This document shows, one piece after another, positions 1 through 64,000 of a stretch of 64,000 nucleotides of DNA (position 1 is the stretch's first letter; the number at the start of each line of letters is the position of its first letter). The stretch lies in NCBI GenBank assembly GCA_035771165.1, contig JAWNZC010000028.1, forward strand, positions 390,066 to 454,065, given 5' to 3'. The position numbers and the translations under genes are program-made. Under the pieces are notes generated by a model. The model was not told the origin of the DNA. It did no database searches and was given only the letters and a program-made list of their open reading frames with translations. This DNA is from Paragorgia papillata. Taxonomy: Eukaryota > Cnidaria > Anthozoa > Scleralcyonacea > Coralliidae.

Positions 1-191
1 GCTATGCTGTCGAACTAATCATGCAGTAATTGTTTATTTGTTGCTATAGTAAAAGTGGTCCCATGCATAGATATAGTCACATGCCTAAGTTTCGCAAAGC
101 TTATTGGTCAATATCGCCAGCGGCCGCGCGGAGGACTAATAACGCGACACATAAAAATAAAATTAAAAATAATCGCGAAACCTAGACTCGT

Positions 192-626
192 CTACCTGCG
201 GTAGCCCGAGTAATTAGCAATAGCTTTATCCTTGTTAACTGATAGCAAGTTTAACGTACCTCGTACTGCTAGAATACCAGTCGGGATCTCTTCTTCACGA
301 ATATATTTCTCTCGCATGTAGTCTTGGACTTCGGTTTCGTTGAGCTTGCTGGAGGAATTTCGAATTTTTTTCTCGTCGTTGATCTCGCTGGAGGAATTTC
401 GACATGTTTTGTGCTCGTCAATTTCAAAAGATTTTGTCCTATTGCGTAGTACGTGATGTCTAACGTGTGCATATAAGTGTTCTGTCGTGTTAGGCTCACA
501 AGGATACGGACACCAATGTATCTTTATGTGTATTTGCATGTAGCCTTCGTTCTCCAAGTTAGTTGGAACGACTTTTGTAAACGTTTTCTTCGGCCTACAA
601 TCTCGTCCTAAGAAAATGAACACCAA
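192..626 (-). CDS. Unidentified open frame, possible exon or gene fragment
   Basis: A 144-codon open frame runs to a TAG at its low end. The first Met codon may not be the real start, because the frame looks like an exon interior. It has a Cys/His-rich stretch (WCPYPCEPNTTEHLYAHVRHH without its last His) that loosely recalls a zinc-binding motif, and a short internal duplication (RNSSSEINDE / RNSSSKLNE). The sequence CGCAG followed by gtagac at its end could be a 5' splice site. I do not recognise the family. It lies just outside the left end of a long-inverted-repeat transposon, so it may be an exon of a gene beyond the window or transposon debris. Confidence 0.25.
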   Translation of the reverse strand: MVFIFLGRDCRPKKTFTKVVPTNLENEGYMQIHIKIHWCPYPCEPNTTEHLYAHVRHHVLRNRTKSFEIDEHKTCRNSSSEINDEKKIRNSSSKLNETEVQDYMREKYIREEEIPTGILAVRGTLNLLSVNKDKAIANYSGYRR

Positions 627-820
627 TATTTATAATTTGTTCCCAGACCGCTGAGAAGGGGGGGAGGGGGAGGGGATAGGCGGTGCATCTGCCCTGGGGC
701 CCGGCCCACGTTAGGGGCCCGTACGGTCGCCTATTCATGGAGCGCCGAATGAGATTTTATTACAAGTTTTAAATATTCATGACGTATTCATTTTATATGA
801 TAAACTAACACTGGTGGAAC

Positions 821-1143
821 CATAGTTAATAGAACATATACATGGTTTGGAAGCTCTATTGTCTTTCAACATGAAGCATGGTCATGTCGAACCGTGGTTG
901 AACTGACAATGGAGTTACTTATATGGAAGTAAATTCTATGGACACGTGATGATGAAGCACCACAACACGTGATGCTGAAGCAACTCACTAATTAAACCCG
1001 ATCGTTGCTATTGAATGACTGCTTCATTATACAGAAAATACAATACCGTAAAATTGCACAAATTTCCATAAAATTGAACAAAAACATAGAACAATCACTT
1101 TGCACGAGTTTCCGAACCATGTATATATGTTCTATTAACTATG
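821..1143. mobile_element. 323-bp MITE with 7-bp target duplication
   Basis: The element begins CATAGTTAATAGAACATATA and ends with the near-exact reverse complement (terminal inverted repeats of about 30 bp). It is flanked on both sides by GTGGAAC (814-820 and 1144-1150), extendable to 8 bp if one base is shared with the terminus. It interrupts the left arm of the surrounding long-inverted-repeat element. There is no coding capacity. The duplication length is compatible with hAT-type insertion. Confidence 0.75.
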
Positions 1144-1701
1144 GTGGAACTCACGATCTAACATAAACCTGTCAATTATGATATTCTGAAATCCTATATA
1201 TGTACAACGTAACATACAAGAATGCCGTAACATATTAGTGACGTACTTGCACTTCATGACAAACTTCACTTAAGACGATAATTATGATCCTTTGCGCGAT
1301 TTTCGGGCCGCGAAAAACTAGCGGGTATTCGCGGGAAGAGTCGTAGTATTATTCCGAAATGTCAAACAGTCGGAGAAGGGGTTTAAATAACAGACCAAAT
1401 CTTGCCTTGTTTTTCGATGCAGTGGAAAGCAGGGGACAGTGTAACTTTATAACACCCGACACACCTTCGTGCATGGAAAGTGAAGCTCTCGGAGATATAC
1501 AATTTGATGTCTTGATATTATATATTTAGGTCGGCCCCTGCTTCCTGAGGTGGATTGTCTCTCGACGTTTTATATCGGCCGTTCCTGTACATACCGGCGT
1601 TCTTGTTCTCCAGTAGCTGCTTCAAAGTGACATCTTAGCATTCTTAGGTTACTAGTCACTGTTCGTATATCGTTATTAAATGCTACGACCTCTGGTTCAT
1701 C

Positions 1702-2028
1702 TTATTCGTTTGAACTTTCTACTATATAACAGGCAAGTGATTCGCATGTTTTCATCCAGACGACGTTCAAGCACTTTTTCAGGTACAAAGTTACACCATC
1801 TCCTGCTTCCAAGCACACCTCAACCTCGGAAAATAACTGTCGTACTGCATCGAAAAAAGAAACAAGATTTGGTCTGTTAATTAAACCCCTTCTCAGCTCC
1901 GCCTGTTTGACTCTTTCCCCGAACTCCCGCCAGTCTTTCGCGGCCAGCAAAATGGGATCGAAAATCGCGCAAAGGATCATAATTTTCCGGTCAGTGTGAA
2001 GTTTGCATGAAGTGCTAGTATACGTCAT
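1702..2028 (-). pseudogene. ORF remnant captured in the arm of the long-inverted-repeat element
   Basis: A 108-codon open frame includes the stretch DPILLAAKDWREFGERVKQA. An inverted, stop-riddled copy of the same sequence lies at about 1280-1470 in the opposite arm. Its protein-like composition and presence in both arms suggest a fragment of a transposon protein or a captured host exon that was carried into the inverted repeat. I do not recognise the family. It is unlikely to be an active gene because it has no start context, no flanking exons, and lies inside a decayed element. Confidence 0.3.
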
Positions 2029-2150
2029 AAACTAAAGTAAATACCACATTGGAATCTGAACGTTTATGATATGTTACGGCATGTTTTAGAATATCATATA
2101 TAATCGACAAATTTACGTGACATGGCGAGTTCCACCATGTCAGTTTATCA

Positions 2151-3025
2151 CCGGGATTATTTTAACGTGCAGTGATAACCCATTTGTGCAGTGATAAATG
2201 AGATTTGTGCAGTGATAAGCGCAATTTTGTGCAGTGATAAATTTTTCTTTAATATTTAAGAATGGGTGCTTAATTTCAACTTTCAAGATACACGAGTATA
2301 GCTACTATAGCAGGCCATACCGCCCTAGTATACATAAGCGGTCCTCCTTTTCCCAATTTTTAATCCTTTTCGCACAGCAACATTCGCATTTTCAAAATAA
2401 CAATGGTCAAACAGTAACACACGGGCACAGACGCATCGACCTGAGAGAAGCCTCAAGCATGTTATGTGGGGTTGGCTGGTTGGCACGGTTTGGGTAGTCT
2501 GGCTAAATAGTAAGAACACTAGCGTTTTGTTTACTATGACAGTAGGGACTTTAAGAAAACACTACGACTACGACTACGGCAACGTGTTTGAACAATATAA
2601 TTTTATGTCATATACAAAGAGCTTTTCATGCCGTCGTGACTCTGTTGACAACGTAGAAAAAGCATTTTTACGTTGTAAAGACAACGCGGAACCTGAATCA
2701 CTACAGAAGCCTTGGGAAAGCTTAAAGCGTTACTCTCGCGACTAACATAGATTGAACAAGTGTAACTCTTCAAGAATTTAAGAACAAGGCGAGTCCGTGC
2801 GATAATGTATCTTGAAATTTGAATGTATAAATACACCACCACTTAATATCACTGTTAAACTTTCTACCGTAGCCGTACTCCGTTGTCTGAATCTTAAAGT
2901 CCCTAGTACTGACGAGCTACGGAGCTACTCAGTGCTCCATCGCTGTTTAACGTGCTACTGAAGTTAGATTTTATCCCTTTTTCAGCTCTTTGTGCAGTGA
3001 TAAAAATTCCTTAAAATAATCCCTG
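2151..3025. mobile_element. hAT-like MITE, 875 bp, with 8-bp target duplication
   Basis: The termini are CCGGGATTATTTTAA on the left and the complement of CAGGGATTATTTTAA on the right. The exact 8-bp direct repeat GTTTATCA flanks them (2143-2150 and 3026-3033). An 8-bp duplication with a CAG-type end is the hAT signature. Inside, the motif GTGCAGTGATAA recurs just inside both ends, typical of transposase-binding subterminal repeats. Short open frames at 2234-2745 have no recognisable product. It interrupts the right arm of the larger element. Confidence 0.75.
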
Positions 3026-3076
3026 GTTTATCATATAAAATGAATACGTAAAGTTTACAAGTCTCATTCGGCGCCC

Positions 3077-3351
3077 CATAGCAGCCGACCACGCGCCACG
3101 CATATCTGCTTTCGTTGAATTCGATCTTGTAATTAGGAATTTTTGTTAGGAATTGTTTCAATACTCTGTTTCAATAATGTAGTTATTTAGACACTGCATG
3201 ACTGTCAGTTGAAAGCTAGAACGCACATTTTGCGCCGTAGTGCGGTAGCGGCAATGTAGCACGACACCGCATGTGAGTACTCACAGTACTCGCACAACAG
3301 TAGAAATAACCAAATTAAACCCAATCGCCTCTGACATCTAAGACGTCGTTT
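3077..3351. other. Intergenic, no feature recognised
   Basis: Between two mobile elements I see only AT-rich unique sequence: no long open frame, inverted repeat or RNA gene. Confidence 0.5.
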
Positions 3352-3747
3352 AGGCCTGGTTCATACGTTGCATTTAATTCAGACGAATTGAACTCAATCA
3401 ATTAAATGCGACTGTAGTGCGACGAATGAAACGAATTAAATTCGACTGAAGAGTTAAATTCGTCTGAGACGTTGTATCCGTCACGGTGAGACGGATACAA
3501 CGTCTGAAATGCGTGTTCGTTTCAGACGTCGCTGTATCGTCGCATCGAATTAAATGCATAAATTATGAGAACATATTTTTTGAGCCTGTGATCATATTTT
3601 TGTTTACTTCGCATACGTATTGGACGTTTTTGGCGCGATCTAGCGGGATTTTCCTTGCTCGTCACTGAATTAAATTCGTCGCATGAAACGAATTCGAGTT
3701 TACGACGAAGCTAACTATGAATTAAATTCGACGTATGAACCAGGCCT
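3352..3747. mobile_element. MITE with GGCCTGGTTCATACG ends
   Basis: The left end AGGCCTGGTTCATACG is matched by its inverse at the right end, with TA at each outer junction. The interior is built of repeated variants of GAATTAAATTCGTC and an internal palindrome around 3465-3500. Related sequence with the same internal words occurs in the direct-repeat region near 30.15-30.30 kb and 31.15-31.30 kb, so this is a dispersed family. No protein is encoded. Confidence 0.7.
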
Positions 3748-4162
3748 AATTAGGGGCCCGCGAGATTTACCTTCGCCCGGGCCCATTGTTCCTTATACCA
3801 TACCTGATTTAAACAGCGTATGTTTTTTATAGTAATGTAAACCGTGTATATAAATTGTATTTTTAATGCAATACCTGAAGAATTAGAATGACATCCAAGC
3901 ACCACTAACACCATGGCCATCAAGTTTCTCATCTTGTTACCGAGTTGAATATAGCCGTAAAAGTATATAATTTTCTTTTTGCGAAACACTCAGGTTAACG
4001 TATCTGATGTGCAGCTCTGGATATACAGTGTGTATCAAAAAAAACGGAACCTTAGAAAATGAATTAATACATTCTGTTCCAACAAACCTGTGCTATATAT
4101 AGTAGTTTGAAAGCCCTAAACACCTCTGAGCCACGGATGCGTAAAAATACGATCTTAATTAA

Positions 4163-4267
4163 GACCCCGTTTACACTAGAGCAAAAGTTTCCGGATTCGT
4201 GCATGGTTTTTTAATCCCGGAAAAACAATGTGAATCCGGATACTTTTGCTCTAGTGTAAGCGGGGTC
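4163..4267. mobile_element. 105-bp MITE nested in the left half of the split MITE
   Basis: The ends GACCCCGTTTACACTAGAGC and its inverse (one mismatch) enclose a short near-palindromic core containing TCCGGAT. The insertion sits where the intact copy at 57 kb reads an uninterrupted GTCTTATACACC, so this element landed in the MITE. The outer TTA on each side is a plausible 3-bp target duplication, as in PIF/Harbinger-type elements. It is non-coding. Confidence 0.65.
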
Positions 4268-4510
4268 TTATACGCCCTGGGAAATTAGGATAACTTGAAG
4301 CGCCGGCATGGTGCAAGTATTTAAAAGCTTTTTCTCTTCCTGTTTAAGGTACGGTCAGTCTTCCGTTGAAAAATCACTACGTTTCTTTGTTGTGTTTACA
4401 CTTGCCGTAACGTAGTCATTTGGGACCTTAAGATGCTACGACGGCGTCTTCAGCGATGGCGTATACTCCAAATAAAAGAATTGTACACTGTTATTTTCAA
4501 GGAGTTAATT

Positions 4511-4530
4511 ACCCCCCCCCCCCCCCCCCA
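4511..4530. repeat. Poly-C tract
   Basis: An almost pure run of C residues interrupted once by A. Such runs are prone to length errors. Confidence 0.9.
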
Positions 4531-5296
4531 CCCCTTCTGCCCCTTTTTGGTAGAGTTAAAAAAGTGGAGTTATGTTAACTCCATTTTCAGAGGTAATACA
4601 ACTCCTTGACTCTTATTTTCAGTGTTAAGTAGAGTTACAAATCCCTTATTGGAGGTCAATTGGTAGAGAGTTATTACAACTTCAAGTTTGGAGTTAAAAA
4701 CTATTTTTAACTCCATTAAGTGTAATTCGCACATGCAACGATGCATGTATGGGTGTAGAAATTCTACCGAGTACTGTCGACAAATCCAAAATTTTATTAT
4801 AACTGGGGTTTTCCCGATTACTCCCTCCCATGTATACTTGATGACACAGTCTTTACGTATTATAGACATCAGAAATTGAACCGTAAAGTTACATCTGCAT
4901 TAACATTATCGCATTCATTGTCAATAAACTTATATTCTACGTTAGCATTGATAGCGTTTTTATCTTGAAGTTGGTAAAGTTTCAGAAGTTTTTGCTCTAC
5001 AAGCTGTTAAATAAGTTTAAATAAGTTGTTAAACTCAGAATTAAACTCTGAGATCCGCCCGACCGGACGCAAAGGTTGAAACTTTATCACGGCAACGTCA
5101 AGCTAATAGGAAGTATATACTATAACGTTAAAAAATGTCAGTTCTTTCACGTGGCCGTAGGATTTTAATATAGTCAATGTTCTGCTTCTTCCCTTTGTAC
5201 AACATTCTTCACGCCCTTTTAAGCCTCCAATGTTCTAGGTTTCGAGTATACATCACTTCGTGCCTATAGGATGTCTAAGGATTTCCCACGGACGAG

Positions 5297-5545
5297 TAAA
5301 ATAGTCTGGTGTTAGACAGAGTAAAATAGTCTGGTGTTAGGCAGAGTAAAATAGTCTGGTGTTAGACAGAGTAAAATAGTCTGGTGTTAGATAGAGTAAA
5401 ATAGTCTGGTGTTAGACAGAGTAAAATAGTTTGGTGTTAGACAGAGTAAAATAGTCTGGTGTTAGACAGAGTAAAATGGTGTTAGACAGAGTAAAATAGT
5501 CTGGAGTTAGACAGAGTAAAATAGTCTGGAGTTAGACAGAGTAAA
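5297..5545 (+). repeat. 25-bp minisatellite, about 10 copies
   Basis: Tandem copies of a 25-bp unit with core AGTAAAATAGTCTGGTGTTA. Each unit contains the small inverted repeat GTCT-GGTGTT-AGAC and so can form a hairpin. One unit is shortened, and several differ by one base (GGAGTT for GGTGTT). A SINE-like body follows directly. The same unit occurs at 8.85-9.48, 9.85-9.96 (inverted), 10.08-10.59 and 26.39-26.68 kb, and singly at 19.64, 27.08 and 48.77 kb. Confidence 0.95.
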
Positions 5546-5565
5546 ATATTTAAGGGGCAGTTTTT

Positions 5566-5735
5566 GGCAGATTAGAATTTCGGCTTGGTCGCCCGTGAGA
5601 AGACGGTACTTCTTGTTTGACTTACCAAATACCACAGCCATTTCTTCCGGGTACTCCGGTTTCGTTCTGTACTAACACTGGACTAACGAGTTTACGGGTT
5701 TTTAGTTAGTTTAGTTTAGTTTAGTTTAGTTTATC
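5566..5735 (+). mobile_element. SINE body fragment lacking its tRNA-like head
   Basis: The stretch containing TCTTCCGGGTACTCCGGTTT and TAACACTGGACTAACGAG matches the body and tail of the tRNA-headed SINE at 16,855-17,155, including the terminal TTTAGTTTAGTTTAG run. Here the tRNA-like head is absent and its place is taken by the 25-bp minisatellite. A second headless copy is at about 10,600-10,790. Confidence 0.65.
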
Positions 5736-5927
5736 CAATACGCTTGACCTAGAAGAGAACGAGGCGAATCTAACAGGATTTGATGCATTTCCTCTTCAAC
5801 GAGGCTTGCCAAAACGGAATGACGCAGTGTAGTTTAGTATAAAGTTAAATATAACCAAAAAATTACAAATGTGACAAAATTATAATACAAATCTCTTCAA
5901 ACACCTCTGATATCTACCTTACAAATG

Positions 5928-6098
5928 TATAGAGCGTTTTCATCTGACGTCACGGCGGCCATATTGGTGCACCAAAACAATGAAATGGCGGCCATATTGG
6001 TGTACGGTATGGGAATTAGCTCTTTCTTATTCAAATACTTTGTATTGTTTCACAACCCCAATGGGGCCACCGATCACGTGAGTGAAAACGGTCTATAG
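5928..6098. mobile_element. 171-bp MITE (CGTTTTCATCTGACGTCACG family)
   Basis: The termini TATAGAGCGTTTTCA and the inverse of TATAGACCGTTTTCA enclose two tandem GGCGGCCATATTGGTG repeats. A near-identical copy is at 13,104-13,272, and a truncated copy starts at about 10,979. TA at the ends suggests a Tc1/mariner-like or PIF-like target. It is non-coding. Confidence 0.7.
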
Positions 6099-6211
6099 TG
6101 TGGAGTGTGGTCCTTGACGCGTTCCGATCCTCAGGGACGCCGGAACTGGGGGGGGCAGGAGGGGCAAGGGGGGCTGAAGTGCCCTTTTCATTTGAATAAA
6201 AAACTTTTTAA

Positions 6212-6761
6212 GGTGCCTCTATGGCCTGTGGGGTCTTTACCTATTTAAATAACTTAGGTTAAAAGAAAATGTTTCCCGAAATTTATTCTCAAAAATATTA
6301 AATCCCCGCCCATTAACAGCGCTTCAAAGTTGGTACCTCTTTAACTGTGACCGTGCATTAGGGACATGGTGCGAGTTTACGCTGTGACGTCACGGTCAGA
6401 ACCGAACTTCTGACTATTTAGTGTGTTTTTGGTATTGCGTCTCTTAAACCTTTATTTAAGCAATGAAAACTTTAAATATATTCATCAATATGTTCCAAGA
6501 TGGTTCGTCTGACTCAGACTCGGTGGAAGAAATGTTGGTGTTCCGACTGTGACGCAAATGTGACGTAAATCTATCAATTAGAGCCCAGGCCCAAGAAAAC
6601 GGTCTAACTTTCAAAATGGCGCGATTTGGGCTGATTTGGCCAACTTCGGAGCACTGTTAATGGGCGAGCATTTAATATTTTTGAGAAAAAATTTCGGGAA
6701 ACATTTTCTTTTAAACTAAGTTATTTAAATATGTAAAGATCCCACAGACCATAGAGGCACT
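6212..6761. mobile_element. TTAA-inserted MITE, 550 bp, with long inverted repeats
   Basis: The ends GGTGCCTCTATGG and CCATAGAGGCACT are inverted, and the inverted homology extends about 125 bp inward (6212-6345 against 6635-6761). It is bounded by TTAA on both sides (6208-6211 and 6762-6765). The paralogous block at about 11,140-11,165 has a single TTAA at the same point and no insert, which is an empty site. TTAA duplication is typical of piggyBac-type transposition, although the terminal bases are not the classic piggyBac CCC. Confidence 0.75.
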
Positions 6762-6939
6762 TTAAATACCTCAATGACGCGGTGTTTTTATCGGAAATAA
6801 ATGTTATTAACTTGTTTCTGCTCTATTTCTATTTGTTGATGCTTACGTCTTTCTGACTTCCGAGTCGAGTTTCAACTGTATTTCGACGAGTTCCACTTTA
6901 TACTAAAAATAAGTAAAGGCTGGTGACTTTCATAGAGAA

Positions 6940-7434
6940 TATTTCAGGCGACCCTCATTTAAAGCTCCGTAAAATACACAAAAATCGCTCGATCTCGTGA
7001 AAATTGCCATCAGTACATTCTTCAAGAACTTGGCTTTCCGTTCATTGCTCTTTCATCTTCCTTGAAGCTCAACTGAAACGTTTATATACAAACCGGCTTT
7101 GGCTTTACAAAAGCTCTCGCCGTATGCGTACTACGAACGGCCAGTGTCACCTCAGTTTGTATGAACGTTTCTCGAGCTGCGAAAATAAACGTTTGGGTCG
7201 AAAGAGCCGGCAATGAACCGAAAACCAAGTTCTTAACAAATGTATACTGATGGCAATTTTGGCGAAATCGAGCGGTTTTTGTGGATTTTACCAGATTTTA
7301 TGGAGCTTCAAGTGAGGGCCGTCTGAAATATTAGAGTAAAGCAATACTCTATTTAACAATTAGTCACCGAAGTCGAGGTGATTATCGTTGAATACATAAA
7401 CGATAATCACTGAGACTGAGGTGACTAATTGTTT
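6940..7434. repeat. Hairpin-forming repeat pair
   Basis: Arms of about 120 bp (near 6940-7060 and 7195-7340; both contain AACTTGG and ATTGCCATCAGTA in opposite orientation) enclose a short loop. A separate palindrome follows at 7356-7434 (GTGATTATCGTT with its inverse). Both features recur at 13,890-14,405 in the duplicated block. Probably a decayed foldback element. Confidence 0.55.
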
Positions 7435-7808
7435 TAGTGAAATTTCAGGCAAGAAGAATAACCAAGAAATTTACTGAAACAGACATTTTTAACTGTAGTT
7501 CTACCATGTAAATTCAACCCTGCGAAGTTTTCTTCACGCTTTGACAGCTGTCGAAGACCTTCAATTCCACATACGATTAAAATTGACCCAAAATTCAAAT
7601 AATTTTATGACTAAACCAGGCTTTAGCGCCGCCGTCGTCGTCGTAGCATCTTAAGGTCCCTAGTACTACGCTTAGCACTCCGGCTGCAAATCACTACGCT
7701 ATGGTAAATTTACCGCAGCGTCATAATGTAAACAGACGATGTTTTTGCTACGGAACGCTCACCCCAATCCGGACCACCACCGTACCGTAATATTGTAAAC
7801 CGGGCCTA

Positions 7809-8243
7809 GGCCTGGCCAAACGCTTTCAACATTTCATTCAACATCGTTCAACATTGTTGAATTCAACATGTTGAAAGCGTTTGGCCACCCCTGTTGAATG
7901 ATGTTGAACGTTGTTGAATGGTGTTGAATGATGTTGAACGAAATTTGAACATGTTCAAATTTTCGTTCAACACGCGTTCAACATTTCTATTGTTCTCAAA
8001 ATGTTGACTAGAAGGTGTTGAACGCATTTGGCCACATTTCATTCAACTTTATTGAACAGAGACATGCGCCATGCGGGATATTGTCGATTCCAGCTTTTGT
8101 GGTAGCCCGCGTTCAATTCATTGTCATTCATGAATGTTGAATGATGTTGAATTCATTTGGCCACTCGTGCTTTCAACAATATTCAACATCGTTCAACAAT
8201 GTTGAATGACGTTGAATGCGATGTTGAAAGCGTTTGGCCAGCC
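7809..8243. mobile_element. MITE built of TTCAACATTGTTGAA palindromes
   Basis: The ends GGCCTGGCCAAACGCTTTCA and the inverse of GGGCTGGCCAAACGCTTTCA are clear. The inside repeats short palindromic words such as GTTCAACA and TGTTGAAC many times, plus internal copies of the terminal GTTTGGCCA, giving a multi-hairpin structure. It occupies the right edge of the material that splits the 4026-8352 MITE. No protein is encoded. Confidence 0.7.
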
Positions 8244-8848
8244 CTTTTAATTTATAACGCAGCGCTTATAGGGCTTTCAAACTAATACAATAGGTTGTTT
8301 TAAAAGAACACTAATTCATTTTCTAAGGGTTCCGTTTTTTTTATACACACTGTGTAACATTGATTTTATAGATACTGTATAGTATTTTCACGTGGGAGGA
8401 AAAATTTATAAATTTCCGAATTGGGTTCCAAACTACCATGTCAACTATTAAGTGCAATTAACACATGCAACGATACATGCATGGGCGTAGAAATTCCGAG
8501 TACTACCGACAAATTCCACATTTTATTATAACTGGGGTTTTCCCGATTAATCCCTTTAACAAACCTTTTGAGTACAAACCGGACGCTCTAACCATGCATT
8601 GATTCACTAGAATTCAAATAGCAAGCAAAGGTTGAAACTTTATCACGACAACGTCAAGCTAATAGAAAGTATATATACTAACGTTAAAAAATGGCAGTTC
8701 TTTCACATGGCCGTAGGATTTTAACATAGTCAATGTTCTGCTTCTTCTCTTTGTACAACATTCTTCACGCCCTTTTAAGCTCCCAAGGTTCTAGGTTTTG
8801 AGTATACATCACTTCGTGCCTAGGATGTCTAAGGATTTCCCTCGGACG

Positions 8849-9476
8849 AGTAAAATAGTCTGGTGTTAGACAGAGTAAAATAGTCTGGTGTTGGACAGAG
8901 TAAAATAGAATGGTGTTAGACAGAGTAAAATAGTCTGGTGTTAGATAGAGTAAAATAGTCTGGTGTTAGACAGAGTAAAATAGAATGGTGTTAGACAGAG
9001 TAAAATAGTCTGGTGTTAGACAGAGTGAAATAGTCGGGTGCTAGCCAGAGTAAAATAGTCTGGTGTTAGACACAGTAAAATAGTCTGGTGTTAGACACAG
9101 TAAAATAGTCTGTTAGACAGAGTAAAATAGTCTGGTGTTAGACAGAGTAAAATAGTCTGGTGTTAGCCAGAGTAAAATAGTCTGGTGTTAGACAGAGTAA
9201 AATAGTCTGGTGTTAGACAGAGTAAAATGTCTGGTGTTAGACAGAGTAAAATCGTCAGGTGTTGGACAGAGTAAAATAGTCTGGTGTTAGACAGAGTAAA
9301 ATAGTCTGGTGTTAGACACAGTAAAATAGTCTGGTGTTAGACAGAGTAAAATCGTCAGGTGTTGGACAGAGTAAAATAGTCTGGTGTTAGACAGAGTAAA
9401 ATAGTCTGGTGTTAGCCAGAGTAAAATAGTCTGGTGTTAGACAGAGTAAAATAGTCTGGTGTTAGACAGAGTAAAA
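8849..9476 (+). repeat. 25-bp minisatellite, about 25 copies
   Basis: Same unit as at 5.3 kb, with higher-order variation: variants with GTTAGCCAG, GACACAGT and AATCGTCAGGTGTTGG recur at intervals, suggesting that blocks of several units were duplicated together. Confidence 0.95.
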
Positions 9477-9846
9477 CAGATTCGGACTGGCCCTATGTGC
9501 CATTGTGCCAATGGCATATGCGCCCCCTTAGGATGCCGTTACTGCGCCCCTTCCAGGCTGTATAATATTATATTTGATATGTAGTGCAATTCCTATTTCA
9601 AAACCCGATTTTGGACTTATAGTCGTTTTACGTTTTAATCAGTATGGTACAACTAATAGTATATTACGATTAAATAATATTTTAGTACGCTTCACGCAAG
9701 CTGACAGCCGGACATGAAGTAGTTCCTATATAAAATGAATATATTTGAATATTTTGTTTGGTATTTTATATCCTTCAAAACTCTTTCAAACCACCCTCAA
9801 AATGCAGGAAATGCTGTCGAGAGAAAAATACGTCCAAGGTGTCCGT

Positions 9847-9956
9847 ACTATTTTACTGTGTCTAACACCAGACTATTTTACTGTGTCTAACACCAGACTA
9901 TTTTACTGTGTCTAACACCAGACTATTTTACTCTGTCTAACACCAGACTATTTACG
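9847..9956 (-). repeat. 25-bp minisatellite in inverted orientation
   Basis: Four to five units read TGTCTAACACCAGACTATTT on the plus strand, the reverse complement of the flanking arrays. With the arrays on each side this makes a large inverted repeat. Confidence 0.9.
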
Positions 9957-10074
9957 TGTGTGACTATACCTTATTACATGTGGAGCAAGGAGCGCCGAAG
10001 GCGCGACCAACTTCTAGGGGGGTCCGGGGCCTGATCTCCCAGGAAATTTTGAATTTTAGAGTCTCTGAAATGGG

Positions 10075-10592
10075 TGTTAGACAGAGTAAAATAGTCTGGT
10101 GTTAGACAGAATAAAATAGTCCGGAGTATAGACGGAGTAAAATTGTCTGGTGTTAGACAGAGTAAAATAGTCTGGAGAAAAGACAGAGTAAAATAGTCTG
10201 GTGTTAGACAGAGTAAAATAGTCTGGAGTTAGAAGAGTAAAATAGTCTGGTGTTAGACAGAGTAAAATAGTCCGGAGTATAGACAGAGTAAAATAGTCTG
10301 GTGTTAGACAGAGTAAAATAGTCTGGAGAAAAGACAGAGTAAAATAGTCTGGTGTTAGACAGAGTAAAATAGTCTGGAGTTAGAAGAGTAAAATAGTCTG
10401 GTGTTAGACAGAGTAAAAATAGTGTGGTGTTAGACAGAGTAAAATAGTCTGGTGTTAGACAGAGTAAAATAGTCTGGTGTTAGACAGAGTAAAATAGTCT
10501 GGTGTTAGACAAAGTAAAATAATCTGGTGTTAAACACAGTAAAATAGTCTGGCGTTAGACAAAGTAAAATAATCTGGCGTTAGACAGAATAA
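10075..10592 (+). repeat. 25-bp minisatellite, about 20 copies
   Basis: The same 25-bp family, here with a higher-order unit: normal repeats alternate with variants carrying GGAGTATAGAC and GGAGAAAAGAC, and the block of roughly 120 bp is itself repeated twice. The last units are diverged. A headless SINE body follows (10,600-10,790). Confidence 0.9.
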
Positions 10593-11270
10593 AATATTAA
10601 GGGGTCGTTTTTGGCAGATTAGAATTTCAGCTTGGTCGCTGGTGAGAAGAGTAACTTCTTGTTTGACTTACCAAATACCACAGCCGTTTCTTCCGAATCG
10701 TCTGGCGTTAGCCAGAATAAAATACTAAAGACCAATAACACTGGACTAACGAGTTTATGAGTTTTTAGTTAGTTTAGTTTAGTTTATCCAATACGCATGA
10801 CCTAGAAGAGAACGAGGGGAATCTAACAGGATTTGATGCATTTCCTCTTCAACGAGGCTTGCCAAAACGGAATGACGCAGTGTAGTTTAGTATAAAGTTA
10901 AATTTAACCAAAAAATTACAAATGTTGCAAAATTATAATACAAATCTCTTCAAACACCTCTGATATCCGCCTTACAAATGTATAGAGCGTTTTCATCTGA
11001 CGTCACGGCGGCCATATCGGCCATATACACGTTCATATGCGTCTAGAAGCTACTAGATTAGCGTTGTCGATCCTCAGGGACGCCGGAACTGGGGGCAGGA
11101 GGGGCAAGGGGGGCTGAAGTGCCCTTTTAATTTGAATACAAAACTTTTTAAATACTTCAATCACGTGTTTTTATCGCATATTTAGAGATACATGAAGATC
11201 AAATATTGTCTAAAACCTATGTTAAAGCATTCAACTAAAGATTGGAATACCTTTTGGCAAGTGCTTGCCC

Positions 11271-12236
11271 TTTTATTAGAGAGCTTAAGCATATTAGGCG
11301 TTTTTGAGACACGGACGGTGACCGGAAGAACAGGAATACAATACAGAACTACTGAACCGCGTATTCTTTGAAAAGACTTTTTCAGTACCCAAAACAAAGG
11401 CTATGAATAATCACATATCTAAACTGTTAGCTTATAAGCTTAAATTTCATCTTTATATAAAAATACAGATCTTGTATATATTTATATTGTAATGTAATGA
11501 AATTATCCCCCTTAAAATACAAGTTTTCTACTTTAAAAGCATGTCTATTGTGGTAAAACAACGATGACAGGCCTCAACGTTCTAGATGTTCCTGTCGTCT
11601 CAAGAACGTGAAAATGCTCTCAATGACGTCTTGTGTAGAACGACGACGGTGTTACTTTGCTCTTGGTATTTTAAATTGCTCATTATCATTGTTTTGAATG
11701 AAAAATGCTATTGAATTCAATCGCCGTCCGTGGTTCTAAAACGCCTGTATGCTTAAGCTCTCTATTAGAGAGCTTAAGCATATTAGGCGTTTTTGAGACA
11801 CGGACGGTGACCGGAAGAACAGGAATACAATACAGAACTACTGAACCGCGTATTCTTTGAAAAGACTTTTTTACCCAAAACAAAGGCTATGAATAATCAC
11901 ATATCTAAACTGTTAGCTTATAAGCTTAAATTTCATCTTTATATAAAAATACAGATCTTGTATATATTTATATTGTAATGTAATGAAATTATCCCCCTTA
12001 AAATACAAGTTTTCTACTTTAAAAGTATGTCTATTGTAGTAAAACAACGATGACAGGCCTCAACGTTCTAGATGTTCCCGTCGTCTCAAGAACATGAAAA
12101 TGCTCTCAATGACGTCTTGTGTAGAACCGCGACGGTGCTCACTTTGCTCTTGGAATTTTAAATTGCTCATTATCATTGTTTTGAATGAAAAATGCTATTG
12201 AATTCAATCGCCGTCCGTGGCTCTAAAACGCCTGTA
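11271..12236. mobile_element. Two tandem copies of a roughly 480-bp inverted-repeat element
   Basis: Copy one (about 11,271-11,760) and copy two (about 11,764-12,236) are nearly identical. Each starts with a stretch containing AGGCGTTTTTGAGACACGG and ends with a diverged inverse (CCGTCCGTGG, CTAAAACGCCT). The minus-strand 65-71-codon frames here are the same sequence in both copies and show no protein signature. The tandem arrangement suggests unequal exchange or insertion of one copy beside another. Confidence 0.6.
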
Positions 12237-12287
12237 ACTAAGACCCATATATTTTCGAAATAAATGTTCTTAACTTGTTTTTAGACG

Positions 12288-13747
12288 GCCGGCCAACCTC
12301 GATAAAAGTGTCTCAAAATTAAAACACCGTTGATGGCATTTTTTGTTACAAGCAGGCAACCATGCTAAATCGTATCGGATAGTGTATACTTTGAAGGTGA
12401 GGGGTGTTGGCAGCCGTAATTATTAATTTATATACTAAAATTTCAGTAGAGCTTTTTGAAAGCACAATGTGATAGATGGGATATCTGTAAAGTGCTGCCT
12501 ATTTCACTGATCTCGAAATAAAACTCGATAGTGCAATCTATTGTCCACTGGTTCATAAAATGAAGCCAGCTAAACAAAAGAAATCCGTAATTACTAAGGG
12601 ACCAAACATGCTGAAAAATGTCTTTGTCTTCTTAAAACGTCTTCTGTACCAAAAAAGACTATTGAACTATATTTTTGTTCAAAGATTCAGCATCTCATTC
12701 AACAAAATGTTTATATCGGTGCCAGAATACGCTAGAAAGACCATCACTTGGTCCCTTAGCAATTGGTGACTTCCAGCTTCATTTTGTAAACAATAGATGC
12801 TTAATCCAGTTTTATTTCGAGATCAGTGGCCTATTTACGTTTGTGTTTTATTTGAATTAGCTAAATTCAGAATGCTATCCAATCAGCGTGCCTCTAGTTT
12901 TGCTTAACCTAATTCGCATAACTCACAATCATTACTATAGAACAAAAGCTCAGCTTTATGACAGTAGATAGATGGCGGTATCGGCAAATTACCAAAATAA
13001 AACGAAGTAATTTACGAATATGAGACTTTACTGTAGCTACCAGATCTAATACATTTCTGATTCTTGGCAAGCTTACCTTTTTGTGGCCTTTCTTTTTTTT
13101 AAGTATAGATCGTTTTCATCTGACGTCACGGCGGCCATATTGGTGTACCAAAACAATGAAATGGCGGCAATATTGGTGTACGGTATGGGAATTAGCTCTT
13201 TCTTATTCAAATATTTCGTATTGTTTCACCACCCCCATGGGGCCACCGATCACGTGAGTGAAAACGATCTATTGCTCATAATTCCTTAGACATTTAACCC
13301 ACCGGTTCAACAGTACTATCTTGTGATACACGGAAGGCAACCGGCCTAGTCATCTTGATCAATGTCTGAGCTACATTTCTATGCTGCATGGTTGCCTGCT
13401 TGTAACAAAAAGTTTTCAGATTGTTGTGGCTGTTCTTCTAAGTGTTAATATTTAGGCGAATTTGCGCCATGTTTCTTGTTTGTTTATAATTGTGAGCTAC
13501 GCTGATGATAGCATTCTGAATTTGTAATTCAAATAATACACAAAGGTAAATAGGCATCGCTTTACAGATATCCCATCCATCACATTGTGCTTTCAAAAAG
13601 CTCGAAATTTTAGTATATAAATCAATAATCACGACTGCCAACACCCCGCACCTTCAAAGTATACACTATCCGATATGATTTAGCATGGTTGCCTGCTTGT
13701 AACAAAAAATGCCATCAAAAGTAATATTTTGAAGTCTTGGCCAGCCC
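12288..13747. mobile_element. Non-autonomous element with roughly 200-bp inverted arms
   Basis: The left arm contains TGTTACAAGCAGGCAACCAT and GATAGTGTATACTTTGAAGG; the right arm (about 13,540-13,740) carries both in reverse complement. A further partial copy of the arm word lies at 13,385-13,415. The element interrupts sequence that is continuous at 6.81-6.84 kb in the paralogous block. A 169-bp MITE is nested at 13,104-13,272. No transposase frame is visible. Confidence 0.6.
13104..13272. mobile_element. MITE copy nested in the inverted-repeat element
   Basis: Near-identical to the MITE at 5928-6098, with the same ends and the paired GGCGGCCATATTGGTG words. The copy is intact at both ends. 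Confidence 0.7.
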
Positions 13748-14600
13748 TCTATTCTACTTAATTTCTATTTGTTCATGCTTACGTCTTTCTGACTTCCGAG
13801 TCGAGTTTCAACTATACACTTGACGAGTTGCACTTACGGTCAATCATAACCTCTTTATACTAAAAATAAGGAAAGGCTGGTAACTTTCATGGAGAATATT
13901 TCAGGCGACCCTCATTTAAAGCTCCGTAAAATACACGAAAAAAGCTCGATCTCGTGAAAATTGCCATCAGTACATTCTTCAAGAACTTGGCTTTCCGTTC
14001 ATTGCTCTTTTATCTTCAGTCCTTGAAGCTGAACTGAAACGTTTATATACAAACCGTCTTTGGCTTTACAAAAGCTCTCGCCGTATGCGTACTACGAACG
14101 GCCAGTGTCACCTCAGTTTGTATGAACGTTTCTCGAGCTGCGAAAACAAACGTTTGGGTCGAAAGAGCCGGCAATGAACCCGCGAAAACCAAGTTCTTAA
14201 CAAATGTATACTGATGGCAACTTTGGCGAGATCGAGCGGTTTTTGTGGATTTTACCAGATTTTAAGGAGCTTCAAGTGAGGGCCGTCTGAAATATTAGAG
14301 AGCTTATTAAAGCAATACTCTATTTAACAATTAGTCACCGAAGTCGAGGTGATTATCGTTGAATATATAAACGATAATCACTGAGACTGAGGTGACTAAT
14401 TGTTTTAGTAAAATTTCAGGCAAGAAGAATAACCAAGAAATTTACTGAAACAGACGTCTTTAACTGTCGTAGTTTTATGATGTAAATTCAACCCTGCGAA
14501 GTTTTCTTCACGCTTTGACAACTGTCGAAGACCTTCAGTTCCACATACGATTAAAATTGACCCAAAATTCAAATAATTTTATGACTAAACACTTTCTCAC

Positions 14601-16244
14601 CTTCAAATAGTTCCAACTTAGAGCTTTTCTGTGTATACAGTCTCTATCTGTTGAGTTTTTTTGACGATTTGTTAGATTTAAAAGAATAGTCGCTGCAATC
14701 GCCATTTTGAAAAATAATTACACCATTGATTAGACACCATCCGTCAAAATGATGATTCCGACAATTTCCGACAATAATTTCTAGTATAGTTACCTCGCGC
14801 GATATCGCGAAATAGGCGGTTCAGCTCGACCAATCAGAGGACGAGAAATTCAATAGTTACTTCTAAAATTTTACTAAAAGGTTTTTATAGATCGATGTTG
14901 AAAAACAACTTTTAAGTATTCAATACTACGTATACTGGTAAATGATTCGTGGTTTCTGCTAGATACTGAACTTTACATTGCCGCGTCGTCCTAGTTTGCT
15001 TAAGCTCCCTAATCATTCTCTATGAAAGTCATCAGGTATAATGCGGTTAATTGACCATGGGTGGAATTCGCCGAAATTATATATAGTTCAAACTCGACTT
15101 GGAAAGTCACAAGCATGAACAAATACAAAGCAGAAACAAAATAAGAACAACATACGCAGCCCATCACCCAAAGCAAATGACAACACTGTTCGCGTGCAAG
15201 ACTCGGCCACTTGAACTTTGAAGGAAGTATCCCAGTAGCTTTTCCACACGAAGAGGAAGACAGCTGAGTCGGCGATAGATCAGCGGCTTCACGCACAAGA
15301 GTTGATCAAAATAAAAAACACATACTCCAGGAGGAGAGAATATACTATATTGACTGTTATGTAAATCTGCTAGTGGGTCTTGTTAGAGTATATTAAGTTT
15401 AGTAGTAAACATGGTTACTGATCATGTTTAAGGTTTTGTTTTGTTTGTTTGTTTGTTATTGGACTAGGTTGGGGTTGGGTTTTTTTGGGTGGGGGGTGGG
15501 GGGGCTAGTGGGGGTGTGAGGGTGGGTGGGTTAGGTGATTATTAAATTCAGGGCCTTTTGGTCATGAGTTCTGAGATAAAACGAAACAGTCAGAAATGTG
15601 TTGTATTTTAACTACTTTTTATGACATTTTATGATGACGTTCGGTCTTCTTAAAAATCACTCCTCAGAATGGAGGAAATGTGGTATTTCCGAGACTTTAA
15701 ATTTCAAAATTTTCCGAAGAGCATGCTCCTATCCCCCACCCTAGAAGAGTCCCTTTTAGTAAACGGGCACCCCACAAAAATAAGAGTGTAATTTTAGAAC
15801 TGCCCATTTTATAATTTAGAATTTTCCCTTTTTTTTACTCAGAACGGCTCATTTTGGAAAATCGGGGATGCCTTAGAATGACCCCTGCTAGAGTTCCAGT
15901 AAGAGCCGTCCCTCATTGATCACGTGTTACTACGGCAGGAGGAAACTGGAGTACGCGGAGAAAATCTGTAGTGTTTTACAGCGTCAAAATGAAAACACTC
16001 TTCTCAAATGCGGCCTAGATGGCGTTTTAATGAAATAAATGCACCGAACAAATATCAAACCGTTGCCGGGTTGCGGAAGTGAGAAAGCACATGCGCCAAC
16101 CAGTTGCCAAACACACGTGCAATTTTTCATTGTAATTGTGAAAACAATAATTAAATTAAATGTACCAAGAAAAACCACGCATTTGTGACTTCCAGAACTT
16201 TTTATTCTGATATCGAAGAATGTCTAGGTTAACACTTTCATAGT
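14601..16244. other. Non-coding 3' flank of gene F
   Basis: No gene is seen. A G/T-rich tract at about 15,430-15,535 has several runs of four or more G on the plus strand and could form G-quadruplex structure. Around 15,640-15,900 is a decayed repeat fragment sharing words (GGAGGAAATG, TTTCC, AAATTTTCC) with 9.79, 25.7 and 43.9 kb. The open frame at 15,009-15,296 minus has no recognisable domain. Confidence 0.5.
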
Positions 16245-19069
16245 TTAATCCGAGCCACAATATCTCAAATGACAGTTAGGAACACTAGTAAGTTTGTAGA
16301 TATAAAAATATCCACAATTTAAAACCTCGATACTGGTTGACCAGTTGCAACAATTCCCGATCCAGTTGAAACACACTGTGCGAGTGACTTTGCCATCACT
16401 GACAGTTGGGTGATTGCCATTTATCCATCCAGGAGCATGGGTTCCACATCGCCGTTCAGGTACGCACGTCGTAGGCATCCTGGTCCCAGCCTTACCTCCA
16501 AACCTGTACCATCCAGGGGAAAGACCTCGGTCACACAAAAGAGTGCCAGAAGTATTCAGTTTAACGTTCCGATTAGCATCCTTAAGCCAGGAGTAGCTAA
16601 AACATTCTGGGTAAGGAGGTATACCTTAAAAAAAAGAGGTGCATTACAAATTGCAATGAAGAAAAACATATCTTCTGCAACTCGGTGCAGTGGCAGAGTT
16701 TTCTTAGACTGAAGATTAGGATCAAAAACCAAGACCAGCGGACAACTTGAAAAAGTATAGTATAAATCATATTGCGAAAAATAATGCCATCTTGAAAACC
16801 CAAGATATGAGTTAAAACAAGTGGAACTATTGTGAAATATTAGTATTTCGACTAGGGGTGTTGATGGCACAGTGGTTAGTGCACGTGCCTTTCACCTCTG
16901 CGACCTGGGTTCGATTCCTGCACGGTGCAGTTATCTGATTAAAAAAAAATTTCACTCTGGCCGCATGTGAGAAGAGTGCTTCCAGTTTGACTCTACCAAA
17001 CATCGCAGGTTTCCTCCGGGTACTCCGGTTTCCTCCTGTAGTAACACTGGACCAATGAGGGTGGGCTCTTACTGGACCTCTGAGGATAACAGTTTAGATA
17101 TAACTGATAGAGTTATCCAGTATGAATAAGGTTAGTTTTTAGTTTATTTCAAGTCATCTTTTCCACTTGTTTTAACTCATAACTTGAGTTTTCAGGATAG
17201 CATTAATTTTGGAATATGTTTTGGTGCTATAAATATTAGGATCAATCAATCCAAATATCTTACGTCGGTGTTGTTAATTACAACAACCTATTTTAAAATA
17301 TATAGAATATCCTATTTAGCAGTGGTAAATTTAAATTCTTGCGGATACGATATACCATGTTAAAAATTATCTATTTAGTTTGTCCTGTGATGCTCAGTAC
17401 ATTATCATGCAAAACTTGCAAACTGAAAGATTTGCTAAATAAGGCATTTGCTAATTTATGAACTAAATTTTCTAAATGAAGAATTTGCCAAATAAAGAAT
17501 TAAATTTTCTAAATATAGAACTTGCCAAATAAAGAATTTTTTAATGGTTTTATCGAATATTCTATTGTTATATAGTCTATAGACAAGTTGTAAAATAGAA
17601 TTTCTGTAAATGAATTATTGAAAATTGAGGATTAGTATTGGCAAAACACGCCCCAAAGCATATACAGGCAAAGAGAGTTGTAACTAAATGGAATTATATA
17701 ACACTAAACCAGAGAGGTAAATTTGAATGTTTTGGCCAACATGTTTTTCGGTATAAGTTCTTCGCAAGACGTCGAGATGATTTTTCCAGTGATGTTTCAG
17801 CATTTGTCGATATCAGCCTAATATTTATGATATTCCAAATTTCTACCCAGAGCCTTTTTTTACTAGAAGATTTCCTGGGTATGAGGTGGGCGATATTCTT
17901 CTTTCAAGATGTCATTTTTGGTTGCTGCATTTTGGATGTGCGAATGCCATCATGATGGTTAAAACATGACATAGAAGTAGGTAAAATTTGTTAGCTTATT
18001 GTCTATTTTTTTAAAAGTAGATAGATAATGGGTTTCTGTATTTGGAGTTCCTGACATAGAATTTTTGCCAAGTTGCTTGTATTTTTTACACATTTCTCAA
18101 GTTCCACATTCCAAGACATTCCAAGCAATCAAATTAAAAACATTACTTTGAACATGATATAAACGTTATACCAAACTACGTCGTTGGAGTTCTTTAGAAA
18201 TAGCATTGGCCCAGCCTGCACTTTAGAAACAATAAACAAATAATATATATATATATATAAGTGAGTTATGGTTCACGAAATGTTAGAGAGTGCTCAATAC
18301 CATATATAGATAGAGCAAAATACAAAGTATAAAGTATAGTTTTACCTTAAAGTCTTCGCTACCACAGGTTTCACCCTAAACGGGATCATCAGGCGACTGA
18401 AAAATATCGGTTAGTGGGCTGCTTAAATGCGTTAGTTGGGGCGTGGGTGTGGGCGTCGAAACGTCCGGCGGATTCATTTGGAGCGTGGGTGTGGGCGTCG
18501 AAACGATGTTTGGACGAAAAACTTTTCATCATGAAGGCAGACAAACAACTCTTACTAACCAAAAGATCAGAAATAGTTTCGACGCGTCGGCACAAAAAAA
18601 AATAAATAATTCGGATCAACAACCTAAACAATCAAAGGAATGCGCGCATCGTTTCGACGCCCACACCCACGCCCCAACTAACGCATTTAAGCAGCCCACT
18701 AACCGATATTTTTCAGTCGCCTGATGATCCCGTTTAGGGTGAAACCTCTGGTAGCGAAGACTTTAAGGTAAAACTATACTTTATACTTTGTATATATATA
18801 TATATATAAGTGAGTTTTGTTTCACGAATTGTTAGAGAGTGCTCAATATCATATATATACTTTGTATATAAGTGAGTTATGGTTCACGAAATGTTAGAGA
18901 GTGCTCAATACCATATATAGATAGAGCAAAATACAAAGTATAAAGTATAGTTTTACCTTAAAGTCTTCGCTACCAGAGGTTTCACCCTAAACGGGATGAT
19001 CCCGTTTAGGGTGAAACCTCTGGTAGCGAAGACTTTAAGGTAAAACTATACTTTATACTTTGTATACTT

Positions 19070-19111
<42 letters not shown>

Positions 19112-22100
19112 TCGATAAATAAAACTTACCCAAAGATTTGTTAAGATAATTTAACTGTTTCTTCAGTTGGCCAAGTTTTAGGTTTATCTAAATAACAATA
19201 ATCATAAAGATGTATGGATAATTTAATCCGTGTGCGAGTTTTAAAAATCCATGCATGTATAACAACAAATCATCTTGTGTGATCGTTGTTGTGACAAACG
19301 TTTCCAAACTTTTATCTATAAAAACTTAATTTTCTATTTTTTGTTATTATATACAGGCAATGTGGTTTTTTTTTGTTTTAAGATGTCCTGTTCTTTCGGG
19401 AAATATAAAGAAAATATGCCAAGTTAAAGGACTTTAAAAAGTTACGTGAAAGCCCAAAAACCACTAAAGGCAACGACCAAAGCTCAAAGACCAAAAACCA
19501 ACGACTAAAGCCCACAGCCTAAAAACCAAACATCAAATCTCCAAAGCCTACAGTTAGGATCAGATTCCCCCCTCAGGACCAGATGCCCCCGTTCGGAAAT
19601 GCTTCAAAAGACTTAGTAAAACATCACAGATTGAGTTATTTTACTAACACCAGATTATTTAACTCTGTCTTACGCTGGACAATCTTGCTCGTCAAGTGGA
19701 AACCTCGTAAAAAATCCAAATAAAAGGTTATAGACGGTGTTTTCATTGTAGTCCTTAAATATACCTTTTTCTCTTGGGCGATCACATTCCAGGTTTTGTT
19801 TGCCCTTATATAGAGTTCTTTACTGTCTTTGCGGTATACCAATAAACCATCAGCAGGTGGAACCTTTTTGGCAGTAATGCCATCCGGTACAACGACAGTC
19901 TGAGCAGGTTCGAATGTTTAAAATAAAACATAAAAATTTAGTAATTAGTCAAATTAATGGAGATATTAATATTTTGTAAGAATAAATATATTACTCTTGC
20001 ATGTATTTTGTCTATTTAACCATTTAATAAATTTTACAAACAATCCGAAATCATTTGCTGAAGTTTACGTTGCGAGTAAGTTTCCTAACTAAATGAGTGG
20101 TTACATTTAAAGTGCAAATGAAACGAAAATTAAGTCAGTCTTATTTGAAAGAACACTTAAAATTATAGAGTAACATCTCTTGCAGTTTTTCGTTTCCTCG
20201 CTTCGTTCTAAAGATATTTCAGTTTGTTTGATATGCAAATTAAACATTTTGAAGTCATGACGTGCATAATGAGTTATCGAAAAAAGTTATATAACTTTGC
20301 TATTTATTATCGAACCAAATTAATTCAAAGGAAGCATGTGGGCGTGTTTCTCCCAGAACACTAAACATGTAGATTTTCAGGTAATTATATTTGACAATAT
20401 CAAAGATATATAACTTTTTTCGATAACTCATTATGCACGTCATGACGTCAAAATGTTTAATTTGCATATCAAACAAACTGAAATATCTCAAGAACGAAGC
20501 AAGGAAACGAAAAACTGCAAAAGATGTTACTGTATCATTTTAAGTGTTCTTCAAATAAGACTGACTTAATTTTCGTTTCATAGGCACTTTAAAACAAGCC
20601 TTTTCTAGTACAAAATTTAAAGTAGCAAAGCTTGGTCAGACGGCAGAGTGAAGTTGTTTACGGTTTCTATTTTTGCGTTTTTATTGTTTTTGGTATGTGT
20701 ACAGCGCAGATCAACGTGGCCGTGTCAAAGGTGCTCCAGGCAGCCGCCATACGACACAGTTCAGACTACGGATTACAGCTAAGATGTTAGGTGCTGATTT
20801 TATGGAGGGAGGAAAACCGGAGAACCCGGCGAAAAACCCTCGAAGGACAGGAGAGATCAACTACAACTCTACTCACACGAGTTCCAAGCTCGACAACGGA
20901 GTCATTCCCAAGCGGTCACCCATCCAAGTACTAACCCCGTCTAACCGGGCTTAACTATTGGTGAGAGGCAGCGCGCTAACAGCACACACCACCCCTTGAT
21001 TCCTTATTAAAGGGAAGCTTATTTGGGAAGGCTGAAGTAATTAATTCTGTTGAAATTTCCTTTTCAAAATATCAGCTTTCTTTGTGGAATATCAATGGTT
21101 ATAGCCAAACTATCTAACATGTTCCTGGCAAACTTTTGAAGCGATTGGATGTTTTAGAGCAAATTTAGAGCCTTTCTGCTGAAACTGTCGGAGCTGGAGC
21201 TTTCTACTTTGTCTAATTTTACTATTGGTCAGAAGAGCAGCGTGTTCATAGATGTTCAATTGTTTATATCAGGCCTCTGAAAGGGGTTAAGCAACAAATA
21301 AACACAAAAAGATCAAAAGTAATCATATTTCAAATTTTCCTTCAAATTTCACCTTTAAAACGACCAATTTGAATGTTTTAAAAATAACAGTGTTATAAAC
21401 GCTGTTGTATACAAATTATATAGTAAGTTTAGCTATACTTACCCCATCATAAAAAAGAGCACGGTTCTTGCTACAGCGACCCTTAAATGAAAAACAAATA
21501 CCTTAGATATTTAAAACAGATTTTTTTTTATCCAAACCAAAACTTTAAAACTTAAATAAATGTGGAAATGAACGTTTTGTGGTTGAACTAGAAGTGAACC
21601 ACCTAATACGAGCAATTTCGCTAACCTTACTCGGTGTAGTACTGCCACCAACCAACTTGTACCATACCAACTTTCCATTATTCTTTGCAACTTCATACTC
21701 CATACATTTGTTCCAAGCTCTCTTAGGAAGGGTCGACCTCATCCAAAACCAAGTAAATACACTTCTTGTGATAGTTCCTCCATTTTGGGCTTGGCATTCG
21801 TCGGAGCAGTAATTTTGAGTACCACCTACAGGTCCATAACAACCACAACACTAAAAGACAATGAAATATGGATATAGCCATTACATCACCATTCGCCAAT
21901 TTTAGTAGTATATTATGTAAGAGAACTATAGTATATGACAGCTCACGTGTCCGTTATCGCATCCAACTGAGGCTGTTGAATCATGTTCAATCCCAGAAAT
22001 ATGTCCTTTTACGCTGTAACTATTAAAAAAAATAATTGCGTAATTACGGCAACATGACATGCAGACGTATTCACAATTTGCTTTACAGTTAAAATGCATG

Positions 22101-25100
22101 CATGCAGCCTTAATGAACACTATATACAGACGTTTCGTAAATGTTCGTCAAGATCAAATACTTAAAAAATGTTCCTAAGCCACAGGCAATGATCGAACCT
22201 AAAACTACCTTCTAGTGACCTGTTAGATATTTTAATCATTGAGTTTCTGAGGCTACGTCTACTAAACGTCTGTTACATTACAAGTAAACTCGCACATGTA
22301 AATACAGCACCGCAGATATACACGTAAGAACTGCATGCTTCTAAACTACATTTTATATGCAAACGCTTTCGCTTAAGCAGTATTACATATGACTATATAA
22401 ATTTGCAACTTGAGCCTCAGTAGCTCCTTGGTTGAAGCGCAAAACCGGCCATTAGAAGGTCGCAGGCTCAATGCCTGTCTGGAGCTCAGAAGTATTTTAT
22501 GAGTATATTTAATCTTAAAACAATGTCTACCAGCAAACGGTCTGTTACATTACACCGAACTCACACATGTATACATCACACACATGCACCACTCTTTAAC
22601 GTCAATATTATCATAAGAACTTTACATTAATAGCAATCTTAAGTTAAAATTTGAATTTTTGTTCTTTTCTAAAGACTATGTTCTCGAGCTGATAGCCGAA
22701 ATGGCTTCTTATTAAGAAAAATTAGTTTGTAATAAATTATTGCGCTGTAGAACAGTTGCAATTCATTATGGGATCAAAACAATCAAAACAACGGTAATTG
22801 CAAAATGTTATTTAATAAATAAAATGGACAAGCTTTTTCATTGAGCTCAAGGTATATCTTGATTATATGACATGAAATTAAATGCGTGCTTATTAAGCGC
22901 TTCAAAAGGTATTGGCAATAAAAATATTGTTTGCGGTATAAATTGACAGAACTCGTGAAACGGTAAAGGAAGATATTTTACAACTTTTTCGTATCTATAT
23001 AGATTATTTTTGTGGAAACACCAAGTAAAATATTTACTTGCTAAGTTTTTGGCCTGTTAACTCCGGCTTTATCAGAGCTCTGATGAAAGCCTGAGTCAAC
23101 AGGCCGAAAGCTTAGCAAATAAATATTTTACATGGTGTTTCCACAAAACGTATCTATATTACATTATCGCCATGAAAACTTTCAAAGAATTAATTTTTCG
23201 TATCTTTCTTAATTTTTGAGATGTTTCAATTTGTATGATATGTAAATGAGATGGTTTCTCTGGCTTCATAACTAACTACAGGGTACAGTATTTTCATACG
23301 AGAAGTTTTAATGTGCACAGTTTCAAGTGATTTTTTTTAACGAACTTGGAGATATAACTGATTTTGACATCTGGTGAAAATGTCATAGCCTTGCTATGAC
23401 GTCAGACACAATTTCATTTACATATAGAAAACAATTAAAATATTTTAAAAACATAGCGTAGAAAAAATAAATTTGACTCAGTTAAAACTATACAATGCAT
23501 AATTATAGACCCCATGATTAGGTTAACATGCTATCTAAGAATGATATCTAATCAGTAAATTAAAATTAAATATTCTACCTAAAAGCACCAGAGTAATCTT
23601 GTTGAAAGCAGGTATGGTGAAAGGCATATCCACAACGGCATGGCTGTTGCAGGCAAGAATTCATTCTTTTCTGTAAAAAAGATCAGGCATAATATGAAAG
23701 CAAACACCTTTAAGAAAAGCAAACATAAGAAACAAAAAACGTGCGAGATTGTAATGAATGAACGAACGAACGAACGAACGAACGATGAATGAACGAACGA
23801 ACGAACGAACGAACGAACGAACGAACGAACGAACGAACGAACGAACGAACGAACGAACGAACGAACGAACGAACGAATGAATAACTATTTAAGTGTCAAT
23901 GTATTTAGCACTATTACAACTAATTGGGGACAGTAATATTTGTAAACCCGCTGGAAATTGGGTACCCGTTTTTAAAATTACTCTCAAAAGCACATATCAC
24001 TAATAATATAACACGCACCCATCCAATTCCACTGCTTGGATGATGGCCAAATCCAAATTTTGAACATTGAAAGTTTGTATTGACAATACTTTCTGTCTGC
24101 AAATCTTTTACATATGCAATGTTTCCAATCCCTGCTGATGTTCGGCCACATCCTCCTTGGCCAATTACCAAAAGATTTTTTAAAGGACGTTTTGCTCTTA
24201 GTCTAAAAGACCTTAAATAAAGGGGGAAAATGTCGTTTTTGCGATTGCTGTTGTTTGTGTATTTTTTTCAAGATCGTATAGGGAACAAATCTTATTTGGA
24301 AAACAAACGTTCCTGGTGAACGAAGCTAGAATGTGTAGCTTAAATTGTTGCAATGCATGAAAGCAGCCTATGTCCCTTCCACTGTTTCTTAGTGACAGCA
24401 ATGGAGTATATAAATGTTGGAAATAAGGAAGTCAGGAAAAAAAAATATTAAACAAAGTAACAATAGCATAGGTTATAAATAACTTAATAATAGTTTTTAA
24501 AATATTAGTCACAAACCAATGAGCTTTTGTGTGTGAAAAGCTTTCTTTTGTTGCCATCTGTACCCTGAAGTCCAAAATTGGCGCATCGCCAAAAGCACTT
24601 GTCCAATGTGGAAAACCGAAAGGTCTAACTGTTTTATTGTTTGAAGGAACTGACCACATAGATGCGTTTCGTTTTCGTCCAATAAGCATGTATCCTCCTC
24701 CGTCGGTAGTCATGTCACACCACACCTTTAATGTGTATGTTTAAACAAAATGTTTTTGTAATTTAAAAACAAAACAAAAAACACTTTTTGTGCAGTTCTT
24801 CTAATGTAAACAAAAATTGGAAATATAAAAATTAGATGTGCATGGGGGTATTGTAATATTTTGTAGTTTTATAGAGTATAAAGACAAGAAAAATCAAAAT
24901 TTTTAATTAATGACGTTCTGGTTAATAAACATACTAAGATAATCCAAGTAACTAGAACAATTTTTCTTTTTTTCTAACAATGTTACTAACTTCAGAAAAA
25001 CACAATCGTATCATCCGCAATCTTGTTTCAATAATTTGCCTAATTAATTCAGAAGTCAGTGAATGCCTATTTATATTTCAAATTATGCAAAAAGGAAGCC

Positions 25101-28100
25101 CAAATCCTATAAGCCTGTTGGTTTCTTTTTGGGGCAACCTTACCAGTTGTATGTGTTCAGTTCTTCTCTATAAATAGTATATTAAAAGCTAGCAAATAAA
25201 ATTTAATTTGATTACATTACAAACTGGGCAAATAATATCGAATTACACTTTGCTGATAGCCAAGTGCTCCCCATGTTTTTGGAAGTGTTACAGTGCAATA
25301 ATGTGAAAACGACATTCACTAGAAGCGAACTTCACACATACATACATATCAGCATAAATAACAAGTGGAGATTTTGCTTTACCCAGTTTGTGACCTCAGG
25401 TGCATATCAAAAAATTGTTAATATTAGCAATATTAGCAATATTAGAGTTAAAGATGTACTGTATCTGATTCAAAATTAAATATTCAGATTTCGTTTCTAA
25501 AATCAATGTTCCGACAACTAGGTTTGTTGTAGGCTTGTAGCTATAGGTTTGGCGGCATACAACCATAACTGCAACCAAATATTATTTTTATTGTCTCTGT
25601 ATTTTATGCAATATATTGATAAACAAAAATATAAAAATAATTATATCAGGGGCGGATCTAGGATTGTTGAAAGGGGGGTGTCCTGGGGTGAAGCCGAGCC
25701 TTCTAGGGGGTTCCCCTGGGAATTTTTGAGTTCTTGGGTCTCTGAAATGGCATTTCCAGCAATTTGAGAGCCATTTGAGGGCACGTTTGAGCACTCCGCA
25801 GTATAGAAAAAAGATTGTATTTTTGGGTTACATGTACTTACAGTATGAAATATTTATGTAAACACTTTAAAAAAAAACAAATGAAAACTGCAACTTCACG
25901 GTCAACTAGAGCTGTTAGACCTGCAATAATTATATTTAGCGTCTTTTAATAATTTTTTCTAGACCAAAGAGGGGGGTGGCTAGCCACCCAATCCACCACC
26001 CCTAAATCCGCCCCTGTATATTTGTGTTTAGCTCGCATCCCAAAACAGTTCTTGCTTATAAATAGCAAGAAAAATCAAATTTCTTAATTTCTGTCCTTTT
26101 TACTTAAGTAATCCAAGTAATATGAACGATTTTTATCAACTCAGATATAAATTGTATTTTTATTTGGGTTTAAGGGAAAAAATCAAACCTTTCTTGGTTT
26201 GTTAGAAATCCCAAAGTTTATCCAGTAAAATCCATCTTTAGCATCATTGTTGTTGTTTAAAATATCAGAGCAGTCGTAAGCAGGATCGAAAAATTCTCCT
26301 CGTGAATGGGATCCTGTAATATACAATGTTCTAAGTTAGAATATAAATGGATGCGAACAACGTATTTATTATGATCTGCCTACATTTAAAATAGTCTAGT
26401 GTTAGACAGGGTGATATAATCTGGTGTTAGACAGAGTAAAATAGTCTGGTGCAAGACAGAGTGAAAATAGTCTAGTGTTAGACAGAGTAAAATAGTCTGG
26501 TGTTAGACAGGGTGAAAAAATCTGGTGTTAGACAGAGTAAAATAGTCTGGTGTTAGACAGGGTGAAATAATCTGATGTTAGGCAGAGTAAAAGAATCAGG
26601 TGTTAGACAGAGTAAAATAGTCTGGTGTTAGACAGAGTAAAATAGTCCGATGTTACACACAGTAAAATAGTCTGGTGTTAAAATATGCTACCTTTATTTA
26701 AAGTTGAATTTAAATAATGCAACCGATAAGACGAAAGTGTTGTGATATAAACGCGTATTTCTAACACAATTTATCACTGTCAAATTTATCCTACCATCAA
26801 CTGCTTTCCAGTTGTAAAAACCATTGTCGTTGGTACAAACTATAAGTTTCTCTTTGGATTGCCGGTCCTTAAACAACTTAGTCTTGCCATGGTTGGTTTT
26901 GTTACAAGATCCTGGATTGGGACTTTTATCACCTTCAATTATCTTTGGAAAGAAATAACTGAGATGTCAAAGTACAGTAAATGTAAATAATGTACATAAT
27001 TATTGTATTATATTGTACATAAAGATAGTTTTCAACTCTTTATTGGACAGGTTTCCAACAGCTCTCCCCTTGACCAGTAAAATCGTCTGGCGGTAGCCAG
27101 AATAAAATTAATAAGTAGACAAAAAGCAACTGTGGCCAGTAAAGGGTTAATTTAGTAAGATTAAGAAGCTAGTATAATTATAAGATAACTTGAGGCGATT
27201 GTCAAGGACCCTCAACGACGATGTCCTTCAAACAAATAACTTATATTTGCAAAGCAAAGAGAATGAAGAATTTTTAGTTGGAGTATTTTTAATATTGTCC
27301 TCGTTCTTTATACAAAACCACTTAGAGCATGTTTAACGTCTTCAGGACAAAATTAATTCGCGAAAAGATCATGAGAACTGATGCTTACGATTAACTTCAT
27401 ATAGACACTACGATCATTTTAGCAATATACTAACTAAAGGCGTTTTGAAAGTCATTAAACTAACTTCAATTATAATAGTCAGTTAACCGTGACTTATTTA
27501 AATTGTAAAATGAATGTTGTCTTCTAATCGCCATCGTCGTCCTAGCACTTAAGGTCCCTATTATTTTTCTATTTTATAACTTCGGCACACAAATAACAAA
27601 AATAAATAATTGTTATTTCTAACATTTACAACGTAGAACTGAATAATCGCTTATAAGTGCTTCGGGGGGGAAAGAGCATGCATCCATGGAACCGAGTAGA
27701 GAAAGTTCACTAATTATATTTTAAGTCAATAAGAGTCGGCCCGGGTATCGAATGCAAAAATTTAAACCACTTCCTTTTTGCCTTTGTCGTCCATATTTTC
27801 ATTCATTGTATAATACAACGGTAAAGAGCTACCGAATATGAACGAGTTTTCTGATTGGTTATATAAGTAACCAATCACATTGTCAATTATCATTTCCAGT
27901 CTTTAATCTCGCCAACGCTCATACACTTTAAATTAACTTTCACGCATGTTTATCTGCATACGTTGAAAGACGATAATCAAAATACCACTATTCAAAAATT
28001 TGGTGTAGTTATATACTTCTCGAAATATTTGTGATTCCAAATGCCGTGAAGTGCGTAGATAATTTTCAGACTTTAGAAAATGTAATTTAAGCACGCCGTG

Positions 28101-28644
28101 TGTCAACAACATTTCATGGGAAGAAAGAACATAGTCAAAACACTATTCTTCGTAAATTTTGTAAAATTTCTAAGCTAAACTTTTGAAATACAGTATTAGC
28201 TTTCAATGAAACAAGTTTTACACAAGAACGTTTGGTCCGTCGCTCGGCTCAGGCTGGCGTTAATTAGCAGTGATCAATGCTCCAATCTCATTGGTTCCTT
28301 GTACACAGAGAAAGGAATGTATCGCTCGGAAGAGCTCGCCGTTGTTGGGGAGAAGTTAGCGTACGACGCTTAAGAATTACGGCTGCAAAGGAGGCTAAAA
28401 AGAGACGAGAAGTAGCAAAGGTTTTGTAACGAGGGTTCCAACCTTAATGTATAGCTATATATAATCTATTTTCAGTTCAATATCCTTGTGTACTTTAACT
28501 GTTGTTGTCAAACTGTTACGATCGATTTCCTTAAACGAAGACTAGAAAGAACAATTTAAATTAGTCTTTAATTTAAGCCTGCCTTACCTTGAAAAAAGAA
28601 CAACCAACCAATGACAAAAAGATCAATAAAATGTTGAAATACAT
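16245..28644 (-). CDS. Secreted fibrinogen-like protein with C-terminal D8C domain (gene F)
   Basis: Exons, 5' to 3': 28588-28644, 26795-26942, 26189-26313, 24517-24725, 24019-24211, 23579-23670, 21947-22019, 21626-21850, 21443-21481, 19765-19899, 16245-16624. All have AG/GT borders with compatible phases, except the last junction, which needs one more base from an unseen exon (length 3n+1) or a donor about 61 bases further on. Predicted 558+ residues: signal peptide MYFNILLIFLSLVGCSFF; fibrinogen-like region from about residue 95 with GFYWI and VWCDMTTDGGGYMLIGRK; a Cys-rich second half ending near 387; a 45-residue exon resembling collagen-XV/XVIII trimerisation sequence (LVYRKDSKELYIR); and a D8C domain (GWYRFGGKAGTRMPTTC, RCGTHAPGW, NCCNW) as in uromodulin, GP2 and OIT3. 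The middle resembles coral skeletal-matrix fibrinogen-like proteins. An extracellular matrix or recognition role is inferred; no enzyme motif is seen. Confidence 0.85.
16700..17245. repeat. Inverted-repeat element split by a SINE
   Basis: The left arm (about 16,700-16,835) contains ATGAGTTAAAACAAGTGGA, and the right arm (about 17,160-17,240) carries its inverse, with homology continuing outward. The tRNA-derived SINE at 16,855-17,155 fills the loop, so the SINE landed in the centre of an older palindromic element inside the last recognised intron of gene F. Confidence 0.6.
16855..17155 (+). mobile_element. tRNA-derived SINE
   Basis: The head contains a polymerase III A box (TGGCACAGTGGTTAGTGC) and B box (GGGTTCGATTCC) at tRNA spacing, within about 72 bases that keep a tRNA-like outline but no acceptor stem. 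The body carries TCCTCCGGGTACTCCGGTTT and ACACTGGACC, and the tail is AT-rich (GTTAGTTTTTAGTTTATTTC). Headless copies of the body lie at 5.57-5.73 and 10.60-10.79 kb next to the 25-bp minisatellite. Confidence 0.85.
17246..18255. other. Intron sequence without a recognised exon
   Basis: AT-rich. The exon needed to bridge the last two recognised exons of gene F may lie between 16,625 and 19,764, but I could not identify it. A plus-strand 105-codon frame (17,638-17,955) has no domain, and neither it nor its complement reads as a known protein. Confidence 0.4.
18356..18396 (-). ncRNA. Hammerhead-ribozyme-like motif, left arm
   Basis: Read on the minus strand: stem I UCGC/GCGA, core CUGAUGA, stem II with CCC/GGG, GAAA, stem III CC-UGU-GG, then UA at the expected cleavage position. 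It is the inverted twin of the motif at 18,717-18,757. The base pair next to the core in stem II is U-U rather than G-C, which may weaken activity. Confidence 0.5.
18717..18757 (+). ncRNA. Hammerhead-ribozyme-like motif, right arm
   Basis: All core positions of a hammerhead fold can be laid out: stem I UCGC (18,717-18,720) pairs with GCGA (18,754-18,757); CUGAUGA at 18,721-18,727; stem II CCC/GGG with a 5-base loop (18,728-18,740); GAAA at 18,741-18,744; a two-pair stem III CC-UCU-GG; then U-A with predicted cleavage after 18,753. A very short stem III is a known feature of hammerheads in Penelope-like and related retroelements. The U-U mismatch at the base of stem II is atypical. Activity is inferred, not shown. 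Confidence 0.5.
18931..19065. repeat. Near-perfect 135-bp palindrome
   Basis: A second foldback copy of the same family with essentially no loop: the two arms meet at ACGGGATGATCCCGT. The core CTGATGA of the hammerhead-like motif is lost at the centre, leaving only GGATGATCC. Confidence 0.85.
19071..19109. repeat. (AT)n microsatellite
   Basis: A pure AT dinucleotide run directly after the palindrome. Related shorter TA runs occur at 18,243-18,259 and 18,793-18,808. Confidence 0.95.
20111..20588. mobile_element. TTAA-flanked palindromic MITE, 478 bp
   Basis: Arms of about 200 bp (20,111-20,310 and 20,395-20,588) are inverted copies, sharing for example GTTATCGAAAAAAGTTATAT and TGATATGCAAATTAAACATT. 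The ends AGTGC and GCACT are each bordered by TTAA (20,107-20,110 and 20,589-20,592). The termini resemble those of the TTAA element at 6212-6761. It lies in the intron between two gene F exons. Confidence 0.75.
20700..20998 (-). mobile_element. 5S-rRNA-derived SINE (SINE3-like)
   Basis: On the minus strand the head contains GTTAGTACTTGGATGGGTGA followed by CCGCTTGGGAAT, and upstream AGTTAAGCCCGGTTAGACGG. These align with the internal control region of 5S rRNA (the GCTAAGC and TTAGTACTTGGATGGGAGACCG boxes). The body includes the complement of GGAGAACCCGGCGAAAAACC. Relatives are at 48,375-48,605 and 53,470-53,545; body-only pieces are at 31.39-31.53, 32.14-32.27 and 47.82-47.90 kb. It is not an intact 5S gene, because the 5' part and 3' stem are missing. 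Confidence 0.8.
22411..22491 (+). mobile_element. tRNA-like SINE head or tRNA pseudogene
   Basis: An A-box-like TAGCTCCTTGGTTGAAGCGC and a B-box-like GGTCGCAGGCTCAATGCC lie at tRNA spacing. The flanking GAGC words could pair weakly, but the acceptor stem and arm bases are too diverged for a working tRNA. Different from the SINE head at 16.86 kb. Confidence 0.5.
23006..23149. repeat. Palindromic element with a decayed hammerhead-like core
   Basis: Arms starting TTTTGTGGAAACACC and ending in the inverse form a roughly 144-bp palindrome with imperfect centre. On the plus strand CTGATGA (23,080-23,086), a stem GCCTG/CAGGC, and GAAA (23,106-23,109) follow in hammerhead order, then GC-TTA-GC, but the cleavage-site UH and stem I are not convincing. 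Confidence 0.6.
23757..23880. repeat. (GAAC)n microsatellite
   Basis: About 30 tandem tetranucleotide units, interrupted twice by GAATGAAT variants. Confidence 0.95.
25647..26016. mobile_element. Terminal-inverted-repeat element with CAGGGGCGGAT ends
   Basis: The left end CAGGGGCGGATCTAGG and the inverse of CAGGGGCGGATTTAGG at the right end match at 15 of 16 bases and are flanked by TATAT on both sides. G/C-rich stretches next to the ends recur (GGGGGG, TAGCCACCC). Internal words (GTCTCTGAAATGG) also appear at about 10.06 kb. It is non-coding and resembles hAT-like MITEs in its CAG-type end. Confidence 0.65.
26388..26680 (+). repeat. 25-bp minisatellite, about 12 copies
   Basis: The same unit family as at 5.3 and 8.9 kb, more diverged (GGTGAAATAATC, GATGTTAGG variants), in a gene F intron between the exons at 26.2-26.3 and 26.8-26.9 kb. 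Confidence 0.9.
26943..28587. other. First intron of gene F
   Basis: A single diverged 25-bp-repeat relative lies at 27,076-27,110 (AAAATCGTCTGGCGGTAGCC). The rest is AT-rich sequence in which I see no exon or intact element. Confidence 0.5.
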
Positions 28645-29040
28645 TTTCCAATTATCTGAACACGAAGAAAAAGTGTTAATATATACGCTAACATTGAAAA
28701 GTCATATATATGACAACCCAATTAACAAATAACACAACACATGCCGCAGCAAACACAACTGCTAAATAGAAAGCTTGACGAAATGCTGCGAAATAACACG
28801 GACACCTGACCAGAAGCATGCAAACTACAGTAACTTTTCGGTCTTAAAAGTTTACATGGTCTGCAACATTAGTAAGTTTGTATTCATGATAGTTCATGAC
28901 ATTATGTGTACAAAATACTACCAAACACGAATCACCTACACAATTGGCATGTTCGAAGAAAATTCGAATTAAAATAAGTGCATGGCAGTCATGCTAAAAC
29001 AGCTAAAGATTTATCAAATATATACTGTAAGTAAATTAGG
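28645..29040. promoter_or_regulatory. Upstream flank of gene F, presumed promoter region
   Basis: This stretch precedes the gene F start codon. It is AT-rich with several TATATA-like words (28,680-28,710), but I cannot place a promoter from sequence alone. No other gene is seen. Confidence 0.25.
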
Positions 29041-29295
29041 CCGATAATATGGCATATCTTTCGATCTAAAAATATCTCTCGCTCTCCCAAAACCTTACAC
29101 TGCCGGGATATTTTTAAAACTTTTGCATATATTGGAGCAAAAATTTGGGATGATATGCCAGAGAATGAAAAATATAATAGAAATCTAAATAGTTTTAAAC
29201 GATATTTGCAATCATCGCTTCCACAATTGGACTATTTCATTGTAAATAGACTTACACATATACATAAATGTATACATTCGGCTTTCTTGCGTTAA
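29041..29295 (+). pseudogene. LINE reverse-transcriptase ORF, C-terminal fragment
   Basis: One open frame ending in TAA at 29,293-29,295 reads like the extreme C terminus of a non-LTR retrotransposon ORF: an RTxxxL-like lead-in, then FAYIGAKIWDDMPENEKYN and SFKRYLQSSL, matching the usual FxxxGxxxWNxLP...SxxxFKxxL pattern. The rest of the ORF is absent, so this is a 5'-truncated copy. A (CT)n run follows at about 29,337. Confidence 0.7.
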
Positions 29296-29408
29296 GCATG
29301 CAGATTTATTTTTAACTAAAGATTCTTCAAATTAAAATCTCTCTCTCTTCCTCTCTATGTTATTACCTGTATCAAAGTATCTTGCAGATGTCTTCGTCTT
29401 CGCAACTT

Positions 29409-32290
29409 GGCTGTTTATGAAGCCCAAACACAACAACGCAAAGATTTATGTCAACATCAGATCAGCAATGACAATGAAAACCGGATTGAAAATCTTTCAT
29501 TTTAGTTGCGGAAAGTCAAAAGCTTCAGCTCGGCCTTATTCAACTATTGTTCTTCGTTTCAGCTGAACTTGGGAAGTAAACAAATGTCGCAGCCGTTGGT
29601 GACTGATCTTTTCATAGGTTGCAAAATTACCATAAGCTGTCCGAAACAATTTCTTTCTTTTTTCTTTGAGATACTGATATAAACAACAATATTGTAGGTG
29701 AGCCAAATACGTTCCTTCAAAAAGGACTACATTTCTATAACCGGCAAATTGAACTAACTCTTTAAATGTACACGTTCGTTTGTATCATTATTTCACTGTC
29801 TTTCCCAGCGGCATATTAATACTCAATTGACTTCTTCTCTTATTATCATTAAAATAAAGCCTTTCAAAATCAATTACAATGCAAATTCCTCCAATATTCT
29901 CGTTTATTTTATCCAACAGGCAATCACAAAGCTCAATCGTATACATTCATTTCATTTACTGATTTATTAATTTCAAATTCATGCAGTTCTTAAAATTTCG
30001 AGTTTGTTTCCCTCTACACGCCTGGGCATGCACGGAGACTATGAATAAGCAAAAATTAAATCTATAACTTAAAATTAAAATTAAAAAAAAATAGATTACA
30101 CAGAAGAAATAATATAAGGCCTGCGCTAAACGTCGCACAATAGACAAATATAATTCAGACGAATTTAATTGTTTGAACTTTATTCGACGAAACTGCGACG
30201 TATAACTCGATTAAATTCGACAATTCGTCTGGGCAGTTAAATTCGTCTGAGTCAGACGGATAATGCGACGATAATGCCTGTTCGAGTTACACTGGCAGAG
30301 TCGAAGGCATATTAAAGCCGGCGCACTGGCAGCCGCCATACGACACGTTTATGACCCACACCGGTAAGACCACGCGCGAATCACAGCTAAGACCTAGGCT
30401 GTTTATGAAGCCCAAACACAACAACGCAAAGATGTAATGACAATGAAAACCCGATTGAAATATTTCATTTTAGTTGTGGAAAGTCAAAAGCTTCAGCTCG
30501 GCCTTATTCAGCTATTGTTCTTCGTTTCGGCTGTACTTGGGGAAGTAAACAAATGTCGCAGCAGTTGGTGACTGATCTTTTTATGGGTTGCAAAATTACC
30601 ATAAGCTGCCCGAAACAACTTCCTTCTTTTGTTTTGAGATACTGATATAAACAACAATATTGTAGGTGATCTAAATACGTTCCTTAAAAAAGGACTACAT
30701 TTCTATAACCGTCAATTTGAACAAACTCTTTACATGTACACGTTCGTTTGTATCATTATTTTAATCGTCTTTCCCAGCGGCATATTAATACTCAATTGAC
30801 TTTCTCTTATTATCATTAAAATAAAGGCTTTCAAAGTCAATTACAATGCAAATTCCTCCAATATTCTCGTTTATTTTATCCAATAGTCATACCTTTTCGC
30901 ATAGATTTTCCCATTTATTTTTACACACTTTCTCTCCTGCATGCATATGTAATCACAAAGCTCAATCGTATACATTCATTTCATTTACTGATTTATTAAT
31001 TTCAAATTCATGCAGTTCTTAAAATTTCGAGTTTGTTTCCCTCTACACGCCTGGGCATGCACGGAGACTATGAATAAGCAGAAATTAAATCTATAACTTA
31101 AAATTTAAAAAAAATTAGATTACACAGAAGAAATAATATAAGGCCTGCGCTAAACGTCGCACAATAGACAAATATAATTCAGACGAATTTAATTGTTTGA
31201 ACTTTATTCGACGAAACTGCGACGTATAACTCGATGAAATTCGACAATTCGTCTGGGCAGTTAAATTCGTCTGAGTCAGAGGGATAATGCGACGATAATG
31301 CCTGTTCGAGTTACAGTGGCAGAGTCGAAGGCATATTAAAGCCGGCGCACTGGCAGTCGCCATACGACACATTTATGACACACATGTCAGACAACGAATC
31401 ACAGCTAAGGTGTTGATTTTACGGAGGGAGGAAAACCGGAGAACCCGGCGAAAAACCCTCGAAGCACAGAAGCGACCAAATAAACTCTACTCACATGAGC
31501 CCCAAGTACTAACCCCGTCTAACCGGGTTACACTGGCAGAGTCGAAGGCATATTAAAGCCGGCGCACTGGCAGCCGCCATACGACACGTTTATGACCCAC
31601 ACTGGTAAGACCACGCGCGAATCACAGCTAAGACCTAGGCTGTTTATGAAGCCCAAACACAACAACGCAAAGATGTAATGACAATGAAAACCCGATTGAA
31701 ATATTTCATTTTAGTTGTGGAAAGTCAAAAGCTTCAGCTCGGCCTTATTCAGCTATTGTTCTCCGTTTCGGCTGTACTTGGGGAAGTAAACAAATGTCGC
31801 AGCAGTTGGCGACTGATCTTTTTATGGGTTGCAAAATTACCATAAGCTGTCCGAAACAACTTCCTTCTTTTGTTTTGAGATACTGATATAAACAACAATA
31901 TTGTAGGTGATCTAAATACGTTCCTTAAAAAAGGACTACATTTCTATAACCGTCAATTTGAACAAACTCTTTACATGTACACGTTCGTTTGTATCATCAT
32001 TTCACTGTCTTTCCCAGCGGCATATTAATACTCAATTGTCGAGAGTGGCAGAGTCAAAGGCATATTAAAGGCGGCGCACTGGCAGTCGCCTGATACGACA
32101 CATTTATGACACACATGTAAGAACCACGAATCACAGCTAACTAGTAAGGTGTTGATTTTACGGAGGGAGGAAAACCGGAGAACCCGGCGAAAAACCCTCG
32201 AAGCACAGAAGCGACCAAGTAAACTCTACTCACATGAGCCCCAAGTACTAACCCCGTCTAACCGGGTTACACTGGCAGAGTCGAAGGCAT
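29409..32290. repeat. Three-copy direct repeat, about 1 kb and 1.24 kb apart
   Basis: A unit starting GGCTGTTTATGAAGCCCAAA begins at 29,409, 30,397 and 31,638. Copies one and two share nearly 950 bases, including AACTCGATTAAATTCGAC-type MITE words and the GCGCACTGGCAG-CCGCCATACGACA stretch. Copy three is shorter, and 5S-SINE body pieces sit at the joints (31.39-31.53 and 32.14-32.27 kb). Open frames at 29,956-30,147 and 31,115-31,372 are parts of the repeat. Copies differ by scattered substitutions, so the expansion is fairly recent. Confidence 0.75.
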
Positions 32291-32773
32291 ATTAAAGCCG
32301 GCGCACTTATCAACCTCGTACCCAGGGTCTTATCTCCGCTCCCCCGCGCTGCGAAAAGACCCTGGTTGGGGCTGGTCACGTGTTTCGAGGGCAAAATTAT
32401 AACTTACTGGGGGTGGGTTATTTAGAAACGTGGCTAAACTGAAAACGAAAAGACAATGTTTTTATAATGGCTTTATTTTATTCTGACAAGACAAGGTGTA
32501 CGTTTTACAGTAACAAGTCTGACAACAAGTTGACAACAACTTGTTGTCACCAACCTGGGACAGCCAGTGCGAACACATGACGGTGACAGCCTGTTGGAAC
32601 AGTCTTGTATTAACAGCTTGCTTGCAGGTCTGTAACAGCTTGCGCGTTTTTACGTGTGCAGTATTGTGCGGATTATTCAACTTTTCTTGTTTTAAGTCAA
32701 ACTTTATTTGTTTAATTAACACAATGCATGTTCTACTTTAATTTTAGTAATGCTTTAAAAGAACGATGACAGT
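32291..32773. other. 3' flank of gene T
   Basis: Downstream of the gene T stop codon. A minus-strand AATAAA (complement of TTTATT) lies at about 32,470, a plausible polyadenylation signal roughly 300 bases after the stop; a plus-strand TTTATTTG word is at 32,703. A small GTTGTCA/TGACAAC inverted repeat is near 32,515-32,550. Confidence 0.4.
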
Positions 32774-35700
32774 TTAACCAAAGTAAAAGACTTCTACTTC
32801 AGATGGAGTGAAAAAATAACTGCCAGCCAAGAGAGCTTGGGTGTTGCTGCTGCCAAGGCTGTAGCCAGATGGAGGTTGGTATGTGTCACCAAAATTTGTG
32901 CGAGAGCTTGTTAACGAGTGAGCGTTGTTGACGATGAGGAGATCATTACCTCCAAAGGTGGGTCCATAACTAGAATAGTCGCGAATTGCGTAGTGACTGT
33001 TTTGGTAGATTGGAGCTTTAAATGGCTTCAAATTGTCTTTATTTCGGAGAGAGAAAAGAAACGCATTCGAGCTTGATTTATAACTATTTGATCCTAAAAA
33101 CAAAAGAAAATAACAAATAGTTGCAAACTGTTTTCAAATACTAATTATATTAAAGGAGGTTATGTCACGCTATTTTTAGCCTCGATTGTCTTATGTTGAA
33201 ATTCTGAGCTGCAAACTTCAAAATTAAAGCTGTACATTAATTCGATTATGAAATATGAGTTACCCAACAACTATGCAAGATTTTTAAATCTTTAAGACCA
33301 AGTTTTTACACAAATTAATCTAAACTTGGTTACTCCCAGACCAACAGAAATCAAGATGTCACATTTGCAATACCCTTCAATCTCGCCTTAATTTTGATTA
33401 CCTGTACTTTTGTGCAGGTTTGTAGTATCTCTTATATGTTTTATATAATATATATCCGTTATTACAAAATTTTGTACAATTTTAGGTTTCTGTAAGGATT
33501 GCTAAAAATAGGGTGAGCCACTTTAGATTATTGAAATATTTTTACAAACCAAACGTTGAACAATAATACTCTCATACCAAATTAGGAACTACTTAACGGA
33601 GAGCGAGGTCATTGCGTTAAAATATGTAACTGAGGTCTTGTTGTCTAGATTGCGCGATAGCGAGGATAATACGTTCAACGCCGAGGTGTGATACTTTACA
33701 GTAAAGACCAAACGATCGAAGTTATTAAGTAGTTTATTATATGGCACCTTTTACTCAAAAATCAATCCTGTATTTTCTGGTCTCCGCTTCCTTTAACTTC
33801 GTCAAAATCCTGAACTAGGGTTCTGCTGTTTATTTTCGTCTCAATATTAAAATTTACTTTTAGAAAGTTAGTAGTGATCTATTTCAGATATTTTTTATTG
33901 TTTTGAGGTAATAAAAAGTTTTTTAAGTCGTGTTTTTTTAGGATTTTGTTGGTTGTTTTCAATCGTAAGGCGTTACCAATTCACGTCAGAAACCAATTAC
34001 GGCGCACAATTTCAACTGAAGTAACCTGTGCCATATAATAAAAGAAATCCCTTTTCAATATCCTTTTTTTATCCTTTTATCGAACAACCCTGACGTCTTA
34101 AATGACCCATTACCGCAGTAAGGTTTTTAGACCATTGTGATCTTTGGAGCATCCCAAGAAAGAAATACAATGTTTACTAGTTAATGACAGAGCATGAGGT
34201 CTGTACTACTACTAGTGTCATGTTACACGGAAGTTTTTATAGACGTATCAAAATAGGTGAATACTTACGGTAACGTGGGACAATTCAATTTTATGGTAGA
34301 ACTGTAGTTTAAAACATAATTAAACAATTTCTGAATGTTGGACATGCTGAAATTACTTGAGTGATTAATCCAACAGCATTTTCCATAGGCATTGTAGTCA
34401 ATAAATTTCGAAGAGAGATATTACCGAAAAAGGTGAGCCCTCAGTGTTCTGACCAGTGCGGTGAAAGGACTTCAAGTAGTATAACTAAAATGCCGGCTTG
34501 CATGCACGCAGTCAAACAAGGGTTGTTTTTTTGAGAAATATTACGAAAATAGTAACAATCACGTGAAATTAATTATGTCCATCAACTGATTTAACTGTTT
34601 AACATACTTAATCTCATCTATCTCGTGTATAAACTGTTTTAAGTGCCTATAATATAGAGGGGGACATTGGGATTTTTGCTATTGCGGTATCAATGCTGTT
34701 TTTCATACTTATTTCGGTAATTTTGCAGCTTCGGTGGGGTATTTTGTTTTATCCATTCAAGCAGTTTTGGTATTCCTTCAATTTTTGACGCTACTGCGGT
34801 TTTTTACGATTTCAGTTTTTCGCGGTATTACGGTTCGGAGTACCAATGTCCCCCTCACAATAGTGCGCCGTTCTGCTGCTTATTCACAAAGCTCGGTTTT
34901 CGTATAAAGTCGTCTCCATATTTTATGCAGTGACCTAAAATTAAAACTGAACAGTCCGAACAATCATTCAACACTATATTCTATTTTTATATAATCGTTG
35001 CAATCGCTTAGTGCTCAAGTCGATTGCGTGTAGCTGCTCGACTCAAATCGACAACTTTAGCGCAAATAGTTAAAATGATACTATAACTATATCGTTTCTA
35101 CCAAGCATAACTTTGCATAACTTTGCATAACAAAGCATAACTTTGCGCGCGTGAATTTTGCAAATTGAATAGGTATAACTCCAGTCTTTTTTGTTCCAGG
35201 AAGTAATGAATTGGGTGTGAGACATGTTTCAGCTCCATCTCAGTTGAAGCCGCAACTCTACGAACGATTTTTGGATGCACAACTGCAAGTGATGGAATAA
35301 TTTTAAAGCGTGGAGCACCGGTCCGTAAAAATCGCACACTGAACACCACCCGTAAAAATCGTGCATGCAGTCTATTACTAATTGCACGAGAAGCAAGGTC
35401 CTTAAAAATCGCACGTACACGGCGGCTTGTAAAAATGGCACATAAAACACGGGTGAAAATCGCATGTGGAGGTTGCAAAGACGACGCGACAGCAGTTAAA
35501 GATGCACAAGAAGTTCTGAAAAATCTAATTAGTTCGTAGAGCATTTGTGGATTTCTTTTGAGAAACGAGTACAAAATCTATTTTTGATATTGTTTAGCCT
35601 AGTGCTCTACATAGTCACACATGATATTTTTGCCAAGGTTTGTTGCCTTATCTAGCCGCTATATACCGTGCTCCAGAACGTCGACAGTTTAATAAAAAAG

Positions 35701-38700
35701 TTGCGTCGCGGCGGTCGCGCGCTAATGCAAGGAAATCGCTTGTGCGGGAACCGCATATATTAACTGGAAAACAAAGTATTCAGTTAGACTGTTCAGCCGC
35801 CAATAATAAGTATGCGCTGGCTATACAATGATAACAACAGCATCTGGGAAAGCTAACAATCGCTCCAATGGCCTTGTGGCGCGTGTCAATATGTCGACGT
35901 GCGTTACATGATCACCCAGACTAGCCTTCTTCGCAGACGTTCTTCAAGTCGTCGGTACGACCCTAAGATTTTAAGAGAACGTCTGCAAAGGAGGCTAAGA
36001 TAGATCTGACTCTCTTGGAAACTTATCGGATTGCAATAGTCTCAAACGCGCAGATTTCTGCAACTCTCCTAGATGTATTTTCACATAATATTGTGCCTAT
36101 CACTGAAACACTGTTAAAATTTGCAGTGATTAAAGCGTTGTTAAATTAAACTGCCTACTAGACCTGTTAAATATTCCGTTATGTTGCTGTATCAGTTATA
36201 ACTCTTGAGTCCAGTGATTAAACTAACTAATTAACCCTTCTGGTCATTCATCTAATGGTGCATGAATATCCTGTTGTGACAGGTGAGCTATAGGGGTTGG
36301 TTATGGCAGGCACTCTTCAATCGCTTATTTAAACGAAAACATACAGAAATTTAAACACAGTATGTTATCAAGGTAGCAATTATTTTATTCAAAGTATGTT
36401 GTATTATAGCATTTACTGTTCAAATCAGGAAATCGGGCAGTTCGAAATTAGGGAGGAAGGGTGGGAGACTTGTCTTTAGGGGGGTGCGAATGCGCAATTA
36501 CCGAAATATTGTATAAAAAACACCATAAAACCACAATACAGAAAATCCCAAGGGCCCCCTCGGTTAACAAAATTAATTAAGGCTACTTGAAGTACAAATA
36601 TTGGCTGTGTTGACCGAAATCTCGCGGGCTCATTCCTTTTTCACCTGGATCCAACAATTCAGAAATAAGTTATTTAGACTTTCTACTATGGTATTACGAC
36701 AAAATTGATAATTGTCCCACGCTACCGTAAGTTTTCATGCACCTACCTGCCTGACTATAGCATCTAGGACACAAATTTTTTCATTCAACATGGCGGCCAA
36801 AAATAGAATGTACTTAGATAACTGGAAACGTTATAATTCCGTCTGAAACTTGACATGAACAATGTCTAAAAGTGTACATGTTTCAGTGTACATGTCAAAG
36901 TTACTTGTTTCTTGTTGTTTCAGTGTAAAAAGATGATTTTAAAAGAAATTTGTCATTTGACCTGATAAAATGTACAGTTTGAAAACTAAACAAAAATTTA
37001 CTTTAAACACCCCCGCATTTTCCTTTCTTATAAATCAATAAGTGCTATTTTAGAGAAGACTGACGTCACGTGACCCCTAAGGGTACGTTTACACTATTAC
37101 GGTAGGGTAACCGATCTGGATAAAGTAGGCATACCGTAGCGAAATTTACCTCTGTTTACATTATAGCGAACAACGCGTAGTTCTCCTATTTACCGTAGCA
37201 TGATTTGCATCCGGAGTACTAAGCGCAGTGACTACGCTAAGGCAAACCACTCCGGAACAGTGTAACCACAACAAAGAAACGTTGAGATTTTTGAGCGGAA
37301 GACTTGCTGTATCGTAATAGTGTAAACGAGGCCTGAGTGGCCTATAAATCCGTTTGTTAAAAGTCAATAACTTTGTTAAGGTGGTCTTTCGCATTAGCTC
37401 ATTTGCATATCAAATTGAAAAATATTGAAAAAATATAATTTTCTGATCTAGTAGACCGATGGCAAATCCGGCGATTTCACTCACTTTAGCGTACTTTCTC
37501 GTAAACATTTCAAGGGCAGTGGGTTCGCGTCTGATTTCTGATTGGTGTCACAATACATCTTTCAAGATTCAGCGCGGAGGAAGTGCGGTAAAATAAGTTG
37601 TATTAAAGTGGTGTTTGGTTGGAGGTTTAGGGCACAGAAAAACATCAGACTAGTTCCCTGTCCTCTTTTTTCTCGATAATTTATTTTGATGACGTCACAG
37701 AAGAGAATAATCGAGAGAGGACTAGCGGAAAATACATTCTCGTTCTCAGAGACCCTTGGCTATGGAGACGAGATTGCTCTTGCTCGTCTATAAGATTCTA
37801 ACAAAAGATGATGAAGGTTCCAGACAAACTGCTTTTTAAGAGCGACAAACGAGAAAGTTCATTTATTTTCATACGTAAGTTTCATTACGTAAGTTTCTTT
37901 AAGTTGGTGCAAACGATGCTACTGGTTTATCTTCAAGTAAAATGTATTTAACTTTACACAGTATGAAATTAGGGTGTTTGACTGTCGAAGGTACGATTGT
38001 AGTATAACTTTAGCCGGCGCTAGGGAGGGGGGGGGGGGGGGGGCGGGGGTATCTCGGGGGTTACGCTGGGGAAGCTGGCTTGGGGTAAAATTTGGAGGCA
38101 GTTTTGCCGGGTCAAAAACATTTTCGACCAGGCGTCTCATAAGTCAAGGGCCGCCCGATGTTGAAAATAAGAAACTTGGAAACCAAACAAAGTAAACATG
38201 TCCGAGATATGCTTTAGAAATTTCGAAGACAAACAAAACAAGGGGACAGATAAATGGTTTTAGCGAAATACACTTAAAATAGCTTTTAGAGATATTACGC
38301 CAAAACTCTGTCTCTTTCCCGCTTTTTATTAATTGCTAAAATGCCTGTCCTGACAAACTAAATATTAAGTTTGTTGTGTTTTCCAAAGCTAGATCTTGAG
38401 AAAGCTTTTGTATTCAGTAACATTTTCGAGGTAACCTTTTTAGCAAGCTGCATTCAGTTTTAAAGAACGTGAACTCTTTTCATTCAAAAAAACATAACCA
38501 AAGTAAGAGTTACATACCTGTCCATGAGAGGTCATTATAACCTCCAAAGATGTATATTCCAACACGAACAATGGTTACAGTGGCTCCTTTATTATCACAA
38601 TTTGAGTGAAAGTCAGACGCTGCCCAACCATCTTTTGTAGCACGGTAACAAAGATGCCAACCAGTCTTGACAGGAAGCCACTGCTCAATTTGTTGGCGGA

Positions 38701-41700
38701 ACATGGGTTTTCCAAATAGGATAACCGACAAAGAGTCATCTAAAAAGCGTCGTAAGGCGAAGAAAGTTAGAATATTAAAAATACACAATTATATATTACG
38801 TCACGCACGTAACTTCTCTCCACTCCTTTCATGTTACTGATTTAACTCGGTATCTGTACGAGTAACTTTATAGGTGTACATTGTCCAGTTAACTTGTTAA
38901 CTTGTTTATTTCTTTATTTTGAGACCATCTTGTATAGTATTATATGGCAAGACTTATAAAAAATAATAGAAAAATGGCAATTTATCCTAATAAAGCTAGA
39001 GCTTTCGATATAGAAACGTCAGTGTTTGGTTCTTTGGTAACAACAGTGTTTTGTAACAAAGATACCAAGGAGTCTTGACAGGAAGCCATTGTTTAATTTG
39101 TACGTTCAAGAAATTCGGGGTTTTCTTTTAAGATACCTGACCCATCTGAATAGCAAGTATAAGGCAATACGTAGTTAGCCAGAGAAAAGTAATCACCGTA
39201 CATGGACTTTTTTTCTAAAAACTTACAGCTTTTTCTATTCTTGATGAATATACAGCCGTTTTTAAAAAAAATTTAAAATGTTATTATTATACAATATAGA
39301 TCTTACAACAATTTTAGAGTAATTAACGATTTTCTCAATTTCCCACTACAATTTCTCGTCTCCCAAACTTCCACTCGAGTTTCTATAACTCTATGGAAAC
39401 ACGGAAAATGTTTTGTATTTCTTAAATTTAATTATGTAAAAAGTAAACCTTTTTGACGGTCTCTCATGCTGCTATTAAAACTGTTCCAACAAACAAAATG
39501 ACATTTTTTAGAACTAAAGTTATGCTAAAGAGTTTTCGTAAATCTTACAACAATTTTATAGTAACGTTCCTCTCAGTTTGGTTTCATATGGACTAAACCC
39601 AGTTGATCACAGTCATATCTATATCAAATATGTGATTTTTCTGCATGTATTCGTACCTGCACAGTTCAATCCATCGCCAATAAATCCAGTATTACAAGCA
39701 CATGAAAACGATCCCATGGTGTTGTTACAAGTTGCATTTGCATGACAAGGGTTGGTAGCGCACTCGTTCACGTCTAAATTTTTTAAAACATACAGTACAA
39801 TATTAAGATATCTATTTAGATGCGGTTTTATATACATTTATATATTTAATGTAAAAAGTAAACCTTTTTGAAGGACTCTCATGCTGCTATAGAAACTGTT
39901 CCAACAAACAAAATGACATTTTTTAGAACTAAAGTTATGCTAAAGAGTTTTGTTAAATCTTACAACAATTTTAGAGTAACGTTCCTCTCAGTTTGGTTAC
40001 ATATGAACTAAACCCAGTTGATCACAGTCATATCTATATCAAATATGTGATTTTTCTGCATGTATTCCTACCTGCACAATTCAATCCATCGCCAATAAAT
40101 CCAGTATTACAAGCACATGAAAAAGATCCCATGGTGTTGTTACAAGTTGCATTTGCATGACAAGGGTTGGTAGCGCACTCGTTCACGTCTAAATTTTTTA
40201 AAACATACAGTACTATATTAAGATATCTATTTAGATGCGGTTTTATATACATTTATATATTTAATGTAAAAAGTAAACCTTTTTGAAGGACTCTCATGCT
40301 GCTATAGAAACTGTTCCAACAAACAAAATGACATGTTTTAGAACTAAAGTTATGCTAAAGAGTTTTCTTAAATCTTACAACAGTTTTAGAGTAACGTTCC
40401 TCTCAGATTGGTTACATATGGACTAAACCCAGTTCAGTTGATCACAGTCCTATCTAGATATATCAAGTATGTGATTTTTCTGCATGTATTCGTACCTGCA
40501 CAGTTCAATCCATCGCCAATAAATCCAGTAATACAAGCACACGAGAAAGATCCCATAGTGTTCTTACAAGTTGCATTTGCATGACAGGGGTTGGTAGCGC
40601 ACTCGTTCACGTCTAAATTGTTTAAAACATACAGTACTATATTAAGATATCTTTCGGTTTATCGATTAGCAACCACTCTAAATGTATCTTTCCGATCGAT
40701 ATGTACATATTATATGTATATATAATTATGCACACTATTTATATCCAGACAAACAGACACGCACACACACACAGACACACACACACATACATACACAACT
40801 GTAGTGTCGTTCACTACCCACTGCTTCCACTGGATCACTAGAGGGTGAATGTATTACCATTAATACATACACCCTCTAGTGGTGAATTGGACACGAGGAG
40901 TGTGAGAGTGAAGAGATGCTGTTGTTAGTAAAACATTGTTAATAAAGTGGTATTTGTATAGATAATCGCATAGGGCCGAGGAAAATTAAAGTTTAATTTC
41001 ACGAGTGTTTTCAAAATTTTACAAAATTGCCCGAGTCGCGAAGCGACGAGGGTAATTTGTAAGATTTTGAAAACACGAGTGTAATTAAATGTTAATTTTA
41101 CGAGAACTCATGCGATTATATGTTAATAATTATAATATAGCGGGCAAAATTATTCAAGAGCTATGTTATGTCCAGAAAATGTCGAAGTACATGCAGCTTA
41201 TCACGGTCGGTGCAAGGCAACATTTCAATTTTCATCGCTCTGTCGCTGTGCCTGTTGCTTTCTTTTTCTAAACACAGGCAAAAGTTCGTAAATTTTCTGG
41301 TGTATTTATTTTTACTAATAGTTTACACTCCTTCAATAGTTTAAATTAGTTCAAAGTAAACAATAAAGCATTTTCAGACCGAAAACCCTTGCAGATTTGT
41401 TGAAAAAGGTCAGTCCTCTGAGATTCACTGTTGCAGCGCCGGATTTTGGACTGTGGAGGCCCCTGGGCGGTCACTGACCAGCACAATATATCAATTATAT
41501 TTCTGAACGAGATAATTTTGCTTTACGAACTAATACAACTTCGAAGTCACAATTCCCACACTGAATCAGGTTTACAATAACAACTTGTTAACTCCATCCA
41601 TCAATCTGTCATAATCGTCATAGTATACACTTTTAGAAGTGACCCTATATATCATCCATATATCTTTTGTCTTGTTTTTGACTCATATTTTGGGCTCTCA

Positions 41701-44700
41701 AGATTTTTTTCATTTCAACACCTATTTTCTCAACTTTCAAGACATTTTTGTGGAGGCCCCCCTTAAACATTATTTTGTGGGGGGCCCTGGGCGACCGCCC
41801 AGTCCGCCCTGTCCTAAATCCGGCGCTGCACTGTTGCTAAGCAACAAAGCGACCAATCACATGCAAGTACTGCTGATCAAGTAACCAACCAAGTGCAAGT
41901 AATTTTGCCCTGTATATTCTTATATTTTAAGCTTGAGATGTAACAACAACAAGAGGAAAATATGCAGCAAGAGATTATTTAAACATGCATTTATATCTCA
42001 GAGCCAATTAAACTTTCAATATGTTATAGTTACATTTATCGGTATAATATTCCGAATTAGAAACAGGATCGGAAATATGTAACGTGCTACAAGTAGTATT
42101 TAGTTTTTGCTTTTAAGAAGTATTTCTTTTTTGCATTCTAATACTGGTTATTAAATTTTCACCCAAAATGAAAATAACAAACTGGAATGGTATTTTACCT
42201 TTGTGCTGACATTTTTTCCCGTAAAATCCTTCTTTGCATGAACACGCAAAACCAGGTTGTTCATTTGTCTTCATAATAACACCACTGTAACTACAAGTGG
42301 AACACCAAACCTGTAACAGAAGAACAGGGAATAAATCGGGCGAAGCACTGGTAACGTGTACTGTTAGTGCGCTACGTCTTGTCACTATACATAATTAAGA
42401 AGAGAAGTTAGGCCCAGTTATACGGGATATAGTTTCTTAAATAGAGTTCTCTCCACTTTGAATTTTTCCTTTACCGGGTTTTCTGGTCTTCCCCACTCCG
42501 CAAATTGAGCTTATGCTTATACGATGTTAGCTAGTATATTATCGAAGGCTTCTAACAAGTTAATTATCATAATAGAACCGCGACTTTGATTTGTGGTAAA
42601 ACGACGCAATGTTACCACAAATTCGCCTTTCTACTACAATTTGCGACCATATGCAGACATTCAAACTTACTCAAGTTTTAGAAAATTTGAAAGTACTTAT
42701 GTTCACATCAACTTTTGAATTCTTCCAACTTACTGGCTCTCATGTTTGCATCAGGTTATATATTATAGAACACGAGCGGCCATTTTCCATTTCTTAAAGA
42801 AACTACTAAAAACTACACTGAAGACTACATTTATGAGATAATAATCCTATAAAATAGATTATACTATAGATATACAGAAATTAGTAAGTTAAATCATAAA
42901 CAAAATAGAATAGAGAAAGGTATAGTAAGAAGAAGTAATAAGAAAGTATAAGGGTCTGTTCACATGAGACCGGGTTATCTTGGGGGGTAGGGATAACTCG
43001 GGGACTAGGGTCAAAGTTGACCATGTTTCACATGATAAAACGCAACTACCGATTTATCCCTGGCCTCCGAGATAACCCTAGCTTCATGTGAACACTTCAC
43101 CCCGAGTTATTCCGGGCAAAAGCATGCATAATTACGCATGCGTAATTATACAAAAGTTTGGAGGCGGGCTAACTCTGGGCCTAATCCCACGAATTATCTC
43201 GGTCTCGTGTGAACGATTTACATTTTTAAACTACGAAATGAACTAACATCGAGATATCTCGGGTGATAGGGATAACCCTTCCTCCCGAGGTACCTAATGC
43301 CTCATGTGAACAGGCTCTCTAAGAAATAGTGAGAAATACTGCGGTTTTGAGTTTGGAACGGATAAAATAAAGTTTTGCCGTTAAATTTAGTCGTTTGAAA
43401 CTTTTAGTCGTGACGTAATGCGAACGATGTTGTCAAGGCGTTGCCAAGGCGTTACATACTAACGCCAGTGCCTTGCCCTTGACAACGACTTGACAACATC
43501 GTTAGCATTACGTCACAACTACAATTTCAAACGACTAAACTTAACGGCAAAACGTTAGCCGTTCCAAACTCGAGTGGAAAGCGCAGTAGTAGGAACTAGA
43601 ATGCTCCTAAAAAATCTCTCACTATACTGACCTCCTGGTCAGGGACCGCGGAACCGGGGGGCTGGGGGGATCAGTCACTCTAGCACACGCAGCGGTCTGC
43701 ACTTGAACATTATATCAACAATACAAAGCAAGGGAGCATACCAGAAATGAGTACTGTTACTGTTGACAATATGTTGTGTTTGGCGTTTGTTCTGGTTTGC
43801 TCTTATATATAAATCTTAATCTATTAATGGAAACAAACAAACAAAGTGTTGTCTTTTGAGAGTTTTCTGACCTTCAGAATTCTGTAAATTCTTCCCCCAA
43901 AATGCAGGAAATGGCATTTCCTAGACTCTAGATTTAAAAAATTTCCAAAAATCGTTCCGCGGTCCCTCTTGGCTGCTTCCGTTCTTACTGATGGAAAATG
44001 TAAAAAATCACTTCTACGAGTGATTCTAGAGATGACGTCTCGATTAAAATTAAAATAATTGATTAAAAAACTGTGGCACTTTCCTAGCTAGACACTTTTT
44101 TACCAATTTTAAAAACATGACTATTTCTATACGGTCTTCTAGACATTCCAGGTTCAGTTGCTGAATGGCAAGGTCGCTAGAGTCTAATTTACAAATAATT
44201 TTTGCAGCACGCTTCTGCATGCGTTCTAATCTATCAACATCACTCTTATTACAACAGGTCCAGACACTGTCACAGTAGTCAAAAATTGGCCGAATTAGTG
44301 ATTTATAAAGATCATTTGCGACATGAGTCGTAAGATTCTTTCTCAGCCGACCTAGCATACCTATTCTCTGGCCACCTTTAGAGATAATATGTTTTACATG
44401 ATCTTTCCATGTAAGGCTGTCATCTAAGTATATCCCTAAATATTTAAATTTATAGACTCGTTTTAATTTATTTCTACCAACGAATAAAGTTACTTCGTTT
44501 ACTTTGGAAAGCCTAGCATCAGTTCCAAAAATTACAAACTCCGTCTTACTTTTGTTAATAAAAAGAAAGTTCCAAAAGGTCCAGTTGTTAACTTCATTTA
44601 GTTCATCATTAAATGTTTTTTCTATTTCTTTAATATACTTGTGTGCAACAAAGATGACAGCATCATCAGCATATAACAAAATGTTAAACTTGACTACGTT

Positions 44701-47700
44701 CATTCAAGTAGTCTTTAAACCAAGCAAGCTCTCTTCCCTCAATTCCATAAAGAACAGACATTTTTTCCAGAAGCAGTTCATGGTCCACAGTATCAAACGC
44801 CTTTCGTAGATCTGCAAAAACCGCACCTGTAAGCAAGCCTTGATCCATATTCCGACGATCCATATTCTGATGCGTCAATAGGCGAGTTTCAGGTTGTTGC
44901 GCGCTATTCATTTTTTCAAGAAAACTGGAAAGCTCCCCTCAAAGTAAACTAACGTACTATTTAAAATAAACAAAGTATAGATACAGTTTCTGGATATTTA
45001 ACACTGTTATTCTGCTGTTGGAGGCTCGCTAGCAAGTCTGTTTGCCATTGCTTACTTTGTAGAGAAGAGCCCGCCAATTCCTTTCCAAAACGATGCGCGC
45101 GCAACACCCTGAAACTCACCTATTCGAATATATTCATTTGGGTTCGATATCTCGTTCAAGCAATCTGATTACTATTGTGTTAAATTCTTTCTTCATTTTA
45201 ATTTCTTATTGTGCAACTAACGCTAACTAACACGTCAGTCTTGTTCCAATGGTTTAAACTATAAGTAAGTGAAAGGTGGCAAGCTGGTGTTCTTATTCTT
45301 AACGTATAAAATCAGCCTTGTCCCGCCGTTCTTATGCACGAGCGTATATATGATGAGACTGGTACCTAGGTTTGACTACGCCTATGCTAGCAAATATTAA
45401 AACAGCGAAGAGAAAGAGCCAGGGACTAGACTGGTATAAAATTATTATTATCTGATAACAAGCTAAAAGTGGGCTAGATTACTAAAATAGGCAGCAAAGA
45501 TACTCACTTCATCATCAGTTTCTGGCATTGTTTCCAAATAGAATGATTTTTCTCTTAAAATATATTCCCCAGGCAGTGCACAATTTTGGCTTTCCTTGTT
45601 TATTTCGCAAATACTCGACCCGTCTTCATTTTCAATGTAGTTTATGGACCTGCATTTTGGGAGGCGATTGACGCACTGGATTTGGCATTGAAACAATGAC
45701 ATATGAGACAAGCTGTCGATGACGTAACTTTGAAGATACCCTGAAATAAAAGGTAATCATAGTTTGAAAAATGAAAATAAATAATACTAAATATCCATCT
45801 ATTAAAACGTTGAAACATGTTAACATTTTTAATGCAGCAATTGTTATAAATTTTTGGCAAAGATTCTGAAAATTTGATAGACCATACTGTAATTCATACT
45901 AGAAGTTACTATCGCAAGGAAAGTGCTGCCTGAAGGACCAAATCGAGTCCTAATACGCTACTGAAAAATTCTGGATATACTCTGATTTTATACTTATAGT
46001 ATAGTACAGTAGGTCAACACCAGGGCCTGGCAGCCACGAACATGCAGGAGTGGTGCAGTGCAGTCATGTTGCTTCAAGGTTGCTAGTAGCAGTAACTTTC
46101 ACTTGCTAGGGTCAGAAGACCCACTTACTACATTTTTCTCAAATGACCTTCAGGCAGGAAAGATTAAACATTGAGAATTAAGATTTTCTGGTGCCGGCTA
46201 TAGTAATACTTATACATATTTTTAATATATCAAATCAACAAACAGCCAAGTACATATGCAGATAGATCAATGGGACAAAACAAATAGAAAATATATTTTT
46301 CTTTAAAAATAACAGGAACAATAACATGATTAATAATTTGCAAGATGATAGTGTTCTGAATGTTAGACTACACAGTCAGCAGTCCACATCTAGCAATTTG
46401 TATGTTTGGACAGTTGGTAAAGTTGTTCAACGACAACAATTCTTCACGTGGGATGAGACCACTAAGACATGGTCGATGATTGTCGAGTCCCATTTATCGA
46501 CTGAAATAGCTTGTGCTGTCAACAGCGCTGATAAACTCATGAAAGAGCACTGCTTTCCTCGAGAATCGCCAGTGCAACGTTCATGGCCTTGATGACTACT
46601 TCCCCGTGAAAGTAAAGACATATTTATGAATTGTTCTTACCGTGAATTTCCTGACAAAGACGACAAAGCTGAACTTCTTTGAAAATATCTTCGAAAACGT
46701 GAAGCGTGTCAGGCTATCAGTCGAACATGCGCACTAAGCCACTTTAGAAAATCTAGAGATTGCGCAATTGCCGACACATCCATCCATCCATCCTCCATCC
46801 ACATCCAAAAATCCAAAGAGATCGAGATATTGTCGACCATACATAGCTCGGCCAAAAGACTGGGCACGAGTGAACGCAAAGGCACGTCAAGATTAGTGTT
46901 GCTGCCCCCTGTCGGGGGGCAGCAATAAAATTGTTTTATCTTTCAATTACAGCATTTTAAGTATGTTTTTTCGTCCCTTTTTCTGCTATTACTGGACATC
47001 TCACAATTCAAATAAAGACAGTTAGTGCTAAAACTTCAGCCCCTTCTTACACATTTTTTACTACAATTCTTAACTTGGTAGCCATCTCGTTCCCATGCAA
47101 AGTCTTCATCTCCCTTATTCTATATTATATTTATTATATTTATATAGATATTTTTACTTACGCCCTTGTCCTTGGTTTTGAAAATAAGTTCCTTTTGAGG
47201 CTGACATACCAGTAACATCTCCTCCAACTGGTACATGAAATAAGAGCAAAGCCAGAGCCATAATTGCCATTTGTAAAGAGCTGGATAAATTAGACCAGTT
47301 TTGTGACGTGACGTTTGAAAGGCCATCGTTTGTAAGCAGATGTACCCTGGAAATATTTTTACAGGAGTTTGTTATCTGTTTTGATTATAATTATTAATAC
47401 AAAGAACGAAAATTAGTAATGATATCAACAACAACAATAACAGAGAACGCAATTGGTGAAACCTTACAGGTACAAAATATTCAGCACTAGTATACCAGCC
47501 AAGGACAGTGCACAGACAACATAAGTAACAGTTTCCATTGACCATTCCATTGCTGATTTTTTCTTTTCATTTTTCTAGGAAAACAGAAAGAAGTGAATCA
47601 CAGAATCACTTTAAATCTCCACACAGCAATATTTAATTATGAATAACGTACCATGTAAATAATGTTTATAAATGTACTAAAGTTGTTCTCAGATTATATC

Positions 47701-50700
47701 AACTTACAACTTGCTTGCTCAATCACATTGAAGAGGAAATTAGGTTGCATACAATTAAAATTTAAAGGAGAGAACTGGGGGCTAATCAACCTTACTTGCA
47801 GCCAGTGGCTGAATTTCGAAGGACGCAGATCAACGTGGCCAAGTCAATGGCATTTTATTGGCACCCCAGGTAGTCGCCATACGACACACCGGGCTAGCCC
47901 AACTGAGATGAAAATGTCAATGTAATGGTTTCGTCCCCGGAAAAACTGGCTGAAAAACTGTTTAACTCGTTCCGATACGTGCTTGTCTACTTGACTGTGT
48001 GAATAAATAGGGCTGAAAGGAAGCGAAAAAAAGCAACGTTGTTTGTGTGTTTCGTCATGATTGCGAAGACCTAAATAAATTAATTAGTCTTCGTGAAGAC
48101 GCTTTCGCGGTTCGCTAAGACAATAACAATCTTTTTATGAATGATGGGCTTACAAAAGATTTCGTCGACTTAAACAATAAACTAAATAGTGGAAAACTGA
48201 AGTAAAACTAACGTAACTTTTCTCTTATTTACTTGAAAATTGTGAATTTTGGGCTGCAATCATCCACGTCAACTCATCCCGGCATACCGAGCTTCCCGGC
48301 TTCATGTTATCGCAATTAGAACCCATTCCGGCTAACCGGGCCAGCTCGGTCCATGAATTCACCTCCCAAGGAGTATAGGTGTTGATTTTACGGAGGGAGG
48401 AAAACCTTAGAACCCAGCGAGAAAGTCTCGAAGCACATGAGAGATCAACTACAAACCTACTCGCATGAGTTCCAAGCTCGACAACGGAGTCATTTCTAGG
48501 CACTCGTCCATCCAAGTACTAACCCCGTATAACCGAGCTTAACTTTGGACTTAGCGTTATACCGCAGTGGTGAGCGGCAGCGCGGTAACAGCACACATCG
48601 CCCGTGCTCCTTTATCTAAGCTACAGAGCTCGACTTCAGTATTTTTTCCATTTATTTTATTCTGTTTAACGTCAGACGATTCCAGCAAGCTTATTCGGGC
48701 AGCAATGGACTAAGAAGGCATCAACTTAATCCTGGCTTAAGCCAGGGCAGAAACAGGCATTTTGTTATTTCACTCTGTCTAACGCCAGACGATTTTAACT
48801 AACCGTCGTAGCCGAATCAGAGTGTGTGTTGTGTCCAACTCAGTTTGCCAAAAATGTAGCTATATAGAGACTAACCTCTTCATCGACATTCATTGGATTG
48901 ATATATTTCAATAGCTTATCATCAATATCGAGCTTTTTAATGTTATTTTTAGTCGATCTCATCTGGTTCCTTTCAGTGCGTTTGGGTAAAAGATATTTCA
49001 TGAGCCGTAGTCTCTGAAAAAAAAAGTACAAATCTGCTTAGTTTTCTGGCAATGCGGAACAAGAGCTATCTCTAGTTTCTTATGCAAAGAAAAGGGTTAA
49101 AAGATATAGTCATGACCAATGAAAGACTGAATAAACTTGTACAAAAGTATGATACTTATTTTATCTCAAAGGATTTTTGTGAGGAGTACAACGTCTTTTT
49201 TTCAAAAGAAATCTATTATATTACCTATAAGGGTAATCTTAATATATTTCGTAAGGTCCAGATGCCTATAGAGGGAGAGCATTTGTATTCGCATTTTTTA
49301 GGAGGATCATGCCGGATTGGAAGATATGAGAGTAATATTCATCATTTTATGACGTTATTAAATCACGCACACTTATATCTTAAATTTTTCAGGCATATTT
49401 ACGTGAAGAGAAACTGAAGAATTATTATATATAAATGATATTATGTAATATATTTATACCTCAAGGGCAACTGAATAGTTTACAATCTCGTTATCTGTAT
49501 AATAATCCTGGTGATTGTTGCCTTCTTTCGCGTCGTCTTTTGTCAAAATGATCGCAAGATTCATCTTTTCATACACATTCCTTTAAGATGGAGAATCAAT
49601 AAATTTTAATTATATTGCTATACTGTAATAGATCTCCATATGTAACAAGCTTGTATATAATATACTGTACTCAATCTAATAAAGTATATTTACTGCATCG
49701 CTGTAAAGATTTGCACATCTAAAAGTCAGATGCAACGCGGTCAACAACTTTGCTTTGTCTTGAAGTTTATAACGAAGGAAGGGAACGGAACGAAAAAGAT
49801 AGAAGAAAAGAAAAGGAAATGCAAGAATAGGATAGGCTAGGTTAGGATAGGACATAGGATAGGTTAAAATAGGATAGGCTAGGCTAGGATAGGCTAGGCT
49901 AGGTTAGGATAGACTAGGTTAGGAAAGGACATAGGATAGGTTTAGATGGGCTAGGTTAGGATAGGACATAGGATAGGTTTAGATAGGCTAGGTTAGGATA
50001 GGCTAGGTTAGGATAGGCTAGGTTAGGATAGGCTAGGTTTGGATAGGCTAGGTTAGGATAGGACATAGGATAGGTTAAAATAGGATAGGCTAGGTTAGGA
50101 TAGGCTAGTTTAAAATAGGATAGGATAGGATAGGATAAGATAGGTTAGGATAGGATAGGATAGAATAGATTAGGGTAGGGTAGGTTAGGATAGGATAAGA
50201 TAGGTTAGGATAGGCTAGGTTAGGATGGGACAGGTTAGGATAGGATAGGTTAAAATAGGATAGGTTAGGATAGGATAAGATAGGTTAGGATAGGATAGGA
50301 TAGATTAGGGTAGGATAGGTTAGGATAGGATAAGATAGGTTAGGATAGGTTAGGTTAGGATGGGACAGATTAGGATAGGATAGGTTAAAATAGGTTAGGA
50401 TAGGATAGGTTAGGATAAGATAGGTTAGGATAGAATAAATTAGGGTAGGATAGGTTGGGATAGGATAAGCTAGGATAGGTTAGGATAGGATAGGACAGGA
50501 TAGATGAAAAAGAATAAGATAAAAAAGGAAAAGAAATGCAAGGGTAGAATAGGATAGAATCAAAGGAAATAAAAGGGAAAGAAAGTAAAGGAAAGAGATA
50601 GGATCAGATCATAGATCATAGATTAGGATAGGATAGGTTAGGATAGGATAAGTTAGGATAGGTTAGGATAGATGAAAAAGAATAAGATAAAAAAGGAAAA

Positions 50701-53700
50701 GAAATGCAAGGATAGAATAGGATAGAAGCAAAGGAAATTAAAGGGAAAGAAAGTAAAGGAAAGATATTGGATTAGATTATACAAATAGCGTGCACACTGC
50801 AATAAATTGCGATAATGCATAGAGGTATATTTCCAAATGCGTATTTGTATCTTGTTGATAGATAGCGTTATTAGCGGTTAAGAGTATAGATATGGGATAT
50901 GTCTTTACAATGATCACCCCTGATGAACGACACTAGATTGGAGTGTCGAAACGTTTGATCATGAACACTGACTTATTGACTTTTTAAGTTATTTTCAAGA
51001 CTTTTCATGCTATTGAGTAGCGTCAAAAAATGCCTAAAGAACATACTTACATTTTCTTTAAGAAGTTCCATTTTACAGCAAAGTTTGCTTGAACTATAAA
51101 ATAATAGAGCAAACGAATTATAGTTTAAATTAAAGCCCTTGCCAAATATATCCTTGTTAATCGCTAAACCCTAATCCAAGATCTAAATATAAAAAATCTT
51201 AATATAAACGGCTAAATACTCCAACTCAGAAAACAAAAAGGTAGGATAAACTGATTTGAACTCTAAACTCAATATTTTAAAATAATACAATCGGGGTAGG
51301 GATGTATATCAAGTAGATCTGTATGTTGTTTAAAGGTTTCTAATCAGAGATTGTAAGAAGCCCATCACTTCCGTAATAGCGTACAGTTACACAAGATGGC
51401 ATTGTTATTATTTTTAACACACTATCTTTAATCTGGGGAAGTATTCCTTTTGGGTTATCCAAATAGCAGCACCACTACTTTTTCTACAAGAACTAGAGGC
51501 ATGTATGTTCTTTTTCGTTCTATTATAAAATAGCTTTTTAAGAATAGACTTTATTAAGACTGTGTACACAATAATTTAGACTGCAATAGGTGATTTATAT
51601 TAGAAAGAAAACATGTTGAGTTAGTGAATAAGAACTTTTAAGTTCCACAATTAAGATTTTACGGTGCATGGTATGTATTTTTGATAGCTGTTGTGGTGAT
51701 GGTGGTGGTGGTCATAGTGCTGCTTCTGGTGGTGGTGGTGATGGTCTGATAGTGATCATGGTTGTTTGGCTGATCATGGTGTGGTTGTGGTAGTCGTGGT
51801 GGTATTCGTGATAGTGGTGTAGTCATGGTGGTCATGGTTGTGGTTGTCGTCGTGGTAGTGCTGGTCGTTGTGGTGATGGGGTGACCATTGTGGTGGTAGT
51901 GGTCATTTTCTTGGTGTTGGTCGTGGTGGTCATGGTGGTGGTGGTCATGGTTGTGGCTGCCTTCGTTCGGGTGGTGGTGGTAGTAGTGGTATTGTTAGTT
52001 GTAGTGGTGGTGATCATGGTCTCATGGTCGTGGTGGTCATCGTGGTGGTCGTCGTGGTTGTGATTGTGGTCGTGGTTGTTGTCGTGGTTGTTGGTGTGGT
52101 GGTGACCGTCGTGGTGGTGCTGATCGGGATGGTGCTGGTGGTCGTGGTGGTGCTGGTCGTGGTAGTGCTGGTTTTGTGGTGGTCGTCGTTGTAGTGGTTG
52201 TCATGGTAGCGGTGTTGGTCATGGGTGTGGTCGTAGTGGCCGTCGTGGAGATTGTCTTGGTAGAGGTGGTCGTGGTGGTAGTAATCGTGGTGGTGGTTGT
52301 GGTGGTGCTGGTTGTTGTGTCATTGGTGTGGTCGTAGTGGTGGTTGTCGAGATAGTTATGGTGGTGCTCGTCAAGGTGTTGATGACCGTGGTGGTCATGG
52401 TCGTGGTTGTAGTTGTTGTTGTTATGGTGGTGGTCGTGGTGGATGTTGTCGTGGTGGTGGTGGATGTGATCCTGGTACGTGGTGGTGCTCGTGGTTGTGG
52501 TCATGGGTGTAGTTGTAGTGGTGATGGTCGTGGTGATTGGGGTTGTCATTGTGGTGGTAGTGGTCGTTATCGTGGTGTTGGTCTTGTTGGTGTTGGTTGT
52601 CATGGTGGTGGTGGTCATGTTGGTGGTGATGGTGGTCATTATTGTGGTCGTCTTCGTTGTGGTAGTAGTTGTGGTAGTGTTAGTTGTAGCGATGGTGGTC
52701 ATGGGCTCATGGTCGTGGTGGTGGTAGTGGTGGTGGTGCTCGTTGTAGTTGTTGTAGTGGTAAACGTGATGGTTGTGGTGCGTGGTGATGGTCGTGGTTG
52801 TGGTCATGTGTGTGGTTGTAGTGGTCGTGGTGGTGGTGGTGGTGGTGATTGTCGTGGTGGTCATGATTGTGGTTTTTGTCGCGGTGGTAGTGGTGGTGAT
52901 CGTGGTGGTGATCGTGGTGATGGGGATGGTCATTGTGGTGTTAGTGGTCGTTGTCGTGGTGTTGATTGTGATGGTCGTGGTGGTGGTGGTGGTGGTCATG
53001 GTGGTAGTCATGGTGGTCATGGTGGTGGTGGTTGTCTTCGTTGTGGTGGTGGTTAGTGGTGGTAGTGTTAGTTGTAGTAGTTGTGGTCATGGTCTCATGG
53101 TGGTGGTGGTGATGGTAGTTGTGGTAGTCGTGGCGGTGGTGTTCCTGGTGGGGGTCATCGTCTTGGTGGTTGTAGTGGTGATCATCGTGGTGGTCGTGGT
53201 TGTAGTGGTGGTAATGGTCGTTGTCGTGGTGGTGGTGTTCGTCGTAGTGGTGGTGCTGGTCGTGGCGGTGCCAGGTCGGGGTGGTGCTGGTCGTGGTAGT
53301 GCTGTTTGTTGTGGTGGTCGTCGTTGTACTGGTTGCCATGATAGTGGTTTTGGTGGTAGTCGTCGTTGTAGTGGTGGTCGTGGTGGTTGTGGTCGTGGTG
53401 GAGATATTCTTATTAGTGACGGTGGTGGTAATCGTCGTCGTGGTGGCCATGTAGTGTTAGTTGTGACCCATGCGAGTACTAACCCATTTGACCGGGCTTA
53501 GCTTTAGTGATGAGAGGCTGTGCGCTAACGGCTTGTGCCACCAATGCCTCACTTAGAATCTAAATTAGCATATGATCATTATAAAACTGACCTTTTGCCG
53601 TAAGTACGTCATCTGTTGCAGAAGTGTTTTTGGCAACTGTGACTTGTAAAAGAACGAGATAGAAGAAAACAAAACATCCTTGGAACTTTAAGTTTGGGTA

Positions 53701-53736
53701 ACGTTTAAATTTAGCTGATGCAGTTGCAGTTGTCAT
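32774..53736 (-). CDS. Membrane-anchored or secreted PAN/EGF/TLDc protein (gene T)
   Basis: Thirteen exons can be chained with consistent phases: 53592-53736, 51051-51094, 49460-49564, 48876-49013, 47468-47574, 47162-47346, 45508-45740, 42199-42310, 40496-40612, 40072-40188, 39657-39773, 38518-38739, 32774-33093 (653 residues). Hydrophobic stretch near 19-34; charged region; transmembrane segment 160-180 after KNEKKK, suggesting type II topology; glycosylation sites NVT, NWS, NLS; hydrophobic 206-220; PAN/apple domain 242-319; EGF-like 320-356 with five, not six, cysteines; three cbEGF modules 357-473 ([10 protein letters not shown]); TLDc 474-653 ([30 protein letters not shown], stop after EVEVFYFG). 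Cell-surface or matrix adhesion is inferred. The 5' part is less certain: the exon-3 acceptor (AAAAG before ATGAATC) is unusual. A shorter secreted form could start at the ATG at 47,270. Confidence 0.8.
34264..36731. mobile_element. Roughly 2.5-kb terminal-inverted-repeat element in the last intron of gene T
   Basis: CTTACGGTAACGTGGGACAA at the left end is matched by the inverse of CTTACGGTAGCGTGGGACAA at the right end, continuing for about 30 bases. No transposase is legible inside. The minus-strand 158-codon frame (35,098-35,574) is made by a short degenerate repeat of the word GTAAAAATCGCAC and is not a protein I recognise. A 200-bp MITE is nested at 34,657-34,856. Confidence 0.55.
34657..34856. 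mobile_element. 200-bp MITE with GAGGGGGACATTGG ends
   Basis: The exact inverse CCAATGTCCCCCTC closes the element. The interior is T-rich with repeated words GCGGTAT and TTCGG. It is nested in the larger inverted-repeat element. Confidence 0.7.
37082..37333. mobile_element. MITE with GTTTACACTATTACG ends
   Basis: The left GTACGTTTACACTATTACGG is matched at the right by the inverse around CGTAATAGTGTAAACGAGGC. Words such as CTACGCT, CGGAGTACTAAGCG and TTACCGTAGC relate it to fragments near 4.35-4.45, 7.64-7.80 and 2.89 kb. The 77-codon minus frame inside is not a gene. Confidence 0.6.
38022..38055. repeat. Poly-G-rich tract
   Basis: A run of about 19 G, then CGGGGG, in the gene T intron. The glycine- and proline-rich short frames over it (37,919-38,195) are composition artefacts. 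Confidence 0.85.
39035..39115 (-). pseudogene. Decayed duplicate of the first TLDc exon
   Basis: The plus-strand words AACAAAGATACCAA and GTCTTGACAGGAAGCCA closely match 38,645-38,695 inside the TLDc exon (AACAAAGATGCCAACCAGTC, then the same GACAGGAAGCCA). The flanking homology is weak and no open exon with splice sites remains. It is a relic of an exon duplication about 400 bases upstream of the live exon. Confidence 0.6.
39430..40660 (-). repeat. Tandem triplication of the calcium-binding EGF exon
   Basis: Three units of about 415-424 bp each contain one 117-bp phase 1-1 exon plus intron flanks (AAAGTAAACCTTTTTGA and CTCATGCTGCTAT recur). The exon products differ at only a few positions (TCKNTMGSF against [15 protein letters not shown] against CACNTG), so the duplication is recent. 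Symmetric phases mean each copy can be added or skipped without breaking the frame. Confidence 0.9.
40739..40799. repeat. (CA)n-type microsatellite
   Basis: An imperfect CA/CAGA/CATA run just upstream of the first cbEGF exon. A 50-bp hairpin (CACTAGAGGGTG with its inverse CACCCTCTAGTG) follows at 40,836-40,886. Confidence 0.85.
40990..41088. repeat. Inverted repeat of about 100 bp
   Basis: CACGAGTGTTTTCAAAATTT on the left pairs with the inverse GATTTTGAAAACACGAGTGT on the right. The centre is CGAGTCGCGAAGCGACGAG. Probably a small MITE. Confidence 0.65.
41434..41828. mobile_element. hAT-like MITE with exact 8-bp target duplication
   Basis: The ends CAGCGCCGGATTT and AAATCCGGCGCTG are perfect inverses, and the 8-bp direct repeat CACTGTTG flanks the element (41,426-41,433 and 41,829-41,836). 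Internal GC-rich words (GTGGAGGCCCC, CCCTGGGCG) repeat near both ends. This is the textbook hAT footprint. The 81-codon plus frame over its right half is not a gene. Confidence 0.85.
42952..43318. mobile_element. MITE with TGTTCACATGAG ends
   Basis: GGTCTGTTCACATGAGACCG at the left is matched by the inverse near CTCATGTGAACAGG at the right. Internal words GGGTTATC and GATAACC alternate in both orientations, making several hairpins. Similar ends occur in the element nested at 55,360-55,589. Confidence 0.65.
43339..43588. repeat. 250-bp palindromic element
   Basis: Arms of about 110 bp (TTGAGTTTGGAACGG, TTTTGCCGTTAA, GTCGTTTGAAA and GTGACGTAATGC with their inverses) surround a short centre with CAAGGCGTTGCCAAGGCG. 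Probably a long-inverted-repeat MITE. Confidence 0.7.
44050..44911 (-). pseudogene. Non-LTR retrotransposon reverse-transcriptase fragment, internally deleted
   Basis: The first frame (44,911-44,684) carries [14 protein letters not shown] and [12 protein letters not shown], the palm region of a LINE reverse transcriptase. The second frame (44,703-44,050) starts in [16 protein letters not shown] with the catalytic YADD box, then [16 protein letters not shown] and [12 protein letters not shown]. The segment normally lying between these blocks (GxPQGSxLGPLLF) is missing and the two frames are offset, so the copy is dead. The same strand as gene T, inside the intron between its PAN and EGF exons. 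Confidence 0.9.
46326..46592 (+). other. Unidentified open frame with decayed continuation
   Basis: An 88-codon frame, protein-like in composition ([26 protein letters not shown]), antisense in a gene T intron. Open frames of plausible composition continue to about 46,930, ending at a hairpin (CTGCCCCCTGTCGGGGGGCA) followed by AATAAA. It may be a decayed retroposed gene or transposon ORF. I do not recognise the family. Confidence 0.25.
47162..47346 (-). other. Gene T exon with alternative signal-peptide start
   Basis: Spliced from upstream, this exon is open from its first base and encodes the glycosylation-site linker. The same frame contains ATG at 47,268-47,270 followed by [17 protein letters not shown], which alone reads as a signal peptide. 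An alternative transcript starting here would give a secreted PAN/EGF/TLDc protein of about 448 residues; otherwise the segment is internal. Confidence 0.5.
47818..47905. mobile_element. 5S-SINE body fragment
   Basis: ACGCAGATCAACGTGGCC and GTCGCCATACGACACA match the distal body of the SINE at 20.70-20.78 kb. The 5S-like head is absent. Confidence 0.6.
48375..48605 (-). mobile_element. 5S-rRNA-derived SINE copy
   Basis: On the minus strand the head contains GGTTAGTACTTGGATGGACG and GTTAAGCTCGGTTATACGGG, followed by the shared body. A roughly 20-base insertion interrupts the head near 48,548-48,570. Diverged relatives of the 25-bp minisatellite unit lie nearby (48,660-48,680 and 48,770-48,797). 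Confidence 0.75.
49082..49417 (+). other. Unidentified 111-codon open frame in a gene T intron
   Basis: An AT-rich plus-strand frame from ATG to TGA, antisense to gene T between exons at 48,876-49,013 and 49,460-49,564. Its length is notable for AT-rich intron DNA, and it includes [18 protein letters not shown]. No signal peptide, membrane segment or familiar motif is seen. It could be chance or a transposon remnant. Confidence 0.25.
49835..50670. repeat. AGGATAGGTT/AGGATAGGCT minisatellite
   Basis: Roughly 660 bp of 5-bp and 10-bp words (AGGAT, AGGCT, AGGTT) in higher-order blocks that include ATAGGACATAGGATAGG and AGGTTAAAATAGG. It is followed by A-rich interrupted copies. A unit of AAAGAATAAGATAAAAAAGG is duplicated at 50,508 and 50,677. 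Confidence 0.95.
50920..50951 (+). ncRNA. Degenerate hammerhead-like core
   Basis: CTGATGA (50,920-50,926), a perfect five-pair stem GACAC/GTGTC, then GAAA (50,948-50,951). Flanking ATGATCA and TGATCAT could pair as stem I, but two extra bases precede stem II and no stem III or UH site is evident. A relic at best. Confidence 0.35.
51685..53455 (+). repeat. GTG/GTC-rich simple-sequence tract, about 1.8 kb
   Basis: Almost entirely imperfect GTGGTG, GTCGTG and GTAGTG triplets with very few A on the plus strand. It produces long open frames on both strands (poly-Val or Gly-rich plus; Thr/His-rich minus), but all are composition artefacts with no splice or protein signature. Blocks of about 300-400 bp are repeated with variation (CCAGCGGG-like GCGGTGC words near 52.2 and 53.3 kb). 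It fills most of gene T intron 1. Confidence 0.95.
53470..53545 (-). mobile_element. 5S-SINE head fragment
   Basis: The plus strand reads GAGTACTAACCCATTTGACC and GGGCTTAGCTTTAGTGATGAG, matching the complement of the 5S-like head. The body is missing; the GTG tract abuts it directly. Confidence 0.6.
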
Positions 53737-53815
53737 CTTCAAAGCTTAAAGCAAGAGAGATAAAATTAAGATCTCGTACCATGCAGTTCACTAATTCAGA
53801 TTCGTTGAGAGATCT

Positions 53816-54385
53816 GTATATATATATATATTATATAATTTGAAGAGTAGCTTTATGTAATCTTCAATTCACAACGTTTCGGGGTCTACCCCCTTCTTCA
53901 GGTCAATTATACAAGAGAAGTGAAGCCACCTATATGGCCGATAGTTTAAAATATGAGCGGCCGATATTTATGGTCATTTACAATGGCGAGCCGAAGGCGA
54001 GCCATTGTAGATGCCCATAAAGATCGGACGCGAATATTTTTACTTACTTATCAAATTCTAAGTGTAAATGATGAACACTTTGTTTAAGAGTCGTAGGAAA
54101 GGTTAAATAAGATCATTTACAGTCAGAAAAAGTTCAACTTGAGGCACTAGTGCCTATTAACTTTGATAAAACCTTGATGTTTTATTAATCAATGTTTTAT
54201 CCGTAGATAAAGATACTGATTAAACATTCATTTATTTTGAATTTTCTTCATGAATTTTTAATGAATTTGATAAATATATATAAAATTTCAAGAGGAGCTT
54301 TATTTAATCTTCAATTCACAACGTTTCGGGGTCTAGCCCCTTCTTCAGGTCAATATACAAGAGAAGTGAAGCCACCTATCGCCTT
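53816..54385. repeat. Paired copies of a CGTTTCGGGGTCTA repeat
   Basis: Two copies (53,820-53,945 and 54,268-54,385) share TTCAATTCACAACGTTTCGG, CCCTTCTTCAGGTCAAT and GAGAAGTGAAGCCACCTAT after a (TA)n run. The complement has CTGAAGA, a GGGG/CCCC stem and GAAAC, a one-base variant of a hammerhead core. A hairpin (ACAATGGCGAGCCGAAGGCG) lies between them at 53,960-54,030. The layout parallels the (TA)n-associated foldback at 18.3 kb. Confidence 0.65.
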
Positions 54386-54940
54386 GATGTATTTCTCTCT
54401 TCCCTTCCCCCTCCTAATTCAATCATTTCAATTAGTTATATACAACTATTATAAAGCATCCTTAGTAACTTATAACCCTGGTAACCCGCGTACCTTTCAG
54501 ACGATCTACCTGAAGTGTAACTGTGCACAACCGCTTACTCCTCCTATTACTTGCTGTATGTCATTTTTATAATTTTTATGATTTTTTCATTTGTTATTTG
54601 TACTTGGGCCCGCAGTAATTGGCTTCGGCTGTTGCGGTGACCCTGCCAAGTATTATTTTGCCACTGTAATAATTTCATTTTAGTTATGTTGTCTCTTATT
54701 GGCGAATCTAATAAGATAAAATAAACTACCGGCGCCAATAGCCTCTTCCGCAGGCAACTCTCTGCCTCTGGTCTCTCTCGCGCGCGGGGGCTTGAGCCTG
54801 CGGTTTCTGATTTGAGATGCCTGCGGAGGAGGCTGCGGCGCCAAGAAGGTGGGCGCGAATCGCCTGAAACTGTTGTAATTACCGAGAAGGCGGTAACTAA
54901 GTCAGTTAATTAAATAAACGCCTCGGGTCTCGGTAATTAA

Positions 54941-55048
54941 CGCTACGTCCACACGTATACGTTTTCGTAGCGTAGAAAACAATGGTCTATATACTTACCT
55001 GAAACAATATGAAAACGCTACGAAAACGTATATGTGTGAACGTAGCCT
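54941..55048. mobile_element. 108-bp MITE
   Basis: CGCTACGTCCACACGTATAC at the left is matched by the inverse of GGCTACGTTCACACATATAC at the right. Both halves also contain CGTTTTCGTAGCG. It is a near-complete hairpin. Confidence 0.7.
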
Positions 55049-55101
55049 TACTCTTATTTATTTAATATAGTTGAGATCGAGTCAGTTTTCTTTGTTCTTT
55101 C

Positions 55102-55620
55102 TACAGTGTGTATCAAAAAAACCTGAACCCTTAGAAAACAACCTATTGTAGTAGTTTGAAAGCCCTAAGCACTTCGCTGAACCCACAGATGCGTAAAAAA
55201 CACGGTCTTATACACCTGGGAAATTAAGATAACTTGAAGTGTATGCATGGTGAAAGTATTTAAAAGCTTTTTCGCTTCCTGTTTAACTTATGTGCTGATT
55301 AATTTATAACGTAGCGCTTTAGGGCTTTCAAACTACTACAATAGGTTGTTTTCTAAGGGGCTGATTACATGAGCCGGGCTAGCCCGGATAACTGGGCTGA
55401 CTCGTGTCACGAAATTCTTTTCCTCGGCCACAAAAGGAGATTCTAATCAACGTTAGGGTTCGTTTACATCTAAACTAAACCAATTCTCCTTTGTAAATTT
55501 AGTTTATGTGAGTTCAAAACCACAGTGAGTTCCTAATCAATCGCGTGAGCCCGGTTAACTGGGCTAGCCCGGCTCATGTAAACAGACCCTAAGGGTTCAG
55601 GTTTTTTTATACACACTGTA
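55102..55620. mobile_element. Tc1/mariner-like MITE containing a nested MITE
   Basis: The ends TACAGTGTGTAT and ATACACACTGTA give TA-flanked CAGTGTGTAT termini. It is the same family as 4026-8352 and 56,861-57,186. The right part is interrupted at 55,359-55,589 by a second element with ends CATGAGCCGGGCTAGCCCGG and inverse; the host sequence resumes at AAGGGTTCAGG. Confidence 0.8.
55360..55589. mobile_element. Nested MITE with ATGAGCCGGGCTAG ends
   Basis: The left GGCTGATTACATGAGCCGGG is matched by the inverse near GGCTCATGTAAACAGACCC. The interior repeats AACTGGGCT in both orientations. It sits within the older MITE at a point uninterrupted in the 57-kb copy. Confidence 0.75.
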
Positions 55621-56083
55621 GAGCTGTATCTACGATATACCCCAAGGGAACCAATAATTAAAAATTTAAGGCGCTGTATATAGATATTGCCCTGGTCAAC
55701 AGGACAATATCTAGATATTGCCCTTTAGTTATAACTCCAATTGTCAATATATACGTACACTAAAGACAAGTAGCAATAACCAATGTAACTTAGAGTTATT
55801 CAGACTGTTAATATAGATTTACTGTATAAAGACATGTTAAGATACACAATGATCAAAATATACAATTTAAAAGATATACTCACATTGATTAATCTACGTA
55901 TATAATAAAGACAAGTTAAGACACAATGATTTTAATATAGAAGTCAAAGGTACTCACAATAATAAATATACGTGCACTTTTCCACTAAATGCTGCTAGCG
56001 TAGAATAAGTTTCTTTTTCCTTTTGCGTAGCTTGCTGTATTGAACCAAGATTACTGTCCGTCGTCGACCAGTACTTATGTCAA

Positions 56084-56341
56084 ATGTCATTTGGTGCAGC
56101 CTGCGGGTTCTATTATATTTTTACATTTGTTGTTTTAAACAAAGACCTGTTTTTGGCGTCAGTTAGCTTCCTATCCAGTAATATTACGATGTATAAACAA
56201 CTTTATTATAATTATTTGACTAAAGGAGTTATATGTGCTCCACATGTGACGCCACCGATGTTGTCAACGGTAACAGCTAGCACCCGAGTACAAAAGTCTA
56301 AGAAAAGCTATCGGTGGAAAAACACTACCATTTGTAAATGA
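56084..56341 (+). other. Short open frame, unsupported
   Basis: An 85-codon frame 2.3 kb upstream of gene T. It has a hydrophobic start (FGAACGFYYIFTFVVLNK) but no recognisable domain and no flanking exons. Probably chance in AT-rich DNA. Confidence 0.12.
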
Positions 56342-56860
56342 TGTGAAGGTAAAATTATAATATAGGTGATGCAACTGATTTTTAGTCAAGAAGGAAAATG
56401 TATCTAGTTTTACACAAATAAAAGTGAAATGAAAATTGTAAAAAAAGAAACTTGTTCGTCATATACCTGTAAGTAAAACTTACCAAGAAACTTATCAAGA
56501 AAAACTTGATCGTGAGTAAAACTGCAAAATGTGGGACAGCTGATAGTTTTTTTTTTTTTGTCAAAACATCATATTGTCACCATAGCGACCATGCATGTTA
56601 GAAAAATGCCCATTGGGATATTGTCAATTGTTCAAATTGTCTTTCGATAAAATGTTCGGCGGCAAAATGTCTGCCAACAGTTGTTCTTACAATACATGTT
56701 GACTATGCTTTTATTTGACATCTTGACAATGTTTACTGATTGTGAACTATAATGATCATGTTTATTAGGTATCCCACGGATACACTAGAAGATTTTGAGT
56801 TAATGCATGGACATAGAACATTAATTAGCTAAAGTGGTAGGTGTCATCAGTGAATTCTAT

Positions 56861-57186
56861 AGTGTGTATAAGAAAAAAACCCGGACCCTTAGAAAATGAA
56901 TTAGTACTGTTCAAACAACCTATTGCAGTAGTTTGAAAGCCCTAAACACCTCTGAGCCTACGGATGCATAAAAACACAGTCTTATACACCTGGGAAATTA
57001 AGATAACTTGAAGTGTATGCCATGGTGCATGGTGAAAGTATTTAAAAGCTTTTTCTCTTCCTGTTTAACTTATGTGCTGATTAATTTATAACGCAGCGCT
57101 TTTAGGGCATTCAAACTACTACAATAGGTTGTTTTAAAAGAATACTAATTAAATTTCTAAGGGTTCCGTTTTTTTTATACACACTG
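56861..57186. mobile_element. Nearly intact Tc1/mariner-like MITE
   Basis: The reference copy of this family: left TAGTGTGTATAAGAAAAAAA and right inverse ending ATACACACTG, with TA outside. The subterminal word TAGTTTGAAAGCCCTAAACA also recurs as an inverse near the right end (GGGCATTCAAACTACTACAA). It is 326 bp and non-coding. Confidence 0.8.
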
Positions 57187-57516
57187 TATATACCTTGGAA
57201 AGCTGACTATACAATCAAACAGTAAGGCAAAAGCGGACATGAGCCATTTTTTGGACGTCAGTTCTACCCTCACAAGTCCCACCCTACGGCCATATACAGA
57301 AAATTTTGTTTACGAAAAGTCAAGAACCACCCCAAAAACAGTCGAATTTCTATTTTTACAACAGGATACGGAAACGAACAAGTGCTTCACAAGGAATGAA
57401 ATAAAGCCTATATCTTACCAACTACATTAAGGTGGCTCCCTAGGGCTTTTATATGATACATAACTATGTTTGACTAAAATACTTTTGGAAGCCCAGTTCC
57501 CTTCTTCTGTGACTTA

Positions 57517-57677
57517 GGGCGCTTTCCAATTGACAAGGTTAGACTGGTCAGTCCGGCCAGAATGGACTTGCTTTTGATTAGGACCAAATTTTCCAGTCAG
57601 ACCATCCCAGGCCTCAAACGAATCGTGTTCCATTTAACTGGACTGACCGGTCTAACCGTGTAAATGGAAAGCCCCCT
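57517..57677. mobile_element. 161-bp MITE with GGGCGCTTTCCAATT ends
   Basis: The left end is matched by the inverse near AAATGGAAAGCCCCC. The next words TTAGACTGGTCAGTCCGG and CTGGACTGACCGGTCTAAC are also inverted. Hairpin-type MITE. Confidence 0.7.
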
Positions 57678-59049
57678 TATGTTCATGAAACTTTTCAGTA
57701 AGATGCCTCGCAATTAATTTCGCGCCGTTAGTTACCTTATGAAGATCGTTGCTATGGCGAAAACGAGTCCAAAAAAATAAATAATTTTTTTTGTATTTTT
57801 CATCTTTTTTCTGCCATTTCTCGAGTTTTTTTTGGTGAAATGTTTTCAAAACTTCGCAGTCTTATGGGAATTGCTTCGAGAAACGCTTTACTGAAAAATA
57901 AATGTGGGACTGTTCGGATGGTTTTGTAAATATTACCAAATTTAATGTTTTTTAAACATTGAGCAAAATTCGTTGCATATAATTTTTTAAAAGAGAATCA
58001 CAAAGGAAAGAGCTTCCTCTTGAACTGTCCAAACTATTAAAAAATTTCACCAAAGGAATCGCTAAAAATTTGCGTTAATTCTTGGGCTTTTTTACGGGCG
58101 CTGACGTCATAATATTTCACGATGATCAGGAATTTTCCCCCCAAATTCGCAACCAGCTCGCGCCCGACGGTCAGAAAACCCTCTGCTCAACCTCCACAGG
58201 CCCTATTGGCATCATGGACAGGTCATGTCTTGTTGAGAAGGGCCTGCCAAGATCCTTGTAAACAAAAATAGGTGACTGATTCCATTAGTGCACAAGCCGA
58301 GACTAAAGGGCCCCTAGAGGCGATAGTTTTTTGAAACTCGGGCCTGCAAGTTTACGGCCGCTGTTCGACAAACGTACGTTCCAAGATTTCTGTATTAAAA
58401 CCACTGTGGACCTCACCCAGGAAATTCGGTCCTAAACTTTCTTACAGATCATGACAAAATTGAAGAAAACCAATATTGTTTTAGAAATGTACCGAGCTTC
58501 TGCCAATAAATATTTTTTAGCGACAAAAAGGAATTTTGGAAGGGGGGAAATATCTGCCGAACAAAAATGCAAATTCGACTGGTCAGGAAAGAAGTAACGA
58601 GGTTTTTTCGTATTGTATTTTGGTTTATTTAGCTATCGAAGAACTTGTCCGAACTGTACCAAGAGTTAATTGAGATTTAATTTTGTTGAATTGTAGGCTA
58701 TAGTGATTTAGCGTAATTCAAAGTTTCAGTTCTTGTTGTGGAAACACGAAAAAGTAAAAACTCAAAGAGTCTCAGGGTAGTACAAAAGTGTATTTATCGT
58801 TGATTATATCCGGCCGAGTGAAACGTTGACAAAGTTCAAACCGTAATTGCTTTCTTTTACTTCAAAACAATTCCCCTTGGTATCCAGCATTTTAAAGCAT
58901 AGGATTCGTATAGTCATAAAAGTTTTCAATGGCCTTCAAAATCTTCGTAATTATATCCAGTGCTATTAAACGAATTGTAGTTAATTATGCACATTTATTC
59001 CGTGCCAAGTTTTTGCCCAAAGTTTTTTACAGGATCAAGTACAGGCCCT

Positions 59050-59185
59050 AAATTCGGCTTGTGTGACCTGTCCATGATGCATATAAGGGTGCCTATGAGA
59101 GGAGGCAGCCACTAAAATCCCTGCCTCCTCCACAGGCCCTCATTGCATCATGGGACAGGTCACACACGCCGAATTTTAGGCGCCT
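59050..59185. repeat. Hairpin of about 136 bp
   Basis: GTGTGACCTGTCCATGATGC and GAGAGGAGGCAG on the left pair with CTGCCTCCTCCACAGGCCCT and GCATCATGGGACAGGTCACA on the right. A related unpaired copy (CCTCCACAGGCCCT, CATCATGGACAGGTCATG) is at 58,190-58,232. Confidence 0.7.
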
Positions 59186-59272
59186 GCAGGAAACCTGTAT
59201 AGCTTTGCGAAAAATGCAACTAGCGCTGTTGAGTATAAAAAGCAAATCAAATTCAAATTTATACTTACAGTA

Positions 59273-59392
59273 TAATAGCAAAACGAGTGTACAGCCGATT
59301 GGACAGTGGTTTACAATATTTGAAAAGTAATCAAACTTGTTTTGTTTTGAGAAAATTTTGAGAGCGCATACTCCGCTGTTGCGCCGCGACAT
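59273..59392 (-). other. Possible first exon of a minus-strand gene
   Basis: ATG at 59,390-59,392 opens about 40 codons (MSRRNSGVCALKIFSKQN, then a hydrophobic CPIGCTLVLLLY) and stops at a consensus-like donor, TACT followed by gtaagt, at about 59,272. No continuing exon with recognisable content was found downstream. It lies in the loop of the large inverted repeat, so it may be chance. Confidence 0.2.
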
Positions 59393-60706
59393 CTTTTTTT
59401 AGAACAACAGTTTCAATCAAATCAAAACTCAACTAGCTGTTCTACAAAAAGTGAGTGCGGTAGCAATGGGTTTGGTTTTTTTTTGGTTATTTTTTAAGAT
59501 ACAAGGCATTCTTTTGACACCACAGTTAAAAAGCGTGGATACCATATGAGGGAATCGTAGTCGATTTACTCAGAACTGAAAAAACAAATCGTATAGCGAC
59601 CGCACACACTTTTGAAGCGTCCTATTGTCTCCGATACATTGTGAATAATTTGAAAAATATCGGCCAAAACCCTTGTTCAACAAACGGCGTCTTTGAATAC
59701 GGCAGTATTTAGCTTAAATTTAAAGACAGAAGAAACAATCGGGAAAACAGAGCTGCTTGCAATTTTCATCGCTTAATATCTTAATGAATTTTGTAAAATA
59801 AACACTATTCAAAAAACCCAGCTAATTAACGCAACAAAAATTCTTTTTAGTATTTTTAAATTTCATTCTATGGTGGTAACCGTAACTTTAACTAAAAAAA
59901 AATAACCATTGATTAATAGAGCCAAGAGCTATATCCCGAAGATTTTGAAGGCCATTTTTTCATTGAAGACTTATGATATACGAATCCTAGCTATTTAAAA
60001 TGAAGGAATTGCGTTGAAAAAAGCCATTACGGTTGAACTTAGTCAACATTCGGCCGGAATAATCAACGAAAATGCACTTTAGTCCCTACCCAGAGACACT
60101 TTGGTTTGTACTTTTTCGGTTTCCACAACAACTAAAACTTAAATAACGTTATCACAGATAGAGTGTGCCTACAATATAACAAAATTAAATCTCATTAACT
60201 CTTGGTCAGTTGACCAGTCTTCCATAGCTAAATAAACGAAAAAGCACGTAATTCTGTGATGAGTATGCAATAAAACTATAATTAATTATATACAGTAGAT
60301 TTTTCATAATTTTCCAGGTTTACAACATTCAACTAAAGAAACAGCCACAACTAATGTCAATAATCACACACCAAATAAACCATAGAAGAAGCACTTATTC
60401 AAATCAAACAATGCAAGTGTAACGGTAATTAAACGGTTTAACAAACTTTAATTTAATTTCAGATAAATAGTCACAGTTATTACTTTTGGTGGTGAGGTAT
60501 GTACTGTACAATGAATGCAATGGTGACATACTCATACGTGTACCATCTTAAACCACATTTCCTTATTAACCAGCACAAACCAACAAAAAATTGTGTGGTT
60601 GAAATGAAATGAAATAACAACAATGTGTCATGTGAAACTGTTCCTTTTTGTGTCTTTAAAAAGTTTCATTTTCTCATGAATTTAACACTCTTTTTCTTTA
60701 AATTAA

Positions 60707-60808
60707 GAACTGGAAAGGGAAGAAAAATCCAGAGTCAGAACATACACTGGCATTACAGAACGTGGTGGACAATTTGATATGCCACTACTAATTTTCCAAG
60801 CTAAAGAG
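60707..60808 (+). other. Possible internal exon, plus strand
   Basis: A pyrimidine-rich tract ending TTAAATTAAG is followed by about 102 open bases encoding REEKSRVRTYTGITERGG and FDMPLLIFQAK, closed by GTAAGT. The acceptor, coding-like content and strong donor together look like a real exon, but I cannot name the protein or connect it to neighbours. It could belong to a gene extending beyond the window. Confidence 0.35.
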
Positions 60809-61510
60809 TAAGTTTTTAGTTAGTTATAGTTACCAGTCCTCGTAATTCAAACTGTTTTTTGCCTCTGCAAACACTAATTGCCGGAGTCTTTTCGATAATT
60901 TGTAATAAGTCTTTCTGACGAGGAACATAATGAAATCACTGTAAGATAGCTTCGCGTGCAAGCACGTCGGCGTTTGTAAAAGACCTGTTTATCACACGAC
61001 TGCACTATGATAACAAGTAAATGCATACGAAACTGAATTAAAGTGCAATCGCTGGAAGTAGATTCTTTTTGACAAATTTCTCACAGTATGGACTTTGTGT
61101 TTTGACGTGTAATAATTTAAGTTTTACAATGGAAGTTTTAAGTTTACAATGGAAGAACAATTTTGCAAAGCACCTGTTTTCTATATGGACGAAAATGGAA
61201 GTCAAATAATTTAATTTTTTAAGCAACTTTAAAGGATTGTATAATAATAACCTAATAACACACAATGGAAGTGAGCGCGAACGAGACTCGAGGGACCCAT
61301 GAGAGGCGCTCCCCCGTAGAAATTAAAAATACATAAAAATATGAAATCAAATAGACTATAGCTATAACCAGACTACATAAACACCAAAACGCAGACCACC
61401 ATAACGCGCACATAACCTCGTAGAATAACATAGCAACAAGAACAATATAACTGAATAGAGAAATTCAAAAAATGAACCAAGGCTTGGTTGCCGCCGCAAT
61501 GTGACGTAAC

Positions 61511-61801
61511 ATGGGGATAGTAGTCGGTGCATTAAAAAAACTGCCACTTGATGCAGAGACAGGAACCGGTTACGTTGTATATAGAGACCTATGTACAGGA
61601 CGAGTGAATGTCAAAAGTAGAAGTTCAATAAATATGAAATATGTAACATATAAAAATGATTTGAATGTGGCTACGACTACAGAGACTATTAGGTGCTGCT
61701 ATTTTACAAACAAAATTCCAGAGGGTGGACAAATTCGGTTAAAAGTAATGATGCTTGATAAAGTACTTTGTTTTACAGGCCGGACAACTTTAATGAAGTA
61801 A
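61511..61801 (+). other. Unidentified 96-codon open frame
   Basis: A plus-strand frame from ATG to TAA with protein-like composition (YVVYRDLCTGRVNVKSRSS, TETIRCCYFTNKIPEGG). No domain is recognised and no splice sites clearly flank it. About 700 bases downstream of the possible exon at 60.7 kb, so the two could belong to one gene. Confidence 0.25.
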
Positions 61802-62384
61802 GATGAGGGTTTTTACCAATGCGGGTACTACTAAGACTAAACAAACGAAACAAAGTTAGAACACATTTCAGATCCAGAAAGTCGATACATAAGCTTTTAT
61901 AGAAAAAAGTTTAAATCCATAATTCCCCTGTAGTAAGACAAGGGTAATAAGTTAAAGAGCCAATAGCCGCTCCCTTGTATGTCAAGCCCCCGATCTTGGA
62001 GTTGTAGGATCCATTAAGATTACGAAATACAAAAAATAAAATTTATTTATGTTATAGTCGTTATAAAAACGTGATGTTACGATACGAGAACGAACACGAT
62101 TTCTATTTTTGGGAAAGGTATAACACTGTCAATGACGGAGTGGAATATGTCCTTCGGACATTTTCTTTTGCAGAATGAAACCAGAAAAAATCATAACTTG
62201 CCTACTGCAATTGCCTACGTCACTATCCCGTGAGTGCCGAGGCAAAAGTGAGGACTGGCTATGAACACACATTGAAACTCACATACCGGTAGCCCTGTCA
62301 ACAAACATGCAATGCTGCAGTTGTTCGAAAAACAATTTACATACTAACATCAGTCTTTGTATAATAGATAGGATAGATATATAG
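61802..62384. other. No feature recognised
   Basis: AT-rich sequence without a long open frame, repeat array or inverted repeat that I can see. Confidence 0.45.
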
Positions 62385-63250
62385 AAAAACTTTATTTAAC
62401 CAGGCTAACCCCATCAACCGAAGCTGATTTCGCACATGGGGCGTGTATAAAAGAGAATTACAGAAGTATAAGAACTTTAGAAAAATTATTTACAAAATAT
62501 ATAGAAATAGTTATTAAATAATAAATAGGTAAAGTATAGTACTTGAGGTACATAGTCTGCTTGCAGCCTCGAAACAGGTGCCGCAACCCCTGCATCTACC
62601 ATGGGAAGCCGGTATGCGCACACCTGCCGAGATACTCGCACGCATGGCTAATTGGTATAGTAAGCAACAAAAACAATCTATTTACAATTTTTTTAATATT
62701 TGAGTTTTAAAATATGTGAGCAGCAATTTATACTTTTGGAAACATGATAGAGATTTGCTCGACTCCCAAATTTCGCGATTGGAATAGAGTTTCCAGTAGC
62801 TTATTGCACCATCATACATAAAACTCTTTTATCATATTATTTTGAGAGTGTCGATGTTTTCTCGGTAGAACAATAGACCACTTGAGAAGAAACTCCGAAG
62901 CTTATAATTTGTTTATATTATACTTATAGGTGAAGAGGTATTGTGATAGACTCAGGGCCTATTTTATTTAAAGTTTTGTACATCTTACATGCTTTTGCCT
63001 TTTTTCTTATCATATCAAGTGGGCTCCCAGCCTAATGGCATATAAAAGCAATAGCAAGTGATCTACATCATTGCTCAAATTTGAAATAATTCGAGCAGCT
63101 CTGTTTCGGAGTTTGTTGTAAAGTCGTTTAGATTGAGTTTTCACCAAATACATCCGCAAACTTCAGAACAAAAATCGAAGTAGGGACGTATTAAGGCATT
63201 GTACATAAGAGATAAGCATATCATAATAATTGTGTTACAAAAGCTTGTAA
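62385..63250 (-). pseudogene. Decayed LINE 3' end
   Basis: On the minus strand, around 63,215-63,150, is MYNALIRPYFDFCSEVCG, the conserved YxxLIxPxxDYC block of non-LTR reverse transcriptases. After frameshifts come LRNRAARIIS, then KACKMYKTLNKIGPESI, also diagnostic. The 3' end near 62,385 has the stretch AACCCCATCAACCGAAGC close to an AT-rich tail. Several stops and frame changes show it is dead. A different subfamily from the 44-kb copy. Confidence 0.7.
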
Positions 63251-64000
63251 CAATGTCTCTATAATCAATGAAGGCAATTGTGCACATGCATTCTCACTGA
63301 TGACAGCTGGATTACAACTATATTGTAACCATGCGTCACATTTCACATATGCTTTTTACCTTTCAATGTTGTCAGAAGACAAACACCAGTGGAAATCTTG
63401 CAACCACAATTCTGCTAGGACCAGTCAAGAATCTACGTTTGGTTAAACAATTAAAAGTCTATCCGCTGCCTGAAAAGAAAAAAAGTTAAACGCAAAAATT
63501 GTAATCATTTGGATATTCTCCTGCTTTCTCCTCGACGATTGTCAAGTAGTTTTGAGTAACAGAAATAGAATAAAAATATGACTATGGATCTTGTGTTTCG
63601 GAGCCTGACTTCAAATTATGAGGCACAAATGCCCGTGTTTTATATTCTTGGAATGGGGATAATACCAAATGAAGAACTTGAAAAGTGATGGAGCAAACTT
63701 GCTGATGTAGGAGATCACAATAACATTCCCTATTATAAGATGATATTAGTCAACAGTGTATACAGAAAGGACAACATATAATGGCAATCCATATCTGTTT
63801 TGCCTATATAAACTGTACATATCTATAATAATAAAAATAATGTTGCATCATACGCATGCTCCATGGCTGTGATTAGTACAGGTATTACCTTATTAATACT
63901 ATATCAGAGCTATGCAAACACGGTTGTGGATGTCATGGAGTTGGGACCTCACCTACATACGGCTCAGAGTTCATGTAAACATCCAAAGTTCTCCCAAACT
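63251..64000. other. Window end, no feature recognised
   Basis: AT-rich sequence. I see no open frame above chance length and no repeat structure. Confidence 0.4.

What the first reader, a model, noticed from the sequence alone, without database searches (positions are those of the whole stretch)
18321..18790. Foldback element carrying a complete-looking hammerhead fold in each arm
Seen: stem I, CUGAUGA, stem II, GAAA, a two-pair stem III and a UA cleavage site can all be placed at 18,717-18,757 (+), with its inverted twin at 18,356-18,396 (-). Known: hammerheads with minimal stem III occur in Penelope-like retroelements and related small retroelements. Inference: this element is a non-autonomous derivative of such a family, or a small ribozyme-bearing repeat not yet described in this host. 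The U-U pair at the base of stem II is unusual and should reduce activity, so it is either decayed or a variant.
Basis: partly seen in the sequence, partly recalled or inferred. Interest (0 to 1): 0.75.

Follow-up and report, generated by a model that had tools for sequence, protein, structure and literature searches.

The report
Mirror-image hammerhead ribozymes in repeat element
A short mobile-looking repeat in a probably animal genome carries a complete hammerhead (self-cutting RNA) fold on each DNA strand, arranged like the inverted end-repeats of Penelope-type retroelements; the ribozyme looks genuine, but neither its cutting nor its family has been proven.

Summary
A complete type I hammerhead fold lies at 18717-18757 (+) and, one loop base different, at 18396-18356 (-). 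One of 600 shuffled windows contained such a fold. Rfam finds none, but at its cut-off it also called none of nine viral loci with complete hammerheads. A model of seven viral short-helix-III hammerheads ranks both copies first (37.4 bits); 65 decoy loci reach 24.7. That training set was found with patterns sharing letters with the site; a canonical model gives only 14.2 bits. The U.U pair at the base of stem II recurs in 5 of 91 complete viral hammerheads and in axolotl HHR_Amex2: a natural variant, not proof of decay. The hammerheads sit in ~178-nt arms facing head-to-head, within about three head-to-tail units, two shortened by internal deletions, with (TA)n at junctions. This matches described Penelope-like inverted pseudo-LTRs, but the element has no Penelope gene, and helix III has two pairs, as in animal retrozymes. 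The own-genome search did not complete, so copies and covariation are untested. Best reading: a non-autonomous Penelope-type or retrozyme-type hammerhead element.

The parts
18717..18757 (+). Type I hammerhead fold: stem I UCGC/GCGA, core CUGAUGA and GAAA, stem II UCCC-GUUUA-GGGU (basal U.U), helix III A-U + CC/GG with UCU loop, UA before the cleavage point
   Evidence: model R2 37.4 bits, E 4.1e-9 over the window; R3 32.4 bits; R1 14.2 bits over 3 kb with filters off, not reported over the window with filters on
18753..18754 (+). Predicted cleavage point (after A18753)
   Evidence: Inferred from canonical hammerhead numbering (recalled); not assayed
18356..18396 (-). Inverted twin hammerhead fold, helix III loop UGU; predicted cleavage after 18360
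   Evidence: R2 37.4 bits, E 4.4e-9
18243..18308 (+). Direct unit R1: (AT)n + AAGTGAGTTATGGTTCACGAAATGTTAGAGAGTGCTCAATACCATATATA
   Evidence: the repeat finder family D2
18303..18480 (-). Left arm of foldback 1
   Evidence: 178 nt, 92.7% to right arm
18481..18632 (.). Spacer between the arms; no Pfam match in the two open frames tested that run through it
18633..18808 (+). Right arm of foldback 1, ending in (TA)n
18792..18857 (+). Direct unit R2 (foldback missing; the next R follows 62 bp on)
18854..18919 (+). Direct unit R3
18914..18997 (-). Left arm of foldback 2 (18865-19001 matches 18254-18390 at 135 of 137)
18999..19085 (+). Right arm of foldback 2; 67 of 67 nt palindromic with the left arm around 18998
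18995..19025 (+). Truncated hammerhead (lacks stem I 5' strand and the first two core bases), expected inactive
   Evidence: R2 14.5 bits, model positions 8-39 only
19072..19109 (.). (TA)19 at the right edge
16625..19764 (-). Possible intron holding the whole array, between a collagen-trimerisation-like frame (19639-19917 -) and a D8C_UMOD frame (16248-16625 -)
   Evidence: Pfam: D8C 69.6 bits, above its cut-off; Collagen_trimer 16.4, below its cut-off of 23.8. Acceptor-like TTTTTTTTAAG at 16626-16625. The best-looking donor (AAG/GTATATT, 19764) is out of phase with it; in-phase GT sites exist at 19703 and 19673. Gene model uncertain

Best explanation
The locus is a small non-autonomous element of Penelope/retrozyme type. 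Its two ~178-nt arms are head-to-head copies of an end-repeat that contains a type I hammerhead with a two-pair helix III and a U.U-closed stem II. Shown: the folds, the inverted arms, direct R units, shortened units and (TA)n junctions. Inferred: RNA read outward from the spacer on either strand cuts itself just after 18753 (+) or 18360 (-), freeing a defined 5'-OH end for mobilisation by a Penelope-type reverse transcriptase in trans. Transcripts spanning both arms instead pair the two hammerhead regions and mask them. The inverted, palindromic units arose by self-primed or template-switching reverse transcription into AT-rich DNA, then by internal deletions.
For: Fold in both arms, 40 of 41 positions identical; shuffle control 1 of 600; R2 37.4 bits at both sites against 24.7 for the best of 65 viral loci that had been fetched for the same letters, and 41.7 and 35.1 bits for two short-helix-III hammerheads left out of training (L121, L141); R3, without the two nearest relatives, still 32.4 and 32.2 bits. 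Natural relatives with the same U.U and CC/GG: L138, L213, L024, L121. Architecture: compared with passages of PMC3846280 (181-218 bp pLTRs, inverted mostly head-to-head structures, palindromic junctions, a microhomology-mediated deletion) and PMC11167929 (tandem PLEs with a hammerhead, AT-rich target). A full unit folds at -320 kcal/mol as a circle against a mean of -123 for 30 shuffles, and at all 11 positions sampled 18717-18757 pairs in register with 18396-18356.
Against: The element has no Penelope RT or GIY-YIG gene (two frames through it, no Pfam match). In the window the one RT fragment found (44050-44703 -) looks by eye like a CR1/L2-type LINE; the window as a whole was not profile-scanned. 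No clear target-site duplication. Helix III is longer than in published Penelope hammerheads. R2's training set was gathered with patterns sharing letters with the site, and the canonical model R1 gives only 14.2 bits (E 0.004 in 3 kb) and did not report the site over 64 kb with filters on. R2 also gives many genuine canonical hammerheads less than the best decoy, so it recognises the short-helix-III form rather than hammerheads in general. Rfam has no hammerhead match. The RNA's free fold prefers another structure: -14.0 against -7.4 kcal/mol for the hammerhead on 76 nt, and is no better than shuffles. No copy outside this locus was found in the window or by exact or near-exact patterns, in collections of viruses and prokaryotes; the own-genome search did not complete.
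Confidence: 0.55

Rival explanations
1. A non-LTR retrozyme-like tandem repeat: unit R-arm-spacer-arm repeated head to tail, excised by hammerheads one unit apart and circularised, with the inversion a secondary event.
For: Direct units at spacing 549 and 62, low GC (0.417), helix III of two pairs as in invertebrate hammerheads. Retrozymes occur in corals, jellyfish and anemones as short tandem repeats (PMC7229834, passages).
Against: The unit is longer than the ~170-400 nt described for animal retrozyme RNAs, though the same paper allows circles of 150 to over 1000 nt. Only one intact hammerhead per strand survives: the second + copy lacks stem I's 5' strand and two core bases, so no circle could be cut from this locus as it stands.
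Confidence: 0.2
2. A foldback or MITE-type DNA transposon with TA target sites whose inverted repeats happen to include an old hammerhead.
For: Long inverted repeats bounded by TA-rich sequence; another palindromic MITE-like element (22997-23159) lies in the same window.
Against: R units flank in direct orientation and are duplicated together with the left arm, so they appear to be part of the unit. Hammerheads are known from retroelements rather than DNA transposons (recalled).
Confidence: 0.12
3. A real hammerhead sequence that is now a dead relic: the arms sequester it and it has no current role.
For: In-register pairing of the two hammerhead regions in a fold of -320 kcal/mol; the copies in the second foldback are truncated.
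Against: Both intact copies keep every core and stem base, although near identity of the arms makes this weak.
Confidence: 0.08
4. Chance resemblance to a hammerhead.
For: Rfam silent; the free fold of the local RNA is no better than shuffles; the scan rules were post hoc; R1 weak.
Against: 1 of 600 shuffled windows; 65 decoy loci with the same letters score at least 12.7 bits lower with R2.
Confidence: 0.03

Closest known systems
Penelope-like elements and Terminons (hammerheads in pseudo-LTRs; PMC3846280, PMC11167929, PMC7761336, passages only)
   Same: ~180-220 bp repeats in direct and inverted, mostly head-to-head arrangement; palindromic junctions; partial tandems; AT-rich sites; type I hammerhead within the repeat
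   Different: No ORF here; helix III has two pairs where published ones usually lack it; U.U at the base of stem II; no clear target-site duplication seen
Animal non-LTR retrozymes (PMC7229834, passages only)
   Same: Non-coding low-GC tandem units with a type I hammerhead and a two-pair helix III
   Different: One hammerhead on each strand in inverted arms; unit of 549 bp; triloop instead of tetraloop; no second intact direct copy
Axolotl HHR_Amex2 (PMC7229834, passages only)
   Same: U-U mismatch at the base of stem II, two-pair helix III; 22% self-cleavage reported during transcription
   Different: Host, repeat and arrangement; tetraloop on helix III
Two-polarity hammerhead RNAs: carnation CarSV retroviroid (PMC11722881, passage) and HDV-like RNAs of toad and termite (PMC7761336, PMC7936874, passages)
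   Same: Hammerheads on both polarities; CarSV also has a DNA form of head-to-tail multimers; HDV-like RNAs fold as rods
   Different: CarSV is 275 nt, from a plant, its DNA next to pararetrovirus sequence; the toad and termite ones are type III hammerheads in ~1.5-1.7 kb RNAs with an ORF. No RNA is known for the present locus
Viral-contig hammerheads with short helix III (L138, L213, L024, L121; found here)
   Same: CUGAUGA-U...U-GAAACC-nnnn-GG-UW; L138 and L213 also share UCGC/GCGA and UCCC/GGGU
   Different: IMG/VR contigs (ORFs viewed for L138 and L024 only); tetraloop; not in an inverted pair. Taken as convergence or shared constraint, not homology

Membership tests
Hammerhead ribozyme (type I) | Conserved core CUGANGA ... 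GAAA with U16.1-H17 | tested here: met
   (CUGAUGA, GAAA, UA)
Hammerhead ribozyme (type I) | Three helices around the core, stem I open | tested here: met
   Stem I 4 bp, stem II 3 bp plus U.U, helix III 2 bp plus A-U
Hammerhead ribozyme (type I) | Rfam hammerhead gathering score | tested here: not met
   No match; but a canonical viral hammerhead scores 21.9 against a cut-off of 34, and of 10 viral loci scanned, 9 with complete folds by my scan, none was called, so this test is insensitive
Hammerhead ribozyme (type I) | Covariation of stems across copies | tested here: inconclusive
   The two intact window copies differ at one loop base only
Hammerhead ribozyme (type I) | Loop 1-loop 2 tertiary contacts | not tested
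   No loop-loop model was built; with the hammerhead pairs enforced, no helix formed that would continue the 4-bp stem I
Hammerhead ribozyme (type I) | Self-cleavage | not testable with these tools
   Needs a bench assay
Penelope-like element | RT + GIY-YIG ORF in the element | tested here: not met
   No Pfam match in two frames through the element. Of the 6 window ORFs of 150 aa or more, four are low-complexity, one is the RVT_1 fragment and one has no match above cut-off. Shorter or broken frames elsewhere were mostly not scanned, so remote remains could be missed
Penelope-like element | Direct/inverted pLTRs of about 200 bp with palindromic junctions | tested here: met
   against PMC3846280 passages; resemblance of layout, not of sequence
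Penelope-like element | Minimal hammerhead lacking helix III (usual, not universal) | tested here: not met
   Two-pair helix III
Penelope-like element | Target-site duplication | tested here: inconclusive
   No clear shared flank word; (TA)n obscures it
Non-LTR retrozyme | Tandem units each with an intact hammerhead in the same direction | tested here: not met
   Second direct copy truncated
Non-LTR retrozyme | Circular RNA product | not testable with these tools
   No RNA data

The most novel reading that the evidence does not exclude
A genome-encoded 'two-polarity retrozyme': a ~550-nt tandem unit that folds into a viroid- or delta-like rod with one hammerhead on each polarity lying opposite each other, so that RNAs of both strands could be cut to unit length and circularised, allowing symmetric RNA-to-RNA copying in an animal. 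The plant retroviroid CarSV is the nearest precedent.
Probability: 0.08. Interest if true: 0.75.

Novelty: new variant of a known kind. Interest (0 to 1): 0.42.

Why it matters
If the fold cuts, this is a compact natural case of a hammerhead with a U.U-closed stem II and a two-pair helix III placed on both strands of an inverted repeat, with features of both Penelope pseudo-LTRs and animal retrozymes. It would help to test what hammerheads do in Penelope mobilisation (their activity in vivo and role are called 'still a mystery' in a passage of PMC7761336) and whether inverted arms switch the ribozyme off. The control result is useful in itself: at its cut-off Rfam called none of nine viral loci with complete hammerhead folds, so a negative Rfam scan should not be read as absence.

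Tried and rejected
Rfam at gathering over the window and at E up to 10 around the site: no hammerhead. Its miRNA-precursor and other matches there follow the hairpin and the TA repeats, lie below their cut-offs (for example MIR6217 72 against 110 bits) and were rejected.

Searches for relatives by pattern: viral contigs 0 for two strings; genome contigs 0 with a looser pattern and 0 with the U.U pattern; full text of the paper library 0 for six strings. The two contig collections are of viruses and prokaryotes, so this is not evidence of rarity.

R1, a model of 16 canonical viral hammerheads, did not report the site over 64 kb with filters on, where its best match was another place at 12.1 bits; with filters off over 3 kb it ranked both copies first at 14.3 and 14.2 bits. 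A mixed 42-row alignment was dropped because MAFFT misaligned helix III, and an 8-row set because L141 shifted it. The decoy set was 65 of the 77 loci L147-L223: I left out 11 that repeat others of the set and L213, a training member; one decoy, L165, holds two real canonical hammerheads.

Local RNA folding: the hammerhead is not the minimum-energy fold. A match with CTGATGA...GAAA at 23080 lies inside a palindromic repeat and has no U-H after helix III: rejected as a hammerhead. A scan for CCTGANGAAGG...CCGAAACGTT in viral contigs found 0. I first took the array to lie in a clear intron; the phase check weakened this.

Full report
What is there. The window looks eukaryotic and probably animal: GC 0.372, a fragment of a LINE-like reverse transcriptase (RVT_1, 27.1 bits, below its cut-off of 29.6; 61 related proteins) and a D8C/uromodulin-type frame on the minus strand (D8C_UMOD, 2.6e-19; PDB matches GP2 and uromodulin). 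At 18717-18757 (+) the sequence reads UCGC-CUGAUGA-UCCC GUUUA GGGU-GAAA-CC UCU GG-UA-GCGA, and 18396-18356 (-) reads the same with UGU in the last loop. Stem I has four pairs, stem II three pairs above a basal U.U, and helix III two pairs plus the A-U of the core.

Is it more than chance? Among 600 dinucleotide-preserving shuffles of the 64 kb, 1 held such a fold by the strict scan, and 2 when the variable core base was freed. Rfam gives no hammerhead at its gathering scores over the window or at E up to 10 around the site. As a control I scanned 10 viral loci that hold the hammerhead pattern, 9 of them with complete folds by my scan: none had a hammerhead at gathering, and L002, a textbook case, scored 21.9 bits where the cut-off is 34. 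Rfam silence is therefore weak evidence.

Models. R1, from 16 canonical viral hammerheads with longer helix III, puts both copies first in a 3-kb search with filters off (14.3 and 14.2 bits, E 0.004) but does not report them over 64 kb with filters on. R2, from seven viral hammerheads with a two-pair helix III (one of them, L136, with a weak stem II), gives 37.4 bits and E of about 4e-9 for both; the next matches are the truncated copy (14.5) and a full-length match of 11.1 bits. R2's members were found with patterns that share letters with the site, so part of this score is built in. Two checks reduce that worry. In 65 other viral loci fetched for the same letters the best match was 24.7 bits, while two short-helix-III hammerheads left out of training scored 41.7 and 35.1 (L121, L141). 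R3, without the two nearest relatives (L138, L213), still gave 32.4 and 32.2 bits. In 30 loci chosen for complete folds R2's 56 matches ran from 9.9 to 41.7 bits, so many genuine canonical hammerheads fall below the best decoy: R2 speaks for the short form, not for hammerheads in general.

The U.U pair. Among 91 structurally complete viral hammerheads, identical cores counted once, the basal pair was G-C in 83, U.U in 5, U.C in 2 and G.U in 1; of the 8 with a two-pair helix III, 4 had U.U, one of which (L213) had been fetched with a pattern that demands it. Two pairs of evidently related viral hammerheads differ just there: L139 G-C against L136 U.U (L136 has only two stem II pairs and fails my scan), and L145 G.U against L122 U.U. 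The axolotl HHR_Amex2 is described with a U-U mismatch at the base of helix II (PMC7229834, passage) and 22% self-cleavage. So the U.U is a recurrent natural state; whether it slows this copy is open.

Anatomy of the locus. The arms are 178 nt (92.7%), with a 144-nt core holding one mismatch, and both hammerheads read outward from the spacer: head-to-head. A ~62-bp unit R occurs three times in direct orientation, 549 and 62 bp apart. R3 and the left arm after it match R1 and its left arm at 135 of 137 positions, and the second foldback is a perfect 67-nt palindrome about 18998. The simplest reading, which is inference, is three head-to-tail units R-arm-spacer-arm-(TA)n of 549, 62 and about 230 bp: in the second the foldback is deleted, in the third the apex, with GAT shared at the joint (by eye). 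The truncated hammerheads there lack stem I's 5' strand and two core bases. GC is 0.417 in the full unit against 0.317 and 0.324 in the flanks.

Setting. The array lies between a collagen-trimerisation-like frame (19639-19917 -; 16.4 bits, below its cut-off) and the D8C frame (16248-16625 -). A pyrimidine-rich AAG acceptor precedes the D8C frame. The best-looking donor, at 19764, is out of phase with it, though in-phase GT sites exist at 19703 and 19673. If the two frames are one gene, the minus-strand hammerhead lies in sense orientation in its intron; this is not established.

How it would work. Folded as a circle, the 549-nt unit has -320 kcal/mol against a mean of -123 (s.d. 7) for 30 shuffles, and the plus hammerhead pairs in register with the left-arm region at all 11 positions sampled. 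A transcript that holds both arms should therefore mask the ribozyme; one that starts in the spacer would expose it. Even alone, the 76-nt local RNA prefers another fold (-14.0 against -7.4 kcal/mol), a point against fast cleavage. For comparison, the hammerhead of an Anolis Penelope element showed no cleavage in vitro without its protein (PMC11167929, passage).

What it is closest to. [quoted passage not shown] That matches this architecture well. Against filing it there: no RT or GIY-YIG gene in the element, no clear target-site duplication, and a two-pair helix III where reviews describe Penelope hammerheads as usually lacking it (PMC6155905, PMC7761336, passages). Against filing it as a retrozyme: inverted hammerheads, a long unit, and no second intact direct copy. 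I therefore call it a hammerhead element of Penelope/retrozyme type, family undecided. In my paper searches I met no description of an inverted hammerhead pair without an ORF in an animal genome, but I saw passages of seven papers only (PMC11167929, PMC7229834, PMC6155905, PMC7936874, PMC7761336, PMC3846280, PMC11722881), the rest as listings, and the key paper on Penelope hammerheads (PMC4209133) is not held.

Limits. The search of the window's own genome was asked 15 times and never answered, so copy number, covariation and full-length relatives are unknown.

Noticed in passing
window 54348 and 53901 (- strand): Two copies of CTGAAGA-AGGGG-loop-CCCC-GAAACGTTGTGAATTGAAGATTA, a hammerhead-like motif without helix III, differing in one base of the stem II loop; resembles the minimal Penelope-type motif (recalled). 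R2 scored the 54348 copy 11.1 bits only and did not list the other.
   Followed up: partly
window 50920 (+ strand): CTGATGA-AC-GACACT...AGTGTC-GAAACGTT, another possible minimal hammerhead; flanking ATGATCA/TGATCAT could pair but not next to the core. Not listed by R2.
   Followed up: partly
window 22997-23159: Palindromic MITE-like element (164 aligned nt, 87.8%) with a CTGATGA...GAAA that does not complete a hammerhead.
   Followed up: partly
window 18724-18771 (+): The ATG inside the hammerhead core opens a 15-codon frame whose stop lies inside a donor-like AAG/GTAAAA; frames in both arms end at TGA in the core. Possibly a trace of a Penelope start region; not significant alone.
   Followed up: no
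window 16248-24740 (-): Frames with Fibrinogen_C-like (below cut-off), Collagen_trimer-like (below cut-off) and D8C_UMOD (above cut-off) matches, in that order on the minus strand.
   Followed up: partly
L007, L017, L059, L032: Viral contigs with 5, 5, 5 and 4 complete hammerheads within the stretch held, all in one orientation in each.
   Followed up: no
L136/L139 and L122/L145: Related viral hammerheads that exchange G-C or G.U for U.U at the base of stem II.
   Followed up: partly
L057:2363-2437 (+): Rfam Twister-P5 match (46.1 bits, cut-off 37.6) in a viral contig that also holds a U.U hammerhead-like core without a complete fold.
   Followed up: no
window 52037-53501: Long low-complexity stretch giving open frames on both strands.
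   Followed up: no
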